Shown: positions 1 to 64,000 of the stretch, one piece after another
How positions within the stretch are numbered: position 1 is the stretch's first letter
Layout: every line of letters starts with the position of its first letter
Assembly (NCBI GenBank): GCA_902629125.1
Contig: CACOPQ010000002.1
Coordinates: forward strand, 62,001-126,000
DNA from: an uncultured Alphaproteobacteria bacterium
GTDB taxonomy: Bacteria > Pseudomonadota > Alphaproteobacteria > Thalassobaculales > Thalassobaculaceae
Direction of reading: 5' to 3'
DNA length: 64,000 bases
Notes under the pieces: model-generated
Told to the model about the DNA's origin: nothing
Seen by the model: only the letters and a program-made list of their open reading frames with translations
Databases searched by the model: none
Made by a program: the position numbers and the translations under genes

Positions 1-1383
1 AACTGTGGCAGCCATTGACTCCAACTCCTGAACAGTCATTAGACCTGTAGTATCTTGAGATCCTACAATATTGACTTTTACTCTCACGTCCGAACCTGCG
101 TGGAGGACCGTACCCTCTTTTATACCCCGAGCATTTGCATTGAAGATTTTTTCGACAGCAGTTAACCCCTGTTCCTCGTGGGAGATTTCCTTAGAGGGTG
201 CAAATGCAGAGGTGGGTTCCAATCCGAGTGTTTCGTTTGCAAAGCTTTGTAATTTTTTTCCAAACACAATCCCGTAGGCGCCTCCTGCCTTAATAAATTC
301 TAATTTTTGGGGTGTGAAAGAGTCAGCTGCGTCAACTAGTTCTTCCTTTCCGCTCTCATCATAAACTTTTTTATCTTCAGTATTTATTTTTAAGACGGTA
401 CCTGTATCTACTGAAAATTTCTGCTCTAATATTGGACTTCCATCATTATTGAGTATTGGATTACCGTCCGAGTCTAATTTCTTTACCCAGTTCTTTAAAT
501 CAATCCCAATACCACCAGTAACCCCTAAAGCAGTTTGGAAGATCGGTGAAATTCCATTAGTTCCTCCTACGATTGGTGCTATGTTGACGAATGGTATGTA
601 TGGGCTTGCTTGCTTTCCTGTCCACAATGCGACATTGTTTACACCTGACATTCTGGAGGATCCAACTCCCATCGTTCCCTTCTCGGCAATCAACATGACT
701 TGCTTATCAGGATGTTGTGCTTGTAGTGCTCGAATTTCTTCTTGTGCTTTCTCAGAAATCATACATTTGCCATGCAATTCCCGGTCTGATCGGGAATGCG
801 CTTGGTTGCCTGGCGATAACAAATCAGTAGAAATATCACCCTCAGCTGCAACATAAGTGACAATCGGTATCTCATTTTCTACATCAGGCAAGTTTGTAAA
901 AAACTCGGCCCTTGCATAACTATCTAAAATATCTTTGGATACCAAATTCCCTGCTTCGTAACTTTCTTTAAGACGCACCAAGTCTGCCTCATATAAAAAG
1001 ACCTGGGTCTTCAAAACTTCTGCTGCCTTATTAGCAATTGGCACGTCCTCGGCAAGTGCTAAATCTAAAAGCACTTCGACCGATGGTCCGCCTTTCATAT
1101 GCGACAGTAATTCAAAAGCAAGATCAACGGAGATTTCTGAAACTTCCGACTCTCCAACAATTATTTTCTTTAAAAATTTTGCTTTTTCACCAGCAGCACT
1201 TGTTGTTCCCGGGATGGTGTTAAAAATGAAAAATTCCAAGCTCTCCGAGCGGTGAGCGTTTTCTGGATCCTCTATTTGGCTTACCAATTCTCTAATAAGC
1301 GCGGCGTCCTCTATTGGCTTGGGTTTCAAACCTTGTTGCTTTCTAGTTTCAATTTCTTCTAGGTAATCGCTATACAAGCTCAT
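1..1383 (-). CDS. acnB: Aconitate hydratase B, 5' part (runs off left edge)
   Basis: Bifunctional aconitase / 2-methylisocitrate dehydratase of the TCA cycle, a cytoplasmic [4Fe-4S] enzyme. The minus strand reads as 461 uninterrupted codons from ATG at 1383 to the window edge, so roughly the C-terminal half, including the cluster cysteines, lies outside. The visible part starts MSLYSDYLEEIETRKQQG and holds the helical N-terminal domain of AcnB (about residues 1-160), then the swivelling domain with SRSDRELHGK and GTMGVGSSRMSG segments, then the start of the catalytic domain with the GSQDTTGLMT stretch typical of AcnB. Domain order (HEAT-like, swivel, catalytic) marks AcnB rather than AcnA. 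The start is fixed by family similarity; upstream GAGAA is a weak ribosome site. The gene diverges from the dehydrogenase at 1679 across about 295 bp that must hold both promoters. Confidence 0.93.
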   Translation of the reverse strand, partial: MSLYSDYLEEIETRKQQGLKPKPIEDAALIRELVSQIEDPENAHRSESLEFFIFNTIPGTTSAAGEKAKFLKKIIVGESEVSEISVDLAFELLSHMKGGPSVEVLLDLALAEDVPIANKAAEVLKTQVFLYEADLVRLKESYEAGNLVSKDILDSYARAEFFTNLPDVENEIPIVTYVAAEGDISTDLLSPGNQAHSRSDRELHGKCMISEKAQEEIRALQAQHPDKQVMLIAEKGTMGVGSSRMSGVNNVALWTGKQASPYIPFVNIAPIVGGTNGISPIFQTALGVTGGIGIDLKNWVKKLDSDGNPILNNDGSPILEQKFSVDTGTVLKINTEDKKVYDESGKEELVDAADSFTPQKLEFIKAGGAYGIVFGKKLQSFANETLGLEPTSAFAPSKEISHEEQGLTAVEKIFNANARGIKEGTVLHAGSDVRVKVNIVGSQDTTGLMTVQELESMAATV

Positions 1384-1678
1384 TTTATTCTCAAAAAAAT
1401 ATATGTTGGTCCCGGGCGACATTATAACCCATAACTTGGGCTAAAATCGAGAGATAAGTGGGATAAAATTGCGTAGATATGTGTTTGTTAGAAAACTTTA
1501 GAAACGAAAAAATCACGATATGCTTTCCAAATCAAAAAGTGGTATCTATCCTATTCAAAATTGTATGGTGCACGCAAACATGAATGCTTTGCATTGGTTT
1601 TGACAGCAATCGTTGTTAATGCAATTAATAAACATCCTCTTACATACTTTACCAGGAATTTGCGAGGAAACCTGCGAA

Positions 1679-2641
1679 ATGGAAAAAATTGTTTTTCTCT
1701 ACAAACAAGCGAATGTGCCAGATGAAATAATTGAAGCAATTAAGCTAAGAACGCCAGCTGGCTTCGAGGTAATATTTTGTGAGGAAAAGATGCCAACTGA
1801 GGAGCGTAGAAAATATGTCGCTATAGCAGATTATTTTATGCTCTACACTGTTGGCTTTGACGATTTAGATGTAGCAAAAAAAGCAAAGCTTATGCAGATA
1901 TTAAGTGCTGGTTATGATCGACTTAATGTTAAAAATTTGAAATCAGCGGGGATACCATTAGCCACAAATGGCGGCGCTAATGCACCAACTGTTGCAGAAC
2001 ATACGATGATGTTGATATTAGCGTTGTACCGCAAACTACCATTACATCACATATCACTAAAAAATGGTGAATGGCTAGGCCATCGGGAGGTTTTGTCACT
2101 TAATGAAATACGAGGTAAAAAAGTTGGAATCGTTGGGTTTGGGAAGATCGGCCGGGAAGTGGCGCAAATGGCTAAAGGTTTTAGAGCCGAAGTAGTATAT
2201 TCTGACCCGGTTCGGGCTTCTAGCCAAGTCGAGATGGAACTTGGCGCAACACAGGTAGATTTTGGGGAACTAATTAAAACTGCCGATATAGTAACAATAC
2301 ATACCCCTTTAACTTCGGATTCTTTAGGTTTAATCGATGCGCCAATTTTAGCTTCAATGAAGGACTCCGCTATTTTAATCAATACCTCCCGAGGCGGTGC
2401 CGTTGTCGAAAAAGACCTTGTTGCTGCGCTCAACAAAAAGATAATAGCTGGAGCGGGATTGGATGTTTTTGAACAAGAACCTTTAGAAGATAGCCCATTA
2501 CGAGAGTTGGAAAATGTCATTATTACTCCGCATACCGCCGGATCAACGATTGACACGTGGTGGCGCCGATTAGACTTCGCCTTTGAGAATATCCGTCGGG
2601 TCTCGAGAGGGGAAAAAGCACTTTTTGTTGTTGATGGATGA
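1679..2641 (+). CDS. D-isomer-specific 2-hydroxyacid dehydrogenase
   Basis: NAD(P)-dependent reduction of a 2-keto acid to a D-2-hydroxyacid or the reverse; the substrate cannot be read from sequence. The 320-residue product has the family's normal length. Visible motifs are the Rossmann loop VGIVGFGKIG (near residue 145-155), the substrate/NAD arginine in NTSRGGAVV, the glutamate in GLDVFEQEPL and the catalytic histidine in ITPHTAGS, the usual Arg-Glu-His set. I chose ATG 1679 (MEKIVFLYKQ) over an upstream in-frame ATG because GAGGA lies about 10 nt before it and the family starts there. It is followed after 126 bp by the reductoisomerase on the same strand, so co-transcription is possible. 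Likely roles are glyoxylate/hydroxypyruvate reductase-like or phosphonate/lactate dehydrogenase-like; I cannot choose. Confidence 0.9.
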   Translation: MEKIVFLYKQANVPDEIIEAIKLRTPAGFEVIFCEEKMPTEERRKYVAIADYFMLYTVGFDDLDVAKKAKLMQILSAGYDRLNVKNLKSAGIPLATNGGANAPTVAEHTMMLILALYRKLPLHHISLKNGEWLGHREVLSLNEIRGKKVGIVGFGKIGREVAQMAKGFRAEVVYSDPVRASSQVEMELGATQVDFGELIKTADIVTIHTPLTSDSLGLIDAPILASMKDSAILINTSRGGAVVEKDLVAALNKKIIAGAGLDVFEQEPLEDSPLRELENVIITPHTAGSTIDTWWRRLDFAFENIRRVSRGEKALFVVDG

Positions 2642-2701
2642 ATTTGAGCAATTATGTAATCTCAGGTGGCTTTTTTACTACCGTTAGCTCGGTTTTCTTG
2701 A

Positions 2702-4255
<1,554 letters not shown>

Positions 4256-4261
4256 TATTAA

Positions 4262-4291
4262 GATGGCCACTTTTTGAAAAAAGTGGCCATC
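4262..4291. terminator. Bidirectional intrinsic terminator
   Basis: A perfect 14-bp inverted repeat, GATGGCCACTTTTT and its complement, separated by 2 nt, lies between the convergent ilvC and hydrolase genes. The A/T run at the apex and the GC base give a terminator on either strand; the T-rich tract within the stem is typical of bidirectional forms. Confidence 0.8.
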
Positions 4292-4299
4292 ACTTTCTA

Positions 4300-4959
4300 T
4301 TATGGGGCGCGTTTAAAATCTTCTGGTAGGTTGTCGTCGAGATAAGCATCGACGGCATCCATCATTTCATCTAGCTTTCCCGTAAAGAAATGATCTGCTC
4401 CCGGCAAAAGAGAGTAATCTATCTGGATACCCCGCTGGGCAGATAGTTTTTCGACCAGTTTTGCAACCGATTCAGGGGGAATTATCTCATCATCTTCACC
4501 TTGAAGCATGAGGCCCGATGATGGACACGGTGCTAGAAAGCTAAAGTCATATTCACTAGCAGGCGGTGCAACGGATAGAAAACCTACTATCTCAGGCCGC
4601 CTCATCAGCAGCTGCATACTAATCCAGGCACCAAACGAAAAACCGCACACCCAGCAGAACGGAGCATTTTGATTGTGAAGTTGAAGCCAGTCCAAGCAGG
4701 AGGCAGCATCACTTAGCTCTCCTTCTCCTGCATCATATTTTCCTTGAGATCTGCCAACACCACGGAAATTGAATCTAAGTGTTGAGAACCCCCTTGAAAC
4801 AAAGCTTTGATATATTGTGTAAACAACTTTATTGTTCATTGTTCCACCTTTTTGTGGATGGGGATGTAATACCAGAGCCATAGGAGCGTTTTCCGCTGTT
4901 CCGTGCATATAACGACCTTGTAATCGGCCTTCAGGTCCATTAATTAACACTTCGGGCAT
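4300..4959 (-). CDS. Alpha/beta hydrolase, dienelactone-hydrolase-like
   Basis: Serine hydrolase of the alpha/beta fold, 219 residues, close to the COG2945-type family of small cytoplasmic hydrolases. Visible motifs are the oxyanion HPHPQKGGTM near residue 35, RFNFRGVGRSQG, the nucleophile elbow GFSFGAW (Ser of the G-x-S-x-G), an acidic residue in LQGEDDEIIP and the catalytic His in PGADHFF near the C-terminus. Substrate unknown. A TTG 18 nt upstream is in frame, but ATG 4959 has AAAGG about 10 nt before it and the natural MPEVLINGPEG start. It stands alone, convergent with ilvC. Confidence 0.85.
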   Translation of the reverse strand: MPEVLINGPEGRLQGRYMHGTAENAPMALVLHPHPQKGGTMNNKVVYTIYQSFVSRGFSTLRFNFRGVGRSQGKYDAGEGELSDAASCLDWLQLHNQNAPFCWVCGFSFGAWISMQLLMRRPEIVGFLSVAPPASEYDFSFLAPCPSSGLMLQGEDDEIIPPESVAKLVEKLSAQRGIQIDYSLLPGADHFFTGKLDEMMDAVDAYLDDNLPEDFKRAP

Positions 4960-5181
4960 GCTGTTTGAGCCTTTCAATAGCTAGAAATTCAAATTTGTGC
5001 TTGGTTTACGCTTTATTAGCAGATCGCGTGGATAAAGTAACTTAAATTGTACGAATTGATAGGTATTGTAAAACGTGCTGGGTTTAAAATGTGCCATAAA
5101 CCGTATGGTGATTGTTGAAAGCGTAGGCTGTTGTGTTAGATACTTATTGTGAGTCGAAGTTCTCTTAAAGGCCATATCAAC

Positions 5182-6300
5182 ATGAAGTTTTTGGAGAAAA
5201 ATAAAAGAGTAGTTTACGTTGACTATAACGCTACCGCTCCGCTTCGGCCGGAAGCAAAGTCCGCAATTATTGAAGTCCTAGGAAATCCTGGAAACCCATC
5301 TTCAGTTCATTCAATGGGTAGGCAGGCCAAAAATGTTATAGAGAGATCTCGTTCTCAAATTTCTGAGTTTATTGGTGCGGGACAAGAAAATGTTGTTTTT
5401 ACGAGTGGGGGAACAGAGGCAGACATTCTAGCTCTCAAAGGAAGTAACTGCTCAAGTATACTTATTTCGAGTATTGAGCATGATGCTGTACTGGGTGCAG
5501 TGCCTGAAGCTAATCGCATTAAGGTATCTGAGAATGGCCTATTAGACATCGAACACCTAAAGTCACTCCTAAAAGAAGCGCTCAAACCTACTTTAATTTC
5601 GGTAATGTGGGCTAATAATGAAACGGGCGTCATACAACCGATTGAGGCTGTGAGGAATCTTGCATCAGAGTTTGATGCACTTGTTCATGTTGACGCCGTT
5701 CAAGCGTTGGGGAAACTGCCAATAAATTTCTTAAACTCGGGAATAGATATGCTATCAATTTCAGCTCATAAAATTGGTGGTCCAACTGGCATAGGTGCCT
5801 TAATTATTAGAGAAGATCTAAGCTTGGAGCCAATTATGGTTGGAGGCGGACAAGAGAGAGGTAAACGGTCTGGCACCGAAAATCTCGCGGGCATAGCCGG
5901 CTTTGGCGCAGCTGCAGAGGCGTGTAGCAGGCAGGAGGATGCAGATAAAAAAATCGTTCATTTGCGAAACCATTTTGAGAAAGCAATTATAACGAAAGTC
6001 CCGAGTGCAAAAATTATAGCCCAAAAGGAAAAAAGATTGGATAATACTAGTGCCATTTTTATGCCCGGCTTAAATGCGGAAACGCAGGTTATGGCTTTCG
6101 ACTTGGAGGGTATCGCTGTTAGTGCAGGGGCTGCTTGTTCATCAGGCAAGGTCAAACAAAGCCACGTCCTCAAAGCAATGAATTTACCGGATGAACTGAT
6201 AAATAATACAATCCGTATTAGCTTTGGTTGGCAAAATAGCGAAGAAGACGTTAATAGGCTTATCGAAGTTTGGTTAAAAATCTACCAAGACTCTAACTAA
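5182..6300 (+). CDS. Cysteine desulfurase (NifS/IscS family)
   Basis: PLP enzyme that takes sulfur from cysteine and carries it as a persulfide. The 372-residue product has the PLP-binding lysine K197 in SISAHKIGGP and the persulfide cysteine C319 in SAGAACSSGKVKQSHVL, on the class I (IscS/NifS) loop. ATG 5182 has AAAGG 10 nt upstream; a GTG at 5149 is a poorer alternative. It is followed after 26 bp by a [2Fe-2S] ferredoxin and then mnmA, so its likely job is to supply sulfur for tRNA 2-thiouridine. There is no iscR, iscU or iscA next to it, which argues against a general Fe-S operon. I do not assign a symbol because IscS and paralogues cannot be separated by eye. Confidence 0.92.
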   Translation: MKFLEKNKRVVYVDYNATAPLRPEAKSAIIEVLGNPGNPSSVHSMGRQAKNVIERSRSQISEFIGAGQENVVFTSGGTEADILALKGSNCSSILISSIEHDAVLGAVPEANRIKVSENGLLDIEHLKSLLKEALKPTLISVMWANNETGVIQPIEAVRNLASEFDALVHVDAVQALGKLPINFLNSGIDMLSISAHKIGGPTGIGALIIREDLSLEPIMVGGGQERGKRSGTENLAGIAGFGAAAEACSRQEDADKKIVHLRNHFEKAIITKVPSAKIIAQKEKRLDNTSAIFMPGLNAETQVMAFDLEGIAVSAGAACSSGKVKQSHVLKAMNLPDELINNTIRISFGWQNSEEDVNRLIEVWLKIYQDSN

Positions 6301-6326
6301 ACACGGTCTTTTAAAAAGGGTATTCT

Positions 6327-6632
6327 ATGCCGCATATAATATTTATTGAGGAAAACGGGATGGAGAAAAAAGCCCCAGCCGAGCTCGGGCAAACGATCCT
6401 TGAAGTGGCGCGTGCTAACAACGTCAATATAGAAGGGGCCTGCGGCGGGAATATGGCCTGTGCTACTTGTCACTTAGTCGTCATGAAGAAATGGTATGAT
6501 AGCTTGCCAAGGCCATCTGATGATGAAAGTGATATGCTAGAGCTTGCATCTGGATTAACCCTGACGTCGCGCCTTGGGTGTCAGATACAAGTTACTGAAG
6601 AGTTAGATGGTATAATTCTGTCGTTACCTTAA
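6327..6632 (+). CDS. [2Fe-2S] ferredoxin, adrenodoxin type
   Basis: A 101-residue electron carrier with cluster ligands Cys39, Cys45, Cys48 and Cys85 (ACGGNMACATCH, then LGCQI), the spacing of vertebrate adrenodoxin and bacterial Isc-type ferredoxin (C-x5-C-x2-C...C). AAAAGGG about 10 nt before the ATG serves as ribosome site. Sandwiched between a cysteine desulfurase and mnmA, it may donate electrons for Fe-S assembly or for release of persulfide sulfur; the exact partner is inference. Confidence 0.93.
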   Translation: MPHIIFIEENGMEKKAPAELGQTILEVARANNVNIEGACGGNMACATCHLVVMKKWYDSLPRPSDDESDMLELASGLTLTSRLGCQIQVTEELDGIILSLP

Positions 6633-6723
6633 AGGTTTGTAAATTGAAAGGAATTTATAATATAAGTTTGTCCCGTTGGCAGCATTGTTAAAAATTGAAA
6701 TTAAATGTGAAAAATTTTTTGTA

Positions 6724-7881
6724 ATGGAAGAAAAAATAGATTTGGGCCTCCCAGGTGCAAACTGGGAAAACAGAGTTGTAGTCGCCATGTCGGGGGGCGT
6801 GGATTCCTCGGTTGCCGCGGCTCTTGTGGCAGAAGCAGGATATGAAGTCGTAGGAATTACGCTGCAACTTTATGATCATGGTTCGGCGATACAACGAAAA
6901 GGCGCATGCTGTGCAGGTGCAGATATTCACGACGCGCGATTGGTAGCAGAAAAGATCGGCATCCCTCACTACGTTTTAGATTACGAAAGTAAGTTCAAAG
7001 AATCTGTGATGGAAGAATTTGCTGATAGTTATGCTCGTGGTGAGACACCTATACCGTGTATACGCTGCAACCAAACGGTGAAGTTTCGAGATCTACTACA
7101 AACAGCTAAACAATTAGGTGCAAAAGCACTATGCACAGGACATTATGTTCAACGCGCTATCGGTAGATCTACTGTGGAACTACGTAAGGGTATCGATCAG
7201 AAAAAAGATCAGAGTTATTTTCTTTTTGCTACAACGTCAGATCAGTTGGAATACCTTCGGTTTCCGCTCGGCGGCCTCACTAAAGATGAGACAAGGCAGC
7301 ATGCAAATAGAATTGGACTTAATGTTGCTGATAAACCAGATAGCCAGGATATATGCTTCGTTCCTAATGGGAAATACGCGGATATTGTGAGCCGTTTAAG
7401 GCCGGATGCTATTGAACCAGGCGAAATAGTGGATATGGACGGCTCCGTAATTGGCAAACACGATGGCGTTGTAAACTTTACTGTGGGACAAAGAAAAGGT
7501 TTAGGTATAGGCGGGCGTTCCAGTCTGGCAGAGCCAGGCGCAACCGATCCGTTATATGTCGTTGATGTTAATCCGGCAGAGAGAAGGGTCGTCGTAGGTC
7601 CGCGCTCTGCGCTCGGGCGAAATCTGTTGAAAGTTTCAGAAATAAATTGGCTTGGAGATAAACCTATTTCTGGCAGCGGTGAGAAGTTGATGATTAAATT
7701 ACGGTCAACGCAGCAACCAATCTCAGGGACTCTTTTTTCTGAGGGTGGAGATAATGGTAAAATCGTCTTAGACGAATTGGAATTCGGAGTGGCTATTGGA
7801 CAAGCTGCCGTGTTCTACTCACAGGAGGATGCTACAAGAGTTCTTGGGGGGGGATGGATGACCGAAACTTCGTCATATTAG
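6724..7881 (+). CDS. mnmA: tRNA-specific 2-thiouridylase
   Basis: Makes 2-thiouridine at wobble position U34 of tRNA-Lys, -Glu and -Gln, using ATP to adenylate C2 and persulfide sulfur. The 385-residue protein has the PP-loop SGGVDSS (residues 23-29), catalytic Cys115 in IRCNQTVKF and persulfide Cys211 in DSQDICFVPNG, plus GHYVQR and FTVGQRKGLGIGG. The CC pair at 62-63 (GACCAGADIHDA) is, from memory, usual in alphaproteobacterial MnmA. ATG 6724 fits the usual short N-terminus; an in-frame TTG at 6676 would add 16 residues. Its sulfur donor is probably the desulfurase two genes upstream. Confidence 0.95.
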   Translation: MEEKIDLGLPGANWENRVVVAMSGGVDSSVAAALVAEAGYEVVGITLQLYDHGSAIQRKGACCAGADIHDARLVAEKIGIPHYVLDYESKFKESVMEEFADSYARGETPIPCIRCNQTVKFRDLLQTAKQLGAKALCTGHYVQRAIGRSTVELRKGIDQKKDQSYFLFATTSDQLEYLRFPLGGLTKDETRQHANRIGLNVADKPDSQDICFVPNGKYADIVSRLRPDAIEPGEIVDMDGSVIGKHDGVVNFTVGQRKGLGIGGRSSLAEPGATDPLYVVDVNPAERRVVVGPRSALGRNLLKVSEINWLGDKPISGSGEKLMIKLRSTQQPISGTLFSEGGDNGKIVLDELEFGVAIGQAAVFYSQEDATRVLGGGWMTETSSY

Positions 7882-7935
7882 GCGATTAGCTAACTGATAT
7901 TTAGTAAGTAGTTAAATTAATTAATCAGCCGTCAG

Positions 7936-7964
7936 TTGACAGTTGGCTTTAGCTTGAATATATC
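7936..7964 (+). promoter_or_regulatory. Sigma-70-like promoter of tRNA-Met
   Basis: TTGACA (7936-7941), a 17-bp spacer and TATATC (7959-7964) sit 19 bp before the mature tRNA. The -35 is a perfect consensus, and the expected start near 7971 gives a short 5' leader for RNase P. Confidence 0.7.
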
Positions 7965-7983
7965 CAACACCTGACTTCTTTTT

Positions 7984-8060
7984 GGCGGAGTAGCTCAGGT
8001 GGTTAGAGCAGTGGAATCATAATCCACGTGTCGGGGGTTCAAGTCCCTCCTCCGCTACCA
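7984..8060 (+). tRNA. tRNA-Met(CAU), elongator
   Basis: A 77-nt cloverleaf with the CCA end encoded. The acceptor stem GGCGGAG pairs with CTCCGCT (one G-U at the end), the D-arm is TAGCTCAGGTGGTTAGAGC, the anticodon arm GTGGA/TCCAC flanks the loop ATCATAA with anticodon CAU, and the T-loop is GGTTCAAGTCC. A paired 1:72 end and the absence of three G-C pairs in the anticodon stem exclude the initiator. The acceptor stem differs from the tRNA-Ile(CAU) sequences I recall, so elongator Met is the best reading. Confidence 0.93.
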
Positions 8061-8226
8061 ACGCCTTAAATTTAAAAATAGTTAAAATAATGTTCGCGAC
8101 TGGAATGGGTGCGCGCGATGGTATGCAAGTGATAAATCTTGCCATAGCCCTCTAGAAGACTAATCTTTTTGTAAGTGAAGGATCATCAAAATTTAGAGCT
8201 CAATTTAAAGTTTTACGAGGTAAACA

Positions 8227-8931
8227 ATGATAAGACGTTATGCTTATTCAGATCTAGGTGGTGCTAACCACGGGTGGCTCGATGCAAAACATCATTTTAG
8301 TTTTGGTGATTATTATGATCCACAAAAGCTGAGTCATGGAGAATTAATGGTCATAAATGATGACCGAATCGCTCCGCACACCGGTTTCGACGCTCATCCT
8401 CATCGCGATATGGAAATAATAACTTACGTCCGTAGGGGGGCCATCTCGCATGAGGATGATAAAGGGAATAAAGGTCGAACTGCGGCTGGAAGTATCCAGG
8501 TGATGAGTGCTGGTGCTGGGATTTTTCATTCTGAGTATAATCTTGAAGATCAAGAAACGAGCCTTTATCAAATTTGGATAAAACCTGCGCGTAATGGCGT
8601 GCCACCACGGTGGGAAACGGCAGAGTTTCCAAAGACCCCTGTTTTAAACAGACTACAGCTTGCCGTCTCAGGTGATGGTCATGCGCCACTACAAATTGAA
8701 CAACATGCTCGTATTTTCGTAGGCTGCCTCAATAAGGATACAAAAATTGAACATCCTATTGAGGGTAAAGCCTATCTCCTGATTTCCGAGGGAAATATTA
8801 TGGTTGACGACTTGCTTGTTCATAAAGGTGATGGTGTCGCGGTAAGTCATGAAGTTTCTATAAGTATTACAGCAATGTCAGACGCCGAAGTGCTGGTTAT
8901 CGAGGTCCCCGGCCTCCAAGACGCCAGATAA
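8227..8931 (+). CDS. Pirin family protein (YhhW-like)
   Basis: Bicupin of the pirin family, 234 residues, cytoplasmic. The metal-binding cupin motifs are visible in the N-terminal half: FDAHPHRDMEIITYV, near residues 55-69, and IFHSEYN near residue 98, giving the three His and one Glu of pirins. YhhW-type members have quercetinase activity; the real substrate here is unknown. Ribosome site ACGAGGT lies 7 nt before ATG. The gene is alone, after the tRNA and a 166-bp spacer. Confidence 0.9.
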   Translation: MIRRYAYSDLGGANHGWLDAKHHFSFGDYYDPQKLSHGELMVINDDRIAPHTGFDAHPHRDMEIITYVRRGAISHEDDKGNKGRTAAGSIQVMSAGAGIFHSEYNLEDQETSLYQIWIKPARNGVPPRWETAEFPKTPVLNRLQLAVSGDGHAPLQIEQHARIFVGCLNKDTKIEHPIEGKAYLLISEGNIMVDDLLVHKGDGVAVSHEVSISITAMSDAEVLVIEVPGLQDAR

Positions 8932-9166
8932 TACCTTTTAACGACTTAGATGCCGTTCTTTGATTTTGCTAAACTCCTAATCTAATCCTTTTTGTATCGT
9001 TTAAGTGTGAAATCGGGTTATTGCCATGAGATTGGCTTTAACTTTTTTGAGGCAAAACTTAATGGTCAAGAATAATCACAAAAAATTCAAATAGTTCATG
9101 GCGGACCGTATCGGAATTAGGGCATTATAAAAGTTGGAAGATGAGAAATTGATAGCAGGGCAGAAT

Positions 9167-9694
9167 ATGTTGTTTATTACCTTGGGACCCTCGGGAACAA
9201 ATCATGAATTCGTAACTCAGAATTATCTTCGTTTGAGAAAGTTAAAAGATGTCGATGTCAAGCTAATTGACAATTTTTATTCCGGGCTAGAATTGATAGC
9301 AGATGGTCGAGCCAATTATATGGTCCAAGCGGCGGTGCACCCGGATTGTACGGACTTGGTTGCTAAAGCACACTTTTTATTTGGAATTAGGGTGGTGGAT
9401 ACATTTATTTCCCCAGGAAAACAACTTGCGCTACTTAGCCGTGTGGGTGTCGACAAACCAAAACGGGTGGCATTTCAACCAGCAACAAGGAATTATGTAA
9501 ATCTTGAAAATTGGGAGGAACATATTCCCGTGAATTCAACTATGCATGTTGCGGAAGGGCTGCTGAGTGGTTCTTACGATAGTGGTATAACTTTTCTAGA
9601 GATTGCAGAAAAGCATTCAACTAAATTACGAGCGGAAATTATAATTGGCACAGTAGATGATCCTTGGCTCGTCTATGGAAAACAGGATGTTTAG
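9167..9694 (+). CDS. Short prephenate-dehydratase-like protein (BacA-type)
   Basis: A 175-residue protein with the periplasmic-binding-like fold of prephenate dehydratase: it opens with LGPSGTNHEFVTQNY, like LGPxGTxxxxA of PheA, and has ATRNY where dehydratases have the catalytic TRF motif. It lacks the ACT regulatory domain and is about 100 residues shorter than full PheA. Its size and motifs recall BacA-type prephenate decarboxylases of bacilysin and related pathways, but no other genes of such a pathway are near. ATG 9167 follows AGGG by 8 nt; an in-frame TTG at 9134 would add 11 residues. It is flanked by pirin and a dimethylglycine-dehydrogenase-type gene, neither of which explains it. 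Confidence 0.6.
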   Translation: MLFITLGPSGTNHEFVTQNYLRLRKLKDVDVKLIDNFYSGLELIADGRANYMVQAAVHPDCTDLVAKAHFLFGIRVVDTFISPGKQLALLSRVGVDKPKRVAFQPATRNYVNLENWEEHIPVNSTMHVAEGLLSGSYDSGITFLEIAEKHSTKLRAEIIIGTVDDPWLVYGKQDV

Positions 9695-9855
9695 GATGGT
9701 GAAATCGTTGCTGTTTCATTTACCTCAGTTTACACTAAGACAGAGATTGATGTTTCCCGAAAGAGATTTGCAAACCAAACCCTTGTTTGTTCTTGATTAG
9801 CATTCGACATTTAGATTCGTTTGTAGTCATTCCGGAATAAAAGAAGATTTTAGTC

Positions 9856-12279
9856 ATGTTCGCCGACAAAGTTGAAGCCAATCTGCCTAGTTATGCCTCA
9901 GTCGTCGTTATTGGTGGCGGCGTAATGGGCTGTTCAACACTCTATCATTTGGCAAAAAATGGTGTCTCAGACGCAATACTCGTCGAAAGAAACGAACTAA
10001 CCTCGGGTACAACATGGCACTCAGCAGCGCAGGTTAGAGCCTTGCGCTCAACAAAAAATCTAACAGATCTAATTCGTTATTCTGTAGAGCTATATGCCAC
10101 ACTTGAAAAAGAAACGGGTCAGAATACGGGTTGGATTAATAAAGGCTCTCTTTCTATTGCCACTAACACCGATCGATTGATTCACATAAAACGTCAAGAA
10201 GCTCTTGCTCAACTATTTGGCGTGCGTGCAGAGGCTATAGGAAAAGAGGATGCACTTGAACGTTGGCCTCTTATGAATATCACCGACGTAGTAGGAGCAG
10301 TTTGGTCTCCAGATGATGGAAGGGTAAGTCCATCGGACCTTTGCGCAGCTCTTGTTAAAGGAGCTAAGTCTAGTGGCGCTAGAATCTTTGAAAAAACGCC
10401 TGTAACTGGGATTTTGACAAAAAATAATAAAGTTTTTGGTGTTGAGACGGGAAAAGGGGAAATTCGATGTGATGCTATCGCTATATGTTCGGGACTCTGG
10501 AGCAGAAAGGTAGCTCAAATGGGTGGTTCCGAAGTTCCAGTATGGCCCTGTGAGCATTTTTATCTTTTGACTAAACCGATAGAGGGAATTTCAGGTAACC
10601 TACCAACTCTTTCAGACCATGACGGTCATCTTTATATTCGCGATGATAGCGGCGGTCTTCTTGTTGGTTGTTTTGAACCTTTGGGCAAACCGATTCCACC
10701 AGATGTCTTGGGTGAAAACTTTGCTTTTCAACTTCTCCCTGAAGACTGGGATCATTTTGAGCCAATGATGCTTAACGCATTACATAGACTTCCTGCATTA
10801 GAAACAGCCGAAGTAAAGTTACTATTAAACGGACCGGAAAGTTTTACACCTGATGGTTCATTTCTGTTGGGTGAGACCAGCGAAACGCGAGGCTTGTTTT
10901 TGGGATGTGGAATGAACTCTGTTGGGGTCGCGACTGGAGGAGGAGCTGGTATGGCGCTGGCACACTGCATTCAGCATGGGCATACGCCCACAGATCTGAA
11001 TGAAGTTGATCCAAAACGTTTTGCGCCAGAATTTAATTCTGTAAATGCTCTTACCACACGAGTTCCAGAGGTGCTCGGAAAACACTACGAAATTACATAT
11101 CCTGGTCGCCAATGGTCGACATCTCGTGATTTAAAGAAAAGTCCCTTAGATGAAATGTGGGAAAAAGAAAAACCTCATTTTGGTCAGATTGGTTCTTGGG
11201 AGCGTCCACTTTATTTTGGTAAAACGAAAAATCCAGAGTTAACTTTTTGCAGACCAAGCTGGCATGAGAATATAAGGCGCGAAGTGCAAGCTGCCCATGA
11301 AGAGGCGGCTATATTTGATCAATCCACGTTTGGAAAAATCGATGTTATTGGCAAAGATGCCAGTTCGTTCCTAAATAGAGTATGCGCAAATCAAATGAAC
11401 CGCCCTATTGGTAAGACAATTTATACTGCACTCCTGAATGAACGAGCTGGATTTGAAAGTGATTTAACCGCAGTTAGAATTTCAGATAATTTTTACCGAT
11501 TATATACTGGAACAACGGCGATAAAACGGGATTTAGCTTGGCTTGCGAGACATATTAAGATTGGTGAGGATATACGCGTTGAAGATGTCACTGATACCTA
11601 CGCTGTCATTGGCTTAATGGGGCCTCAAGCAGAGGCGGTTGCTTTAAGCATTGGTTCTCGTGCGTTAAACGAAATTGCCTACTTTTCCTCAGCAGAAGTA
11701 GAGTTAGCAGGCCATATTGTGCGGGGCGCCCGACTTTCTTACGTCGGTGAGGCTGGGTGGGAAATCACGTGTCGGTCGGAACATTCTAGAGATATTTACA
11801 ATGCAATTTCTGCAGTTGGCGTACGTTCAGCTGGTCTTTGGGCGCAAACGTCCATGCGTATTGAAAAGAGATTTTTGGCTTATGGATATGAACTGGACAC
11901 GGACATTTCTCCTGCCGAAGTCGGTCTCAACTTTGCCGTTGACATGAACAAAGAATTCATTGGCAAAAACGCTCTGCAGGAAAAGCTGGAGGCAGGTGCT
12001 GAAAACAGAATTGTTTCAATCGTCTTAGATGATAATGAGGGTGTGCCGTTGGGAAATGAGCCTGTTCTTTATAATGGCAAAATTGTGGGTAAAACCACAT
12101 CGGCAACATTTGGTTTCCGGATTAATGCGCCGATAGCAATTGCAGATATTCTAGTGCCAGAATGTCGTATCGATGGAACAAGCGTTGAGATAAATATCGC
12201 CGGCAAATTCTTTCGTGGTCGAGTCTTAACTGAGGCAGCTTTTGATCCAAAAGGAAAAAGAATGAAACCAAAAAAATGA
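9856..12279 (+). CDS. FAD/folate-dependent sarcosine or dimethylglycine dehydrogenase family
   Basis: An 807-residue fusion: an N-terminal DAO-type FAD domain (VVVIGGGVMGCSTLYHLAK, about 16-34), an FAO_M-like linker (about 375-430) and C-terminal GcvT aminomethyltransferase-like folate-binding domains (about 450-800). His55 in SGTTWHSAAQ matches the histidine that carries covalent FAD in sarcosine and dimethylglycine dehydrogenases. The expected reaction is oxidative demethylation of an N-methyl amino acid with transfer of the C1 unit to tetrahydrofolate. Substrate (dimethylglycine, sarcosine or another methylamine) is not decidable. It is a single-gene unit with GAAGA before the ATG, fitting use of glycine betaine-derived compounds common in seawater (inference). 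Confidence 0.88.
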   Translation: MFADKVEANLPSYASVVVIGGGVMGCSTLYHLAKNGVSDAILVERNELTSGTTWHSAAQVRALRSTKNLTDLIRYSVELYATLEKETGQNTGWINKGSLSIATNTDRLIHIKRQEALAQLFGVRAEAIGKEDALERWPLMNITDVVGAVWSPDDGRVSPSDLCAALVKGAKSSGARIFEKTPVTGILTKNNKVFGVETGKGEIRCDAIAICSGLWSRKVAQMGGSEVPVWPCEHFYLLTKPIEGISGNLPTLSDHDGHLYIRDDSGGLLVGCFEPLGKPIPPDVLGENFAFQLLPEDWDHFEPMMLNALHRLPALETAEVKLLLNGPESFTPDGSFLLGETSETRGLFLGCGMNSVGVATGGGAGMALAHCIQHGHTPTDLNEVDPKRFAPEFNSVNALTTRVPEVLGKHYEITYPGRQWSTSRDLKKSPLDEMWEKEKPHFGQIGSWERPLYFGKTKNPELTFCRPSWHENIRREVQAAHEEAAIFDQSTFGKIDVIGKDASSFLNRVCANQMNRPIGKTIYTALLNERAGFESDLTAVRISDNFYRLYTGTTAIKRDLAWLARHIKIGEDIRVEDVTDTYAVIGLMGPQAEAVALSIGSRALNEIAYFSSAEVELAGHIVRGARLSYVGEAGWEITCRSEHSRDIYNAISAVGVRSAGLWAQTSMRIEKRFLAYGYELDTDISPAEVGLNFAVDMNKEFIGKNALQEKLEAGAENRIVSIVLDDNEGVPLGNEPVLYNGKIVGKTTSATFGFRINAPIAIADILVPECRIDGTSVEINIAGKFFRGRVLTEAAFDPKGKRMKPKK

Positions 12280-12541
12280 GGTTCTAGTTTTAATCATTTT
12301 GATAAGATTTGATAATCTTCAAAAAGGTTAAAAAATATCTATAGCGAAACACATTATAACTTTCATACTAACGATGAAGGCCGGTAATTAATGGTTGAGC
12401 AAAGTGTGTGTTCATGTCGGTGATTTTAAAGTTAATTTCAATGTAGGAAAGAAGATTTTATTTTCTCTATATCGTTTTCATGAACCTTGCTAAAATTTTA
12501 TAGTTTTTTCAAAGCGCGAGAAATTATTGTTTTGGACACCA

Positions 12542-13426
12542 ATGACTTCAAAATTTAAAGATAAAATATCGGTTGTAATACCGACATACAATAGAGCTCA
12601 AACAATAATGAGAGCCATTAACTCTGTGCTCAGTCAAACACTTCCAGCCTTTGAGATACTCGTAGTTGATGATGGATCTTCTGACGGTACAAAAGAATTG
12701 CTCCAAGCGCACGGCTTTTTTAATAAGAAGACTAAGGCACTAGCAAAAAAGTATCTTGTAAAAGAAAATAGTGGCGTAAGCTCTGCGAGGAACCTTGGTA
12801 TAAAAAACGCTAACGGTGATTTTATTGCTTTTCTTGACTCCGATGATGCTTGGAGTAAAAGGAAATTAGAGCGGCAATTTGCAGTGCTGAAAGAAAACCT
12901 TTTTAAGCATAGGATTATTCACACAGACGAGATTTGGATCAGAAACGGTGTGCGGGTAAATCAACATAAGAAGCATGAAAAGTCAGGCGGAGATATTTTT
13001 GAAAAATGTTTAGCCTTATGCTGTATCTCGCCGAGCTCCGTCATATTACATCGGTCAATTTTTGATGAATACGGTTTTTTTGATGAAACAATGCCAGCCT
13101 GTGAGGATTATGATATGTGGCTGAGATTGGCAGCCTGTGAGATGGTATTATTCGTGCCGGAGTTTTTGACGATAAAATATGGCGGTCACAGTGACCAATT
13201 GTCGCGAGCCCACTGGGGTTTGGATAGATTTCGGGTTAGGTCGCTTGAAAAGTTGATTCGCTCTGGCTCGATAACGCATCCGCAACGTGAGCTCGTGATC
13301 AAAACATTAATACAAAAATTAAACATTCTTGAGGCAGGGGCAAGAAAGCGCGAACAATTTAATGCTGCGAAAGAATATAGGGATAGAAAAATCCGATGGG
13401 AAGGGGAAAAGCAGTTTGCTAATTAA
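12542..13426 (+). CDS. Glycosyltransferase family 2
   Basis: A 294-residue GT-A-fold glycosyltransferase. It shows KISVVIPTYNRAQTI near the N-terminus, LVVDDGSSDGT for nucleotide-sugar binding, and FLDSDDAW, the DxD-type metal site, near residue 102. No membrane segment follows, so it is a soluble or peripheral enzyme; acceptor and sugar are unknown. ATG 12542 is chosen over an in-frame TTG 15 nt earlier. The upstream 250 bp are very AT-rich and contain no gene. The 3' end overlaps the phosphorylase by 11 nt, so it may be translationally linked to the next three genes, but a GT2 has no obvious place in DNA repair. Confidence 0.85.
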   Translation: MTSKFKDKISVVIPTYNRAQTIMRAINSVLSQTLPAFEILVVDDGSSDGTKELLQAHGFFNKKTKALAKKYLVKENSGVSSARNLGIKNANGDFIAFLDSDDAWSKRKLERQFAVLKENLFKHRIIHTDEIWIRNGVRVNQHKKHEKSGGDIFEKCLALCCISPSSVILHRSIFDEYGFFDETMPACEDYDMWLRLAACEMVLFVPEFLTIKYGGHSDQLSRAHWGLDRFRVRSLEKLIRSGSITHPQRELVIKTLIQKLNILEAGARKREQFNAAKEYRDRKIRWEGEKQFAN

Positions 13427-14285
13427 CAAGCAAAAGAAATTAGGTCGAGGACCCGACTTTTCCATCTGTTGGGTCGTCGCATTGCCATCCGAAGCACGAC
13501 CAATAATATCTGCACTCAGACTCACCAAAACAGATAATGAGGCGGTATTTCCAATTTATAAAAATGAGGTTTCGGGACACCTAATGATAATTAGCGGTAT
13601 CGGTCAAATTAATGCAGCTGCGGCAACTTCATATATTTGTGGTCGGTATGATATTCCTGCTTGGGTAGCATGGATAAATATAGGAATAGCAGGATATGCC
13701 GAGGAACCATTAGGGAAACTTTTTCAGGTAGCTAAAGTCACAAATGAGAGAGGAACTCGAGTTGTATACCCGGGATTTAGATTGTCGAAGCTAATGCCTC
13801 TTACAACTTTGGAAACAAGAGAACAACCATGTAATGACTACAAAGCTGACACGCTATATGACATGGAGGGATTGGCCTTTGCGGAACTGGCATCTCGATT
13901 TTCATGTAACGAGTTAACATTTTTATTTAAGATTGTTTCTGATTCAAATGTAAATCAACTTCGTCGGATTAACCCTTTATGTGTTGAAAAGCTTTTAACC
14001 CTGAATATGGACGTCATTGCTTTGCTGGTTGATGAAGTCAAAGCATTTGTCAGAGAGGAAAAAAGACGACTTGATATTTCTCATGAAGTCGAAGTTGTCT
14101 TGAGTAAATTTCATTTTTCAGCAAGCCGAAAAGCCCAATTGATCCAGAAGTATAGAAGATGGAAAACAGCGTTCCCGGATACTCCTTTCAGTGAAGTTTA
14201 CACACATGCAAAATCAGCCGGCGATGTCATTCATAGTTTGGAAGAAACGCTTACCTCAGCAGTCTTCGATAGGCCAGGTTCATGA
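13416..14285 (+). CDS. Nucleoside phosphorylase-like protein with C-terminal extension
   Basis: PNP/MTA-nucleosidase fold: VALPSEARPIISAL (residues 21-34), ISGIGQINAAAA (59-70), WINIGIAGY (87-94) and LYDMEGLAF (147-155), the last being the DMEG/nucleobase-contact element, followed by VSDSN where the general acid Asp usually sits (IxDxA). A charged, probably helical stretch of about 108 residues (181-289) follows the core; I do not recognise it. TTG 13416 is chosen because GGGAAGGGG stands 9 nt upstream and gives an 11-nt overlap with the glycosyltransferase; ATG 13362 is the alternative. Its stop overlaps the radical SAM gene by ATGA, so the two proteins are probably made together. Substrate nucleoside unknown. 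Confidence 0.75.
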   Translation: MLINKQKKLGRGPDFSICWVVALPSEARPIISALRLTKTDNEAVFPIYKNEVSGHLMIISGIGQINAAAATSYICGRYDIPAWVAWINIGIAGYAEEPLGKLFQVAKVTNERGTRVVYPGFRLSKLMPLTTLETREQPCNDYKADTLYDMEGLAFAELASRFSCNELTFLFKIVSDSNVNQLRRINPLCVEKLLTLNMDVIALLVDEVKAFVREEKRRLDISHEVEVVLSKFHFSASRKAQLIQKYRRWKTAFPDTPFSEVYTHAKSAGDVIHSLEETLTSAVFDRPGS

Positions 14286-15286
14286 TCGACACGATATTTA
14301 TCGAACAGGAAATTTTGGATTATGAACGCACAAAGGTGGTACTTTCAAAATTCCCAAGAAGTAGAAGAATAATCATTTCTAGATACCAAGAAGTTTTTAA
14401 TAAGCGCACGCAGAACTTTAGGCTCCAGAAAAAGCGACCAGCACTCATCCTTGCAAGTAAACACAAAAATTTTGTGTTGCCAGCTCCAGCAGGCTTTGGA
14501 ATTGGTACGGAAAAAAACTTCTATTTTTCGCATATGTATAACTGTCTTTACGACTGTCGATACTGTTTTCTTCAAGGGATGTATTCATCGGCAAATTATG
14601 TATTGTTCGTGAATTACGAGGATTTTTATTCGCAGATTGAAACAACTATTAGCGATAATGCTGAGGGTCGAATAACGTTCTTTTCCGGATACGACTGTGA
14701 TTCTTTAGCATTTGAAAAGATTTCTGACTTTCTGAAAAACACACTGCCTATTTTTTATGGACGTGAGAGGGTTGATCTGGAATTACGTACCAAAAGCGTC
14801 CAGCTTGAGCCACTACTCTCTTTAAAGCCGCAGCAAAACTGTATTGTTGCCTTCAGTCTTATGCCTGAAGAACTCGCACAAAAATTGGACAATAAAGCTC
14901 CAAGTATTTCGCGCAGAATTTCCGCATTGACGCGTCTTGCGGAACGGGGTTGGCCAATTGGTCTGCGGTTTGATCCATTGATTTATTCCTACGATTGGAA
15001 AGAGAAATATGAACGGCTAGTAAGGTCTCTCCTAGAGGTATTGCCTAATGGGGCAATTCATTCAATTAGCTATGGGCCACTGCGTTTTCCCAAAAAAATG
15101 TATAGTGAAATCTTTAAACTATATCCAGATGAAGACTTATTCTCATTCTCCATGAAAGAGGCAAATGGTATTGTATCGTATGGAAATGAAATTGAAGATG
15201 AGATGTCAGATTTTATTCTCAGTCAACTTTCAGGTGCTGTGTCTTCAGATAAAATTTTTCAATGTCTTTCGGAGACTCAAATATAA
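14282..15286 (+). CDS. Spore photoproduct lyase family radical SAM protein
   Basis: A 334-residue radical SAM enzyme. The cluster cysteines are Cys88, Cys92 and Cys95 in NCLYDCRYCFLQG, the C-x3-C-x2-C motif with the YC(Y/F)LQG ending of spore photoproduct lyase (SPL). Cys139 in GYDCDSLAFE lies 51 residues after the first cluster Cys, the same distance as Cys141 from Cys90 in Bacillus SPL as I recall it, where it is the H-atom donor. ELRTKS and the RFDPLIY and LRFPK segments further fit the family. No spore-forming lineage is suggested, so the substrate may be a UV thymine dimer (5-thyminyl-dihydrothymine) in dry or dark-stage DNA, or another base. ATGA overlap with the phosphorylase couples translation. 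Confidence 0.85.
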   Translation: MIDTIFIEQEILDYERTKVVLSKFPRSRRIIISRYQEVFNKRTQNFRLQKKRPALILASKHKNFVLPAPAGFGIGTEKNFYFSHMYNCLYDCRYCFLQGMYSSANYVLFVNYEDFYSQIETTISDNAEGRITFFSGYDCDSLAFEKISDFLKNTLPIFYGRERVDLELRTKSVQLEPLLSLKPQQNCIVAFSLMPEELAQKLDNKAPSISRRISALTRLAERGWPIGLRFDPLIYSYDWKEKYERLVRSLLEVLPNGAIHSISYGPLRFPKKMYSEIFKLYPDEDLFSFSMKEANGIVSYGNEIEDEMSDFILSQLSGAVSSDKIFQCLSETQI

Positions 15287-15298
15287 AAGAGGATAAAT

Positions 15299-16006
15299 TT
15301 GACGGATAAATGCGCAGTGGTTACGGGAAGTTCTAGCGGTATAGGTAAAGCCGTTTGCGAACTTCTTTTAAAAGCTAACTATAAAGTTGTAGGAATAGCG
15401 CGGGATCATTCCAAGTTCACCCCGAATGACAATAATTACTTTCCATACGAAGTTGATCTCAAAGATCAAAGCCAAACGACAGATGTTGCCAAGGCTCTGT
15501 TGAAAGCACATCCAGAAGCCACCGTGCTTGTGAGTAATGCCGGGCAAGGAAGTTTCAACCCGATTGAAAACTTTTCTACTTCGCAAATTAAAGATTTTCT
15601 GGATTTGAACTTAATCTCACATATTTTACTCAGTCAAATTTTTGTTAGACATTTAAAAGCGCGATCGGGGGGTAATATAATTTTTTTGGGTTCGGAAGCC
15701 GGACTTACGGGTAAACGCAAGGCTACTTTGTATTCGGCAGCTAAATTTGGGCTAAGAGGGTTTTCACAGGCATTGAGTGACGAGGTCAGGGCAAGTAATA
15801 TCCGTGTTTCTCTAATAAATCCTGGTTTGGTGCGCACACCTTTCTTTGATTTGCTTGGATTCCGCCCCGGTGATGAACAAACACACGCGATAGAAGCGGA
15901 GGATGTAGCGCAGGTTGTTATGACTATTTTGTCGTCAAGATCTCAGACAATAATGGATGAGATAAATATGTCGCCTGCTAAAAATGTAATTAAATTTGAC
16001 AGCTAA
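15299..16006 (+). CDS. Short-chain dehydrogenase/reductase
   Basis: A 235-residue classical SDR: cofactor loop TGSSSGIGKAV near residue 10, SNAGQGS (NAG) near 80, catalytic Ser in FLGSEAG and Tyr-Lys in LYSAAKFGLRG. The TTG start has AGAGGA five nt before it and lies 12 nt after the SPL-type gene, so it is the last gene of that operon. Substrate unknown; its position suggests it works on, or regenerates cofactor for, the same pathway as the phosphorylase and radical SAM enzyme (inference). Confidence 0.88.
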   Translation: MTDKCAVVTGSSSGIGKAVCELLLKANYKVVGIARDHSKFTPNDNNYFPYEVDLKDQSQTTDVAKALLKAHPEATVLVSNAGQGSFNPIENFSTSQIKDFLDLNLISHILLSQIFVRHLKARSGGNIIFLGSEAGLTGKRKATLYSAAKFGLRGFSQALSDEVRASNIRVSLINPGLVRTPFFDLLGFRPGDEQTHAIEAEDVAQVVMTILSSRSQTIMDEINMSPAKNVIKFDS

Positions 16007-16066
16007 CTAAGAGTTTATTTTAGTCAGCAAAAGAAACATAATTAGACAAAATGCAAAACTTAATTT

Positions 16067-16483
16067 TTAGCTCTTACATAATAATATAGTTCCGTCACTC
16101 TTGATTTCTAATTCTTGTCCGCTTTTAAAAGAAGGGTTTTCCATAGCAATGATTGGAATAGTGGCCCAGCCCATTTGTTCAGCAACTAGAACACTTATCG
16201 GGAGGATAGCATCTTTATTCGTTCCAAGGATAAGGCCCTTTGGAGCATTTTTTGAATAGAGCAATTCAAGTAGTATTGCAGCGGAAGAACTTGAACCGAT
16301 AGGTTCAGGTACAATCAATATTTTGTCAGTGATCTTTACCCCTCGCTGGGGGTGTTTCTCTAATATTACCTCGGCATTTTCAGGACTGATACCTCCCCAA
16401 AAACTTATTGGAGCATCTAAGCGTAAGACCTCGCCTTTTGCGGTTCCAGAATACAACACTTGTCCGCACCAGCTCATTTCCAT
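16067..16483 (-). CDS. Aconitase X swivel (small) subunit
   Basis: The 138-residue DUF126 swivel domain. It shows the GTAKGEVLRLDAPISFWGG opening and KILIVPEPIGSSSSA, the loop that closes over the active site, then the NKDAILPISVLVAEQ segment. It pairs with the large subunit encoded just upstream. Start candidates are ATG 16483 and ATG 16477; the latter forms an ATGA overlap with the large-subunit stop, so the two are translated in coupling. Two-subunit bacterial AcnX enzymes have been reported to dehydrate cis-3-hydroxy-L-proline; this is family knowledge, not proved here. Confidence 0.88.
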   Translation of the reverse strand: MEMSWCGQVLYSGTAKGEVLRLDAPISFWGGISPENAEVILEKHPQRGVKITDKILIVPEPIGSSSSAAILLELLYSKNAPKGLILGTNKDAILPISVLVAEQMGWATIPIIAMENPSFKSGQELEIKSDGTILLCKS

Positions 16484-17733
16484 GGACCGTAATTTAATGT
16501 AGCTGACCCCTTTTGCGCGCTTTTTACACAATCAGATAGTGATCCAAATATGGGGCGGTACCCCGTATTGCCCGCACTGTAATGCGCGAACTTGGCCGAG
16601 TTAGTCATCATTATTCCACCACTGCCCGGCAATATTGGTGTAACAACCACACAAGTATCGATTATGAACACCACGCCAATTCTTTCTAGTCTGGAATAAA
16701 TATCTTGGGTTTTTAATTGTTGAGCGGTATGACGATTTGTGCAGACGTAAACTGGTACTTTAAATTTTTTTTCGTCGGACATTTCTAGTAATTGCTCACA
16801 TTCCGAAATTGAAAAATGGGGGCTTCCAAGCGCAACGCAGTCTATTGACCCTGCTTGTTTAGTTTGAGAAAGTTTATGAAATGCGCCTTTCATCATATCC
16901 ATATCTATAGATATAATTTCCCTTGGCCGCTGTGTATTAAAAACGTGCCGCAAATCGGTAGCTTCAGGTGTAATTCCAATGATGTGAACTAGTCCAACAG
17001 CACCGGTAGATGCAGCTGCTGCGCAAAGCGCCTTTAATTGATCCTCAGATACAATCCAATTTATACCTGATACAGCGCAGATACTGTCGCTGGAGAGCCT
17101 TCCGATAAGAGAACCTAAAACCGGAAAAAACGTATCTTCTTCTTTCACCTTTTCAGGGAGGCCAGTTACATCTAGCAAGATTTCTGCGTGGCGGTTTTTG
17201 CTACAGTGCAATCCATAATACGGAGCTCTGCCACTCACTGCACATGCTATATCCAGAAAATCTCCATAACGGTTAGTGCGCGCACCTAAGACAGTGTTTG
17301 CAAAAGCAACCGCATTAGATTCTCCCCAAGCGACTTGTTCGCCTTTTTTTGGACGCGCGCCTATTTGGTAAGGTGCACACGTCCAACTTGGGGTGCAGCC
17401 CATATTTACATGAGCATCCATTAATCTTCGCGCCATTTGTAATTTTTCTGAGGAAAGTCTAGCTTGATTAGTCTTTAAAAAATTTACGGCGCCGACGTTG
17501 GTGGTTGTTGGAACTTTAGTCTTGGCGCCATTTTTTGCTAAACTCTCACAAAACAACACGCCGGAGTCACCGTGATAAAGGCAGCCATCAATATGGCTTG
17601 AGGTAATTTTTACCAGTCTTTTTGCGCCAAGCATTTCCGCAGCTTTGACGACAATACTAAGTGCTGTTTTGTCACCAGTTGTTCCAAACTCCGAATTGAG
17701 TATAGCTTTTTCTTCCTGCGTAATTTCAACCAT
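16474..17733 (-). CDS. Aconitase X catalytic (large) subunit
   Basis: The 419-residue DUF521 catalytic subunit, an Fe-S hydro-lyase distantly related to aconitase. Recognisable stretches include SSHIDGCLYHG, NVGAVNFL, MGCTPSWTCAPYQ, WGESNAVAFANTVLGARTNR, CTNRHTAQ and GSGGIMMTNSAKFAHY. The conserved cysteines in GCTPSWTC and near CVVVTP are candidate cluster ligands. Bacterial heterodimeric AcnX is a cis-3-hydroxy-L-proline dehydratase in studied cases, giving pyrroline-2-carboxylate. A proline-racemase-family gene lies about 5.5 kb away, which would fit hydroxyproline use, but they are not in one operon. AcnX genes often sit near transport genes; none is visible here. Confidence 0.9.
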   Translation of the reverse strand: MVEITQEEKAILNSEFGTTGDKTALSIVVKAAEMLGAKRLVKITSSHIDGCLYHGDSGVLFCESLAKNGAKTKVPTTTNVGAVNFLKTNQARLSSEKLQMARRLMDAHVNMGCTPSWTCAPYQIGARPKKGEQVAWGESNAVAFANTVLGARTNRYGDFLDIACAVSGRAPYYGLHCSKNRHAEILLDVTGLPEKVKEEDTFFPVLGSLIGRLSSDSICAVSGINWIVSEDQLKALCAAAASTGAVGLVHIIGITPEATDLRHVFNTQRPREIISIDMDMMKGAFHKLSQTKQAGSIDCVALGSPHFSISECEQLLEMSDEKKFKVPVYVCTNRHTAQQLKTQDIYSRLERIGVVFIIDTCVVVTPILPGSGGIMMTNSAKFAHYSAGNTGYRPIFGSLSDCVKSAQKGSATLNYGPWK

Positions 17734-17776
17734 TTTTCAGCCTCATTACTAAAAAATTTATCTTCTTTTCAGTAGA

Positions 17777-18424
17777 TTATTCAATAACAACAGGTTTAAA
17801 GCTACCATCTTCTAAGCTGAAAAGAACGCCATTAGCGATATCATGCCATAGGCCATGGATAGACAGACTGCCATCCTCTATTGCTTGCTTTACAAACGGG
17901 AAGGTACGTAGATTTTCTAACGAGATCGCGATTCCTTCTTTTTCTAACATTAAAATTTTTTCCTTGTCGTCTCCAGAACTGCCCAGCCGTTCAAAGCCTG
18001 GCCGAAGTGTATCTATCCAACGACCCACAAAACTAGACGGCTTTTCAAGGTCAGGAGCTTTACCAGTACACATGTTAAAGCAGCTTAGTACACCGCCACA
18101 ATTTGAATGTCCGAGTATTACGATATGCGCTACTTTTAAAGAAGTGACAGCATACTCGATGGCGGCGGCAGTACCGTTTTCATCGCCCTTTAATCGATAG
18201 GGGGGTACTAAATTTGCGATATTTCGATGAATAAAAAGTTCGCCAAATTCAGAATTAAAAATTGTGGTTGGATGCACCCGGCTATCACAGCAAGAAATAA
18301 TCATTGTGGTGGGGTGTTGTCCCTCTTTTACTAGACGCTGCAAAAGAGCTTTTCGTTCTGAATACCCCTCTTTTTTCCAAGTTGCATAACCCTTAATCAA
18401 GTTGGGCGGTAGAGCGGAAGACAT
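17777..18424 (-). CDS. Beta-class carbonic anhydrase
   Basis: Zn enzyme interconverting CO2 and bicarbonate, 215 residues, cytoplasmic. Zn ligands are Cys45, His106 and Cys109 (ISCCDSRVHP and LGHSNCGG), with the Asp47-Arg49 dyad. HRNIANLVPP and the C-terminal helical part are typical of bacterial enzymes. It is transcribed with aconitase X on the minus strand (43 bp apart), and diverges from the thi operon. Confidence 0.95.
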   Translation of the reverse strand: MSSALPPNLIKGYATWKKEGYSERKALLQRLVKEGQHPTTMIISCCDSRVHPTTIFNSEFGELFIHRNIANLVPPYRLKGDENGTAAAIEYAVTSLKVAHIVILGHSNCGGVLSCFNMCTGKAPDLEKPSSFVGRWIDTLRPGFERLGSSGDDKEKILMLEKEGIAISLENLRTFPFVKQAIEDGSLSIHGLWHDIANGVLFSLEDGSFKPVVIE

Positions 18425-18625
18425 TTGTGTTAATTAACCTTTTCAGAATTTCCATAGTCGTTAAATTGATTTGATCCGAAGGCTTATAGTGCTGTTATAA
18501 AGAATTATCCAGATTTCTTTCCATGGTAAGGTAAGTTGGTCGCTACGTCCAATTTGGTTTTGGAAACTCATTATTCTTCAATTATTGCCTTCAGCATAGT
18601 TTGCCTTTAATATTATATTAATCTG

Positions 18626-18712
18626 TTGGGGTGCAGCTCTATTGTTGCTGAGAGGTCGCAAAGACCAACCCATAGAACCTGACCTGGTTAGAACCAGCGT
18701 AGGAAACGGACC
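18626..18712 (+). promoter_or_regulatory. TPP riboswitch (THI element)
   Basis: The core is plain: GGGGTGC near 18629, CTGAGAG at 18649-18655, and ACCTGACCTGGTTAGAACC with CCCATAGAACC just before it, then CGTAGGAAACGG. This is the conserved CUGAGA/ACCUGA signature of TPP riboswitches. A weak promoter, TTGCCT (18585) with TAATAT (18609), stands upstream. It controls thiY and the genes after it. Confidence 0.95.
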
Positions 18713-18735
18713 TTAGAAAGCTTCGAAAGCTCGAC

Positions 18736-18763
18736 CGTCTCCTGCCGAAAGAAAAAGGAGACG
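18736..18763 (+). promoter_or_regulatory. Shine-Dalgarno-sequestering hairpin of the TPP riboswitch
   Basis: CGTCTCCT (18736-18743) is complementary over 8 bp to AGGAGACG (18756-18763), which contains the ribosome site of thiY, 4-5 nt before its ATG. Pairing would hide the site, so the switch probably acts on translation initiation; TPP binding would favour this hairpin. No U-run terminator follows. Confidence 0.7.
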
Positions 18764-18767
18764 ATAA

Positions 18768-19769
18768 ATGAAAATGTTTAAAACAGTTTTAAGTTTGATC
18801 ATGCTAATGGCAACGTGGCTTCGCATTTCGTTAAAAAGCCTTACTTTGGTAGGTGTTTTCATCTCTATTTCTTCATCAGCTCTGGCCAATCAAAAAGTGA
18901 CATTATTATTAGATTGGTTCGTAAATCCAGACCATGGACCAATAATTATTGCAAAGGAGAAGGGATTTTTTTCAGATAGAGGGTTGGAGGTAGAGATAAT
19001 TGCACCAGCAGACCCAGCAGATCCTCCAAAATTAGTTGCAGCAGGTAAAGCCGATTTGGCAATTTCTTATCAACCGCAGCTTCATTTGCAAGTTGCCGAA
19101 GGCATGCCACTTACCCGTGTGGGTACGTTAGTAGCAACGCCGTTAAACTGCTTGTTGGTATTGGCAAATGGCCCCATTAAAAATATCTCCGATTTAAAAG
19201 GAAAAAAAGTTGGCTTTTCTGTAGCTGGCGTTGAGGAAGTATTACTCAAAACTATCCTTGAACGGAACAATGTCAATCTATCCGATATTGATCTTGTGAA
19301 TGTTAATTGGTCCCTATCGCCGTCTTTGATGTCAAAGCAGGTGGATGCAGTCATAGGTGCCTTTCGAAACTTTGAACTTAACCAGATGGATATTGAGGGT
19401 GTGAAGGGCCGCTGCTTTTACCTTGAGGAGGAGGGTTTACCAGCATACGATGAATTAATTTACGTTGCCAATAAGACTAAACTAGACCGTGACATGATTA
19501 AGAAGTTCTTGGACGCAACAGAACTAGCAACGCAATATATGATAAATCATCCGCGGCAGAGTTGGGACATTTTCAAAAACACCTCAAAAGAGTTAGACGA
19601 TGAACTAAATAAACGGGCCTGGGTTGATACCTTGCCACGATTTGCACTAAGACCCGCAGCGCTTGACCATGGGCGCTACTCACGCTTCGAAAACTTTTTA
19701 AAAGAAGCCGGTTTGATTAAGAAACAGAGCCCAATAGATGACCTAGCAATAGATATTGGGAAAAATTAA
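18768..19769 (+). CDS. thiY: Thiamin pyrimidine ABC transporter, substrate-binding protein
   Basis: A 333-residue periplasmic binding protein of the NMT1/THI5-like type, for formylaminopyrimidine or HMP-like thiamin breakdown products. It has a signal peptide with a long hydrophobic stretch ending ISSSALA near residue 40, then the family opening TLLLDWFVNPDHGPIIIAKE, and VAAGKADLAISYQPQ and LKGKKVGFSVAG motifs. It sits directly downstream of a TPP riboswitch. The next gene starts on its stop (TAATG). Confidence 0.93.
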   Translation: MKMFKTVLSLIMLMATWLRISLKSLTLVGVFISISSSALANQKVTLLLDWFVNPDHGPIIIAKEKGFFSDRGLEVEIIAPADPADPPKLVAAGKADLAISYQPQLHLQVAEGMPLTRVGTLVATPLNCLLVLANGPIKNISDLKGKKVGFSVAGVEEVLLKTILERNNVNLSDIDLVNVNWSLSPSLMSKQVDAVIGAFRNFELNQMDIEGVKGRCFYLEEEGLPAYDELIYVANKTKLDRDMIKKFLDATELATQYMINHPRQSWDIFKNTSKELDDELNKRAWVDTLPRFALRPAALDHGRYSRFENFLKEAGLIKKQSPIDDLAIDIGKN

Positions 19770-20443
19770 TGCAAAATTACGGAAAGACATTTCAATTGTG
19801 GAGGAAGGCCGCTGGCAATGAATGGAATGAGTACACGAACCATACTTTTGTTCAAAAGTTAGCAGACGGAACACTGCCAAAAGAAAACTTCGTTAATTAT
19901 TTGATTCAAGATTATGTTTTTCTAATCCATTTTTCTAGAGCCTGGGCATTAGCTATAACAAAGGCGGAAACTTTAGAGGAAATGCGACTATGCGCAACGA
20001 CAGTTAATGCGCTTGTCAACGACGAGATTAGCTTGCATGTGAAACTTTGCGCAGAAGAGGGAATTGGAGAGGCTGACTTATTTAATGCTATCGAAGCAAC
20101 GCCCAATCTAGCTTACACCAGATACGTTCTAGATGCTGGGCATAGCGGTGACTTTCTAGATTTAATTGCTGCGCTTGCCCCCTGTGTTCTGGGATATGGC
20201 GAAATTGGTCATACGATTTCAAAAAAAGAGCATAGTTCTGAGTATTCCGATTGGATTTTGACTTATAGTTCTGAAGAGTATCAGGGTGTTTGTGTCGATG
20301 TGGGCAAATTAATAGATCAGGCTGTTTCTATTCGCTTGGGTGAGAGCCCTGCTCAAAACCCAAGGTGGCACAGATTAATTAGCCGTTTTGTAATGGCGAC
20401 AAGGCTTGAAGCAGGTTTTTGGCAAATGGGATTAGATATTTAA
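19769..20443 (+). CDS. tenA: Aminopyrimidine aminohydrolase / thiaminase II
   Basis: A 224-residue all-helical TenA protein. It deaminates aminomethyl-HMP from degraded thiamin, feeding HMP to the pathway. Recognisable elements are NHTFVQKLADGTLPKENF, YLIQDYVFL (Asp48 contact) and Cys139 in LAPCVLGYGEIG, the catalytic cysteine. It starts on the stop of thiY (TAATG) and its own stop overlaps thiZ in the same way, so the operon is tightly coupled. Confidence 0.95.
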   Translation: MQNYGKTFQLWRKAAGNEWNEYTNHTFVQKLADGTLPKENFVNYLIQDYVFLIHFSRAWALAITKAETLEEMRLCATTVNALVNDEISLHVKLCAEEGIGEADLFNAIEATPNLAYTRYVLDAGHSGDFLDLIAALAPCVLGYGEIGHTISKKEHSSEYSDWILTYSSEEYQGVCVDVGKLIDQAVSIRLGESPAQNPRWHRLISRFVMATRLEAGFWQMGLDI

Positions 20444-21159
20444 TGCAAAGCCTTTTGTTCGAGGGAAGTGCATGGATAAATGAAACACAAATATTTCCAA
20501 AAATCTCATTTACCATGCAGGCAGGTTCCTGGACGTGTATGCTTGGACCATCTGGAGTTGGTAAAACAACCATACTCAGGCTTATAGCGGGCTTGCCAAG
20601 TGAAATAGTACTCGATGGCAGCATCGTATTGAAAGGGGGTGGAAGACCATGTGGTCAGATTTCTTTGATGTCTCAAACGGATAACCTACTGCCTTGGTTG
20701 AGCGCTACAGAAAACGTTGTGTTGGGGAATCGCCTGCGAGGTGAAAAACCAAACTATGATAAAGCAAATGAATTGATAGGAAAAGTCGGGCTAACCGATC
20801 ATAGAAAGAAAAAACCGTATGCTCTTTCCGGTGGCCAACGTCAGAGGGTAGCGCTTGCAAGAACTTTAATGGAAGAGCGTCCAATCGTGTTGTTAGATGA
20901 ACCATTTTCAGCACTAGACGCTCGTGTTCGCGCGGAAATGCAAGAGCTTGCAGCACAGCACCTTGAAGGTAAAACAATTTTATTAGTGACCCATGATCCA
21001 GCCGAAGCAGCGCGCCTCGGTGAAAGCATTCTAGTGCTTTCTATGAATGGCATTAAGGATGTGTGCCCGCCAGCAGGCGGCATTATTAGGGCGTATGACG
21101 AACAAACTGTTCTAGCTTGTCAAGGGCAGCTCCTTCGACTTTTGCGAGAAGAAATATGA
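20443..21159 (+). CDS. thiZ: Thiamin pyrimidine ABC transporter, ATP-binding protein
   Basis: A 238-residue ABC ATPase. Walker A GPSGVGKTT (near 33-41), Q-loop SLMSQTD, signature LSGGQRQRVALART and Walker B IVLLDEPFSALD with the switch HD in LVTHDPAEAARLG are all present. Its closest well-known relatives are nitrate/taurine-type ATPases. It starts on the tenA stop and overlaps thiX by ATGA. Confidence 0.93.
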   Translation: MQSLLFEGSAWINETQIFPKISFTMQAGSWTCMLGPSGVGKTTILRLIAGLPSEIVLDGSIVLKGGGRPCGQISLMSQTDNLLPWLSATENVVLGNRLRGEKPNYDKANELIGKVGLTDHRKKKPYALSGGQRQRVALARTLMEERPIVLLDEPFSALDARVRAEMQELAAQHLEGKTILLVTHDPAEAARLGESILVLSMNGIKDVCPPAGGIIRAYDEQTVLACQGQLLRLLREEI

Positions 21160-21896
21160 AATCGTCGTTGCGACTTATCCTTATTACGGTTGCTTTATTT
21201 CTATTTTGGCATTTTCTAGTAAAATTTGCCGAGTTACCAAAATTCATTTTACCTAGCCCATTGCTTGTGATGCAGACATTCATCTCGAGTTTTTCACTTA
21301 TCCTAAAACATGCAGTTGTGACCGGGACTGAGATATTGCTTGGACTTTTGGCTGGAACAGTGCTGGGGTCTTTCACCGCTATCTGCTTAGCTATCTCACC
21401 AGTTGCTAGAACTATCGTTCGTCCTATGATGGTTTTGAGCCAGGCGCTTCCTGTCTTTGCGTTAGCGCCAATACTAACTTTGTGGCTAGGGTATGGATTA
21501 TGGCCAAAAATTCTGATGGCTTTACTAATAATTTATTTTCCTGTTACCTCTGCATTTTTTGATGGGCTTATGAATACACCTAAGGGCATGTTAGATCTAT
21601 CTCGTGTGATGAATGGAACCCCCTGGCGTATTATGTTTAACTTAAGAATACCAGCTGCAGTACCGGGTTTAGCTTCTGGATTAAGGCTTGCTGCAGTATA
21701 TGCCCCAATTGGTGCGATAATAGGGGAGTGGGTAGGCGCATCGGAAGGACTCGGTTACTTGATGCTACTCGCCAACGGAAGAGCCAAGATAGATTTGATG
21801 TTTGCCGCCTTGCTTGTCTTAGTCTTCATGACGTTGATTTTACACTGGAGTATCGATCGTTTGGGGAATAGTTTAACAGCAAGAATGAGCCCGTAA
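21156..21896 (+). CDS. thiX: Thiamin pyrimidine ABC transporter, permease
   Basis: A 246-residue inner-membrane permease with about six hydrophobic segments. The EAA-type loop is visible as MNGTPWRIMFNLRIPAAVPGL-like residues around 150-175, which dock on ThiZ. It is the last gene of the riboswitch operon; no thi biosynthesis gene is next to it, so the operon serves uptake and salvage only. Confidence 0.92.
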   Translation: MKSSLRLILITVALFLFWHFLVKFAELPKFILPSPLLVMQTFISSFSLILKHAVVTGTEILLGLLAGTVLGSFTAICLAISPVARTIVRPMMVLSQALPVFALAPILTLWLGYGLWPKILMALLIIYFPVTSAFFDGLMNTPKGMLDLSRVMNGTPWRIMFNLRIPAAVPGLASGLRLAAVYAPIGAIIGEWVGASEGLGYLMLLANGRAKIDLMFAALLVLVFMTLILHWSIDRLGNSLTARMSP

Positions 21897-21992
21897 TGTA
21901 ATAAAGATATAATTTTTACTATTTTAGTTTTTTTCTTCAGCATATCATTAAGAGTTGGGTAACTTCACTGCTTGAAAGGGACGAACACTGAT

Positions 21993-23162
21993 ATGTTGCG
22001 CCTTCCATTAAAAACTGGAACAGTGGAAAATTATAAGTTAATTGGGACACCTCTGACGCCCCGAACCCCAAATATTGCGTTTAACCGAATAGTGTTCGCA
22101 GCCGCACATGTGGTTGCTTCGCCACTATTTGAAGTTGATCCATGGCGATCGGGCGGAGTACTTGATTGGGATGAAACTCTAAAATATAGACACCATCTTT
22201 GGGATCAGGGACTACACGTTGCAGAGGCAATGGATACCGCGCAACGTGGCATGGGATTAGATTGGGAAACTGCAAAAGAACTTATTGAACGAACAGTTAA
22301 GGAAGCAAAGCATCATCCACTTAAGCCAAGAGTAGTTTGTGGTGCCGGAACAGATCAGTTTGGAATAGAAGAATTAAAGACCGAAGATCAAATAATAAAT
22401 GCCTATAGTGAGCAGATGGAAACAATTGAAAAAATTGGTGGTCAGTGTGTGATACTTGCCAGTAGAGCTATGATGGTTGTTGGTAGAGGGCCCGAATCCT
22501 TTTTTAAGGTGTATAATAGATTGATAGAACAAGCTGAAAATCCGGTGATACTGCATTGGCTTGGCGAGATGTTTGACCCTGCCTTGAGAGGCTATTGGGG
22601 AACGGACTCAATAAATGACGCTGCGGATATGGTGCTTGCATTGATAAAAGCTAATAGCTCTAAGGTGGATGGTATTAAAATTTCCCTGCTAGATAAAAAA
22701 CGTGAAGAGAAATTTAGAGCGCGGTTAAGCAATAATATTAAGTTGTATACTGGAGATGATTTTAATTACACGGATCTCATCGAAGGTGACGGGAAAAAGC
22801 ATTCGGATGCGCTGTTGGGCATTTTTACAGCTATAGCACCAGCCGTATCTCCTGCACTAGAGGCACTTGCTCAAGGTAAAATCGAAAAATACCGAAATAT
22901 TCTTGAGCCAACTGTTCCACTTTCTCGGGAAATTTTCAAAAAACCTACACAGTATTATAAAGCTGGGATAACATTTTTAGCTTGGCTTAATGGCATGCAG
23001 TCGCATTTTTCAATGCTAAGAGGGATGCAGTCATCAAGAGAACTCACCCATTATGCTGAAATTTTTAGACTGGCTGACAAGTCAAATCTGTTGATTCAAC
23101 CAGATGTTGCTGTATCGCGGATGAAATCGCTACTATCAGTTTATGGCGTAGAACAAACCTAA
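21993..23162 (+). CDS. DUF993 protein, dihydrodipicolinate-synthase-like barrel
   Basis: A 389-residue protein of the DUF993 family, related to DHDPS/NAL class I aldolases. Lys229 in VDGIKISLLD sits where the Schiff-base lysine lies on strand 6, and VILHWLGEMFDP fits the preceding Tyr-bearing strand only in part, as the usual YxxPxxT is not evident. So it may be a lyase, dehydratase or deaminase using pyruvate-like chemistry, substrate unknown. ATG 21993 follows AAAGGG by about 11 nt. It lies 97 bp after thiX and 75 bp before the proline-racemase-family gene on the same strand, and could form a two-gene unit with the latter. Confidence 0.78.
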   Translation: MLRLPLKTGTVENYKLIGTPLTPRTPNIAFNRIVFAAAHVVASPLFEVDPWRSGGVLDWDETLKYRHHLWDQGLHVAEAMDTAQRGMGLDWETAKELIERTVKEAKHHPLKPRVVCGAGTDQFGIEELKTEDQIINAYSEQMETIEKIGGQCVILASRAMMVVGRGPESFFKVYNRLIEQAENPVILHWLGEMFDPALRGYWGTDSINDAADMVLALIKANSSKVDGIKISLLDKKREEKFRARLSNNIKLYTGDDFNYTDLIEGDGKKHSDALLGIFTAIAPAVSPALEALAQGKIEKYRNILEPTVPLSREIFKKPTQYYKAGITFLAWLNGMQSHFSMLRGMQSSRELTHYAEIFRLADKSNLLIQPDVAVSRMKSLLSVYGVEQT

Positions 23163-23237
23163 CATAATGGGTAAATGAAACCTTTGAATAAATAAAATCG
23201 ATTAAAGTTGGATGTTTTCCAGAGGACCCAACAGAAA

Positions 23238-24275
23238 ATGAGAAGTTCGAAAGTAATCCATGTTGTCTCGTGCCATGCCGAGGGTGAAGTTGGGGATGTA
23301 ATAGTGGGAGGGGTTGCGCCACCACCTGGTGAAACTCTTTGGGAACAGCGTACGTGGATTGAGAAAGATAACACTCTACGCAACTTTGTACTTAACGAAC
23401 CGAGAGGTGGAGTCTTTAGACATGTAAACCTTTTAGTTCCAGCCGTTAATCCGAAAGCGCAGATGGGTTGGATAATTATGGAGCCAGAAACAACTCCGCC
23501 GATGTCAGGATCAAACGCCATTTGTGTCGCTACGGTCCTCTTGGATACTGGTATAATTCCTATGCAAGAACCAGAGACAGAAATAATATTAGAGGCGCCT
23601 GCCGGTTTGGTAAAAATTAAAGCTGAGTGCAATAATGGAAAGGCGCGTCGGATATCAATACAAAATGTACCCGCGTTCGTTGGCATTTTAGATCAAACTT
23701 TAACGGTGCCGGGAATTGGCAGTTTGCGTGTTGATACGGCTTATGGAGGGGACACATTTGTAATTGTAAATGCCGCAGATCTAAATTTTAAACTAGTTTC
23801 TCGCGAAGCGAAGCATTTAGCTGAAATTGGTATACGAATTACTAACTCCGCGAACGAACAGTTAAAATTTCAGCATCCCGAAAATAATGATTGGAATAAA
23901 TTTTCCTTTTGCCTTTTTGCAGGCCCATTACATAGAGATGGTAAGCGACTAAGTTCCCGCGCTGCAGTAGCTATCCAACCAGGAAAAATAGATAGATCAC
24001 CTACAGGAACTGCGTTATGTGCTAGGATGGCATTGCTGAATGCGCGAGGAGAGATGCATCACGAGGATATTCTTGAGGTGTCTTCAATTATTGATTCAAA
24101 GTTTTCTGGCCGAATTATTGGTCATACGAGTGTTGGCAATATTAAGGGGATTGTCCCAGAAGTGAGCGGTCGAGCTTGGGTGACGGGAACACATCAATAC
24201 TACTTAGATCCTGACGACCCATGGCCTGAAGGTTATAGACTGGCAGACACCTGGCCTGATTTCAAAATGGGATAA
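23238..24275 (+). CDS. Proline racemase/hydroxyproline epimerase family, Ser/Thr variant
   Basis: A 345-residue member of the proline racemase superfamily ([20 protein letters not shown] opening). In racemases and 4-hydroxyproline epimerases two cysteines act as acid and base. Here the first position is Ser90 ([11 protein letters not shown], usually MCGHG) and the second is Thr256 ([13 protein letters not shown], usually SPCGTG). Thr at the second site is the pattern of trans-3-hydroxy-L-proline dehydratases, but those keep a Cys at the first as I recall. With neither cysteine, racemase activity is unlikely; a dehydratase or other proton-abstraction role is more probable. The gene follows the DUF993 gene. 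ATG 23238 has a weak upstream site (CCAACAGAAA). Confidence 0.82.
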
Positions 24276-24466
24276 ATGGGGTGGTGTCCGCCGCGTGCAT
24301 CAGTGGCAAATGAACGCTTCAAGAATAACCCGGTGTTTTCTGGATTACGTCAAGTCAAGAAAGGTTGCAAAAAAAACTTCGAAACCAAATTGACGATATC
24401 AAGTTTCGTGGTCGAAATTCTATCTCGCATCCTGCGGGGCATTTTCATTCTGATATTCTCCACAAA

Positions 24467-24524
24467 AAGCGGCCCATTTTTTATAAAATGCCAGTATAGA
24501 TAATAAAATGGGCAAGCGCCGCTT
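24467..24524. repeat. Imperfect long hairpin
   Basis: GCCCATTTT (24472-24480) matches AAAATGGGC (24505-24513), and AAGCGGC (24467-24473) matches GCCGCTT (24518-24524), giving a nested imperfect inverted repeat with a 24-nt A/T-rich centre. It could end transcription of the upstream operon or be a structured RNA; there is no clear U-run after either arm. Confidence 0.4.
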
Positions 24525-24561
24525 CCATTTGTTTCTGTAACGTTTTTTTGTGACATGTATT

Positions 24562-24765
24562 TTAACACTTCGACAATTTGATAACATGTATGCGGTTAGC
24601 GGGATATGATTTGGTCACAAATACGTCGGCGTCCGCAAAATGGTCCATGCCAGAAACATTAGGTAAGTCAAACCACTCGTTAGCGTCTGTGTAAACAGTC
24701 AAGAACCAATCGTTTACTTTCTGCGGTGCGATAGCAATAAGAAGCGCGAACTTACATATTACCAT
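24562..24765 (-). CDS. Possible small hypothetical protein
   Basis: A 67-codon frame starting MVICKFALLIAIAPQK, with NDWFLTVYTDANEWFDL in the middle and ending in a basic tail HVIKLSKC. I do not recognise it. Codon use looks like that of real genes, and no better frame exists in the region, but there is no clear ribosome site. It may be a remnant of a longer gene. Confidence 0.25.
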   Translation of the reverse strand: MVICKFALLIAIAPQKVNDWFLTVYTDANEWFDLPNVSGMDHFADADVFVTKSYPANRIHVIKLSKC

Positions 24766-24986
24766 TAACCTCTGGCTACGGTGAGTTCAGCAATATTCTC
24801 TTGTTCGCTCCACCGCGAGGGACATGCATTCCATTTTGGTTTAGCCAGTCAAACAAAAGGGAGGTAATTTCCTGTTTGCGCTAAAATAATTAAACTTTTT
24901 ATAGTGGGGCACATTTAACCAGTAAATGCCTGTTTTAAACCCGCCATCCACATACTAGTCCAATCGTGCGGCGGTATTCCCTTATC

Positions 24987-26417
24987 TCAGGCCTTCAAGG
25001 TAGCAAACGCCTCGAGAGCTTTTTCACGTGACACTTTTAAGTCTACAATTGGGTGGGGGTAGTTCTCGCCTAAAACTACACCGGATGTTGCGAGAACATC
25101 TTGGGGTGCGTTCCAGGGGTCAAAAATATATTTAACGGGAACTTTTTCTAACTCTGGCACATATTGTCTGATGAATGAGCCGTCTGGATCAAATTTTAGG
25201 CCTTGGGTTACTGGATTGAAAATACGGAAATAAGGAGCGGCATCGGCGCCACATCCGGCTATCCATTGCCAACCTGCGCTATTGTTAGCTAAATCTGCAT
25301 CAAATAGTGTATCCCAAAACCAAGCTTGGCCGTGATGCCAGTGAATGCGAAGATTTTTGACAAGGAAGGATCCTACAATCATTCTAAGCCTATTATGCAT
25401 GTAACCGGTTTTCCATAACTGTCGCATTCCAGCATCTACTATTGGGACACCCGTGCGGCCGCTTTTCCAGGCCCTTAATCCAACTTGATCTTTGACCCAT
25501 GGAAACTTTTCAAAGCGTGGGTTTAGATTTTTCGTGGGGAGAGAGGGGAAGTGATATAATAGGGAATATGAAAATTCTCGCCACCCTAACTCTGATAGGA
25601 AGTGGTTGGCGTTTTCACTAAGTTCAGGGCGCTGTTTGAGTTGTTCTTTTGTAGCGTGCCAAACGGTATTTATGGAAATTTCACCCCAATGTAGGTGGGG
25701 TGAAAGTCCTGAAACACTCTGCTGTGCTGGGAAGTTTCTTCCATCTTTATAGGAATTAATTCCCTCGCTCAAAAATTGTTTAAGTTTTGCTGATGCCTCA
25801 TCCTCACCCACGCTCCATTCCGACTTCAAATCATCCTCCCATGATTTATTGTCTAGTAGGCCAAGATTATCAAGATTGTTTGGCTCTACTTTTTGATCAT
25901 GAAAGCAGATTTCCGGAGGGCTTAGTGGCGTTCTAGGGGCATTTGCATTTAGGCACCCATTTTTGTAAAACGGTGTAAATACTCTGTACGGGGATCCGTC
26001 AGCCTTTAAAGTCTCCCAGGGCTCCCAAAGAAGGTTGCCATTAAAGCTTTGAACCTTAATGCCATATGAATGAAGCTTTGCTTTTAATTTTGTATCCTGT
26101 TCAATCCTCCAGGGATCATAAGCCCTATTCCATGTAATATGTTTGACGTGATATTTTTTACACAGTTTTTCTAGTATAGTTTCGGGATTGCCCCTGAAAC
26201 ACCTGAGGTGCCCATCTAAAGTGTTATTGAGACTATCTAAAGAGTGGTGAAGCCAGACCTTGCTAGCGCTGCCTATTTTAAATTCGTCCGGTGTTAGGTC
26301 CTCCGAGATATAAACTGGTATGACGCGCCCGCTACTCGCTGCCGACATTAGTGCGGGATTATCAGCGGTTCTTAAATCTTGTCGAAACCAATGAATGGAA
26401 GTTTGATCTGGAGCCAT
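24987..26417 (-). CDS. phrB: Deoxyribodipyrimidine photo-lyase (class I)
   Basis: Light-driven repair of cyclobutane pyrimidine dimers, 476 residues. The N-terminal antenna domain begins SIHWFRQDLRTADNPAL and the C-terminal FAD domain has LGWREFSYSLLYHFP, GRTGVPIVDAGMRQLWKTGYMHNR, FLVKNL and FWDTLFDADLANNSAGWQWIAGCGADAAPYFRIFNP-type residues. This last set is the conserved signature of class I photolyases and close cryptochromes. ATG 26417 is preferred over a TTG 21 nt upstream. It is a minus-strand gene, 95 bp downstream of the threonine aldolase gene, and may share its transcript. Confidence 0.95.
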   Translation of the reverse strand: MAPDQTSIHWFRQDLRTADNPALMSAASSGRVIPVYISEDLTPDEFKIGSASKVWLHHSLDSLNNTLDGHLRCFRGNPETILEKLCKKYHVKHITWNRAYDPWRIEQDTKLKAKLHSYGIKVQSFNGNLLWEPWETLKADGSPYRVFTPFYKNGCLNANAPRTPLSPPEICFHDQKVEPNNLDNLGLLDNKSWEDDLKSEWSVGEDEASAKLKQFLSEGINSYKDGRNFPAQQSVSGLSPHLHWGEISINTVWHATKEQLKQRPELSENANHFLSELGWREFSYSLLYHFPSLPTKNLNPRFEKFPWVKDQVGLRAWKSGRTGVPIVDAGMRQLWKTGYMHNRLRMIVGSFLVKNLRIHWHHGQAWFWDTLFDADLANNSAGWQWIAGCGADAAPYFRIFNPVTQGLKFDPDGSFIRQYVPELEKVPVKYIFDPWNAPQDVLATSGVVLGENYPHPIVDLKVSREKALEAFATLKA

Positions 26418-26512
26418 TCTCAAAAGGTAGTATCCCAATAAGGTTTAGCAAGTGCTCAGTTTTTCAAACGGTAATTGGGATGCGGTTTTTTCACAAATAA
26501 CCAACAGCGTGA

Positions 26513-27535
26513 TCATTTTAAATAGATTTTAAGAGCCTCAACTAACTTTGCCCCGGCATCCATATCAACGTCTAGGTGCGTGACAATCCTGATTCGCCTC
26601 TCACCAAAAGCGCCTATTTTAAAACCTCGCTCCTCCATCTTTTGGACTAAATTCGGTGCAGAAATTGTCGCATCAGAAAGGTCGAATATCACAATATTTG
26701 TCTCTACGGGGAGAACTTGCTCTACAGTTTCTAATTTTTCTATCTCTGATCCTAAAAAAGAGGCCACTTTATGATCAGTGGATAGTCTCGCGATATTATT
26801 GTCCAAAGCATAAAGACACATTGCAGCTAAAACGCCCGATTGACGCATCGCGCCGCCTAATCGTTGTTTAACCCGCCAAGATTTGCTTATGAATTCTTCA
26901 GTGCCTGCAAGCACAGCGCCTACTGGGGCACCAAGACCTTTCGAAAAATCTAACCAGACACTATCAAAATTTTTTGAATAAGTTTCTGCGTCGACGCCAG
27001 TTTTAATACAGGCATTCAAAAGACGTGCGCCGTCCATGTGAGTATTCAGATTATATTTCTTAGCTTCAATAGCTACGGCATTAAGCTTTTCCAACTCCCA
27101 AATAGTGCCTCCTGCCATATTTGAGGTTTGTTCGACACAAACGAGGGAACTGATTGGGCCATATCTCGATGGTTTGCGAATTGCTTCAGATAGCTGCTCG
27201 GCTTCAAAGATACCGTTCTTACCCCTTATGGCGTGTATCATTACGCTACTAATAGCTGCAGGACCTCCGGTTTCAAAGTTAATTATGTGACTAGAGCTTT
27301 CACAGATGATCTCGTCACCTGGGTCAGTGTGAATATTGATTGCTATTTCATTGCACATCGTTCCCGATGGAAGGAACACAGCTTTTTCTTTACCAAGTAA
27401 ATTTGCAACACGAGAGCATAGTTCCAGTGTTGTGGTATCTTCATCTTTTTGTTCATCACCGAAGTTGCGGTTTAGTATCGAGTGAAGCATACCTTTTGAA
27501 GGTTTTGTTTTGGTATCTGAATAAAAGTCAAACAA
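26513..27535 (-). CDS. ltaE: Low-specificity L-threonine aldolase
   Basis: PLP enzyme cleaving threonine or allo-threonine to glycine and acetaldehyde, 340 residues. Motifs: FDFYSDTKTKPSKGML N-terminus, FLPSGTMCNEIA, MDGARLLNA and the PLP lysine K199 in WLDFSKGLGAPVGAVLAG. The start is TTG 27535, the only start in frame that gives the usual N-terminus; no strong ribosome site is visible. It diverges from the metal-exporter gene. Confidence 0.93.
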   Translation of the reverse strand: MFDFYSDTKTKPSKGMLHSILNRNFGDEQKDEDTTTLELCSRVANLLGKEKAVFLPSGTMCNEIAINIHTDPGDEIICESSSHIINFETGGPAAISSVMIHAIRGKNGIFEAEQLSEAIRKPSRYGPISSLVCVEQTSNMAGGTIWELEKLNAVAIEAKKYNLNTHMDGARLLNACIKTGVDAETYSKNFDSVWLDFSKGLGAPVGAVLAGTEEFISKSWRVKQRLGGAMRQSGVLAAMCLYALDNNIARLSTDHKVASFLGSEIEKLETVEQVLPVETNIVIFDLSDATISAPNLVQKMEERGFKIGAFGERRIRIVTHLDVDMDAGAKLVEALKIYLK

Positions 27536-27668
27536 CGTGCGAACACCATGAAATAATTCATACGTTTGCCAACATAGACATTATTATCTCTTCTGCCAAA
27601 TTCAAAATTTCGAGGGAAAGATCGATAAAAATCAAATATGGATTATGTTGAATTAGGTCTTGCATTAT

Positions 27669-27688
27669 AAGTTAGGTAATACTAACTT
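27669..27688. promoter_or_regulatory. Candidate operator: dyad over the promoter of the metal exporter
   Basis: A perfect dyad, AAGTTAG-GTAATA-CTAACTT, with 7-bp arms and a 6-bp spacer. It overlaps a -10-like TATAAG at 27666-27671 and ends 6 bp before the exporter ATG, so the mRNA would be almost leaderless. TTAG/CTAA half-sites recall DtxR/MntR-type metalloregulator boxes (inference). Confidence 0.5.
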
Positions 27689-27694
27689 TACCCC

Positions 27695-28891
27695 ATGTCA
27701 ACAGAACAAGTATCAACACACACAATGAACTCCAGAGAGAATAAACCCGCCACATTTGAAAGCGTCTCAAGACCTATTCAAATATTATTGATTTGGATTC
27801 CCGTTCTACTAGGAGGTTGGGCGGTTGAAGTTATCAGTGGCGACTTCGCGGACGTTTTTTTTGGGGCAATTTCCGACGCATATTTACAAGTAAGTGCATT
27901 TGTAGCCCTTACATTCCTTCTTTTTTATGGAATTGAGAAACTTTTCAAGGTCGACGCTGCAACTTTATTGCAAGAAGCGACATTCTGGCAGGTTCCTATT
28001 GCTGCCGGTCTAGGTGCGCTCCCAGGGTGTGGTGGCGCTGTGATCGTAATGACCCAGTATGTATCTGGAAGGCTTAGCTTTGGGGCAGTCGTCGCCGTCC
28101 TTACTGCAACAATGGGTGACGCGGCCTTCCTTTTGATAGCTCAAGTTCCTTTAACAGGGCTATCGATGATTGGTCTTGGCTTTGTGATAGGCACACTTAG
28201 TGGGTGGATAGTTAATAAAATTCATGCTTTTGATTTTTTATATGATCATAATCTAAAGACTGTGCGTACTAAGACCGCGGGAAAAGATACATCGAGCCCT
28301 TTTTTGGACCTCTTATGGTTTTTGCTTCTTACTCCGGGTTTAGTTCTAGCTTTCCTCGTGGCTTTTCAAGTTGATGTTGATAGTATTTTGTCAACGGAAA
28401 TTCTTAGCAAACCTGCAACGACGATAGGTGTTATGGGAGGCCTCTTGGCAATCTCCATGCAACTAGCACCAAAATTAGGCCTATTAGGTGATGATAATCA
28501 TTCAAAGCGAAAAACAATTTTTCGTAAAACAATTAGGGAAACAAACTTTATTACGCTTTGGGTAATTTTTGCATATCTTGCTTTCGAGTTGCCGGTATAC
28601 TTTTTTGATATAGACCTCCAAAGCATTTTTGCTGGTTGGGCAGCAATAGTTCCTCTGATTTCAGTCTTAATTGGGTTTTTGCCTGGATGTGGACCTCAGG
28701 TCCTCGTCACCACTCTATTTATCGCAGGCTATTTGCCATTATCGGCACAGATTGGTAACGCTCTGAGTAATGATGGAGATGCTTTGTTCCCTGCAATAGC
28801 AATCGCTCCAAAGGTCGCAATTGTTGCCACATTTTACTCGGCTATCCCCGCTTTAGTTGCTTCTTACGTCTATTTTTTTGCTTTTGAATAA
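27695..28891 (+). CDS. Putative 10-TM heavy-metal (manganese/arsenic) exporter, ArsP_2-like
   Basis: A 398-residue inner-membrane protein with about ten hydrophobic segments in two inverted halves. Each half carries the family motif: LGALPGCGGAVIVMTQY with TATMGDAAFLLIA in the first and IGFLPGCGPQVLVTTLF with LSNDGDALFPAIAIAPK in the second. Paired P-G-C-G loops and GDA motifs mark the ArsP_2 family (putative manganese transporter); the ion is not certain. The upstream palindrome suggests metal-dependent control. It is a single gene; the start at 27695 has no Shine-Dalgarno, the alternative being ATG 27725. Confidence 0.8.
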   Translation: MSTEQVSTHTMNSRENKPATFESVSRPIQILLIWIPVLLGGWAVEVISGDFADVFFGAISDAYLQVSAFVALTFLLFYGIEKLFKVDAATLLQEATFWQVPIAAGLGALPGCGGAVIVMTQYVSGRLSFGAVVAVLTATMGDAAFLLIAQVPLTGLSMIGLGFVIGTLSGWIVNKIHAFDFLYDHNLKTVRTKTAGKDTSSPFLDLLWFLLLTPGLVLAFLVAFQVDVDSILSTEILSKPATTIGVMGGLLAISMQLAPKLGLLGDDNHSKRKTIFRKTIRETNFITLWVIFAYLAFELPVYFFDIDLQSIFAGWAAIVPLISVLIGFLPGCGPQVLVTTLFIAGYLPLSAQIGNALSNDGDALFPAIAIAPKVAIVATFYSAIPALVASYVYFFAFE

Positions 28892-28927
28892 CAAGAGTTT
28901 AGAAAAGGCGATCTGATAGAGTTGCCA

Positions 28928-29866
28928 TTATGTTGACACGTTTTGTTTAACTCTAGCCAGCGCTTGTATATGCGAAGGCGACAGGCCACAGCAGCCACCC
29001 ACTATTTTTGCACCCTCACTTATCCAATCACGCGCAAATCCCTGTAATGCTTGCTCGGAAATTATTTTTTCAAACTGCCAATTGGGCGATTTAAAATATC
29101 CAGAGTCAGGATATGCGAATGTGGGTCCTGAGAATGCTTTTCTTAATTCTTTCAGAGAATCGCTTATTGCGTTTGCTGGAGTATGCATAATGCCGGCGGC
29201 GTCAGGTTTGTAATGCGAAAGAATACCAAGAATATCCATGAGTGGTAGCTCTTCATCCGGTAAGAAACTTAAAAGTTGACCTATATTATTTCGCCGTGAT
29301 GAAAACCCTGCCCAGATTGGTAAATCTGCTTTTTCAGCGGCTAGGAACGTGGATTCAATTTTTTTTGGGTCATACATCATCTCTAAAATAATTAGATCGC
29401 AACCTTCTTCTTTGAGAAACAAAGCTAATTCCGTTAGGTTCTCTTCAAATTTTTTTAATGAAATGACAGCATTTGGATCTGGTGCGGCAGTGCCCTTAGA
29501 AATCATTCCACGATGTGAGAGTGAACCGGCTATTAAAATATTAGGCTTGCAGCTTGCTTCTCTAGCGCTATGTGCTGTTTCTATGGCTTTTTTATTAATC
29601 TCGAAAAACTTATGACTTAAGCCAGATAGCTCCAACATGTGGCGAGAGGAGCTGTACGTATTTGTAGTTATGACATCTGCACCCGCATGGAGATAGTCAA
29701 GATGTATGCTTTTAAGTATATCTGCGTGTTCGAGTGCAGCAAGACCACACCAGGCGCCGGGGTCCATTGGGACACCGCGTTTTTCAAGTTCGGTCCCGGT
29801 TCCGCCATCCAGGATTAGGATATTTCCACGTTTCATTGATTCGAAGATAGTTGAATAATCCGACAT
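28928..29866 (-). CDS. Homocysteine S-methyltransferase family protein
   Basis: A 312-residue TIM barrel of the MmuM/BHMT family that transfers methyl groups to homocysteine using a Zn site. ILDGGTGTELEKRG, TTNTYSSSRHML, ILEMMYD and the C-terminal zinc pair Cys292-Cys293 in IVGGCCGLSP are present. The third ligand, normally Cys in G-[IV]-N-C, is replaced: the sequence reads AAGIMHTP, so His228 stands there. A His ligand could still bind zinc, or the substrate differs. ATG 29866 is the natural start. Single gene, convergent with the exporter. Confidence 0.88.
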   Translation of the reverse strand: MSDYSTIFESMKRGNILILDGGTGTELEKRGVPMDPGAWCGLAALEHADILKSIHLDYLHAGADVITTNTYSSSRHMLELSGLSHKFFEINKKAIETAHSAREASCKPNILIAGSLSHRGMISKGTAAPDPNAVISLKKFEENLTELALFLKEEGCDLIILEMMYDPKKIESTFLAAEKADLPIWAGFSSRRNNIGQLLSFLPDEELPLMDILGILSHYKPDAAGIMHTPANAISDSLKELRKAFSGPTFAYPDSGYFKSPNWQFEKIISEQALQGFARDWISEGAKIVGGCCGLSPSHIQALARVKQNVST

Positions 29867-30113
29867 TATCGCATCCTATTTTTTTTGGGCGAACAATGTC
29901 CGCCGCTTTAGCTGAATTTTTCTGCGCCCGCAATCTGGAAGTCAAATCGGCGCTAAACCTAGCAATCAGTATATATTACTCACTTGTATTAAAGACAAGT
30001 ATCAAAACATTTTTTTGAGCATAAGTATTTAGTCTAGTAAAAAGGTAGTGTTTTGGCGTAAGGACTGTATTAGCAAAAAAAATCATGTTAAAGCGGGATG
30101 TGGGAGAAAATTT

Positions 30114-30521
30114 ATGAATCTAACGCTTCATCATATAAATATATCGACCGATAATGTTGAAAAGATGGACGAGTTTTACAGAAACGTTCTTGGTCTAGGG
30201 CGGGCAACGGATGATCTTCCGGTGCTAGAAAAAAACAAGGGTTATTCCGGGGACGTTGCGTTTGTTTCGGATGGGAAAATCCAGACTCACTTGGCGCAGC
30301 GGGATATTCAAGCTGGATTTAATACGGGTCAAATTGTTAACCCTTTGGCCAGAGGACACATAGCATATCGAACGGATGACCTAGATGCTTTCAAGAAACA
30401 TCTTGAAGCTAAAGGAGTAGCTTACTCCGACTGGGGCGAAAGAGCTGTTGCTGGATGGTACCAGATATTTTTTTATGATCCTGATGGTACAGTGATCGAA
30501 GTACATCAGCGGAAGTCATAA
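30114..30521 (+). CDS. VOC/glyoxalase-bleomycin resistance family protein
   Basis: A 135-residue protein with two betaalphabeta modules: LHHINISTDNVEKMDEFYRNVLGLGRA and HIAYRTDDLDAFKKHLEAKG, ending FFYDPDGTVIEVHQ. His6, the middle His and the final Glu form the metal site of the vicinal oxygen chelate fold. ATG 30114 follows GGGAG by about 8 nt; an upstream TTG-started frame is not used. Substrate unknown. No operon partner. Confidence 0.88.
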   Translation: MNLTLHHINISTDNVEKMDEFYRNVLGLGRATDDLPVLEKNKGYSGDVAFVSDGKIQTHLAQRDIQAGFNTGQIVNPLARGHIAYRTDDLDAFKKHLEAKGVAYSDWGERAVAGWYQIFFYDPDGTVIEVHQRKS

Positions 30522-30534
30522 AATCAAAGGAGTG

Positions 30535-30777
30535 TCATATTTGCGCTATATTAATGGCATAAATCTTTACTATGCATTGCCACTCGTCTTTTATTTCTTC
30601 GGAATACAGCTTGCGGTGGGCCTGTTTGTACCAATGGTTTGCATTTGAAAGATCGCCCTCTTTACGATGAAGTAAAGGATGTACCGAGGCAGTATCCTCG
30701 TTAAAACAGCTCTGGACTATTGAGTGGGCAAGTTCCCAGTTGCCCTGATGTTGCCACCAGAGGGATACCAGGGTCAT
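30535..30777 (-). CDS. Small conserved hypothetical protein
   Basis: An 80-residue protein with the pattern WWQHQGNWELAHSIVQ, then SVHPLLHRKEGDLSNANHWYKQA. I recall this Trp-rich pattern (GDW..AH..VQ; LHR.EGD..NA.YWY..A) from uncharacterised proteins of proteobacteria, helical-hairpin like. The function is unknown. The ATG at 30777 lacks a clear ribosome site and the frame may start slightly upstream. Convergent with the VOC gene. Confidence 0.6.
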   Translation of the reverse strand: MTLVSLWWQHQGNWELAHSIVQSCFNEDTASVHPLLHRKEGDLSNANHWYKQAHRKLYSEEIKDEWQCIVKIYAINIAQI

Positions 30778-30905
30778 GGAGAGACTCGCGGGTGGTGAGG
30801 TTTCATTGAAGGTTGGCTTAAATCCCTATCCCTTCATTAAATTTATCTTTCTATCTCAAAAGTGAGAATGGTGGTTTTCGAAAAACTTGTGGAAGGGAAT
30901 ACCTC

Positions 30906-32078
30906 TCATTTCTCCTCGGTTATATAATCTGTGTCTTGACCTAACCTTGGCGGTGCTTCCTTAGGCGCAATAATTTCATCATCAACTTTAAAGCCCAAAG
31001 TAGGCACATGGAGTGAATTTCGTAATCCGGGTATTTTGAGTTTATGGGTTATGCCTCTTTTTTCAACTTGTTGCTCGCTTAATATTTCGTCCAGTTTTCT
31101 GACTTTAGTGGCGGGAACTCCCTCTTCATTAAGTTTTTCCTCCCAATATTCGGCAGTTTTAGTTTTGATAATCTGCTCTACCAGATGGCGCAGCTCATCC
31201 TTGTTTTTCTTTCGATCGGTTGGATGTTGGAATTTTTTGTCTTTCAGCAGATCTTTGCGATTAATGGCAGTGCAGAAGCGTTTGAATTGTCTCTCATTAT
31301 TTGCTGCGATCATCAAAAGGTCTGATTGAGTTTCAAAGGCACCCGACGACGGACTTCGGCTCCAAGCCTCATTTCCAGATGGTTCAGGAATCCACCCATT
31401 ATTCAGGTGATCTGTTACAAGAGAAGACATTAGCAATAATGACGTATCTAGCATCGCCACATCTAATTTGACGCTTTTCCCTGTACGATTAACTTCGTGC
31501 AGTGCAGATACAATAGCAAAAGCGCCATTTAACCCCGTTGCATAGTCAACATAAGGTGCCCCAACTTTATTTGGTTCAGTTTCATTTGTGCCTGTGAGGC
31601 GCATTATACCGCACATTCCCTGGACAATATGGTCATAGGCTGGGCGATTGCTAATTGGACCATCCTGCCCAAATCCTGAGATTGAACAGTATACGATATT
31701 CGGCTTTATTTTTTTAATATTAGTATATGACAACCCAAGACGAGCAGCGGTGCCTGGCCGAAAGTTTTCTACAAAGACATCGGCATTCTCGACCAATTTT
31801 TTCAGTTTTTCGATATCTCTAGGAGACTTAAGGTCCAAGCCTATAGATTTTTTATTTGCATTCTGGGTTAGGTAGGCTGTTCCCATATTTTGATTTTCAA
31901 GACCATCTGGAGCATTTCCTTCTCTCGTCCAGTCACCACCATTAGGGTCCTCTATCTTAAGTACCTCAGCTCCTAAGAGTGCTAATTGGTATGTTGCGTA
32001 CGGACCAGCCAACACTTGCGTTAAGTCAATGACTGTTTTTCCAACTAAGGGTTGAAATGTCTGGGAAGATACCTTCAT
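30906..32078 (-). CDS. CaiB/BaiF family III CoA transferase
   Basis: A 390-residue enzyme that moves CoA between acyl groups. Motifs: GKTVIDLTQVLAGPYATYQLALLGAEVLKIEDP, then LKSPRDIEKLKKLVENADVFVENFRPGTAARLGL, the Asp that becomes the covalent anhydride in PYVDYATGLNGAFAI, and EEGVPATKVRKLDEIL. Typical length. ATG 32078 is chosen over a TTG 12 nt upstream. Substrate is unknown; oxalate, carnitine or aromatic acids are handled by relatives. It may be in a minus-strand set with the two genes upstream. Confidence 0.9.
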   Translation of the reverse strand: MKVSSQTFQPLVGKTVIDLTQVLAGPYATYQLALLGAEVLKIEDPNGGDWTREGNAPDGLENQNMGTAYLTQNANKKSIGLDLKSPRDIEKLKKLVENADVFVENFRPGTAARLGLSYTNIKKIKPNIVYCSISGFGQDGPISNRPAYDHIVQGMCGIMRLTGTNETEPNKVGAPYVDYATGLNGAFAIVSALHEVNRTGKSVKLDVAMLDTSLLLMSSLVTDHLNNGWIPEPSGNEAWSRSPSSGAFETQSDLLMIAANNERQFKRFCTAINRKDLLKDKKFQHPTDRKKNKDELRHLVEQIIKTKTAEYWEEKLNEEGVPATKVRKLDEILSEQQVEKRGITHKLKIPGLRNSLHVPTLGFKVDDEIIAPKEAPPRLGQDTDYITEEK

Positions 32079-32168
32079 GAGTTTTGCCAATATTTTTAGG
32101 TTGTAATTTAAATCAATTGCTGGAGTGTTTTTGACCGTTTTTCTCTCGATCTGCCTTTTTGCTCCAAA

Positions 32169-32387
32169 TCAATTTTCAGTATCATCTCCCAGTTGCTGCT
32201 CAGCTGCTTCCACCATAGCGAAAATAATGGGGCGATCGATGGGGTCGTCCGGGTAATGTTTCCTAAACACTGCTCGCGCAATCATATACGCGGAAAGCTT
32301 AGAAGCACCGGCTCTACGAGCATTTAGGAAGGCTTCTGTAACCTCGCCTACTACTTCGGTTGATAGACTATTTAATAGATCACTCAT
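32169..32387 (-). CDS. Small hypothetical protein
   Basis: A 72-residue acidic protein, MSDLLNSLSTEVVGEVTEA..., with two or three predicted helices and an SAYMIARAVFRKHYPDDP core. AAGGAG lies 10 nt before the ATG, an ideal ribosome site, supporting expression. I do not recognise the family. It lies between the BNR-repeat gene and the CoA transferase on the same strand. Confidence 0.65.
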   Translation of the reverse strand: MSDLLNSLSTEVVGEVTEAFLNARRAGASKLSAYMIARAVFRKHYPDDPIDRPIIFAMVEAAEQQLGDDTEN

Positions 32388-32443
32388 TAACTATCGCTCC
32401 TTTAATATCGAAACTTCCCGTCGAATGGCAGTTGAATAATGTG

Positions 32444-33562
32444 TCATCCGCAAGCTAATGAATAAATATCCTTCACCTTAACCGGGAGCGACATTTCTTG
32501 CCAGGACTCGCCGCCGTTTAATGTACCAAAAATTTCTCCGTTATAGCGGGCTCCGATAAAAACTTGATCAGGATTGAGGGCGTTTAGAGCAATCGACATA
32601 ATTGTCCCGTTCACCTTTACCTTATCAAATCTGCTCCATGATTTTCCGCAATCGATACTTCTATATATCCCTCCCTCATGACTTGCCGCTGCAACAGATA
32701 GTGCTACGTAGATTGTACTGACATCTGACGGTGAGACCTTTATATCTCTTCCATATGTCGTAGGGGAAAACCGACCTATTTTTATGTCTTCCCATGTACT
32801 GCCGCCATTTGATGATTTGAACACACCCATTCTTGAGGCAAGAAAAAGTTCATTAGGTTGGCTAGGGCAGATAGTTATGGCATGGGCGTCAAGCATTCCT
32901 TCCGCTAACGTCTCTTTCTGGACTATTGAACTCTGCAGATGGGGGAGCGATGAAAGTCGGACTAGGTCATCAGAAACATCTTGCCAAGTTGCCCCACCGT
33001 TGACTGTTTTAAGCGCCCCGGCAATCTCTAGGGCAGCAAAAATTTCATTGGAATTCCCCGGTTTTTGAACCATTCGCATAACTCTCGGAGAAAAAGGGCC
33101 GGAGCAGCGCTCTTCAAGAACAGGAACCGCGATGCTGATCCAATTTTTACCCCTATCGATAGATTTGAATATTTCTATCGGTGATCCTCCTGCGAGCATA
33201 ACATCCGGGTTGTCTTCCAATGTTAAAAAGCTCCAGATTCTAACATCATCTCTAGGCAAATTAGCTTTCTCGAACGTCAACCCCTTATCAGTGCTTCTCC
33301 AAATACCTTCGTCGGTACCCGCGTAAACATAGTTTGCAGAATTTGGGTGAACATAAACTACATGAGCATCGTTGCAATCAAGAACATGGTGCCAAGTACC
33401 TTCTGTGATTGATCTACGAAAGACGCCTACTGCTCCCTCTTCCTTAGGTCGTCCTACGTACCCTGCAAGGCCAACAAACAAATGGGTATCCAAGAAAAGT
33501 GCTCCTCCAATGTTATTTAAGTAAAGATTAGGTCGCTGCAGAATTATGGTCAATCGAAACAA
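32444..33562 (-). CDS. BNR/Asp-box repeat protein, no signal peptide
   Basis: A 372-residue beta-propeller-like protein. Five Asp-box-type repeats are visible as GIWRSTDKGLTF, IFKSIDRGKNW, ALKTVNGGATW, VFKSSNGGSTW, GIYRSIDCGKSW and IFGTLNGGESW. Such propellers occur in sialidase, Vps10 and photosystem-assembly YCF48 proteins, but the sialidase catalytic residues are not evident and there is no signal peptide, so it is probably a cytoplasmic binding scaffold. The start is TTG 33562, with AAGAGA 9 nt upstream. It diverges from the flavin monooxygenase gene 81 bp away. Confidence 0.75.
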   Translation of the reverse strand: MFRLTIILQRPNLYLNNIGGALFLDTHLFVGLAGYVGRPKEEGAVGVFRRSITEGTWHHVLDCNDAHVVYVHPNSANYVYAGTDEGIWRSTDKGLTFEKANLPRDDVRIWSFLTLEDNPDVMLAGGSPIEIFKSIDRGKNWISIAVPVLEERCSGPFSPRVMRMVQKPGNSNEIFAALEIAGALKTVNGGATWQDVSDDLVRLSSLPHLQSSIVQKETLAEGMLDAHAITICPSQPNELFLASRMGVFKSSNGGSTWEDIKIGRFSPTTYGRDIKVSPSDVSTIYVALSVAAASHEGGIYRSIDCGKSWSRFDKVKVNGTIMSIALNALNPDQVFIGARYNGEIFGTLNGGESWQEMSLPVKVKDIYSLACG

Positions 33563-33643
33563 TACGCTTTATCTCTTGTTTCCAACTTGTGCTAGGTTGC
33601 ATAATATTTTCAACACCCTATCGAAAAGTTCAGAGAAACTAAA

Positions 33644-35383
33644 ATGCACAAAGATCAATGTTTGAAAATCGCTCAGGATTGGCTTTCTCATTTTGAAATG
33701 GTTTTACAATCTGGAAACTCCAATGACCTTCAGGGCTGCTTTCATTTAGAGAGTCATTGGCGGGACCTCTTGGCATTTACCGGCACAATCTCCCCATTTG
33801 AGGGCGCTAAAGAAATCAGTCGTGGCCTCAACTCATTTCAGAAAATAGCTCTAGCGCATTCTTTTCGAATCATGGATAGGCATGCACAGCCCCGTTTGGT
33901 GAAAAGATTGGGTAGACCGGTCATTGAAGCTATCTTTGCCTTTGAAACTAAATTGGGTAGGGGTGACGGGGTGGTCCGTTTGCCTGAAGACAGTCAAAAA
34001 ACCGCTTGGACATTTTTAACTACTCTTTCAGAACTTAAGAATTTTGAAGAAAAAGTAGGACTTAATCGTCCGTCGGGAGAAGCCTATTCTAGGAATTTTG
34101 GTGGTTCTAATTGGTTAGATCAAAGGCAAGAGTCTATAAAATTTTCTAATAGAGATCCGGTTGTTTTAGTGGTTGGTGGTGGACAGGCCGGATTAGCGGT
34201 GGCTGCGAGGCTCGGTCAGTTGGAAATAGAAACTCTGGTGATAGACAAACACGAACGAATTGGTGATAATTGGCGAAAGCGTTACCATTCGTTGGCCTTG
34301 CACAACCAAATCCATGTTAATCATTTACCCTATCTACCATTTCCTCCCACTTGGCCCAAATATATTCCAAAAGACATGCTTGCAAATTGGTTTGAGCTGT
34401 ATGCAGAGGTTATGCAAGTCGATTTTTGGACTGGAACCGAACTTATCAATGCCGATTATTACAGTTCCTCAGAGCACTGGGTGGCAACGGTCAAGCAAAA
34501 TAATAATTCAGAGAGAATTTTAAAACCTAAACATATTATTTTTGCAAATGGCGTTAGCGGTATTCCCTACAGGCCAAAGTTAGTCGGATTGTGTGACTTC
34601 AGGGGAGAAATATTGCACTCAGAAGGTTTTTCAAATGGTGCCGAATGGACGGGTAAAAGGGCGGCAGTTCTGGGCACCGGTAACAGCGGGCACGACGTCG
34701 CTCAGGATTTACATAGTAGTGGTGTCTATACCAGTATGATCCAACGTGGTTCTTCTACCGTTGTCAGTATAGACCCCAGTGCCAAGCTTAACTATGCGCT
34801 TTACGACGAGGGTGACTCGCTTGAAGATAGTGATCTGATAGCTTCAGCTGCTACTTACCCATTGATTGTAGAAGGATATCAGTTAGCAGTCAAAAAAATG
34901 GCGGAATTTGATAAAGAATTAATTGCAGGGTTAAAAAAACGAGGTTTTAAATATGATCTGGGAGAAGATTTTACCGGTCACCAGATGAAATACAGAAGGC
35001 GAGGTGGCGGATATTATCTTGATGCAGGTTGCTCTCAACTAATAATTGATGGGAAAATACAATTAATTCAGTTTGACGATATTAAAAGGTTTGTTGATAC
35101 CGGAATTTTGATGAAGAACGGAAATGTTGAGAAGATTGATTTGCTAGTTTTAGCAACTGGTTATTACAGTCAGACCGAATTGGTCTCGCGACTATTAGGT
35201 GATAAAGTTGCCAAGAAAGTTGGCGACATATGGGGTATAGGTGAAGATGGGGAAATGGCTAATATGTGGAAAGCCACTCCTCAAAAAGGATTATGGTTTA
35301 TGGCAGGTAGTTTAGCCCAATGCAGAATTTATTCTAAGTATCTCGCGTTGCAAATTAAAATTATAGAGGAAAAGCTAAGCTGA
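33644..35383 (+). CDS. Flavin-containing monooxygenase with NTF2-like N-terminal domain
   Basis: A 579-residue two-part protein. Residues 1-150 resemble a SnoaL/NTF2-like domain (DWLSHFEMVLQSGNSNDLQG... HWRDLLAFTG). The rest is a YUCCA/FMO-type flavoprotein: FAD loop VLVVGGGQAGLAVAARLG near 178, DNWRKRYHSLALHNQ (FMO-like), NADPH loop AAVLGTGNSGHDVAQDL near 345 and LLVLATGYYSQ. Such proteins are annotated as putative K+ transport flavoproteins; the reaction is unknown, likely oxygenation of N, S or carbonyl carbon. The fusion suits the Ca-like 'DUF4440/FMO' proteins of proteobacteria. It diverges from the BNR gene and is followed by rpiA. Confidence 0.85.
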   Translation: MHKDQCLKIAQDWLSHFEMVLQSGNSNDLQGCFHLESHWRDLLAFTGTISPFEGAKEISRGLNSFQKIALAHSFRIMDRHAQPRLVKRLGRPVIEAIFAFETKLGRGDGVVRLPEDSQKTAWTFLTTLSELKNFEEKVGLNRPSGEAYSRNFGGSNWLDQRQESIKFSNRDPVVLVVGGGQAGLAVAARLGQLEIETLVIDKHERIGDNWRKRYHSLALHNQIHVNHLPYLPFPPTWPKYIPKDMLANWFELYAEVMQVDFWTGTELINADYYSSSEHWVATVKQNNNSERILKPKHIIFANGVSGIPYRPKLVGLCDFRGEILHSEGFSNGAEWTGKRAAVLGTGNSGHDVAQDLHSSGVYTSMIQRGSSTVVSIDPSAKLNYALYDEGDSLEDSDLIASAATYPLIVEGYQLAVKKMAEFDKELIAGLKKRGFKYDLGEDFTGHQMKYRRRGGGYYLDAGCSQLIIDGKIQLIQFDDIKRFVDTGILMKNGNVEKIDLLVLATGYYSQTELVSRLLGDKVAKKVGDIWGIGEDGEMANMWKATPQKGLWFMAGSLAQCRIYSKYLALQIKIIEEKLS

Positions 35384-35480
35384 TTTATGCCTGATAATGA
35401 AATGGCGTTCGTCTGCCAGATACTGAAATATTGAGACTCGATTTTGATATAAATAATAAAAACTTTTGTGGTGAGTTAAT

Positions 35481-36185
35481 ATGTATCAGAGAGACCAAGA
35501 CAAACAAAAATCCCTACTGGCGAAGGCTGCGATACAATACTTGGAAAAAGGCATGGTTTTGGGTTTGGGCACTGGATCTACAATTGACATATTTATTTCG
35601 GAGTTGAGTAAGTTTGAAAACCTACTCGGTAGTCTAAAAATCGTTGCTACCTCTAAAGTCAGTGCCAAAAAGGCTCGAGTTAATCGCATGAACGTTGTTG
35701 AGCCTGATAAATGTTTAGAGCTAGATATCTGCATAGATGGTGCAGATGAGGTGGATAGAAACCTCTCAATGATAAAAGGTGGTGGAGGTGCTTTGTTATG
35801 GGAAAAAATAGTAGCATATAGAGCCAGCAAGCGCATTTATTTGGCCGATGAAAGCAAGCAAGTCACTCAGTTAGGTGCTTTCCCTCTGCCCGTAGAAATA
35901 ATAGACTATGGGCACGAGTGGAGTGCAGCTGCGATTGAGCCACTTTTCAAGAGTGTTCGCCTTCGAAAAGAAGCCACGGGCAATATATTCAAAACAGACT
36001 CAAACAATGTAATCTATGACTGTTTTATAAAAGATGAAGAAGATACCGCTAACTTGGGTTCTAAATTGTCGGCAGTTCCTGGAGTTGTGACCTCTGGTTT
36101 GTTTGGCCAATTTATAGATATATTATTAACCTGCCGTGATGGTGATGTTCAGGAAATTAGTAGCAGAGAAAATGTTTTTTGGTGA
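35481..36185 (+). CDS. rpiA: Ribose-5-phosphate isomerase A
   Basis: Interconverts ribose-5-phosphate and ribulose-5-phosphate, 234 residues. Signature motifs: LGLGTGST (phosphate loop), CIDGADEVD (catalytic Asp/Glu), IKGGGGALLWEKI (catalytic Glu) and DESKQV. GGTGAG lies 8 nt before the ATG. Single gene; the neighbours are unrelated. Confidence 0.95.
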   Translation: MYQRDQDKQKSLLAKAAIQYLEKGMVLGLGTGSTIDIFISELSKFENLLGSLKIVATSKVSAKKARVNRMNVVEPDKCLELDICIDGADEVDRNLSMIKGGGGALLWEKIVAYRASKRIYLADESKQVTQLGAFPLPVEIIDYGHEWSAAAIEPLFKSVRLRKEATGNIFKTDSNNVIYDCFIKDEEDTANLGSKLSAVPGVVTSGLFGQFIDILLTCRDGDVQEISSRENVFW

Positions 36186-36301
36186 CGCGGATCTATCGGT
36201 TTCAAAGTTTTAATAAAAAAATTAAGAACGCTTGTTGAGAAGAAAAACTTTTAAAGTCCCTTTGGTTTGCAATTTTTTTCTATTATTTAAAAAAATTAGT
36301 T

Positions 36302-36478
36302 ATGAACAATACTCTCGTGCGCCTTATTATGTCTTGCATTTGTTTATTCGTATTTCTTTCTGTTCTCTTCCTATTTTTGGGGCTAGAAATGTCTGCGTCG
36401 TATACGCGTTCAAGTCCAGATTGCTCTGTATGGTGTGTTTTAGAGTATAAGCTGCTGAATACAATTAATAAGCAATAA
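36302..36478 (+). CDS. Possible small single-pass membrane protein
   Basis: A 58-codon frame in the 335-bp gap after rpiA: MNNTLVRLIMSCICLFV opens a hydrophobic stretch of about 20 residues (8-28), followed by a short polar tail with two cysteines (PDCSVWCVLEY). One membrane segment with N-in charge (Arg7) is plausible. No good ribosome site precedes the ATG (AAAAATTAG), so it may be spurious. The rest of this gap holds nothing else I can name. Confidence 0.3.
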   Translation: MNNTLVRLIMSCICLFVFLSVLFLFLGLEMSASYTRSSPDCSVWCVLEYKLLNTINKQ

Positions 36479-36520
36479 AACTTAAAACCAATTCCTTCCT
36501 AGAAAATAGAGGTAATAGAG

Positions 36521-37567
36521 ATGCAAGTAATGACCACTCTTCCGCAGGAAAACCTTAACTCTGTCCCTTCTGCTGCCCAAGCTGCCGAGGATAGGGGTTT
36601 TGATATGTTGGCAACAATGGAGAACAAGTACGAGCCTTTTTTGCCACTTGGTGTGGCTGCTGTTAACACAAAAAAAATAAGTTTAGGAACGGCTGTTGCT
36701 ATTGCATTTCCAAGATCCCCAATGGTCGTTGCAAATACCTGCTGGGATTTACAGAAAGCATCAAAAGGTAGATTTGTGCTGGGAATTGGACCGCAGATTA
36801 AGCCGCATAACGAAAAACGTTTCTCAACACCTTGGTCAGCACCTGCGCCGAGGCTAAGAGAGTATGTAAAATCATTAAGGGCTATTTGGAGGCATTGGGA
36901 ATTAGGTGAAAAGTTAGATTTTCGGGGTGAACATTATACATTTACTTTGATGACACCGAATTTTGTTCCCGAATCAGAGCATTTTGGGCCCGTACCTATA
37001 ACTATCGCTGCTGTCGGACCCCACACACTTAGGCTAGCTGGAGAGATTTGTGACGGGGTGCGATTACACCCATTTTGTACTCGCTCATATCTCGAGAATG
37101 TTGCCATGAAACGCATTGACGAGGGACTAGCAGCATCGTCAACGAAGAGAGAAAATTTTCAGGTCACTGGAGGTGGATTTTTAATTACGGGGGTGGATGA
37201 TGAGGAGGTCAATAAAGCAGTTGAGTGGCTGCGATACAGGATAGCTTTTTATGGCTCCACGCCAAGTTATTGGCCCGTGTTCGAGCACCATGGCTATGGT
37301 GATCTTGGACGAAAGCTAAACCAGATGACCAAGGATGGACTATGGGATGAAATTGCTGCACAAATACCCGATGATCTTCTCCATTTGTTCGCCGCAATTG
37401 GTCGTTATGATGAGCTTTTTAACGTTGTCCATGAACGGTATCAAGGGTGTGTTGACATGGTCTATGCTAGCGCATCGACAGATGTTCGACCTCAGATACC
37501 AAAAGAAATTCTTCAGGACATAAAAAGAATCAAAACCCCTTTCAAAGAGTTCAAAACTGCTTGGTAG
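36521..37567 (+). CDS. LLM-class flavin (F420-type) oxidoreductase
   Basis: A 348-residue luciferase-like TIM barrel. The core shows AAQAAEDRGFDMLAT, LPLGVAAVNTKKISLGTAVAIAFPRSPMVVAN, KGRFVLGIGPQIKPHNEKRF, PITIAAVGPHTLRLAGEICDGVRLHPF and the C-terminal RYDELFNVVHERYQGCVDMV. It resembles TIGR03617-type F420-dependent enzymes, but FMN could be the flavin. GAGG is 8 nt before ATG. Likely an oxidation or hydrogen transfer in catabolism; a weak hairpin terminator follows. Confidence 0.82.
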   Translation: MQVMTTLPQENLNSVPSAAQAAEDRGFDMLATMENKYEPFLPLGVAAVNTKKISLGTAVAIAFPRSPMVVANTCWDLQKASKGRFVLGIGPQIKPHNEKRFSTPWSAPAPRLREYVKSLRAIWRHWELGEKLDFRGEHYTFTLMTPNFVPESEHFGPVPITIAAVGPHTLRLAGEICDGVRLHPFCTRSYLENVAMKRIDEGLAASSTKRENFQVTGGGFLITGVDDEEVNKAVEWLRYRIAFYGSTPSYWPVFEHHGYGDLGRKLNQMTKDGLWDEIAAQIPDDLLHLFAAIGRYDELFNVVHERYQGCVDMVYASASTDVRPQIPKEILQDIKRIKTPFKEFKTAW

Positions 37568-37583
37568 AAAATAAAAAATCTAT

Positions 37584-37611
37584 CCAAGAAAATATTTATT
37601 TTTTTTCTTGG
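37584..37611 (+). terminator. Possible intrinsic terminator
   Basis: CCAAGAAAA (37584-37592) pairs with TTTTCTTGG (37603-37611) to give a 9-bp, AT-rich stem 17 bp after the LLM gene. The stem is weak and no pure U-run follows, so the call is tentative. Confidence 0.4.
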
Positions 37612-37711
37612 GTGGTATAGAACAAAAGAAGAACATTTATGCTTTTTTGAGGATTGAGAAATTTCTAGCCAAGATGTATGTATAGACCAATTACGGCAAC
37701 AAATTCGTCGC

Positions 37712-38389
37712 ATGGAACGAGGCTGTAGCAAAAAAGAACGTGCTGTAGTATCTACTGGTGTTGAAAAACTAGATAATTGCCTTGGCGGCAAAGGTTTGCG
37801 CTTAGGTCGAGTGCACGAAATCATTAACACAGAAAATACAGATGCAAAGGACGCGTCTTCGCTTGGCTTTGTGATTGCATTGTTAGTTCGAATTTTAAAT
37901 GCAACTAATTACAACAAGAGGGTGCTATGGTGCTCCGGCAAAAAAAAAATATTAAATAGTCAGCTATCTGCTGCAGGGTTATATTGGTTAGGTTTTGACC
38001 CTAATCAACTTATTCAAGCGAACGTTTTATCAGAGATGGACCAATATTGGGTCATGGAAGAGTGCCTCAAGTGTTCTGAACTTGCTGCAGTAGTCATTGA
38101 GCTTGCGCATGCCAAGCCACAGTTTAAAAACCATGAGTCAATAGCTTGGAGAAGATTGCAACTCGCAGCAGAAAGTAGTGGCGTCACGGGGTTTGTTTTG
38201 CGGTCGTGTGCTAATGTTATGAAAATAACAAGTTCTATCCCAGAAAGTCGTTGGGGTGTTAAATCTCTACCCTCTAATGATTGGCGTCCAATGTGGGAAT
38301 TAGAATTATTGCGAAGCCGTAATGGGAGATATGCTTCAGTGAATGTAGTCTGGGATCCTGTAACAGCTTCATTTAGTCTATCGTCGTGA
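37712..38389 (+). CDS. imuA: ImuA-like protein, without imuB/dnaE2 partner
   Basis: A 225-residue RecA/SulA-like accessory protein of mutagenic lesion bypass: VVSTGVEKLDNCLGGKGLRLGRVHEI near the N-terminus, then RVLWCSGKK and LYWLGFDPNQLIQANVLSEMDQYWVMEECL, and a C-terminal WELELLRSRNGR. ImuA normally precedes imuB and dnaE2 for SOS mutagenesis; here no such genes follow. In-frame codons upstream of the ATG also read IDQLRQQIRR, like the usual ImuA start, but no ATG/GTG/TTG opens them before a stop at 37655 (only ATT). So the true start may be non-standard or the 5' end decayed. A 35-codon frame follows by GTGA overlap. Confidence 0.8.
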   Translation: MERGCSKKERAVVSTGVEKLDNCLGGKGLRLGRVHEIINTENTDAKDASSLGFVIALLVRILNATNYNKRVLWCSGKKKILNSQLSAAGLYWLGFDPNQLIQANVLSEMDQYWVMEECLKCSELAAVVIELAHAKPQFKNHESIAWRRLQLAAESSGVTGFVLRSCANVMKITSSIPESRWGVKSLPSNDWRPMWELELLRSRNGRYASVNVVWDPVTASFSLSS

Positions 38390-38493
38390 AATACTATTTT
38401 GCAGCATTTGATATTTTTGATCTGTCAGTAGACATTGATAAAATCTTTGCGCGTAAATTTTGGGACGTTTTTCAGTCTCCTAAAACAAAATAG
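38386..38493 (+). other. Short ORF overlapping the imuA stop, possible decayed imuB start
   Basis: GTG 38386 overlaps the imuA stop (GTGA) and opens 35 codons beginning with an aromatic stretch KYYFAAFDIFDLSVDIDKIF, then stops before the convergent pobA. The position and coupling are those of imuB, but the sequence does not clearly match ImuB. It could be a remnant or chance. Confidence 0.25.
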
Positions 38494-38504
38494 AGTTTTA
38501 TACC

Positions 38505-39686
38505 CTAATACGGAAGGCCGGTATAATTTTCAGCTAGAGACGATAATGCTGCCTCTGAAGAAAGAAGATAATCTAATTCTGCTAATCTAATTCTGTTCTC
38601 AAAATTATCGGTTTCACTTGCTTTATGCAGCATTGATGTCATCCACCAGCTAAATCTCTCTGTTTTCCAAATACGAGATAAGGCGGTTTTAGAATAACCT
38701 TTTAGTTCTTTTGTTGAGCCCGTATCGTAAAACGATGTAAATGCATTTGACAGGTAAAATATATCGGATAATGCGAGGTTTAGTCCTTTAGCGCCAGTGG
38801 GAGGAACGATATGAGCTGCATCGCCGGCCAGAAATAGATTCCCATATTGCATCGGTTCGGTGACAAAGCTGCGCATTGGTGTTACCCCTTTTTCAATTAT
38901 TTCTCCTTCCTGGATTAAATTGGCATCTTCTACTCCTAACCTATATCTCAGTTCGTTCCAGATAAGCTCATCAGGCCAGTGATCGAGAGTTGTATCATTC
39001 ACGCATTGCAAATATAATCGCGATCTCGTCGGTGGCCGCATGCTATAGAGAGCAAAACCTCTTTCGTGGCTGGCATATATAAGCTCCTTACTTGGGGGTG
39101 GAGCTTCAGCTAATATACCTAACCAAGAATATGGATAGACGCGTTCAAAGAATTTAAGCTTGCTAGGCGGTATTGATGATCGGGATATTCCGTGAAACCC
39201 ATCGCAGCCTGCGATGAAATCGCATTGTAGTTCGGTTAAATCACCGTTACTCTCATATTGAATAACAGGAGTTTTCGTTTCAAAATCTCTGGGCATAACG
39301 TTTGAAGCCTCGAAGATTATCTCGCCACCAAGCTTAGTATGAACCTCTATTAAATCTATTGTAATTTCGGTTTGTCCATAGACGGTTACGTGTTTTCCTC
39401 CAGAAAGTTTTTCAAGATTAATCCTGCAGCGATTACCGTTCAAACTTATTTCGATCCCTTTATGAATTTGGGCATTAGATTGCAACCGAGTATCGGACTT
39501 TGCTTGCCCTAAGAGTTCCACGCTTCCTTCTTCTAAAACTCCTGCGCGTATTCGATTTTCGACATAATCTCTGTCTTTTGCTTCCAGAACAACTGTGCTT
39601 ATACCGCGTTCAAATAATAAACGCGCTAATGTTAGACCCGCCGGCCCGGCCCCTATTATTCCTACTTGTGTTCGTTTAACCTTCAT
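38505..39686 (-). CDS. pobA: 4-hydroxybenzoate 3-monooxygenase
   Basis: FAD/NADPH hydroxylase that turns 4-hydroxybenzoate into protocatechuate, 393 residues, the length of Pseudomonas PobA. Motifs: FAD loop QVGIIGAGPAGLTLARLL, NRIRAGVLEEGSVELL, the CDGFHGISR NADPH element and the GDAAHIVPPTGAKGLNLALSD flavin motif. The start at ATG 39686 is clear. It diverges from an acyl-CoA ligase gene, so the locus may handle aromatic acids, but no pobR-type regulator or protocatechuate genes are near. Confidence 0.93.
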   Translation of the reverse strand: MKVKRTQVGIIGAGPAGLTLARLLFERGISTVVLEAKDRDYVENRIRAGVLEEGSVELLGQAKSDTRLQSNAQIHKGIEISLNGNRCRINLEKLSGGKHVTVYGQTEITIDLIEVHTKLGGEIIFEASNVMPRDFETKTPVIQYESNGDLTELQCDFIAGCDGFHGISRSSIPPSKLKFFERVYPYSWLGILAEAPPPSKELIYASHERGFALYSMRPPTRSRLYLQCVNDTTLDHWPDELIWNELRYRLGVEDANLIQEGEIIEKGVTPMRSFVTEPMQYGNLFLAGDAAHIVPPTGAKGLNLALSDIFYLSNAFTSFYDTGSTKELKGYSKTALSRIWKTERFSWWMTSMLHKASETDNFENRIRLAELDYLLSSEAALSSLAENYTGLPY

Positions 39687-39870
39687 CTAGTTTACTCTGA
39701 AATTAACACCCAATAATTATCGGAAAGTTTGAAACTAAATTGTAAACATTTATTGGCATTTTAGGATAGAAAATAATCTTGGATTTGTTTTCAACTTAAA
39801 TACCCCTTTAATTGCTTTTATTAAAATGCTAGGCAATTTGAATACTGAGATTCTTATAAAAAGTTATTTT

Positions 39871-41376
39871 ATGAATAATTTATTTAATTTAGGCGATTTA
39901 ATAGACCGAACGGCTGATCCATCGAAATTAGCTTTAGTCGATTTAAGTAGGATTGGTGAACCAAGAAAATATACTCATCAAAAAATCGATGATATGGCAA
40001 TGGCTGTCGCGCGTGGTCTTGATAACTTGCGGCTTGGGAGAGGCGATAAGATAGCTATTCTCGCTGCAAATAGTCTTGAATTTCTGATTACTTATTTGGG
40101 CATAATGAGAGCTGGGATGATTGCAGTCCCCATAAATCATAAATTTCCAATGGAAACTATTGAGTTCATTTTATCTGACGCCGATTGCAAGCTTATTTTC
40201 GTCGATGACGCCCGTCGGCACCAAATACCTGCTGGTTATAAGTCTATTGTCTTTGATACAGATGACAGTAATGAGTTTTGCGAATTTTTAGATTATGGTC
40301 ATTATGAGACTATTAGACCTTCTGATGACGAGGTTGCGATGTTCTTATACACCTCGGGATCAACTGGTCGTCCAAAAGGCGTTCCGTTAACTCATAAAGG
40401 ACATCTCTGGGTCATTGAAATGCGCCTTAAACAAAAACCAGAAGCAGACCATAGAATGTTAGTTGCGGCCCCTCTGTATCATATGAATGGCCTCGCGATT
40501 TGCAAAGTTGCTTTTGCAGGTCATTTAGAAATAGTTTTGTTACCCCAATTTGATGCAAAAGAATATATTGCTGCGATTGAGAAATATGAAGTGACTTGGT
40601 TAACATCTGTTGCCGCTATGATGGCAATGGTTATGCGAGAAGGAGATCTTTTGAGTACGACCAATCTTTCGTCTGTTCGCATTGTGAGAATGGGGTCTGC
40701 CCCCGTAAGTGAGCAGCTTATAAGAGATATAAAACGAACTTTACCAAATGCAAAAATTACGAATGGCTATGGTACAACTGAGGCGGGCCCGGTCGTTTAT
40801 GGTCAGCATCCAGAAGGTCTGGTTCAACCCGATATTTCTGTGGGGTACCCCATAGCTAACATAGCCCGACTTGTAGACGGCAATAATTTCAATGCTAAGT
40901 ATGGGGAGTTGCACTGCAAAAATCCGGCTGTAATGCCAGGATATAATAATCTTCCCGAAAAGACAAAAGAGGCGTTTAGTCAGGATGGTTGGTATAAAAC
41001 CGGCGACATAATGCAAAGTGACGAAAATGGTTTCCATTACTTTGTTGGAAGAGTCGACGATATGTTTAATTGTGGCGGCGAAAACATTTACCCTTCCGAG
41101 GTAGAAAAGATGCTCGAGCGTCACTCCGAAATAGAGCAAGCGTGTGTTGTGCCAGTCAGTGACCAAATTAAGGGATTTAAGCCTGTTGCTTTTGTTGTAA
41201 GGAGAGACGGCTCAGATCTGAGCGAAGATGGTATTAAGCAGTATGCACTTGCAAATGGTCCAGCATATCAGCATCCCAGAGTTGTAAGTTTCATGGAAAA
41301 GTTGCCCCTAACAGGGACAAACAAAGTAGACCGAAAAAGCCTTACAGCGCAAGCTGAGAGCGCTATGAAAAGATAA
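39871..41376 (+). CDS. Acyl-CoA/aryl-CoA synthetase (AMP-forming)
   Basis: A 501-residue ANL-superfamily ligase. P-loop FLYTSGSTGRPKGVPLTHK (AMP site), NGYGTTEAGPVVYGQ (A5 motif), WYKTGDIM and FVGRVDDMFNCGGENIYPSEVE (hinge, A8) and TGTNKVDRK (A10 lysine) are all present. It activates a carboxylic acid to its CoA thioester; the likely substrates are medium-chain or aromatic acids. ATG 39871 (MNNLFNLGDLID) fits the family start; ATG 39826 would add 15 residues. It heads a plus-strand set with the MDR reductase and hotdog thioesterase. Confidence 0.88.
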   Translation: MNNLFNLGDLIDRTADPSKLALVDLSRIGEPRKYTHQKIDDMAMAVARGLDNLRLGRGDKIAILAANSLEFLITYLGIMRAGMIAVPINHKFPMETIEFILSDADCKLIFVDDARRHQIPAGYKSIVFDTDDSNEFCEFLDYGHYETIRPSDDEVAMFLYTSGSTGRPKGVPLTHKGHLWVIEMRLKQKPEADHRMLVAAPLYHMNGLAICKVAFAGHLEIVLLPQFDAKEYIAAIEKYEVTWLTSVAAMMAMVMREGDLLSTTNLSSVRIVRMGSAPVSEQLIRDIKRTLPNAKITNGYGTTEAGPVVYGQHPEGLVQPDISVGYPIANIARLVDGNNFNAKYGELHCKNPAVMPGYNNLPEKTKEAFSQDGWYKTGDIMQSDENGFHYFVGRVDDMFNCGGENIYPSEVEKMLERHSEIEQACVVPVSDQIKGFKPVAFVVRRDGSDLSEDGIKQYALANGPAYQHPRVVSFMEKLPLTGTNKVDRKSLTAQAESAMKR

Positions 41377-41473
41377 TCGAGAGGCTATATGAGCTGCTAG
41401 GTCTCCAAACCAAAAAGTAGTGACCTAGATTTATTCTATTACCTAATTTTTACAAAATGAGAGGTTTTTTAAA

Positions 41474-42481
41474 ATGAGAGCAATTGTCTTGAATGGTCAT
41501 GGGGGTGTTGACGCTCTTGGTTATGATCAAAATTTTCCGGACCCCGAATGTGGTAAGGATGATGTTGTCGTTCGCGTTAAATCAACATCTTTAAACTATC
41601 ATGATATATTCACAAGAAATGGAATGCCGGGCATAAAAATCAGTATGCCAATGATTTGTGGTTTAGATGTGGCTGGTGAAATAGCAGAGATAGGAGCAAA
41701 TGTCTCTGGGTGGAAGATTGGTGAGCGAGTATTGATTGATCCAAGAAATCGCGTCGAGGGTGGGTTAGTTGGAGAAACAATACATGGTGGTTTAGCAGAA
41801 TATTGCCGTGTTAAAGAACATCAGTTGGTAGCTATCCCTGACGGTGTTTCATTTGACCAAGCATCCAGCTTGCCGGTTGCTTACGGAACCGCTCACCGGA
41901 TGATGATGACAATTGGTCAGGTGACGAATTATGACAAAATTTTAATTTTAGGCGCCTCGGGAGGTGTCGGCACTGGGGCGTTGCTGTTGGCAAAAATGGC
42001 TGGGGCAGAAGTCGTAGTTTGCGCGAGTTCTGACAGTAAAATGGAAAAATTGAAAAGTCTCGGAGCAGATCATGCAATGACTTATATGAACAATGAATTT
42101 CATAAGGGAGTGTATGAACTGTACGGAAAGCCTGGACGAAGGGGGTTTGAAGGTGGGGTCACCATGGTAGTTAACTTCACTGGAGGTGACACATGGGTTC
42201 CATCGCTTCGTAGTTTGAAGCGAGGAGGAAGGCTTTTAACTTGCGGTGCAACCGCTGGCTTCGATCCAAAAACGGATATTAGGTTCATTTGGACTTTTGA
42301 GCTGAAATTATTGGGGTCGAATAGCTGGGAACGAGACGATTTAGAACAGCTCATGAATTATATTAGAGATGGGAAAATGGAACCTGTTATTGATAAAAAA
42401 CTCCCCTTGACGGAAACCAGGGAAGGTATTCGATTACTTGAGGAAAGAGAAGTTTTCGGAAAAGTTGTAATCAACCCCTAG
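41474..42481 (+). CDS. Zinc-type alcohol dehydrogenase/quinone reductase (MDR family)
   Basis: A 335-residue medium-chain dehydrogenase/reductase. GroES-like start with SLNYHDIFTRNGMPGIK, IGERVLIDPRN, and Rossmann loop KILILGASGGVGTGALLLAKMAGAEVVV; zinc-cysteine cluster (the 'structural' lobe) is absent, which fits the enoyl/quinone reductase subgroup. NAD(P)H reduction of an alkene or quinone is likely. AGAGGT before ATG supports the start. It lies 97 bp after the ligase and 27 bp before the thioesterase. Confidence 0.87.
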   Translation: MRAIVLNGHGGVDALGYDQNFPDPECGKDDVVVRVKSTSLNYHDIFTRNGMPGIKISMPMICGLDVAGEIAEIGANVSGWKIGERVLIDPRNRVEGGLVGETIHGGLAEYCRVKEHQLVAIPDGVSFDQASSLPVAYGTAHRMMMTIGQVTNYDKILILGASGGVGTGALLLAKMAGAEVVVCASSDSKMEKLKSLGADHAMTYMNNEFHKGVYELYGKPGRRGFEGGVTMVVNFTGGDTWVPSLRSLKRGGRLLTCGATAGFDPKTDIRFIWTFELKLLGSNSWERDDLEQLMNYIRDGKMEPVIDKKLPLTETREGIRLLEEREVFGKVVINP

Positions 42482-42508
42482 GCGCTTCAATAGAAAAGGA
42501 AATATATT

Positions 42509-42928
42509 ATGGCAGAACCGTTAGAAAAAGAACAGGTTCAAAAACTATTAGACGACTCGCCTTACATTGGCTTTATGAAACTCGAAGTGATCTCGATGAA
42601 CTTAGAAGAAGATAAGATAGTAATTAGGATGCCTATGCGGCCTGAATTTGAGCGTCGACGTGGGACAGGACAGTTCCATGGAGGTGCTATTGCTGCGCTA
42701 ATTGACATTGCGGGAGATTATGCGTTGGTTATGAAAGTTGGAGGAGGAGTTCCAACCATTAACTTCAGGGTTGATTTTTTACGACCTGGAACCACCACAT
42801 CTCTTACGGCTACCGCTAATACGCGTCGGCTTGGCCGCTCAGTAGCAGTTGTAGATGTGGACGTTCACGATAATGATGGAAAACTCTGTGCTGTAGGTAG
42901 AGGAACATACAGCCCTAATGTTGGCTGA
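42509..42928 (+). CDS. PaaI-type hotdog thioesterase
   Basis: A 139-residue hotdog-fold acyl-CoA thioesterase. The family pattern GTGQFHGGAIAALIDIAGDYAL is present (GxxHGG...DxxG), with the catalytic Asp in IDIAGD. With the ligase and reductase next to it, it may recycle CoA in a short aromatic or fatty-acid pathway. GAAAAGGAA precedes the ATG. Confidence 0.88.
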   Translation: MAEPLEKEQVQKLLDDSPYIGFMKLEVISMNLEEDKIVIRMPMRPEFERRRGTGQFHGGAIAALIDIAGDYALVMKVGGGVPTINFRVDFLRPGTTTSLTATANTRRLGRSVAVVDVDVHDNDGKLCAVGRGTYSPNVG

Positions 42929-42984
42929 TCTTCGAATAATTAAGGGTCAGTCTCCGGTGATTTTTATATTATTACAAATACACT

Positions 42985-44832
42985 ATGCCAGTTCGATCAT
43001 CAAATAATTCTGTGCCCCTCTTAGCCTTACGAGATGCGACACTTGAGCTGGGCTCGCGACTTATTTTTCAGGAAGCGAATGTCTATATTTCCAGAAATGA
43101 TAAAATCTGTTTAGTTGGACGAAATGGATCTGGAAAATCAACACTTTTAAAATCTTTAGCCGGTGCTTTAGAACTTGATCGTGGGGATCGTTTCATTAAG
43201 CCTGGAATAGTGGTTAAGTATTTATCCCAAGAGCCTGATTTTAAATATGACCAAACGGCTTGGGAATATGTAAAAACTGGTTTAAAGGAAGAGGAATTTG
43301 ATCAGTCGGATTTTCGAGTAGAGTCCGTATTGTCTGACTTGCGCTTAGACGGCAGTCGAAAGTTAGCAACGTTATCAGGAGGTGAAGCACGCAGAGCTGC
43401 GCTAGCACAAGTGAGTATATCCAAACCAGATATTTTACTTCTTGACGAACCTACTAATCATCTGGATTTGCACACAATAGAATGGCTGGAAAATGAACTG
43501 AAAAATTTTCAGGGTGGCTTTCTATTAGTAAGCCATGATCGTGCATTTTTAAGAAACTTATCTAGTAGTCTGTATTGGATTGACAGGACTGTAGTTCGAA
43601 AACATGAAAAAGGTTTTGACGAATTTGTTGATTGGTCGGAAAAGTTAATCCAAGACGAAATAACCAAAAACAAAAATCTTGATAAAAAAATTACTCAAGA
43701 GACATTGTGGCTTCGTGAAGGACTTACTGCCCGTCGAAAGAGGAATATGGGCCGGGTGAGACAGTTGCACGAACTCGGTAGAAAAAAATTGGAACGAATA
43801 AAAATTCCTGAACAAATCAAACTTGTTGTGCAGGAAACAACGCGCAGTGGAAAATTAGTACTGGAAGCTAGAAATATAACTAAAAGATTTGCTTCCGAAA
43901 ACGGTGGGCAAGTAACAATAACAGATAGATTTTCAACTTTAATTGCTCGGGGCGAGCGAGTTGGGTTGATCGGAAGGAATGGTGTCGGAAAAACCACCCT
44001 TGTACGCATGCTGATCGGTGATGAAAAACCAGATTCTGGTAAAGTTAAGTGGGGGGTTGGCGTAGAACATGTATATTTTGATCAAAATAGAGAAACACTT
44101 GATAAAGAAACCACAGTTTGGCAAACACTCTGCCCGAATGGTGGAGATAGAGTAGAAATAAATGGTCGATCCAAGCACGTTGCAGCTTACATGAGGGATT
44201 TTTTGTTTGATGAAAAACAGTTGACTAGCCGCGTTGCATCGTTATCTGGCGGAGAGCGCAATCGTCTTCTACTCGCAAGACTCTTTTCTCAGGAACACAA
44301 CTTGTTGGTTTTGGATGAGCCTACTAATGACTTAGATGTTGAGACGTTAGAAGTGCTGGAAGAGGTTTTAGGTAACTACAATGGAACAGTAATCCTTGTG
44401 AGCCACGATAGGGAATTTCTAGATAAGGTGGCAACATCTACAATTGTTATTGAGGGTGATGGTATAGTGGAAGAATATCCAGGTGGATATTCAACTTACC
44501 TTAATCAAAGAACAAGAGTGCCATCAACTGTCTTTACGAACAGACAAGATCTGAAGAAAGGGCCTCCAAAAAAGCAAAGGTCAAAAAAAGGGGGCAAACT
44601 ATCGTACAAGGACCAACGAGAGCTTGATGAGCTTCCAGATAGAATGGAAATGATACAGGAACAAATTGATTCGTTAACAAGTGAGCTGTCTAACTCAAAT
44701 CTATTCCAGAGAGATAAAGGACGCTATGATATAGTATCGCTTGAACTAGAAGGAAAAGTGAGGGATTTAGAACTTGCGGAGCAGAGATGGTTGGAATTAG
44801 AGGAAAGAAAATTGGAGCTCGAGAACCAATAA
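42985..44832 (+). CDS. uup: ABC-F ATPase, Uup type
   Basis: A 615-residue soluble protein with two ABC domains. First Walker A GRNGSGKST, signature TLSGGEARRAALAQ, Walker B ILLLDEPTNHLDLHTIEW; second GRNGVGKTT, SLSGGERNRLLLARL and LLVLDEPTNDLDVETLEV. A basic linker with the KRNMGRVRQLHELGR stretch joins them. The C-terminal coiled coil (from about residue 550) is the Uup-type DNA-binding tail. It likely works on ribosomes or DNA rather than transport. It precedes the amidase by 18 bp and may share its transcript. Confidence 0.9.
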   Translation: MPVRSSNNSVPLLALRDATLELGSRLIFQEANVYISRNDKICLVGRNGSGKSTLLKSLAGALELDRGDRFIKPGIVVKYLSQEPDFKYDQTAWEYVKTGLKEEEFDQSDFRVESVLSDLRLDGSRKLATLSGGEARRAALAQVSISKPDILLLDEPTNHLDLHTIEWLENELKNFQGGFLLVSHDRAFLRNLSSSLYWIDRTVVRKHEKGFDEFVDWSEKLIQDEITKNKNLDKKITQETLWLREGLTARRKRNMGRVRQLHELGRKKLERIKIPEQIKLVVQETTRSGKLVLEARNITKRFASENGGQVTITDRFSTLIARGERVGLIGRNGVGKTTLVRMLIGDEKPDSGKVKWGVGVEHVYFDQNRETLDKETTVWQTLCPNGGDRVEINGRSKHVAAYMRDFLFDEKQLTSRVASLSGGERNRLLLARLFSQEHNLLVLDEPTNDLDVETLEVLEEVLGNYNGTVILVSHDREFLDKVATSTIVIEGDGIVEEYPGGYSTYLNQRTRVPSTVFTNRQDLKKGPPKKQRSKKGGKLSYKDQRELDELPDRMEMIQEQIDSLTSELSNSNLFQRDKGRYDIVSLELEGKVRDLELAEQRWLELEERKLELENQ

Positions 44833-44850
44833 GCAAGGGATAACGGCGCA

Positions 44851-45561
44851 ATGGAGATTGTAAATTATACTTCCCCCAATTTTGGAGAAAGAGCACCGGG
44901 CTTTCGCGTGAACCTCTTGTTGATTCATTACACTGGAATGAAAACTTGTGACCAGGCGCTAGAAAGGCTCTGTGATCCATCTGCGGGGGTTAGTTCACAT
45001 TACTTGATTAGTGAAACGGGTAGTATATATCAACTGGTCGATGAAGCTCACAGAGCTTGGCACGCTGGCGTTTCCTTCTGGCACGGTGAAAAAGATATTA
45101 ATAGTCTATCCATAGGCATTGAATTGGTTAACCCTGGTCACGACAATGGGTATCAGCCCTTTCCGGAAAAACAAATGTTATCGCTAATCTATCTATGTAG
45201 AGAAATACTCCAACGACACAACATTCCTCAAAGGAGAGTCTTGGGGCATTCAGACGTATCACCTGGAAGAAAGCGTGATCCAGGCGAGCTTTTTGATTGG
45301 CGTCGTTTGGCTAAATCCGGAGTTGGTTATTGGCCAAGTGAGAAAAAGTTTCCATTAGTTTTTAATTCTAATTCAATTGTGGATCGGCAGAGTAAACTTA
45401 AAAGGTTGGGGTATAATATAGAGGTTTCGGGAAATTGTGACTCAAAATCAAAATCCGTTGTTGCAGCGTTTCAAAGGCACTGGGTCCCTAAGAATGTATC
45501 TGGAGTTTTTGATAATGAAACATCGTGCATGTTAGAACGACTTATAGCAGATATAAATTGA
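44851..45561 (+). CDS. amiD: N-acetylmuramoyl-L-alanine amidase (AmiD type)
   Basis: A 236-residue Zn amidase_2 enzyme: Zn ligands His in LLLIHYTGM and in LGHSDVSPGRKRDPG, catalytic Glu in SIGIELVNPG, followed by a C-terminal peptidoglycan-binding helix domain (DRQSKLKRLGYNIEV... VVAAFQRHW). No signal peptide or lipobox is visible, so it may act in the cytoplasm on anhydro-muropeptides (AmpD-like), or it is exported otherwise. AAGGGA is 9 nt upstream. It precedes the RNase P RNA. Confidence 0.88.
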   Translation: MEIVNYTSPNFGERAPGFRVNLLLIHYTGMKTCDQALERLCDPSAGVSSHYLISETGSIYQLVDEAHRAWHAGVSFWHGEKDINSLSIGIELVNPGHDNGYQPFPEKQMLSLIYLCREILQRHNIPQRRVLGHSDVSPGRKRDPGELFDWRRLAKSGVGYWPSEKKFPLVFNSNSIVDRQSKLKRLGYNIEVSGNCDSKSKSVVAAFQRHWVPKNVSGVFDNETSCMLERLIADIN

Positions 45562-45638
45562 GTGGCTGAATTGAATTCAAATTTAAATATGAACTCTATT
45601 TGTTCAAACTCATTAACGGTTTCCAACCTGAAAACTTA

Positions 45639-45667
45639 TTGACGGCGTCAGCCTCTCCATTTAATTG
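45639..45667 (+). promoter_or_regulatory. Promoter candidate of RNase P RNA
   Basis: TTGACG (45639-45644), 17-bp spacer, TAATTG (45662-45667), a few bases before the RNA. The -35 is good, the -10 weak. Confidence 0.5.
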
Positions 45668-45668
45668 T

Positions 45669-46078
<410 letters not shown>

Positions 46079-46139
46079 AAGCAATCATTTAATTTTTATT
46101 TCTTTACTGAATTTTTAACTTTTTAACCAAAAGTTAACG

Positions 46140-46170
46140 TTGAATTCTTCAAGGAAAAAGAAATTATCTA
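46140..46170 (+). promoter_or_regulatory. Candidate promoter of the dcw cluster
   Basis: TTGAAT (46140-46145) and TATCTA (46165-46170) are separated by 19 bp (18 if TTATCT is used). If true, transcription starts near 46177, just ahead of the phased repeats, matching the promoter-operator arrangement of mraZ in E. coli. Spacing is not ideal. Confidence 0.4.
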
Positions 46171-46187
46171 TCAATTAGGAGAAAATC

Positions 46188-46242
46188 CCATTGCAGAACC
46201 ATAAAATTCCATATATTGTCCATAAAATTCCATATTTTCCCT
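46188..46242 (-). promoter_or_regulatory. Probable MraZ operator: phased TGG repeats
   Basis: On the plus strand CCA occurs at 46188, 46199, 46209, 46220 and 46230, then CCT at 46240. The intervals are 11, 10, 11, 10 and 10 bp, one helical turn. On the minus strand this reads as repeated TGGAN/TGGNN. E. coli MraZ binds three TGGGN repeats spaced by 5 bp in its own leader. Two copies of CCATAAAATTCCATAT (46199 and 46220) make up most of the array. Confidence 0.55.
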
Positions 46243-46291
46243 ATGGGACGTTGAATTGTTTCCAAGCGTCGTCTCAAAGAGGTGAAAGATT

Positions 46292-46771
46292 ATGCTGGGG
46301 GCTGCTGTGTCGGTTTTTTTGTCGACATTTGAAAACAAGGTGGATCGAAAAGGCAGGGTCTCTGTTCCTTCTTCTTTCCGCAATGTGCTAAGTCAACAGA
46401 GGTCGACTGGAATTATTCTCTATCCTTCGTTTAAGCACCCCTGTATTGAGGGGAGCGGAGATGAAAGAATCCACGAGATAGTCAGCTCTATAGATGCAAT
46501 CGATGTTTTTTCGGATGAGGCTGAAAACCTCCAAACAATTTTAGCGGATGCTAAACAAATATCGGTGGATTCAGATGGGCGTGTGATTTTGCCTCACGAA
46601 TTTGTTTTGCATGCCGGTATATCTGACTTAGCTTCATTTGTGGGTTTGGGGAAAAGTTTTCAAATTTGGTCTCCAAAAAATTTTTCAATACATCGGCAAA
46701 GAAATAGACTCCGGGCCCGTGAGCAAGGTGCTACTTTGCGGATTATTTCTTCATCGACAGAGGGGACTTGA
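46292..46771 (+). CDS. mraZ: Transcriptional regulator MraZ
   Basis: Ring-forming DNA-binding regulator of the dcw cluster, 159 residues with two AbrB-like halves: FLSTFENKVDRKGRVSVPSSFR (N-terminal) and ISVDSDGRVILPHEFVLHAGI (C-terminal), each with the DxxGR core. ATG 46292 follows GAGGTG at normal distance. It opens the cluster and its upstream repeats suggest autoregulation. Confidence 0.93.
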   Translation: MLGAAVSVFLSTFENKVDRKGRVSVPSSFRNVLSQQRSTGIILYPSFKHPCIEGSGDERIHEIVSSIDAIDVFSDEAENLQTILADAKQISVDSDGRVILPHEFVLHAGISDLASFVGLGKSFQIWSPKNFSIHRQRNRLRAREQGATLRIISSSTEGT

Positions 46772-46773
46772 TA

Positions 46774-47757
46774 GTGAATATGCGTTCTGTCGATGCAGGT
46801 CAATACGAGCATATCCCTGTTTTGTGTGACGAAGCCATTTGTCAGTTAAACATACGAAATGGTGGCAGATATGTAGATGGAACATTTGGCAAAGGCGGGT
46901 ATGCATCACGTATTCTAGAGGAGGCAAGTTGTCAGCTTTTTGCAATCGATCGTGACCCAATGGCATTTGCTGAAGCGATGAATTTATCTAAAAGATATGG
47001 AGAAAGATTCATCCCGCTGCAGGGTTGCTTTGGAGAGATGGACTCTTTGCTTGCTGAACAAGGGACTGCGAAGGTAGATGCTATCGTTCTCGATCTTGGG
47101 GTTTCATCGCTCCAATTAGATGATCCGTCACGCGGGTTTTCCTTCCGGTTTGATGGTCCATTAGACATGCGAATGGGGCAAGATGGTCCTACGGCTGGTG
47201 ACATTGTGAATTCTATGGCCGAATCCGATTTGGCAGATCTAATCTATACTCTTGGTGAAGAGAGATATTCTAGGCGTGTTTCGAAAGCAATAGTCGAGGC
47301 CCGTGTTAACCAGCCCATTTCCTCAACGAATGCTTTAGCAAAAATTATACGGGAGGTGGTGCCGTACAAGAAGTTTGGTCAAGGTATTGATCCAGCGACC
47401 AAGACTTTCCAGGCGTTAAGGATTTATGTAAATGATGAGTTGGGTGAGCTGGACAGAGGGCTCAAAGCAGCAGAGCGGCTTCTTAATACCGGTGGGCGGC
47501 TTGTAATCGTGGCTTTCCATTCGTTAGAAGATAGAAGAGTAAAGAATTTTTTAAATGAGAGGCAGGGTAAAACAACAGGCCGTTCGCGATATCTTCCTCC
47601 TGGAAAAGACGATAATAAGAGGCCTAGTTTTTCGGTGATTACAAAACGTCCGGTTCGACCCAGTGCTGCCGAATTGAAGCAAAATCCGCGGGCTAGATCG
47701 GCGCGTTTAAGAGTAGCGGAAAGAACTTCTGCAGCTCCTTGGTCGGAGCTAAATTAA
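46774..47757 (+). CDS. rsmH: 16S rRNA m4C1402 N4-methyltransferase
   Basis: SAM-dependent methylation of 16S rRNA C1402, 327 residues. Motifs: EHIPVLCDEAI, SAM loop VDGTFGKGGYASRIL, IVLDLGVSSLQLDDPSRGFSF, FKTFQALRI-like ATKTFQALRIYVNDELGEL and FHSLEDRRVKNF. I chose GTG 46774 because AGGGG sits 8 nt before it; TTG 46768 and ATG 46780 are alternatives. It starts 3 nt after mraZ. Confidence 0.93.
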   Translation: MNMRSVDAGQYEHIPVLCDEAICQLNIRNGGRYVDGTFGKGGYASRILEEASCQLFAIDRDPMAFAEAMNLSKRYGERFIPLQGCFGEMDSLLAEQGTAKVDAIVLDLGVSSLQLDDPSRGFSFRFDGPLDMRMGQDGPTAGDIVNSMAESDLADLIYTLGEERYSRRVSKAIVEARVNQPISSTNALAKIIREVVPYKKFGQGIDPATKTFQALRIYVNDELGELDRGLKAAERLLNTGGRLVIVAFHSLEDRRVKNFLNERQGKTTGRSRYLPPGKDDNKRPSFSVITKRPVRPSAAELKQNPRARSARLRVAERTSAAPWSELN

Positions 47758-47758
47758 A

Positions 47759-48079
47759 ATGTTTCGGCGCTCGATAATCCTTCTCATTTTTGCAATTTCT
47801 GTAGCCGCAGTAGGTATGTTTTCTCTCAAGCACGAGGTTCAGTCGCGAAAAGCAAAATTAGACGCGCTGCATCAGGATATAGTTGAAAATCAGGAGGTTA
47901 TCCGCGTGCTGCGCGCCGAATGGAGTTTCATAAATCAGCCGGCACATATTGAAAGGTTGGCGCGTAAGCATCTTGGTTTTGTCCCTATGCAATCGCATCA
48001 GATTATTAGACTCGAAGAACTCAAAGGTAAGCAATTGGAGATTGTTAAGGGAAGTATTAATGAAAAGCGAGTTAGGTGA
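47759..48079 (+). CDS. ftsL: Cell division protein FtsL
   Basis: A 106-residue bitopic membrane protein. A hydrophobic segment at residues 5-24 is followed by a leucine-zipper-like coiled coil (VQSRKAKLDALHQDIVENQEVIRVLRAEW) and the end motif HIERLARKHLGFVPMQSHQI, typical of the alphaproteobacterial form. It follows rsmH by one nt and overlaps ftsI by 20 nt. It links FtsQ/FtsB with FtsW/FtsI. Confidence 0.9.
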   Translation: MFRRSIILLIFAISVAAVGMFSLKHEVQSRKAKLDALHQDIVENQEVIRVLRAEWSFINQPAHIERLARKHLGFVPMQSHQIIRLEELKGKQLEIVKGSINEKRVR

Positions 48080-49784
48080 GATGCCCGAGCGACCGTTCAT
48101 TAAACTCGATGGTGTGGTGAACCGCTTCATTGAAGTTGCTAAGAACAGGATGTTGCTTGTTTGCGCAGCCTTTTCTTTTGCATTTGTTTTAGCTGGGCTG
48201 CGGTTGCTCGATGTCTCTGTCATTGGGGGTTTAGGTGAGCCCTCCGTTATTTCTGAGTCAGCAAGGGCAACTCTTAAAACTGGGCGGGCAGATATTGTTG
48301 ATAGAAATGGGATTTTGCTAGCTACCAGTCTCTCTGTTCCATCACTCTATGCTGATCCAAGCGAGGTTTTAGATGCAGCAGCGGCAGTTGACGCTTTAAA
48401 AACAGTTTTGGTTGATTTAAATAAAAAAAACATTTTAGCTAAGTTAAAGCAAAAGAAGAGGTTCGTTTGGTTGAAAAGGGGGTTAACCCCGGAGCAACAG
48501 CTTAAAATAAATGCCCTTGGAGTACCCGGATTTCATTTTCAAGACGAAGATAGACGTTTTTACCCACAAGGTCGCCTAGGCAGCCATATTATTGGGTTTT
48601 CTGGTACGGATGCCGTTGGTCTAAGCGGAGTGGAAAAGCAATTTGATGGAATTTTGAGGGATGGCTCTGAGCCTTTGTCTCTTTCTATTGATGTTCGTAT
48701 CCAACATATTTTACGCGAAGAGATTCAGAGGCAAATTGAGTCTTTTAAGGCGATAGGTGGCGCGGGCGTGCTCCTTGATGCCAATTCTGGTGAGGTCCTC
48801 GGGATGATTTCCCTGCCGGATTTTGATCCTGCGTTTATAAAGGGTGCGTCCTCGCAAGCTAAGTTCAATAGGGCAACGCTTGGCGTATACGAAATGGGAT
48901 CAACTTTTAAAATTTTTAATACTGCTTTAGCTCTAGACTTGGGGTCGGCAACTATGGCAAGTGGGTATGACGCTACCAAGCCTATACGGATAGCCAGGCA
49001 TACCATAAATGATTATCATCCAAAAAAACGGTGGCTGTCAGTTCCTGAGATATTCATGTATTCCTCGAATATAGGTTCGGCAAAGATGGCGGATGAATTC
49101 GGTGCATCAGCTCAAAAGGAGTTTCTGAAAAAATTAGGATTTTTCAATCAGCTTGATGTTGAGTTGCCGGAGCTTGCCAGCCCAATTTTTCCAGCAAGAT
49201 GGAGACGAATTAATACTATGACGATATCGTTTGGGCACGGTATCGCTATTAGTCCACTGCACCTTACGAGCGGAGTTGCAACAATCGTGAATGGAGGCAT
49301 ACGTTGGCCAGTGACCATTTTGAGAAGGCATATTGGTCAACAGGCTGTAGGCAAACAAATAATATCATCTAAAACATCTTTGGATATGCGGCGGATACTC
49401 AGGTTGGTGGTTGAAAATGGCACTGGAAAAAAAGCGTCAGCTAATGGATATCTGGTCGGTGGTAAAACAGGGACAGCGGAAAAGCAGGCAGTCCAGGGAG
49501 GTTATGCAAAAAAATTACGTCTCTCGTCATTTGTTGGGGCGTTTCCTATTCATGATCCAAAATACGTCGTTTTGGTGATGGTAGATGAACCCAAGGGTAA
49601 CAAGGGCTCTTTTGGGTATGCCACTGGAGGTTGGGTAGCTGCTCCAGCGGTGAAGCGCATTGTTTCAAGGTCTGCTCCTCTTCTTGGGATTCATCCAAAA
49701 GACGAGATGTCGCCAAAAATTAGACAAATTTTAGAAATAAACATTAATCCAAGGGGAGGGAAAAAACGCCTTGCATCTTTCTAA
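48060..49784 (+). CDS. ftsI: Septal peptidoglycan transpeptidase (PBP3)
   Basis: A 574-residue class B PBP, monofunctional transpeptidase of the septum. One N-terminal TM segment (about 31-50), then dimerisation domain, then the active-site motifs: Ser281-x-x-Lys284 (MGSTFK), Ser335-Ser336-Asn337 (SxN) and Lys469-Thr470-Gly471 (GGKTGTAE). The true start is ATG 48060 (AAGGGAAG upstream); longer frames are shadows. It overlaps ftsL by 20 nt and murE by 14. Confidence 0.95.
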   Translation: MKSELGEMPERPFIKLDGVVNRFIEVAKNRMLLVCAAFSFAFVLAGLRLLDVSVIGGLGEPSVISESARATLKTGRADIVDRNGILLATSLSVPSLYADPSEVLDAAAAVDALKTVLVDLNKKNILAKLKQKKRFVWLKRGLTPEQQLKINALGVPGFHFQDEDRRFYPQGRLGSHIIGFSGTDAVGLSGVEKQFDGILRDGSEPLSLSIDVRIQHILREEIQRQIESFKAIGGAGVLLDANSGEVLGMISLPDFDPAFIKGASSQAKFNRATLGVYEMGSTFKIFNTALALDLGSATMASGYDATKPIRIARHTINDYHPKKRWLSVPEIFMYSSNIGSAKMADEFGASAQKEFLKKLGFFNQLDVELPELASPIFPARWRRINTMTISFGHGIAISPLHLTSGVATIVNGGIRWPVTILRRHIGQQAVGKQIISSKTSLDMRRILRLVVENGTGKKASANGYLVGGKTGTAEKQAVQGGYAKKLRLSSFVGAFPIHDPKYVVLVMVDEPKGNKGSFGYATGGWVAAPAVKRIVSRSAPLLGIHPKDEMSPKIRQILEININPRGGKKRLASF

Positions 49785-51279
49785 GTTAATGAAAGAAAGC
49801 GCTACTCAAAGCAATGCTTTAAAAACATTTCCCAATGTTTTAGGGCATGGTGATCCCGATGTTGTTGGTATTGCCAGCAATAGTCGTGAGGTTAAGCCGG
49901 GTTATATTTTTGCTGCTCTACCAGGTAACGAGGTTGACGGGGTGAATTTTGTTGAGGATGCGGTGTCTCGTGGTGCAGTAGCAATTATTACTCAAAATTC
50001 ATCAAGATGCCGGGATATAACTCCAGCTACGCCACTCATTGAAACATGTAACCCGCGACTAGAATTAGCAAAGTTAGCAGCTTGTTTTTTTAATGGTCAA
50101 CCAGATTATATTGCTGCGGTAACTGGTACAAATGGGAAAAGCTCAGTAGTAGATTTTATTAGGCAATTATGGCTTTTAGTTGGATATAGTGCGTCTAGTC
50201 TCGGAACATTAGGTTTAAAAACAAAACAGGTTCTCGAGAATTCTAGTTTGACAACACCAGATACTGTCAACCTTCATAAAGTTTTAAAAAGTTTGAGCGA
50301 TAGAGATATTCAATATCTTGCGCTTGAAGCGTCAAGTCACGGTCTCGATCAATATCGTATCGATGGGGTTAAAATTAGTGCGGCGGCTTTTACAAACCTT
50401 ACGCAAGATCACCTCGATTATCACAAAGATATGAAGACGTATTTCAAAGCAAAAGCACGTCTTTTCTCAGATCTCCTCATTGCAAACGGCACAGCCGTAT
50501 TAAATTTTGACTCAAGTGAATTTGAAGTATTAGAGAGCATCTGTATCTCAAGAGGAGTAAACGTAATTAGCTTTGGCTCTTCAAATGGGGCGGATATTCA
50601 GCTTTTAGAGGTAAAACCTTCGCCAGCCTTTCAGGAAATAAAAATTAAAGTTTTTAAAGTTGAATACCACTTTGTATTGAAATTGCTGGGAAAGTTTCAA
50701 ATCCTGAATGTGTTGGCGGCCTTGGGAATTGTCGTAGCGTCTCGAAAAGAGAGTGATGTCGGATTTTGGGTGGACAAGCTTAGAGATTTAAAAGGCGTTC
50801 CTGGTCGCCTTGAGCGTGTCACTGAAAGTAATTCTATGGCCCAGATCATCGTTGATTATGCCCACACGCCGGACGCTCTTAGAAATGCTCTAGTCGCGTT
50901 GAGGGAGCATGCTTCAAGGCGATTAATATGTATTTTTGGTGCTGGTGGGGAAAGGGATAGAAGTAAGCGAAAAATAATGGGGCAAGTTGCACATGAATTA
51001 GCCGATCTTTGCTTGATAACAGACGATAATCCAAGAAATGAGAACCCAAAAGGAATTAGAGATCAAATTTTAGAGGGTTGCCCCGATGGTGAGAGTGTTG
51101 CGGGCAGAAGAGCGGCAATAAAACTAGGAATTTCGAAGCTCCAACGTGGTGATCTTTTGCTAGTAGCTGGTAAGGGACATGAGTCTATACAAGAAATTAA
51201 TGGTCAAAAATTTAAATTCAGTGATGTCGAGGTAGTAAGAGACTTAATGAAAAATGCTGAGGGCTTAAACCATGAGTAG
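49771..51279 (+). CDS. murE: UDP-MurNAc-tripeptide synthetase (mDAP)
   Basis: Adds meso-diaminopimelate to UDP-MurNAc-Ala-Glu, 502 residues. ATP loop VTGTNGKSSVVDF, TTPDT, EASSHGLDQYRIDG, NLTQDHLDYH with the carbamylated-lysine context FKAKARLF, and DNPRNENP, the loop that identifies the mDAP rather than lysine enzyme. TTG 49771 has AAGGGGAGGG ten nt upstream; ATG 49789 is the alternative. Overlaps ftsI and murF. Confidence 0.95.
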   Translation: MHLSKLMKESATQSNALKTFPNVLGHGDPDVVGIASNSREVKPGYIFAALPGNEVDGVNFVEDAVSRGAVAIITQNSSRCRDITPATPLIETCNPRLELAKLAACFFNGQPDYIAAVTGTNGKSSVVDFIRQLWLLVGYSASSLGTLGLKTKQVLENSSLTTPDTVNLHKVLKSLSDRDIQYLALEASSHGLDQYRIDGVKISAAAFTNLTQDHLDYHKDMKTYFKAKARLFSDLLIANGTAVLNFDSSEFEVLESICISRGVNVISFGSSNGADIQLLEVKPSPAFQEIKIKVFKVEYHFVLKLLGKFQILNVLAALGIVVASRKESDVGFWVDKLRDLKGVPGRLERVTESNSMAQIIVDYAHTPDALRNALVALREHASRRLICIFGAGGERDRSKRKIMGQVAHELADLCLITDDNPRNENPKGIRDQILEGCPDGESVAGRRAAIKLGISKLQRGDLLLVAGKGHESIQEINGQKFKFSDVEVVRDLMKNAEGLNHE

Positions 51280-52714
51280 CAGCCTTTGGACAAATATGGA
51301 AATTGAAGGAGCAACAAATGCCAGTACTGATGGAGGAAATTGGAGTGCTTCAGGTGTAAGTATTGACAGTCGAAAAGTTCAACCCAAGGATATTTTCATA
51401 GCTTTCAAGGGCAGTCGGGTCGATGGTCATTGTTATGTCGCGGATGCATTCGAGAAAGGAGCGGCCGCTGCTATAGTCGAGAGGAAGATAGATGGGTTGT
51501 CAGAAGAACGCCCGATATTAATTGTTGAAAACGTTCAAAAAGCTCTCTTCCAAATAGCCTGTTTAGCGAGAAATAGATCGGAGGCAGAGTTTATAGCCGT
51601 CACGGGCAGCGTTGGGAAAACGAGCAGCAAGAACTTATTGGCAAAAGCTTTGGCCCAATTCGATAGTGTACACGCAACAATAGGTAATTTAAATAATCAT
51701 ATCGGAGCTCCGCTCAGTTTAGCGCGTTTGAATGCATCTTCTCGATTCGCGGTGTTCGAACTTGGAATGAATAATACAGGCGAAATCGCGCTCTTATCTA
51801 ATTTAATGCGACCTAAGGTAGCGCTGATAACAAACGTTCATGGCGTTCATCTAGAGCAACTTAAAACTGAAAGGGCTATAGCAGAGGCCAAATCAGAGAT
51901 TTTTAATGGTTTATTGGAAAATGGGTCAGCCGTCCTGAATCAAGACAGCCCTTGGATAAACCTTTTAAAGTCAAGAGCAGAAAAAAAGGGCATAAAAAAT
52001 ATAATCACTTTTGGGGAAGATAAAAAGTCGGACGTGCAGTTGCTTGACTGGCAATCTGGAGAAGGGAAAAGTTTCGTAAAAATCCAGCTCAATAATGAAC
52101 CTTATCAATATGTCTTGTCGGAGACCGGAAAGCATCGAGCGCTAAATTCTGTTGGCGTTCTGGCGGTTGTTCATGCGCTTGGACTAGATATCCGCCATGC
52201 GGCTGAGTGCTTTAAAAGTATTTCTACCCCAGTTGGGAGGGGAGGACAAAAAAACATCGATCTTACGACAGGCGAGACATTTTGCTTAGTTGATGAAAGT
52301 TATAATGCCAGTCCAGTCGCTATGAAGTCAGCATTTTCAGTTTTAAAGTCGATGAAGCCAGGTCCGGGCGGACGAAAAATAATCGTAATAGGCGATATGC
52401 TTGAACTTGGAAAAGATGCACTGAAATTACATGCAGAATTAATAGATGATTTATTGGCTGCCAAACCAGACATCGTTTTTACCGTTGGGAAGCTAATGTT
52501 TGAGCTGCATAAGTTACTGCCGAATGGGGTATTTGGTGCCCATGGCGCAACAAGTATTGACGTCGCGGATCAAGTCGCGAATTTAATTAGGGCAGGAGAT
52601 TTAGTGCTTGTTAAAGGGTCTCTTGGAACCAATATGGCGCCGATCATAGCTGCTTTAAATTCAAAGAGCTCAGAGAATACAAGTTGTTCTGAGCCAAGTG
52701 GGGTTAGAGAGTAG
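51272..52714 (+). CDS. murF: UDP-MurNAc-tripeptide:D-Ala-D-Ala ligase
   Basis: Adds the D-alanyl-D-alanine dipeptide to the UDP-MurNAc-tripeptide, 480 residues. ATP loop AVTGSVGKTSSKNLL (Mur family G-x-x-G-K-T/S), NLNNHIGAPLSLAR, FELGMNNTGEI, YNASPVAMKSAF and IGDMLELG. Overlaps murE by 8 nt; stop is directly followed by mraY. Confidence 0.95.
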   Translation: MSSSLWTNMEIEGATNASTDGGNWSASGVSIDSRKVQPKDIFIAFKGSRVDGHCYVADAFEKGAAAAIVERKIDGLSEERPILIVENVQKALFQIACLARNRSEAEFIAVTGSVGKTSSKNLLAKALAQFDSVHATIGNLNNHIGAPLSLARLNASSRFAVFELGMNNTGEIALLSNLMRPKVALITNVHGVHLEQLKTERAIAEAKSEIFNGLLENGSAVLNQDSPWINLLKSRAEKKGIKNIITFGEDKKSDVQLLDWQSGEGKSFVKIQLNNEPYQYVLSETGKHRALNSVGVLAVVHALGLDIRHAAECFKSISTPVGRGGQKNIDLTTGETFCLVDESYNASPVAMKSAFSVLKSMKPGPGGRKIIVIGDMLELGKDALKLHAELIDDLLAAKPDIVFTVGKLMFELHKLLPNGVFGAHGATSIDVADQVANLIRAGDLVLVKGSLGTNMAPIIAALNSKSSENTSCSEPSGVRE

Positions 52715-53800
52715 ATGCTTTATCATTTTCTATTTCCCCTGGCCGATGAATACATCGTTTTTAATCTGTTTAGATATCTGACGTTTCGAACTGGTGGTGC
52801 CGTTCTAACGGCGTTAGTTATCAGTTTTGTAATCGGTCCAAGTATGATCCGATGGCTCAGGGGGCAGCAAGCTAATGGTCAACCAATCCGAAATGATGGA
52901 CCTGAAACACATCTAGCGAAGCGCGGAACCCCGACTATGGGCGGATTAATGATCTTAGTTGCTCTCGTTATTTCCACGCTTCTTTGGGCTGATGTCAATA
53001 ATTCTTATATCTGGCTTGTGCTTGGGGTAACGGCGAGTTTTGGATTGATAGGGTTTGTTGATGACTTTCTTAAACTTAAGACCAGTAGCTCTAATGGTAT
53101 GTCATCGAGGCTCAAAATATTACTTCAAATCATTGTTGCGGCACTAGTGGCTTTTCTGATTTCCTCATTTGGACCGCCGGAAACAAAGGAAAGCTTGAGT
53201 GTCCCATTTTTCAAGGATATTTTTATTGAACTAGGCTGGTTTTTTTTGCCGTTTAGCGTGTTGGTTATCGTTGGTGCTTCCAACGCGGTTAATTTGACCG
53301 ATGGGTTAGATGGTCTCGCTATCGTACCAGTTATGATAGCGGCAGCTTGTTTTGCATTGATAACCTACCTTGTTGGCAACGTACTGTTTAGTGGGTATTT
53401 GCAATTATATCATGTGGTGGGAAGCGGTGAACTGGCAGTTTTTTGCGGGTCTATAATAGGCGCTGGCCTTGGCTTTCTTTGGTTCAACGCGCCACCCGCA
53501 ATGGTGTTTATGGGCGATACCGGATCTTTGTCACTGGGTGGGGCATTGGGCGCCATTAGCGTTATAACTAAACATGAATTAGTTCTAGCTATAATTGGTG
53601 GTTTGTTCGTGCTGGAGACCGTTTCAGTAATCGTACAGGTGATCTCATTTAAATTAACTGGGAAACGAATTTTCCGAATGGCTCCACTACACCATCATTT
53701 TGAAAAGAAGGGTTGGGCTGAACCAACAGTTGTTATTCGGTTTTGGATAATTGCCGTTGTTTTAGCGCTCATTGGCCTTTCAACACTGAAACTGAGGTAG
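52715..53800 (+). CDS. mraY: Phospho-MurNAc-pentapeptide translocase
   Basis: Membrane enzyme that makes lipid I, 361 residues with about ten TM segments. Family motifs: [33 protein letters not shown] (DDxxK), [13 protein letters not shown] and [15 protein letters not shown], and [13 protein letters not shown]. No intergenic gap to murF. Confidence 0.96.
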
Positions 53801-53803
53801 AAG

Positions 53804-55213
53804 TTGATTATCGCAAATTCATTTTCGACTAAAAAAGTTGCGGTCATGGGGCTTGCTCGATCGGGTAAGGCTGCAGTTTCTTCCCTAGTTCTCGGTGGAG
53901 CTAGAGTGTTAGCGTGGGACGATAATCCAAAACGGCGAGAGGAAATTACTGGCGTTGGCGTCAAGATAAGAGATCTTCACGATATCAATTTTAAGGATTT
54001 AGATGCACTAGTTCTGAGTCCAGGAATACCACACTCATTTCCAAAGCCTCATCCAGTAGCAGCAAAAGCGAAGACATTTGGTGTCCCCATTATTGGAGAC
54101 ATTGATATACTTGCAAAAAATGCAAAGAATATCCCAATTATAGGCATTACAGGAACTAATGGTAAATCTACCACTACCTCACTTGTTGGGCACGTTTTAT
54201 CCTATTCAAATATTTCAAATGAAGTAGCAGGAAATATTGGTCGACCAGTTTTGGAGATATCCTCAGATCCACGACCGGACTTTATTGTTTTGGAATTAAG
54301 TTCATATCAGCTTGAATTATCTCCTTCCTTAGGCTGCAGCATCGCCGTGCTTTTGAATATAACACCCGACCATTTAGATCGGCACGGCGGCATGGATGGA
54401 TATGTTCGTGCGAAACGACGAATTTTTGATAAGCTAATTTACGATCCAAAAATCATTATTGGTATAGATGATGAAATTACGCGATCAATATACCGACAGC
54501 TTAAGTATGAAACAGATTTTTTAGTCATTCCTATATCCGGTTATCAAATCCCAGAAAATGGAGTTGGCGTTAAAAGTGGGAACTTAAGAAGTCAGCTGCC
54601 GGGCATGCCAAAATGTGAAATAAATTTAAATGAAATAAAAACTCTTATAGGAGGTCACAATCATCAAAATGCAGCGGCTGCCGTCGCAATAGCGCTTTCA
54701 TTGGGGGTCGAACAGCCGGAAATAGAATGCGCATTGCAATGTTTCAAAGGACTGCCCCACCGTCAAGAATTAGTGAGGGAAGTGTTTGGCATTAATTTTA
54801 TTAATGACTCTAAAGCAACAAATTTTGATGCAGCAGAGCGCGCACTTTCATCATTTACATCAATTTATTGGATAGCTGGCGGCCTTTCGAAGAATGAGCG
54901 AGTTACTAAATCTTTTTTTAAAAAGCTCGAGAATGTTGAGCATGCATTTTTAATTGGAAGTTCGGAAAGTGAGTTCTTTGATGCCTTTAAAAATAGTACC
55001 CCGTGCACAAAATGTAGCAATTTGGAAATTGCAGTAAAAAAAGCTGCGTTAGCTGCATGTAATGAAAAAAAAGAAAGCCCAGTTGTGCTGTTATCACCAG
55101 CGGCTGCCTCATTTGATCAATTTGAGAGTTATGAAGAGCGAGGGGACCAGTTTAGGTCGATTGTTGGTTCGCTAAACGTCGAAAAGTTTTCGAACTGGAA
55201 AACAACAACATGA
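53804..55213 (+). CDS. murD: UDP-MurNAc-L-Ala:D-Glu ligase
   Basis: Adds D-glutamate to UDP-MurNAc-Ala, 469 residues. Rossmann start KVAVMGLARSGKAA, ATP loop GITGTNGKSTTTSLVGH, LELSSYQLEL, NITPDHLDRHG, GGHNHQNAAAAVA and the NDSKATNFDAAERAL box. TTG 53804 has GAGG 8 nt upstream. ATGA overlap with ftsW. Confidence 0.95.
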   Translation: MIIANSFSTKKVAVMGLARSGKAAVSSLVLGGARVLAWDDNPKRREEITGVGVKIRDLHDINFKDLDALVLSPGIPHSFPKPHPVAAKAKTFGVPIIGDIDILAKNAKNIPIIGITGTNGKSTTTSLVGHVLSYSNISNEVAGNIGRPVLEISSDPRPDFIVLELSSYQLELSPSLGCSIAVLLNITPDHLDRHGGMDGYVRAKRRIFDKLIYDPKIIIGIDDEITRSIYRQLKYETDFLVIPISGYQIPENGVGVKSGNLRSQLPGMPKCEINLNEIKTLIGGHNHQNAAAAVAIALSLGVEQPEIECALQCFKGLPHRQELVREVFGINFINDSKATNFDAAERALSSFTSIYWIAGGLSKNERVTKSFFKKLENVEHAFLIGSSESEFFDAFKNSTPCTKCSNLEIAVKKAALAACNEKKESPVVLLSPAAASFDQFESYEERGDQFRSIVGSLNVEKFSNWKTTT

Positions 55214-56334
55214 CTACATTAACAAGGACAGATACCAGTTTAGTTGGGCAATGGTGGTGGACTGTCGATAGATGGTTTCTAGGGGCATTACTAGTGTTGG
55301 TGTTTTTCGGTGTTTTAATGGTGTTTGGTGCAAGCCCGGCCGTCGCAACGAAACTTAAATTGAGTAGCTACTACTTCATAAAAAAACATCTGCTTGTTTT
55401 GCCTTTAGGCATCGCTATGATTTTTCTAATTTCACTTTTATCACCCAAAAACGTGAAGCGTATGGCTGTAATTGGCTTATTAATTGGGTTAATCGTTCTC
55501 GGCTGCACTCTTGTCTTTGGAAGTGAAATAAAAGGAGCTCGTCGATGGCTATCAGCGGGTGGCTTTTCATTTCAAGCATCAGAGTTTATTAAGCCATTTT
55601 TCGCAGTCTTTGCTGCGTGGATGTTTTCAGAGTGGAGATCTAAAACAAACTTCCCTGGACATTTAATGTCTGTATTGATGTTTATGATAATTGTAACCTT
55701 AGTACTTGGTCAGCCAGATCTTGGCCAAACCGTTGTAATCTCAGCAGTGTGGTCATGCCAATTTTTTCTGGCGGGTCTTCCTTTATTTTTTGTTATATCG
55801 TTCTTTATATGTGGAATCGGTGGGCTAATAGCAGCCTACTTCTTTTTCGATCATGTTAGGTCTCGTGTCGATCGATTTCTTGATCCGTCTACAGGGGACA
55901 CCTATCAGATTGATCGATCTTTAGAAGCTTTTTCAAATGGCGGTTTGTTTGGTACAGGGCCTGGTGAAGGTGAAATTAAAGACCTTCTACCTGATGCGCA
56001 TTCGGATTTTATATTCGCGGTGGCTGGTGAGGAGTTTGGAGTTCTTATAGCATTAGCGGTAATAGGCCTATTTGCATTTTTAGTGCTGAGGGGTTGTTTG
56101 CGAATAATGTCTGAGAGCAGTTTATTTGTGTTCTTGGCTGTGGCTGGTTTACTTATCCAATTTGGTTTGCAGGCATTAATACACATAAGTTCTTCACTTC
56201 AACTTATCCCCGCAAAAGGCATGACACTACCTTTCATAAGTTATGGCGGTTCATCTTTCCTTGCCTTGTCCATTGGGATGGGAATGGTTCTAGCCTTAAC
56301 TAGGAAAAGGCCTGGTCGTGAGGAGGTTTTATGA
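55210..56334 (+). CDS. ftsW: Septal glycosyltransferase FtsW (SEDS)
   Basis: A 374-residue SEDS-family lipid II polymerase with about ten TM segments. KGARRWLSAGGFSFQASEFIKP is the conserved cytoplasm/periplasm loop, and the GLFGTGPGEGEIKDLLPDAHSDFIFAVAGEEFG stretch carries the catalytic-type acidic residues. It pairs with FtsI. Confidence 0.95.
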   Translation: MTTLTRTDTSLVGQWWWTVDRWFLGALLVLVFFGVLMVFGASPAVATKLKLSSYYFIKKHLLVLPLGIAMIFLISLLSPKNVKRMAVIGLLIGLIVLGCTLVFGSEIKGARRWLSAGGFSFQASEFIKPFFAVFAAWMFSEWRSKTNFPGHLMSVLMFMIIVTLVLGQPDLGQTVVISAVWSCQFFLAGLPLFFVISFFICGIGGLIAAYFFFDHVRSRVDRFLDPSTGDTYQIDRSLEAFSNGGLFGTGPGEGEIKDLLPDAHSDFIFAVAGEEFGVLIALAVIGLFAFLVLRGCLRIMSESSLFVFLAVAGLLIQFGLQALIHISSSLQLIPAKGMTLPFISYGGSSFLALSIGMGMVLALTRKRPGREEVL

Positions 56335-57503
56335 TCGGGCGAAAAATCATACTAGTTGCTGGAGGAACAGGAGGTCACGTGTTCCCTGCGATAAGTTTGG
56401 CTGAAAAATTAAAAGGAATGGGCCACGATATTCTCATTATCACTGATCTCCGAGGTAAAAAGTTTGGGATAGAAAAGAATGGAATGTCGGTTAAATATAT
56501 AAACGTAAAAAATCCAAGTCAGAAGAACCTATTTGTAAAAATGATTGCAATTTTTACTTTAATCAAAGGCACCATATTATCGTGGAAAATAATTTCTGAT
56601 TTTGGCGCGGATGTCGTTGTTGGGTTTGGAGGTTATCCCTCTCTTTCCCCGTTGCTGGTTTCACACTGGATGCGTGTCCCATCAATTTTACATGAACAAA
56701 ACGCTGTGCTTGGAAGAGCTAACCGTTGGTTAATGAAACGAGCAACATTTATTGCAAAATCGTTTAAGAATACATCGGGTTTAAATGATAAAAAAATAGT
56801 GTCGTGTTTGACTGGCAACCCTGTAAGAACGGGATTCCTTTCCAGTAGGGAAATATCAGCACCTACTTTAGCCGCAAAAAGCGACATTAACCTCTTAATA
56901 GTTGGCGGTAGTTTAGGCGCTCGCTTTCTTTCGGAGGCTGTTCCATCTGCCATCGCTTCATTGAATAAACAATTACGTCAAAGATTGGTGATAAAGCAAC
57001 AATGTAGAATAGAAGATATTCAAAATGTTAATAGGATTTATGAAAAAGCAGGCATTAAATTCGAATTAAAAACCTTTTTTCATCAAATGCCAGAGATGCT
57101 TCAGGAAGCTCACCTTGTTATCTCTCGGTCCGGGGCTTCGACAGTAGCAGAACTAGCAGTTGTTGGACGTCCAGCCATCTTTATACCGTATCCGTCTGCT
57201 ATAGATAATCATCAGCATAAAAATACCATTGATATGGTTAAAGCCGGTGGAGCGTGGTGCTGTGAAGAAACTGACTTAAAACCAGAAGCTTTGGCAGATA
57301 TTATTAAGAGTGTTCTAACAGATGAAAATATTTATAACACTGCCACTATTGCCTCCCGAAATTGCGGTATCCCAGACGCTGTTGAGCGGCTTGCCAACCT
57401 AGTTTTGCGTGCGGCTTCTCGATCTTCAGATAGCAGAACTTTATCAAGCGCTATGCTGGTTAATGCATTGGGTCTTATCCTCTTTTACGAGTTGGGAGGC
57501 TAA
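56331..57503 (+). CDS. murG: Lipid II synthase (UDP-GlcNAc transferase)
   Basis: Adds GlcNAc to lipid I, 390 residues, GT-B fold. GGTGGHVFPAISLAE (N-terminal loop), VGFGGYPSLSPL, LHEQNAVLGRANRWL, VGGSLGARFLSEAVP and SRSGASTVAELAVVGRPAIFIPYPSAIDNHQ. Overlaps ftsW by ATGA. The last ~25 residues are hydrophobic and longer than usual (ALGLILFYELGG), a small oddity. Confidence 0.95.
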   Translation: MIGRKIILVAGGTGGHVFPAISLAEKLKGMGHDILIITDLRGKKFGIEKNGMSVKYINVKNPSQKNLFVKMIAIFTLIKGTILSWKIISDFGADVVVGFGGYPSLSPLLVSHWMRVPSILHEQNAVLGRANRWLMKRATFIAKSFKNTSGLNDKKIVSCLTGNPVRTGFLSSREISAPTLAAKSDINLLIVGGSLGARFLSEAVPSAIASLNKQLRQRLVIKQQCRIEDIQNVNRIYEKAGIKFELKTFFHQMPEMLQEAHLVISRSGASTVAELAVVGRPAIFIPYPSAIDNHQHKNTIDMVKAGGAWCCEETDLKPEALADIIKSVLTDENIYNTATIASRNCGIPDAVERLANLVLRAASRSSDSRTLSSAMLVNALGLILFYELGG

Positions 57504-57505
57504 TT

Positions 57506-59038
57506 ATGGAGCGACTTCCTGTAGATATTGGCATTATTCATTTCATCGGAATTGGCGGAATTGGAATGAGTGGCATAGCCGAAATTCTGCACAACCTAGG
57601 GTACAAGGTTCAGGGTAGCGACATTTCAGAGAATCAAAATGTACAGCGATTGCAGGGAATGGGGGTAAAGGTTTTTGTGGGGCAAGCCTCTAAAAACCTG
57701 AGTGCGGCATCCATTGCAGTGGTTTCGACTGCCATTCAAGCAGGCAATGTTGAACTGAGTTTCGCTCGCGAAAAACAAATTCCTATAGTTCACCGTTCAG
57801 AGATGCTGGCTGAACTTATGAGACTAAAGTGGTCAATAGCGTGCGCAGGAACCCATGGAAAGACGACTACCACTTCACTGGTTGCTTCCGTTCTGGATAG
57901 CGCAGGTCTAGATCCAACAATAATAAATGGCGGAATACTAAATTCCTACGGAACCAATGCGCGTCTTGGGGATGGCGATTGGATGGTTGTGGAGGCTGAC
58001 GAGTCGGATGGCAGTTTTAACAATTTACCTGCCACTATTGCAGTCGTGACCAATATAGATCCCGAGCATCTAGATTTTCACGGTAATTTTGAAAATTTGA
58101 AGAATGCATTTCGTTCTTTTGTAAAGAATATTCCATTTTACGGTTTTGCGGTCGTTTGTATAGATCATCCCGTCGTCCAAGAATTGGTGCAACAAATTCC
58201 CGACCGGCGCATAATTACTTATGGCTTTGATAAAGAATCAGATGTCCAAGTCTCCCAGATTACCGCCACTGAAACTGGCTCGTGTTTTGATGTGATTGTG
58301 CGCGACAGAGGTAAAACAAGCAGCGGAACTATTGAGCGGCTCGAACTTCCAATGTACGGCGAACATAATGTTTTGAATTCTCTGGCTGCAATAGCAATTT
58401 CATTGGAAATGGGTATGGATGAAGATCTAATACGAGCCGGCTTGCGTGATTTTAAAGGAGTAAAAAGGCGATTTACAAAAACTGGAATTTGCAATGGCAT
58501 AATCGTAATAGACGATTATGGCCATCATCCAGTCGAGATACAGGCAGCTCTTAACGCGGCTAGATTAGCGTGTGATTCAGGGAAAGTAATCGTCGTTTTT
58601 CAACCACATAGATACACGCGACTTCGCGACTTGTTCGATGAGTTTTGTGATTGTTTTGAAAAGGCGGATATTGTTTTTGTTTCAGATGTTTTTGCTGCAG
58701 GCGAACTCCCCATAGATAATTTTGATAAGGATCACTTAACTGAAGGCATTCGACTCCGTAACTATTGTCAAGTTCTCCCTCTCAAAAACGAGCAAGAACT
58801 TCCCTCGCAGATTGCAGCAGTGGCTGAACCTGGGGACCTAGTGATATGCCTCGGAGCCGGCAATATTACCAACTGGGCAAATTCATTACCGAAAAACTTG
58901 GAGGAGGTTTTCAAGGCTATTGGGGGGCATGCCATACCTAAGCCCAAAGACGTGGGAAATTCAAAAAGCACTAATTGGAAAAACGACACCAGAATATCCG
59001 ATGCGGCTATCGTGAAAATGGAGGACCAAATTTCATGA
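57506..59038 (+). CDS. murC: UDP-MurNAc:L-alanine ligase
   Basis: First peptide-adding Mur ligase, 510 residues. FIGIGGIGMSGIAEIL, ATP loop CAGTHGKTTTTSLVAS, EADESDGSF, NIDPEHLDFHG and VFQPHRYTRLRDLFDEF. A C-terminal tail of some 40 polar residues (from about 470) lies beyond the usual end. GGGAGG precedes the ATG; ATGA overlap with murB. Confidence 0.95.
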   Translation: MERLPVDIGIIHFIGIGGIGMSGIAEILHNLGYKVQGSDISENQNVQRLQGMGVKVFVGQASKNLSAASIAVVSTAIQAGNVELSFAREKQIPIVHRSEMLAELMRLKWSIACAGTHGKTTTTSLVASVLDSAGLDPTIINGGILNSYGTNARLGDGDWMVVEADESDGSFNNLPATIAVVTNIDPEHLDFHGNFENLKNAFRSFVKNIPFYGFAVVCIDHPVVQELVQQIPDRRIITYGFDKESDVQVSQITATETGSCFDVIVRDRGKTSSGTIERLELPMYGEHNVLNSLAAIAISLEMGMDEDLIRAGLRDFKGVKRRFTKTGICNGIIVIDDYGHHPVEIQAALNAARLACDSGKVIVVFQPHRYTRLRDLFDEFCDCFEKADIVFVSDVFAAGELPIDNFDKDHLTEGIRLRNYCQVLPLKNEQELPSQIAAVAEPGDLVICLGAGNITNWANSLPKNLEEVFKAIGGHAIPKPKDVGNSKSTNWKNDTRISDAAIVKMEDQIS

Positions 59039-59988
59039 TATCATCGGATTTGAATAAATTAGATTTTAAGAGATTACCTCACGTAAGAGGGAGTTACAAG
59101 AAACATGTGATAATGGCTCCTTACACATGGTTTCGGGTTGGCGGTGCTGCTGATGCAGTTTTTCGGCCACAAGACCACGAAGACTTAAGTCAATTTCTTT
59201 TGCAAAAATCTAAAAAAGTTCCGGTCACGATAATTGGTGCGGCCTCAAATATTCTTATTCGGGACGGTGGAATACCCGGAGTAGTAATTAAACTTGGGAA
59301 GAGTTTTGCCTCTACTAATTTCAAAAGTAACAGCGTGCGAATTGGTGCTGCCCTGCCAAATAGTATTGCAGCTCGGTTAGCTCTTAAGGAGGGATATTCA
59401 GGGTTAGAGTTTCTATCAGGCATACCAGGAACAATTGGGGGTGGTCTTCGAATGAATGCTGGAGCTTACGGCAGGGAAGTTAAAGATATCCTTATCGAAG
59501 CCGAAGTCATTGATAGCACGGGAAATATTAAAGTTCTATCGCTTGAGGAAATGGCGATGAGCTATCGCCAATGTGGAGTTCCCAAAGATTATATTTTTCT
59601 CTCAGGCTTGTTCAAAACAGGTAGGGATGTTCCGTCTAACATCCAAAAGAGGCTCGACGAAATAAGAGCGAGAAGGCTTGAAAGTCAACCAATAACAGAG
59701 AGAACTGGTGGCAGTACCTTTAAAAACCCTGAAGGATATAAGGCCTGGGAGCTTATAGAGGCGGCAGGTTGCAGAGGGGTATCAATAGGTGGCGCAATGG
59801 TCTCAGAACAGCATTGCAATTTTTTGGTGAACACGGGCAATGCGAGTGCAACTGATTTGGAGAATTTAGGAAATCTTGTTCAGCAAAAAGTTAGAGATGC
59901 CACCGGAATTGAACTCGAGTGGGAAATTAAATTATTGGGTCTTATAAAAGATAGTAACCTCAACAGTAAGAATGTGAGCTATGAATAA
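59035..59988 (+). CDS. murB: UDP-N-acetylenolpyruvoylglucosamine reductase
   Basis: FAD/NADPH reduction to UDP-MurNAc, 317 residues. TWFRVGGAADAVF, IGAASNILIRDGGIPGVVI, GLEFLSGIPGTIGGGLRMNAGAYG (flavin loop), MSYRQCG, GGSTFKNPEG with catalytic Ser and AWELIEAAGCRG with the end Glu in ELEWEIKLLG. The real start is ATG 59035; the longer frame overlaps murC too far. Confidence 0.95.
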   Translation: MISSDLNKLDFKRLPHVRGSYKKHVIMAPYTWFRVGGAADAVFRPQDHEDLSQFLLQKSKKVPVTIIGAASNILIRDGGIPGVVIKLGKSFASTNFKSNSVRIGAALPNSIAARLALKEGYSGLEFLSGIPGTIGGGLRMNAGAYGREVKDILIEAEVIDSTGNIKVLSLEEMAMSYRQCGVPKDYIFLSGLFKTGRDVPSNIQKRLDEIRARRLESQPITERTGGSTFKNPEGYKAWELIEAAGCRGVSIGGAMVSEQHCNFLVNTGNASATDLENLGNLVQQKVRDATGIELEWEIKLLGLIKDSNLNSKNVSYE

Positions 59989-60892
59989 GCATGTAGCTGT
60001 ATTGATGGGTGGGTGGTCGACTGAACGAGATGTATCGATTTCAAGTGGGTTGGCGTGTGCGCAAGCATTGCAGTCTTCAGGTTTTCAAGTAACAAAAATT
60101 GACGTTGATCGAAATATTTCGTCAGTTCTTGCAAAATTGAAACCCGATGTTTGTTTTAATGCGCTCCACGGACCGATTGGAGAGGATGGGAATATTCAAG
60201 GTCTTTTGAATATTATGGGGATACCCTATACACATTCCGGTGTTCAAGCCTCAGCTATTGCGATGGACAAGATTAGGACTAAAGAGATCTGTTCGAAAGC
60301 GGGGTTGTCGTGTCCTGAAGGGTGCTCCCTTTCAAGAAACGACATTTCTATTTTAGAGCTAGAAAAAAGACCGTTCGTGATTAAGCCAAAATCTCAGGGA
60401 TCTAGTGTAGGGGTACATATTGTCCACCCAAAAGACGAATATATACCCTTTCTAGAAAAATGGCCATATGGAGAGGAAATAGTTATTGAAAAATTTATAC
60501 CAGGTCGAGAGCTTACCGTCGGTGTCCTGAATGGCATTGCACTATGTGTCACGGAAATAACCTCGGAGCGCGGGTTTTATGATTTTAGCGCAAAATACGA
60601 GCCTGGTGGCTCTAAACACATAATACCTGCAGACCTTCCAGATATAATATCCCGTAAGGCACTTGATCAAGCAGTGATAGCTCATAAAATGTTAGGATGT
60701 AGAGGACTTACTCGCTCCGACTTTCGATATGACGATACGCAGGGAAGTCCTGGCGAACTGTATTTTTTAGAAATTAACACTCAGCCTGGCATGACGTCTA
60801 CATCTTTAGTGCCTGAACAGGCATCGTATGCGGGAATGACATTTTCAGAATTATTGGTTCAATTGTTGGGGGCTGCGGAATGCGATCTCTAA
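59981..60892 (+). CDS. ddlB: D-alanine--D-alanine ligase
   Basis: ATP-grasp enzyme joining two D-Ala, 303 residues. VLMGGWSTERDVSISSG, ALHGPIGEDGNIQGLL, FVIKPKSQGSSVGVHIV, YDFSAKYEPGGSKHIIPA and the metal end EINTQPGMTSTSLVPEQA. Overlaps murB by 8 nt and ftsQ by 13 nt. It is the Ddl of the cluster, feeding MurF. Confidence 0.95.
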   Translation: MNKHVAVLMGGWSTERDVSISSGLACAQALQSSGFQVTKIDVDRNISSVLAKLKPDVCFNALHGPIGEDGNIQGLLNIMGIPYTHSGVQASAIAMDKIRTKEICSKAGLSCPEGCSLSRNDISILELEKRPFVIKPKSQGSSVGVHIVHPKDEYIPFLEKWPYGEEIVIEKFIPGRELTVGVLNGIALCVTEITSERGFYDFSAKYEPGGSKHIIPADLPDIISRKALDQAVIAHKMLGCRGLTRSDFRYDDTQGSPGELYFLEINTQPGMTSTSLVPEQASYAGMTFSELLVQLLGAAECDL

Positions 60893-61734
60893 GACGCCGT
60901 GCGTTTGAAAGAAAACAGAAGGCAACAAGATTTTTTAATGCCTGGTTTTATTCAAAAATGAAAAGAAAAAAGGTTTTACTTGGAATAGTTCTGTTTGGAA
61001 GTATTTCCGCTTTTTACGTCTTTAATGAGAACAAATATTTAGAATCTCAACTTAGAGGTAAGCTTATTGAAGTTTCCGGTAATATTTCGAAAGCGGCGGG
61101 GCTAATCGTACAAGAAGTAGTTGTTGAAGGTCGATCAAAAACTCGGAAAAACGCTCTGCTACAAGCATTACAAGTTTCAGAAGGAGATAATATTCTGACG
61201 ATAAACATTACGGAAATGAAAGACCGTATAAATAAATTGCCATGGGTTAAGTTTGCACGAATAGAACGTCATTTTCCAAATAAGATATCTCTAACTCTAG
61301 TTGAGCGAACGCCAATGGCTCGATGGCAGACGAATAGAATGCTCAAACTTATCGATGACCATGGAGATGTTATACCTGTCGTTGATCTGACGAGTTTTTC
61401 AAATTTACCAATAATTATCGGCAAAAATGCTCCAAAAATAGCCGGTCAAATTCTAAGGACGCTGTCTAACGAACCGCATCTATTCAGACGAGTTAAATCT
61501 CTTACATTAGTAAGCGATAGAAGATGGGATGTGGAACTCGATAATCAAATTAATGTACATCTGCCAGAGAAAAATCCTGGAAAAGCTTGGACACATCTAG
61601 CGACCGTGGAACAAGGTCACAATATTTTTGGAGACCAAGTTCAAGGAATAGATATGAGGCTGGAAAACCAATTAATTATAAAAATAGAAAAAAACAAATC
61701 CTCCCCAGGTAAGGTGAGAGGAAGAAACACCTAG
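60880..61734 (+). CDS. ftsQ: Cell division protein FtsQ
   Basis: A 284-residue bitopic inner-membrane protein. A basic N-terminus (MRSLRRRAFERKQKATRFF) precedes a TM segment near 29-48, then a POTRA domain (VQEVVVEGRSKTRKNALLQ... KLPWVKFARIERHFPNKISLTLVERTPMARW) and the FtsQ beta domain ending MRLENQLIIKIE. Scaffold for FtsL/FtsB. 20 bp separates it from ftsA. Confidence 0.92.
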   Translation: MRSLRRRAFERKQKATRFFNAWFYSKMKRKKVLLGIVLFGSISAFYVFNENKYLESQLRGKLIEVSGNISKAAGLIVQEVVVEGRSKTRKNALLQALQVSEGDNILTINITEMKDRINKLPWVKFARIERHFPNKISLTLVERTPMARWQTNRMLKLIDDHGDVIPVVDLTSFSNLPIIIGKNAPKIAGQILRTLSNEPHLFRRVKSLTLVSDRRWDVELDNQINVHLPEKNPGKAWTHLATVEQGHNIFGDQVQGIDMRLENQLIIKIEKNKSSPGKVRGRNT

Positions 61735-61754
61735 CAGACATAGGGCGCAAATAA

Positions 61755-63038
61755 TTGAGAAATAAAATAATAAAACAAAAGGGTGATCTGTTAGCAGCAT
61801 TAGACATTGGTTCTACCAAGACGTGTTGTTTTATTGCCCGAGTAGAAAACCTTAAAAGTCAGAGAGGGGATCATGATCTTCCTAAATTTAGTGTTTTGGG
61901 CATTGGACACAAAGCCAGCGAAGGTGTTAGAGGCGGCGCTATAATAGATATGGAAGCGAGTGAGATTTCTATAAGGCGTGCAGTACAAGCAGCAGAAACA
62001 ATGGCGAAAGAAACGATAGGCAATGTTTGTGTAAATCTTTCTAGCGGTGCTCCCACCTCCCACTCACTTGGTGCCGAAGTATCGATTAATGGGCATCGCA
62101 TAGTTGATGCAGACTTGGACACTATTCTAGGGCAAGGGAAAACGGCCCATATAGATGATGGTTCAGAGTTAATACATCTATTTCCAATAGACTTTTGCAT
62201 AGATGGACACCGTGGCATTAAGGACCCGCGGGGTATGTCAGGTCAAAACCTGTCCGCAAGAATGCACATGGTTACCGCTCTTTCAGGTCCTATCAGAAAT
62301 TCAACGGTAGTTGTCGAAAGATGCCATCTAAAAGCAGAGAGTTTCGTGGTGTCGCCATACGCCTCGGGTTTAGCTTGTTTAGTTGAAGACGAAATGGACC
62401 TCGGAGCGACGGTGGTTGATATGGGGGGCGGGACGACGACAATCGCAATATTTTTTGATGGTAACGTTGTGTTCACGGATTGCATTCCGCTTGGAGGAAA
62501 ACACATAACAAACGATATTGCGAGAGGGTTATCAACTTCAGTCGTCAACGCGGAACGCATCAAAACGTTGCATGGTAACGCATTTCTTTCACCTATTGAA
62601 GATCGGGAAACTATTGAAATTCCGCAAATCGGTGAAGAAAATAGTTCTCCGCCGAATCTTGTTGCTAAGTCAAAAGTAATCCAGATCATTCAACCTAGGG
62701 TAGAGGAAACTTTGGAGCTTGTTAGAGAACGTATTTCTAATTCTGGTTTTGAAGGAATAGCGGGGCATAGGATAGTTTTGACGGGTGGAGCTAGCCAGTT
62801 GCCTGGTATGCGAGAGATTGTCCAAGCGAAATTTAAAAAACAAGTGCGGGTCGGCAAACCTCTTCGAGTTAATGGCTTAGCAGATAGTGTTTCAGGACCT
62901 GCATTTTCTACCTGTGTGGGACTGTTGTCCTATGCTGTCGATACGGGATTCGATCGATCCAAAATTATTGGGTCTGGTCAGAATGAACCTACTGGAATGT
63001 TAGGTAGGGTTAGCTCTTGGATAAGGGAGAATTTTTAG
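61755..63038 (+). CDS. ftsA: Cell division protein FtsA
   Basis: Actin-like membrane tether of FtsZ, 427 residues. LLAALDIGSTKTCCFIARV (phosphate 1), ATVVDMGGGTTTIAIF (phosphate 2), HRIVLTGGASQLPGM (adenosine) and a C-terminal amphipathic tail GRVSSWIRENF. TTG 61755 has AGGG 9 nt upstream; no ATG lies nearby. Precedes ftsZ by 170 bp. Confidence 0.93.
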   Translation: MRNKIIKQKGDLLAALDIGSTKTCCFIARVENLKSQRGDHDLPKFSVLGIGHKASEGVRGGAIIDMEASEISIRRAVQAAETMAKETIGNVCVNLSSGAPTSHSLGAEVSINGHRIVDADLDTILGQGKTAHIDDGSELIHLFPIDFCIDGHRGIKDPRGMSGQNLSARMHMVTALSGPIRNSTVVVERCHLKAESFVVSPYASGLACLVEDEMDLGATVVDMGGGTTTIAIFFDGNVVFTDCIPLGGKHITNDIARGLSTSVVNAERIKTLHGNAFLSPIEDRETIEIPQIGEENSSPPNLVAKSKVIQIIQPRVEETLELVRERISNSGFEGIAGHRIVLTGGASQLPGMREIVQAKFKKQVRVGKPLRVNGLADSVSGPAFSTCVGLLSYAVDTGFDRSKIIGSGQNEPTGMLGRVSSWIRENF

Positions 63039-63040
63039 TA

Positions 63041-63211
63041 ATGACAAATCAACAAACCTTAAATATTTCGGTCGCATTCAATGGTGCGTGTCGATGTCAA
63101 TGTTCCATGCCGAGATCTAATCCGATTAATACCATAAATAGGTTAGATCTTGAATCAGTACCTCGGAAAGAAAATAAAATAATGACAACGCAAAAAAATG
63201 TGGAGGCTTAA
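63041..63211 (+). CDS. Possible small ORF between ftsA and ftsZ
   Basis: 56 codons: MTNQQTLNISVAFNGA..., with a CRCQC cluster and a basic end, stopping right before the ftsZ ATG and in the same frame. GGGAGA lies 10 nt upstream. No family recognised; it may be a leader peptide or noise. The stretch must also carry regulatory sites for ftsZ. Confidence 0.3.
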   Translation: MTNQQTLNISVAFNGACRCQCSMPRSNPINTINRLDLESVPRKENKIMTTQKNVEA

Positions 63212-64000
63212 ATGACTATAAACTTTTCAACACCGCACGACGATATTGAAATGAAACCAAGGATCACAGTTGTTGGTGTGGGTGGAGCTGGCGGTAACGC
63301 TGTTAATAACATGATTCAGTCAAACCTGGAAGGTGTGGAATTCATAGCTACGAATACGGATAGTCAAGCATTAGGACAATCGCTTGCTGGTCGCCGTTTG
63401 CAGCTTGGGAACACGGTGACTCAGGGCCTTGGTGCAGGGTCGCGGCCAGATGTTGGGAAAGCCGCTGCAGAAGAAGCGATAGAAGAACTGCTCGTAGAAC
63501 TTGACGACAGTAACATGGTTTTCATTACCGCCGGAATGGGCGGTGGTACCGGTACGGGGGCCGCTCCTGTAATTGCCCAAGCTGCTCGTGAGCGAGGTAT
63601 ACTTACGGTAGGGGTTGTTACGAAACCTTTTCATTTTGAAGGCGCCCATAGAATGCGTTTAGCAGACCAGGGCATCGAGGAATTAACAAAATATGTTGAT
63701 ACACTGATAATAATCCCTAATCAAAACCTCTTCAGAATAGCTAATGAAAAGACAACTTTTGCGGACGCGTTCCATATGGCAGATAACGTGCTTCATCAAG
63801 GAGTAAGGGGAGTTACGGATCTTATGGTCATGCCAGGCCTAATCAATTTGGATTTTGCAGATATAAGAACTGTGATGAGTGAGATGGGTAAAGCCATGAT
63901 GGGAACTGGAGAGGCAAGTGGTGAGAAAAGAGCTATAGATGCTGCGGAGTCGGCCATTAAAAATCCACTTCTTGATGATATATCAATGAAGGGTGCTCGA
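63212..64000 (+). CDS. ftsZ: Cell division GTPase FtsZ, 5' part (runs off right edge)
   Basis: Tubulin-like GTPase that forms the Z ring; 263 codons are visible with no stop. [19 protein letters not shown], the GTP loop [48 protein letters not shown] and [20 protein letters not shown] with the synergy-loop acidic residues to come. GGAGG lies 7 nt before ATG 63212. The C-terminal part, with the FtsA/ZipA-binding tail, lies outside. Confidence 0.96.

Follow-up and report, generated by a model that had tools for sequence, protein, structure and literature searches.

A nucleosidase and a spore photoproduct lyase-like radical SAM protein in a recurrent gene module, possibly an uncharacterised biosynthetic pathway

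Organization of the locus and features of its gene products

The window analysed in this work, a stretch of 64,000 nucleotides from an uncultured alphaproteobacterium, harbors four genes on the + strand (positions 12542 to 16006), overlapping or almost touching each other and coding for a GT2 glycosyltransferase, a nucleosidase, a radical SAM protein similar to spore photoproduct lyase (SPL), and an SDR. The GT2 gene (12542-13426, +; Pfam Glycos_transf_2, 9.6e-33) overlaps by 11 nt the nucleosidase gene (13416-14285, +; TTG start, TGA stop), and AAGGGGAAAAG lies directly 5' of the TTG at 13416. The nucleosidase gene shares an ATGA overlap with the SPL-like gene (14282-15286, +; ATG start, TAA stop), the ATG being located at 14282 and the TGA ending at 14285; a gap of 12 nt then separates the SPL-like stop codon from the SDR gene (15299-16006, +; TTG start, TAA stop), whose TTG is preceded by AGAGGAT. 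The last three ORFs, their ATGA overlap and 12-nt gap, and a linked glycosyltransferase had been reported in a preliminary description of this DNA and were confirmed here. These overlaps suggest that the genes are co-transcribed; a scan for promoters and terminators gave counts near the shuffled expectation. In the comparison with a congener, dN/dS was about 0.21, 0.10, and 0.08 for the nucleosidase, SPL-like, and SDR genes, respectively, indicating purifying selection.

The nucleosidase (P0001) matches PNP_UDP_1 with an E-value of 5e-5, under the Pfam gathering score, and had been named a nucleoside phosphorylase. Its AlphaFold model (pLDDT 90.9) retrieved through Foldseek mostly MTAN and futalosine hydrolase structures (E-values down to 2e-12), the best matches being overwhelmingly hydrolases, with an identity to the solved structures of about 12-24%. 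Residues E31, E156, and D181 are the equivalents of E12, E174, and D197 of Escherichia coli MTAN, and the fold and these residues place the protein in the MTAN/futalosine hydrolase superfamily. The catalytic Glu/Glu/Asp are kept in all the members, wherever the residue is covered, except for the SAR116 loci L039 and L041, which retain the gene and have lost the catalytic Glu/Asp. With MTA/SAH nucleosidase (Pfs/MTAN) the protein shares the fold and the three catalytic residues; it differs in its very low identity, in a helical C-terminal extension of about 90 residues, and in having a dedicated partner. The cut-off for MTA/SAH nucleosidase proper (PRK05584) is not reached (22 bits vs. 169), and 28 out of 32 members match futalosine hydrolase models weakly, far under the family cut-offs. 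On the basis of the structural model, the phosphorylase label should read nucleosidase (hydrolase) fold; instead of a thymidine phosphorylase, the enzyme appears to be an adenine-nucleoside enzyme like MTAN and futalosine hydrolase. Apparently fused nucleosidases of 517-538 aa in two genomes (G507 and G511) were discarded, as their N-terminal part has no match and looks like a spurious high-GC frame.

The SPL-like protein matches PF20903 (5.3e-23), and it aligns over its full length with SPL structures of the PDB (Foldseek, TM about 0.8; e.g., 4FHG). The cluster-binding motif CLYDCRYC (residues 88-95 of the translation; 14543-14566, +) contains the cysteines C88, C92, and C95, which are invariant in the family. 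The protein misses the cut-offs of both TIGR04070, the spore photoproduct lyase model (99.8 bits vs. 400), and TIGR03886 (77 bits vs. 437.6). Moreover, the fourth conserved cysteine of SPL, the hydrogen donor Cys141 of Bacillus subtilis, is replaced by Tyr137 in the window protein, a Tyr that 92 of the 94 core sequences share, and Tyr99, the relay residue for SAM regeneration, by Phe96 and by Phe in 89 of the 94; the Fusobacterium and gut members have Tyr at this position. A further cysteine, C139, two residues away from the lost Cys141, is found in alpha- and gammaproteobacterial members, where it could donate hydrogen, and is missing from the Fusobacterium, gut, and L010 members. SPL recycles SAM through Cys141 and Tyr99, and the mutants C141A and Y99F use one SAM per turnover (PMC3742179); the replacements therefore suggest that SAM is consumed, not regenerated, by the SPL-like enzyme. 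Repair of spore photoproduct is not supported, since the protein lacks the catalytic cysteine that it needs.

In comparison with SplB (TIGR04070, PF20903; PDB 4FHC-4FHG, 4K9R, and 4RH0), the whole fold, CxxxCxxC, and the equivalent of Tyr97 (Y94) are shared, whereas Cys141 and, in alpha/gamma members, Tyr99 of the radical relay are replaced, the identity is about 18%, and the SPL-like family is always accompanied by a nucleosidase and not tied to spores. TIGR03886, the "spore photoproduct lyase family protein" of Deinococcus, Nostoc, Granulicella, Methylobacterium, and Roseomonas, has a homologous radical SAM core but falls in separate clades; some of its members keep the Cys141 equivalent and others have Glu, and neither a nucleosidase nor an SDR adjoins those genes with annotated neighbours. 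The SPL-like proteins form a clade of their own (99/98) on a long branch, apart from both groups. The family name given in the preliminary description holds for fold and cluster motif and not for the catalytic relay; since PF20903 is the SPL model of Pfam, it would be natural to annotate these proteins as spore photoproduct lyases despite the missing key repair residue. Net charge was uninformative as a sign of nucleic acid binding, the pI of the family (5.8-9.7) overlapping that of true SPL.

The SDR had been correctly named: it matches adh_short (6.9e-43) and carries TGSSSGIG, S132-Y145-K149, and a basic R35 after beta-2, of the NADPH type. In the family alignment TGxxxGIG is conserved and the Ser-Tyr-Lys triad and R35 are invariant, as in classical SDRs. 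The GT2 belongs to a distinct subfamily with the signature HTDE-W-RNG ... CEDYD-WLR ... GGH-DQLS, and the window protein shares 44-57% identity with the GT2s adjoining the same trio elsewhere.

Distribution and linkage of the module

The preliminary description had made its proposal depend on conservation of the trio outside this lineage. The association passes this check, recurring in unrelated genomes: in Alpha- and Gammaproteobacteria, in Fusobacterium, in human-gut contigs, and, as nucleosidase plus SPL-like protein, in Uabimicrobium, which also harbors an unlinked GT2. The 80 SPL-like loci inspected have as adjacent partners a nucleosidase (43), an SDR (69), a GT2 (35), or all of them, that is, the four genes together (29), usually with small overlaps or gaps between the genes, an arrangement far beyond chance. 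Of the 10 relatives with the trio, 9 have a strong GT2 match, whereas the remaining 51 relatives have none, and several carriers of the nucleosidase and SPL-like genes have no SDR; SDR and GT2 are frequent but optional partners of the pair.

Among the relatives, the nucleosidase and SPL-like families turned up in the very same genomes (10 out of 61), as they did in the methanotroph order containing Methylobacter G061 (44 out of 101). In that order the two genes are mostly unlinked, and their agreement in distribution is therefore not accounted for by linkage alone. Furthermore, in Fusobacterium vincentii they form one polypeptide (8098-9969 of locus L011), followed by an SDR. A housekeeping MTAN is encoded in Fusobacterium as well (6e-81), apart from the fusion; this, in turn, suggests that the second nucleosidase, fused to one radical enzyme, has its own substrate. 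Such strict pairing, in cis, in trans, or fused, outlines a pathway that can be put to the test in marine SAR116, methanotrophs, Fusobacterium, and human-gut bacteria; Methylomonas, Methylobacter, and Fusobacterium are available as cultured hosts.

Regarding the neighbourhood, proC, yggT, argB, dsbB, and priA are conserved beside the module in methanotrophs; judged by their sequences, they are housekeeping genes, and they do not recur elsewhere. None of the four proteins was matched by PADLOC as anti-phage defence. A phage origin was discarded as well: two "phage" records carry, on inspection by eye, apparently chromosomal genes (glycerol kinase) and seem bacterial; the IMG/VR matches belong to other SPL-like families. 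In agreement with the earlier remark that no described pathway with this gene set was known, nothing relevant on it was found in the open-licence literature.

A candidate pathway and its alternatives

The best reading of the pair is that the SPL-like enzyme consumes SAM and that a private nucleosidase splits the adenine nucleoside released, either an adenosylated product or 5'-deoxyadenosine. Synthesis of an unusual nucleoside, one of the ideas of the preliminary description, may still apply in the form of a compound derived from a nucleoside. Starting from what was observed directly (gene linkage, co-occurrence, natural fusion, folds, and catalytic residues present or absent), we tentatively favor, at a probability short of even, a conserved, uncharacterised biosynthetic module in which adenosylation by the SPL-like enzyme is followed by the nucleosidase, the SDR, and the GT2. 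In this scheme SAM would be cleaved without regeneration and the 5'-deoxyadenosyl radical joined to an acceptor; the dedicated MTAN-fold nucleosidase would then hydrolyse the N-glycosidic bond, so that adenine leaves and a ribosyl-type (aldehyde/hemiacetal) product stays, the carbonyl of which might be reduced by the SDR; where present, the GT2 might glycosylate the product. A wider formulation, that is, an undescribed multi-phylum pathway in which an SPL-derived radical SAM enzyme, diverted from DNA repair to the role of a SAM-consuming adenosyltransferase, and an obligate adenine-stripping nucleosidase, fused to it in Fusobacterium, yield a ribosyl- or ribityl-extended, often glycosylated metabolite, is possible and rather doubtful. 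If adenosylation is true, this would be a further case, in a new enzyme family, of the SAM adenosyl group used as a sugar building block.

The proposed order of steps is modelled on the logic of HpnH/HpnG (hopanoids) and MqnE/MqnB (futalosine), the radical enzyme being of another family here. The former pair likewise consists of a radical SAM protein and an adenine-removing enzyme, and its ribosylhopane is reduced and glycosylated, steps that the SDR and GT2 would match as later partners (PMC12583986); HpnH, however, belongs to another radical SAM family, and the module has no linked hopanoid genes and occurs without HpnH. Aminofutalosine synthase (MqnE) and futalosine hydrolase (MqnB) similarly join an adenosylating radical SAM enzyme to an MTAN-fold nucleosidase, but the module has the SPL fold instead of MqnE and scores far under the family cut-offs.

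Some aspects count against adenosylation. SPL acts by abstracting a hydrogen atom and not by radical addition, and since the SPL-like enzyme retains the entire fold, a bond-breaking reaction as in SPL is conceivable. C139, as a possible hydrogen donor, and the loss of catalytic Glu/Asp from the L039 and L041 nucleosidases are further points against it. Moreover, the SDR is missing from several carriers of the pair, and the reduction step would therefore not be universal.

Alternatively, the nucleosidase might only remove 5'-deoxyadenosine, an inhibitory by-product, from a hydrogen-abstracting SPL-like lyase or rearrangement enzyme without SAM recycling, the SDR reducing the product or the 5-deoxyribose set free. 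We consider this rather unlikely. In its favor, without the Cys141/Tyr99 relay each turnover is expected to leave one 5'-deoxyadenosine (PMC3742179), this nucleoside is hydrolysed by MTAN-type enzymes, strains lacking which do not make biotin (PMC6302742), and the removal of a product would agree with the fusion and the strict pairing. Against it, Fusobacterium retains the fused nucleosidase despite its housekeeping MTAN, the low identity cited above sets the nucleosidase far from MTAN, and the GT2 is left unexplained. Other radical SAM enzymes are not known to require a nucleosidase of their own; they are served by a single housekeeping enzyme in common.

A salvage route, in which the nucleosidase frees an unusual base that the SPL-like enzyme cleaves to a usable precursor, with SDR and GT2 acting on the fragment, appears improbable. 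It resembles QueK/QueL queuine salvage in combining a nucleoside hydrolase with a base lyase, but QueK and QueL are, as far as is known, of different protein families from those of the module, and queuosine hydrolases are not known to have the MTAN fold. SPL itself is a base-fragmenting lyase, and the carriers include both human-gut and oral bacteria. Across lineages, however, the module has no recurrent transporter or tRNA gene beside it, and a glycosyltransferase would be unexpected. That a nucleoside hydrolase and base-lyase route exists is known for queuine (PMC11130926).

That the module repairs thymine damaged by UV light, be it spore photoproduct or a dimer and in DNA or in nucleotides, is very improbable; this comes close to the repair or salvage of UV-damaged or modified thymidine suggested in the preliminary description. 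The full-length SPL fold and the sunlit water inhabited by SAR116 speak for such repair; the missing Cys141, the distinct clade, the adenine-type nucleosidase and GT2 as partners, and the absence of the module from the 361 good Pseudomonadota genomes sampled speak against it. It is unlikely also because the carriers include the oral/gut anaerobe Fusobacterium, gut bacteria, and deep-sea symbionts, one of them the methanotrophic endosymbiont of a Bathymodiolus mussel. The module is more suggestive of an unstudied biochemical pathway than of DNA repair.

Finally, a hopanoid side-chain pathway, or a replacement of HpnH/HpnG, is hardly credible: the enzyme logic is the same and the carriers include many methanotrophs, known producers of hopanoids, but HpnH over the cut-off is absent from the tested SAR116 carriers and Fusobacterium and coexists with the module in the two methanotrophs tested and in G043, G466, and Uabimicrobium; as the module is present with or without HpnH, the two systems are independent.

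Organization and distribution of the gene set

In the window, the nucleosidase-like gene (13416-14285, TTG start), the SPL-like (spore photoproduct lyase-like) radical SAM gene (14282-15286) and the SDR gene (15299-16006, TTG start) lie in this order on the plus strand, the first two sharing an ATGA overlap and the third following after a gap of 12 nt, as the preliminary description reported for 13416-16006. The glycosyltransferase that it called linked is a family-2 enzyme (GT2; 12542-13426, plus strand), whose gene shares 11 nt with that of the nucleosidase; thus, the unit comprises four genes. The closest relatives are SAR116-cluster alphaproteobacteria, and dN/dS between the window and a congener is about 0.21 for the nucleosidase, 0.10 for the SPL-like protein and 0.08 for the SDR. 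By eye, two minus-strand genes (16067-17733) look like aconitase X divided into its small and its large part, and a further set of genes at 18768-21896 (periplasmic binding protein, TenA-like protein, ATPase, permease) looks like a thiamine-precursor uptake operon.

Scanning the SPL-like alignment against genome contigs retrieved 455 relatives, and 80 loci were retained. According to profile thresholds, the SPL-like gene adjoins the SDR in 69 of the 80 loci, the nucleosidase in 43 and the GT2 in 35, with all four together in 29 and an intergenic spacing mostly from -30 to +25 nt. These loci come from SAR116 and other marine alphaproteobacteria, from gammaproteobacteria, methanotrophs among them, and from Candidatus Uabimicrobium; single loci in MAGs labelled Marinimicrobia and Myxococcales may represent mis-binning. 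The recurrence of the trio across unrelated genomes, previously left to be checked, extends beyond these alpha- and gammaproteobacterial loci to two human-gut contigs and to Fusobacterium vincentii, where the nucleosidase and SPL-like domains form one 623-aa protein followed by the SDR, the coverage of Bacillota and Fusobacteriota being anecdotal. No published account of the gene set was found in the open-licence literature searched.

Some loci differ in organization. L061, L067, L072 and L079 have a dual-specificity-phosphatase-like gene between GT2 and nucleosidase, and L061, L067 and L079 a sodium/proline-symporter-like gene after the SPL-like one, in the expected SDR place. The order in L012 is SDR, nucleosidase (7505-7987, apparently truncated or frameshifted), SPL-like. 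L011 (the F. vincentii locus), L012 and L013 seem to come from mislabelled records: one is entered as a Fusobacterium "plasmid" of 2.1 Mb, two as "bacteriophage" scaffolds although they carry genes of a bacterial chromosome.

In separate searches of 61 relatives, the SPL-like protein hit the very 10 genomes that the nucleosidase profile hit, and in the order of Methylobacter G061 (101 genomes) both profiles picked out an identical 44 (lists compared by eye); since the genomes in these counts are related, not independent, no p-value is claimed. Most of those 44 have the pair widely separated or split between contigs; two genomes of the order (loci L178 and L179) retain the complete GT2-nucleosidase-SPL-SDR cluster, which suggests that the dispersal came later. 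Of the 10 positive relatives, 9 gave a strong GT2 subfamily match (E < 1e-100), against none of the other 51; in Uabimicrobium the GT2 lies away from the other genes, Fusobacterium lacks it, and no SDR was found in Uabimicrobium, the genomes G043 and G058, or most of one gammaproteobacterial group. Therefore, nucleosidase and SPL-like protein are the core, SDR and GT2 being frequent partners. The distribution of the SPL-like gene is patchy (0/361 good Pseudomonadota genomes, a thin sample).

The two core proteins

The predicted nucleosidase structure (pLDDT 90.9) matches MTA/SAH nucleosidases (MTANs) and futalosine hydrolases, and weak hits to nucleosidase or futalosine hydrolase models come from 28-29 out of 32 members. 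The residues that correspond to Glu12, Glu174 and Asp197, the catalytic residues of E. coli MTAN, are kept in every nucleosidase covering them, except in L039 and L041 (6179-6991 in both), where the gene is in place with the latter two lost, beside intact SPL-like and SDR genes. On the basis of fold, model matches and residues, nucleosidase is a better name for the predicted enzyme than phosphorylase, its earlier label. The window protein also carries a conserved helical C-terminal extension (residues 203-290; WHFTxSQ..L..LLRRW) without a Pfam match, possibly a partner-binding domain.

The predicted SPL-like structure (pLDDT 89.8) aligns with PDB SPL from end to end (TM near 0.8). In Bacillus subtilis SPL, Cys141 is the H donor and Tyr99 belongs to the relay regenerating SAM, the C141A and Y99F variants making one 5'-deoxyadenosine per turnover (PMC3742179; PMC5368176). 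In the module family, instead, Tyr occupies position 141 in 92/94 sequences, the remaining two being Roseomonas proteins from a different family, and Phe occupies position 99 in 89/94; the set forms a single, long-branched clade (99/98), to which neither true SPL nor the related family TIGR03886 belongs. Hence the earlier family label holds for the radical SAM type and the SPL fold, but, judging from its sequence, the protein is not an SPL. Cys139, invariant in alignment A2, could be an alternative H donor, although the Fusobacterium, gut and L010 proteins have Thr, Ala or Ser instead. The SPL-like proteins of viral contigs (L095-L108) fall into groups of their own, which have Glu or Cys where SPL has Cys141.

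Possible reactions

The strict pairing and the fusion make it the simplest account that the nucleosidase acts on a nucleoside released by the radical enzyme. In one version, the SPL-like enzyme would join a 5'-deoxyadenosyl group to an acceptor and the nucleosidase would then strip adenine from the adenosylated product, after which SDR and GT2 would find natural places. Futalosine biosynthesis has this same order, adenosyl addition and then adenine removal. So has hopanoid biosynthesis (PMC12583986); a hopanoid was rejected as the general acceptor, since Fusobacterium and the SAR116 carriers tested lack HpnH, the enzyme of the hopanoid side chain.

By a small margin, we prefer this adenosylation to a second version in which the nucleosidase merely destroys 5'-deoxyadenosine; such destruction by MTAN-type enzymes is documented (PMC6302742), but Fusobacterium already has a housekeeping MTAN besides the fused nucleosidase, and the GT2 would be left unexplained. 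A queuosine-type salvage, for which there is a precedent (PMC11130926), would be a third possibility. The repair or salvage of UV-damaged thymidine, proposed in the preliminary description, is unlikely because of the lost Cys141 and the habitats of several carriers.
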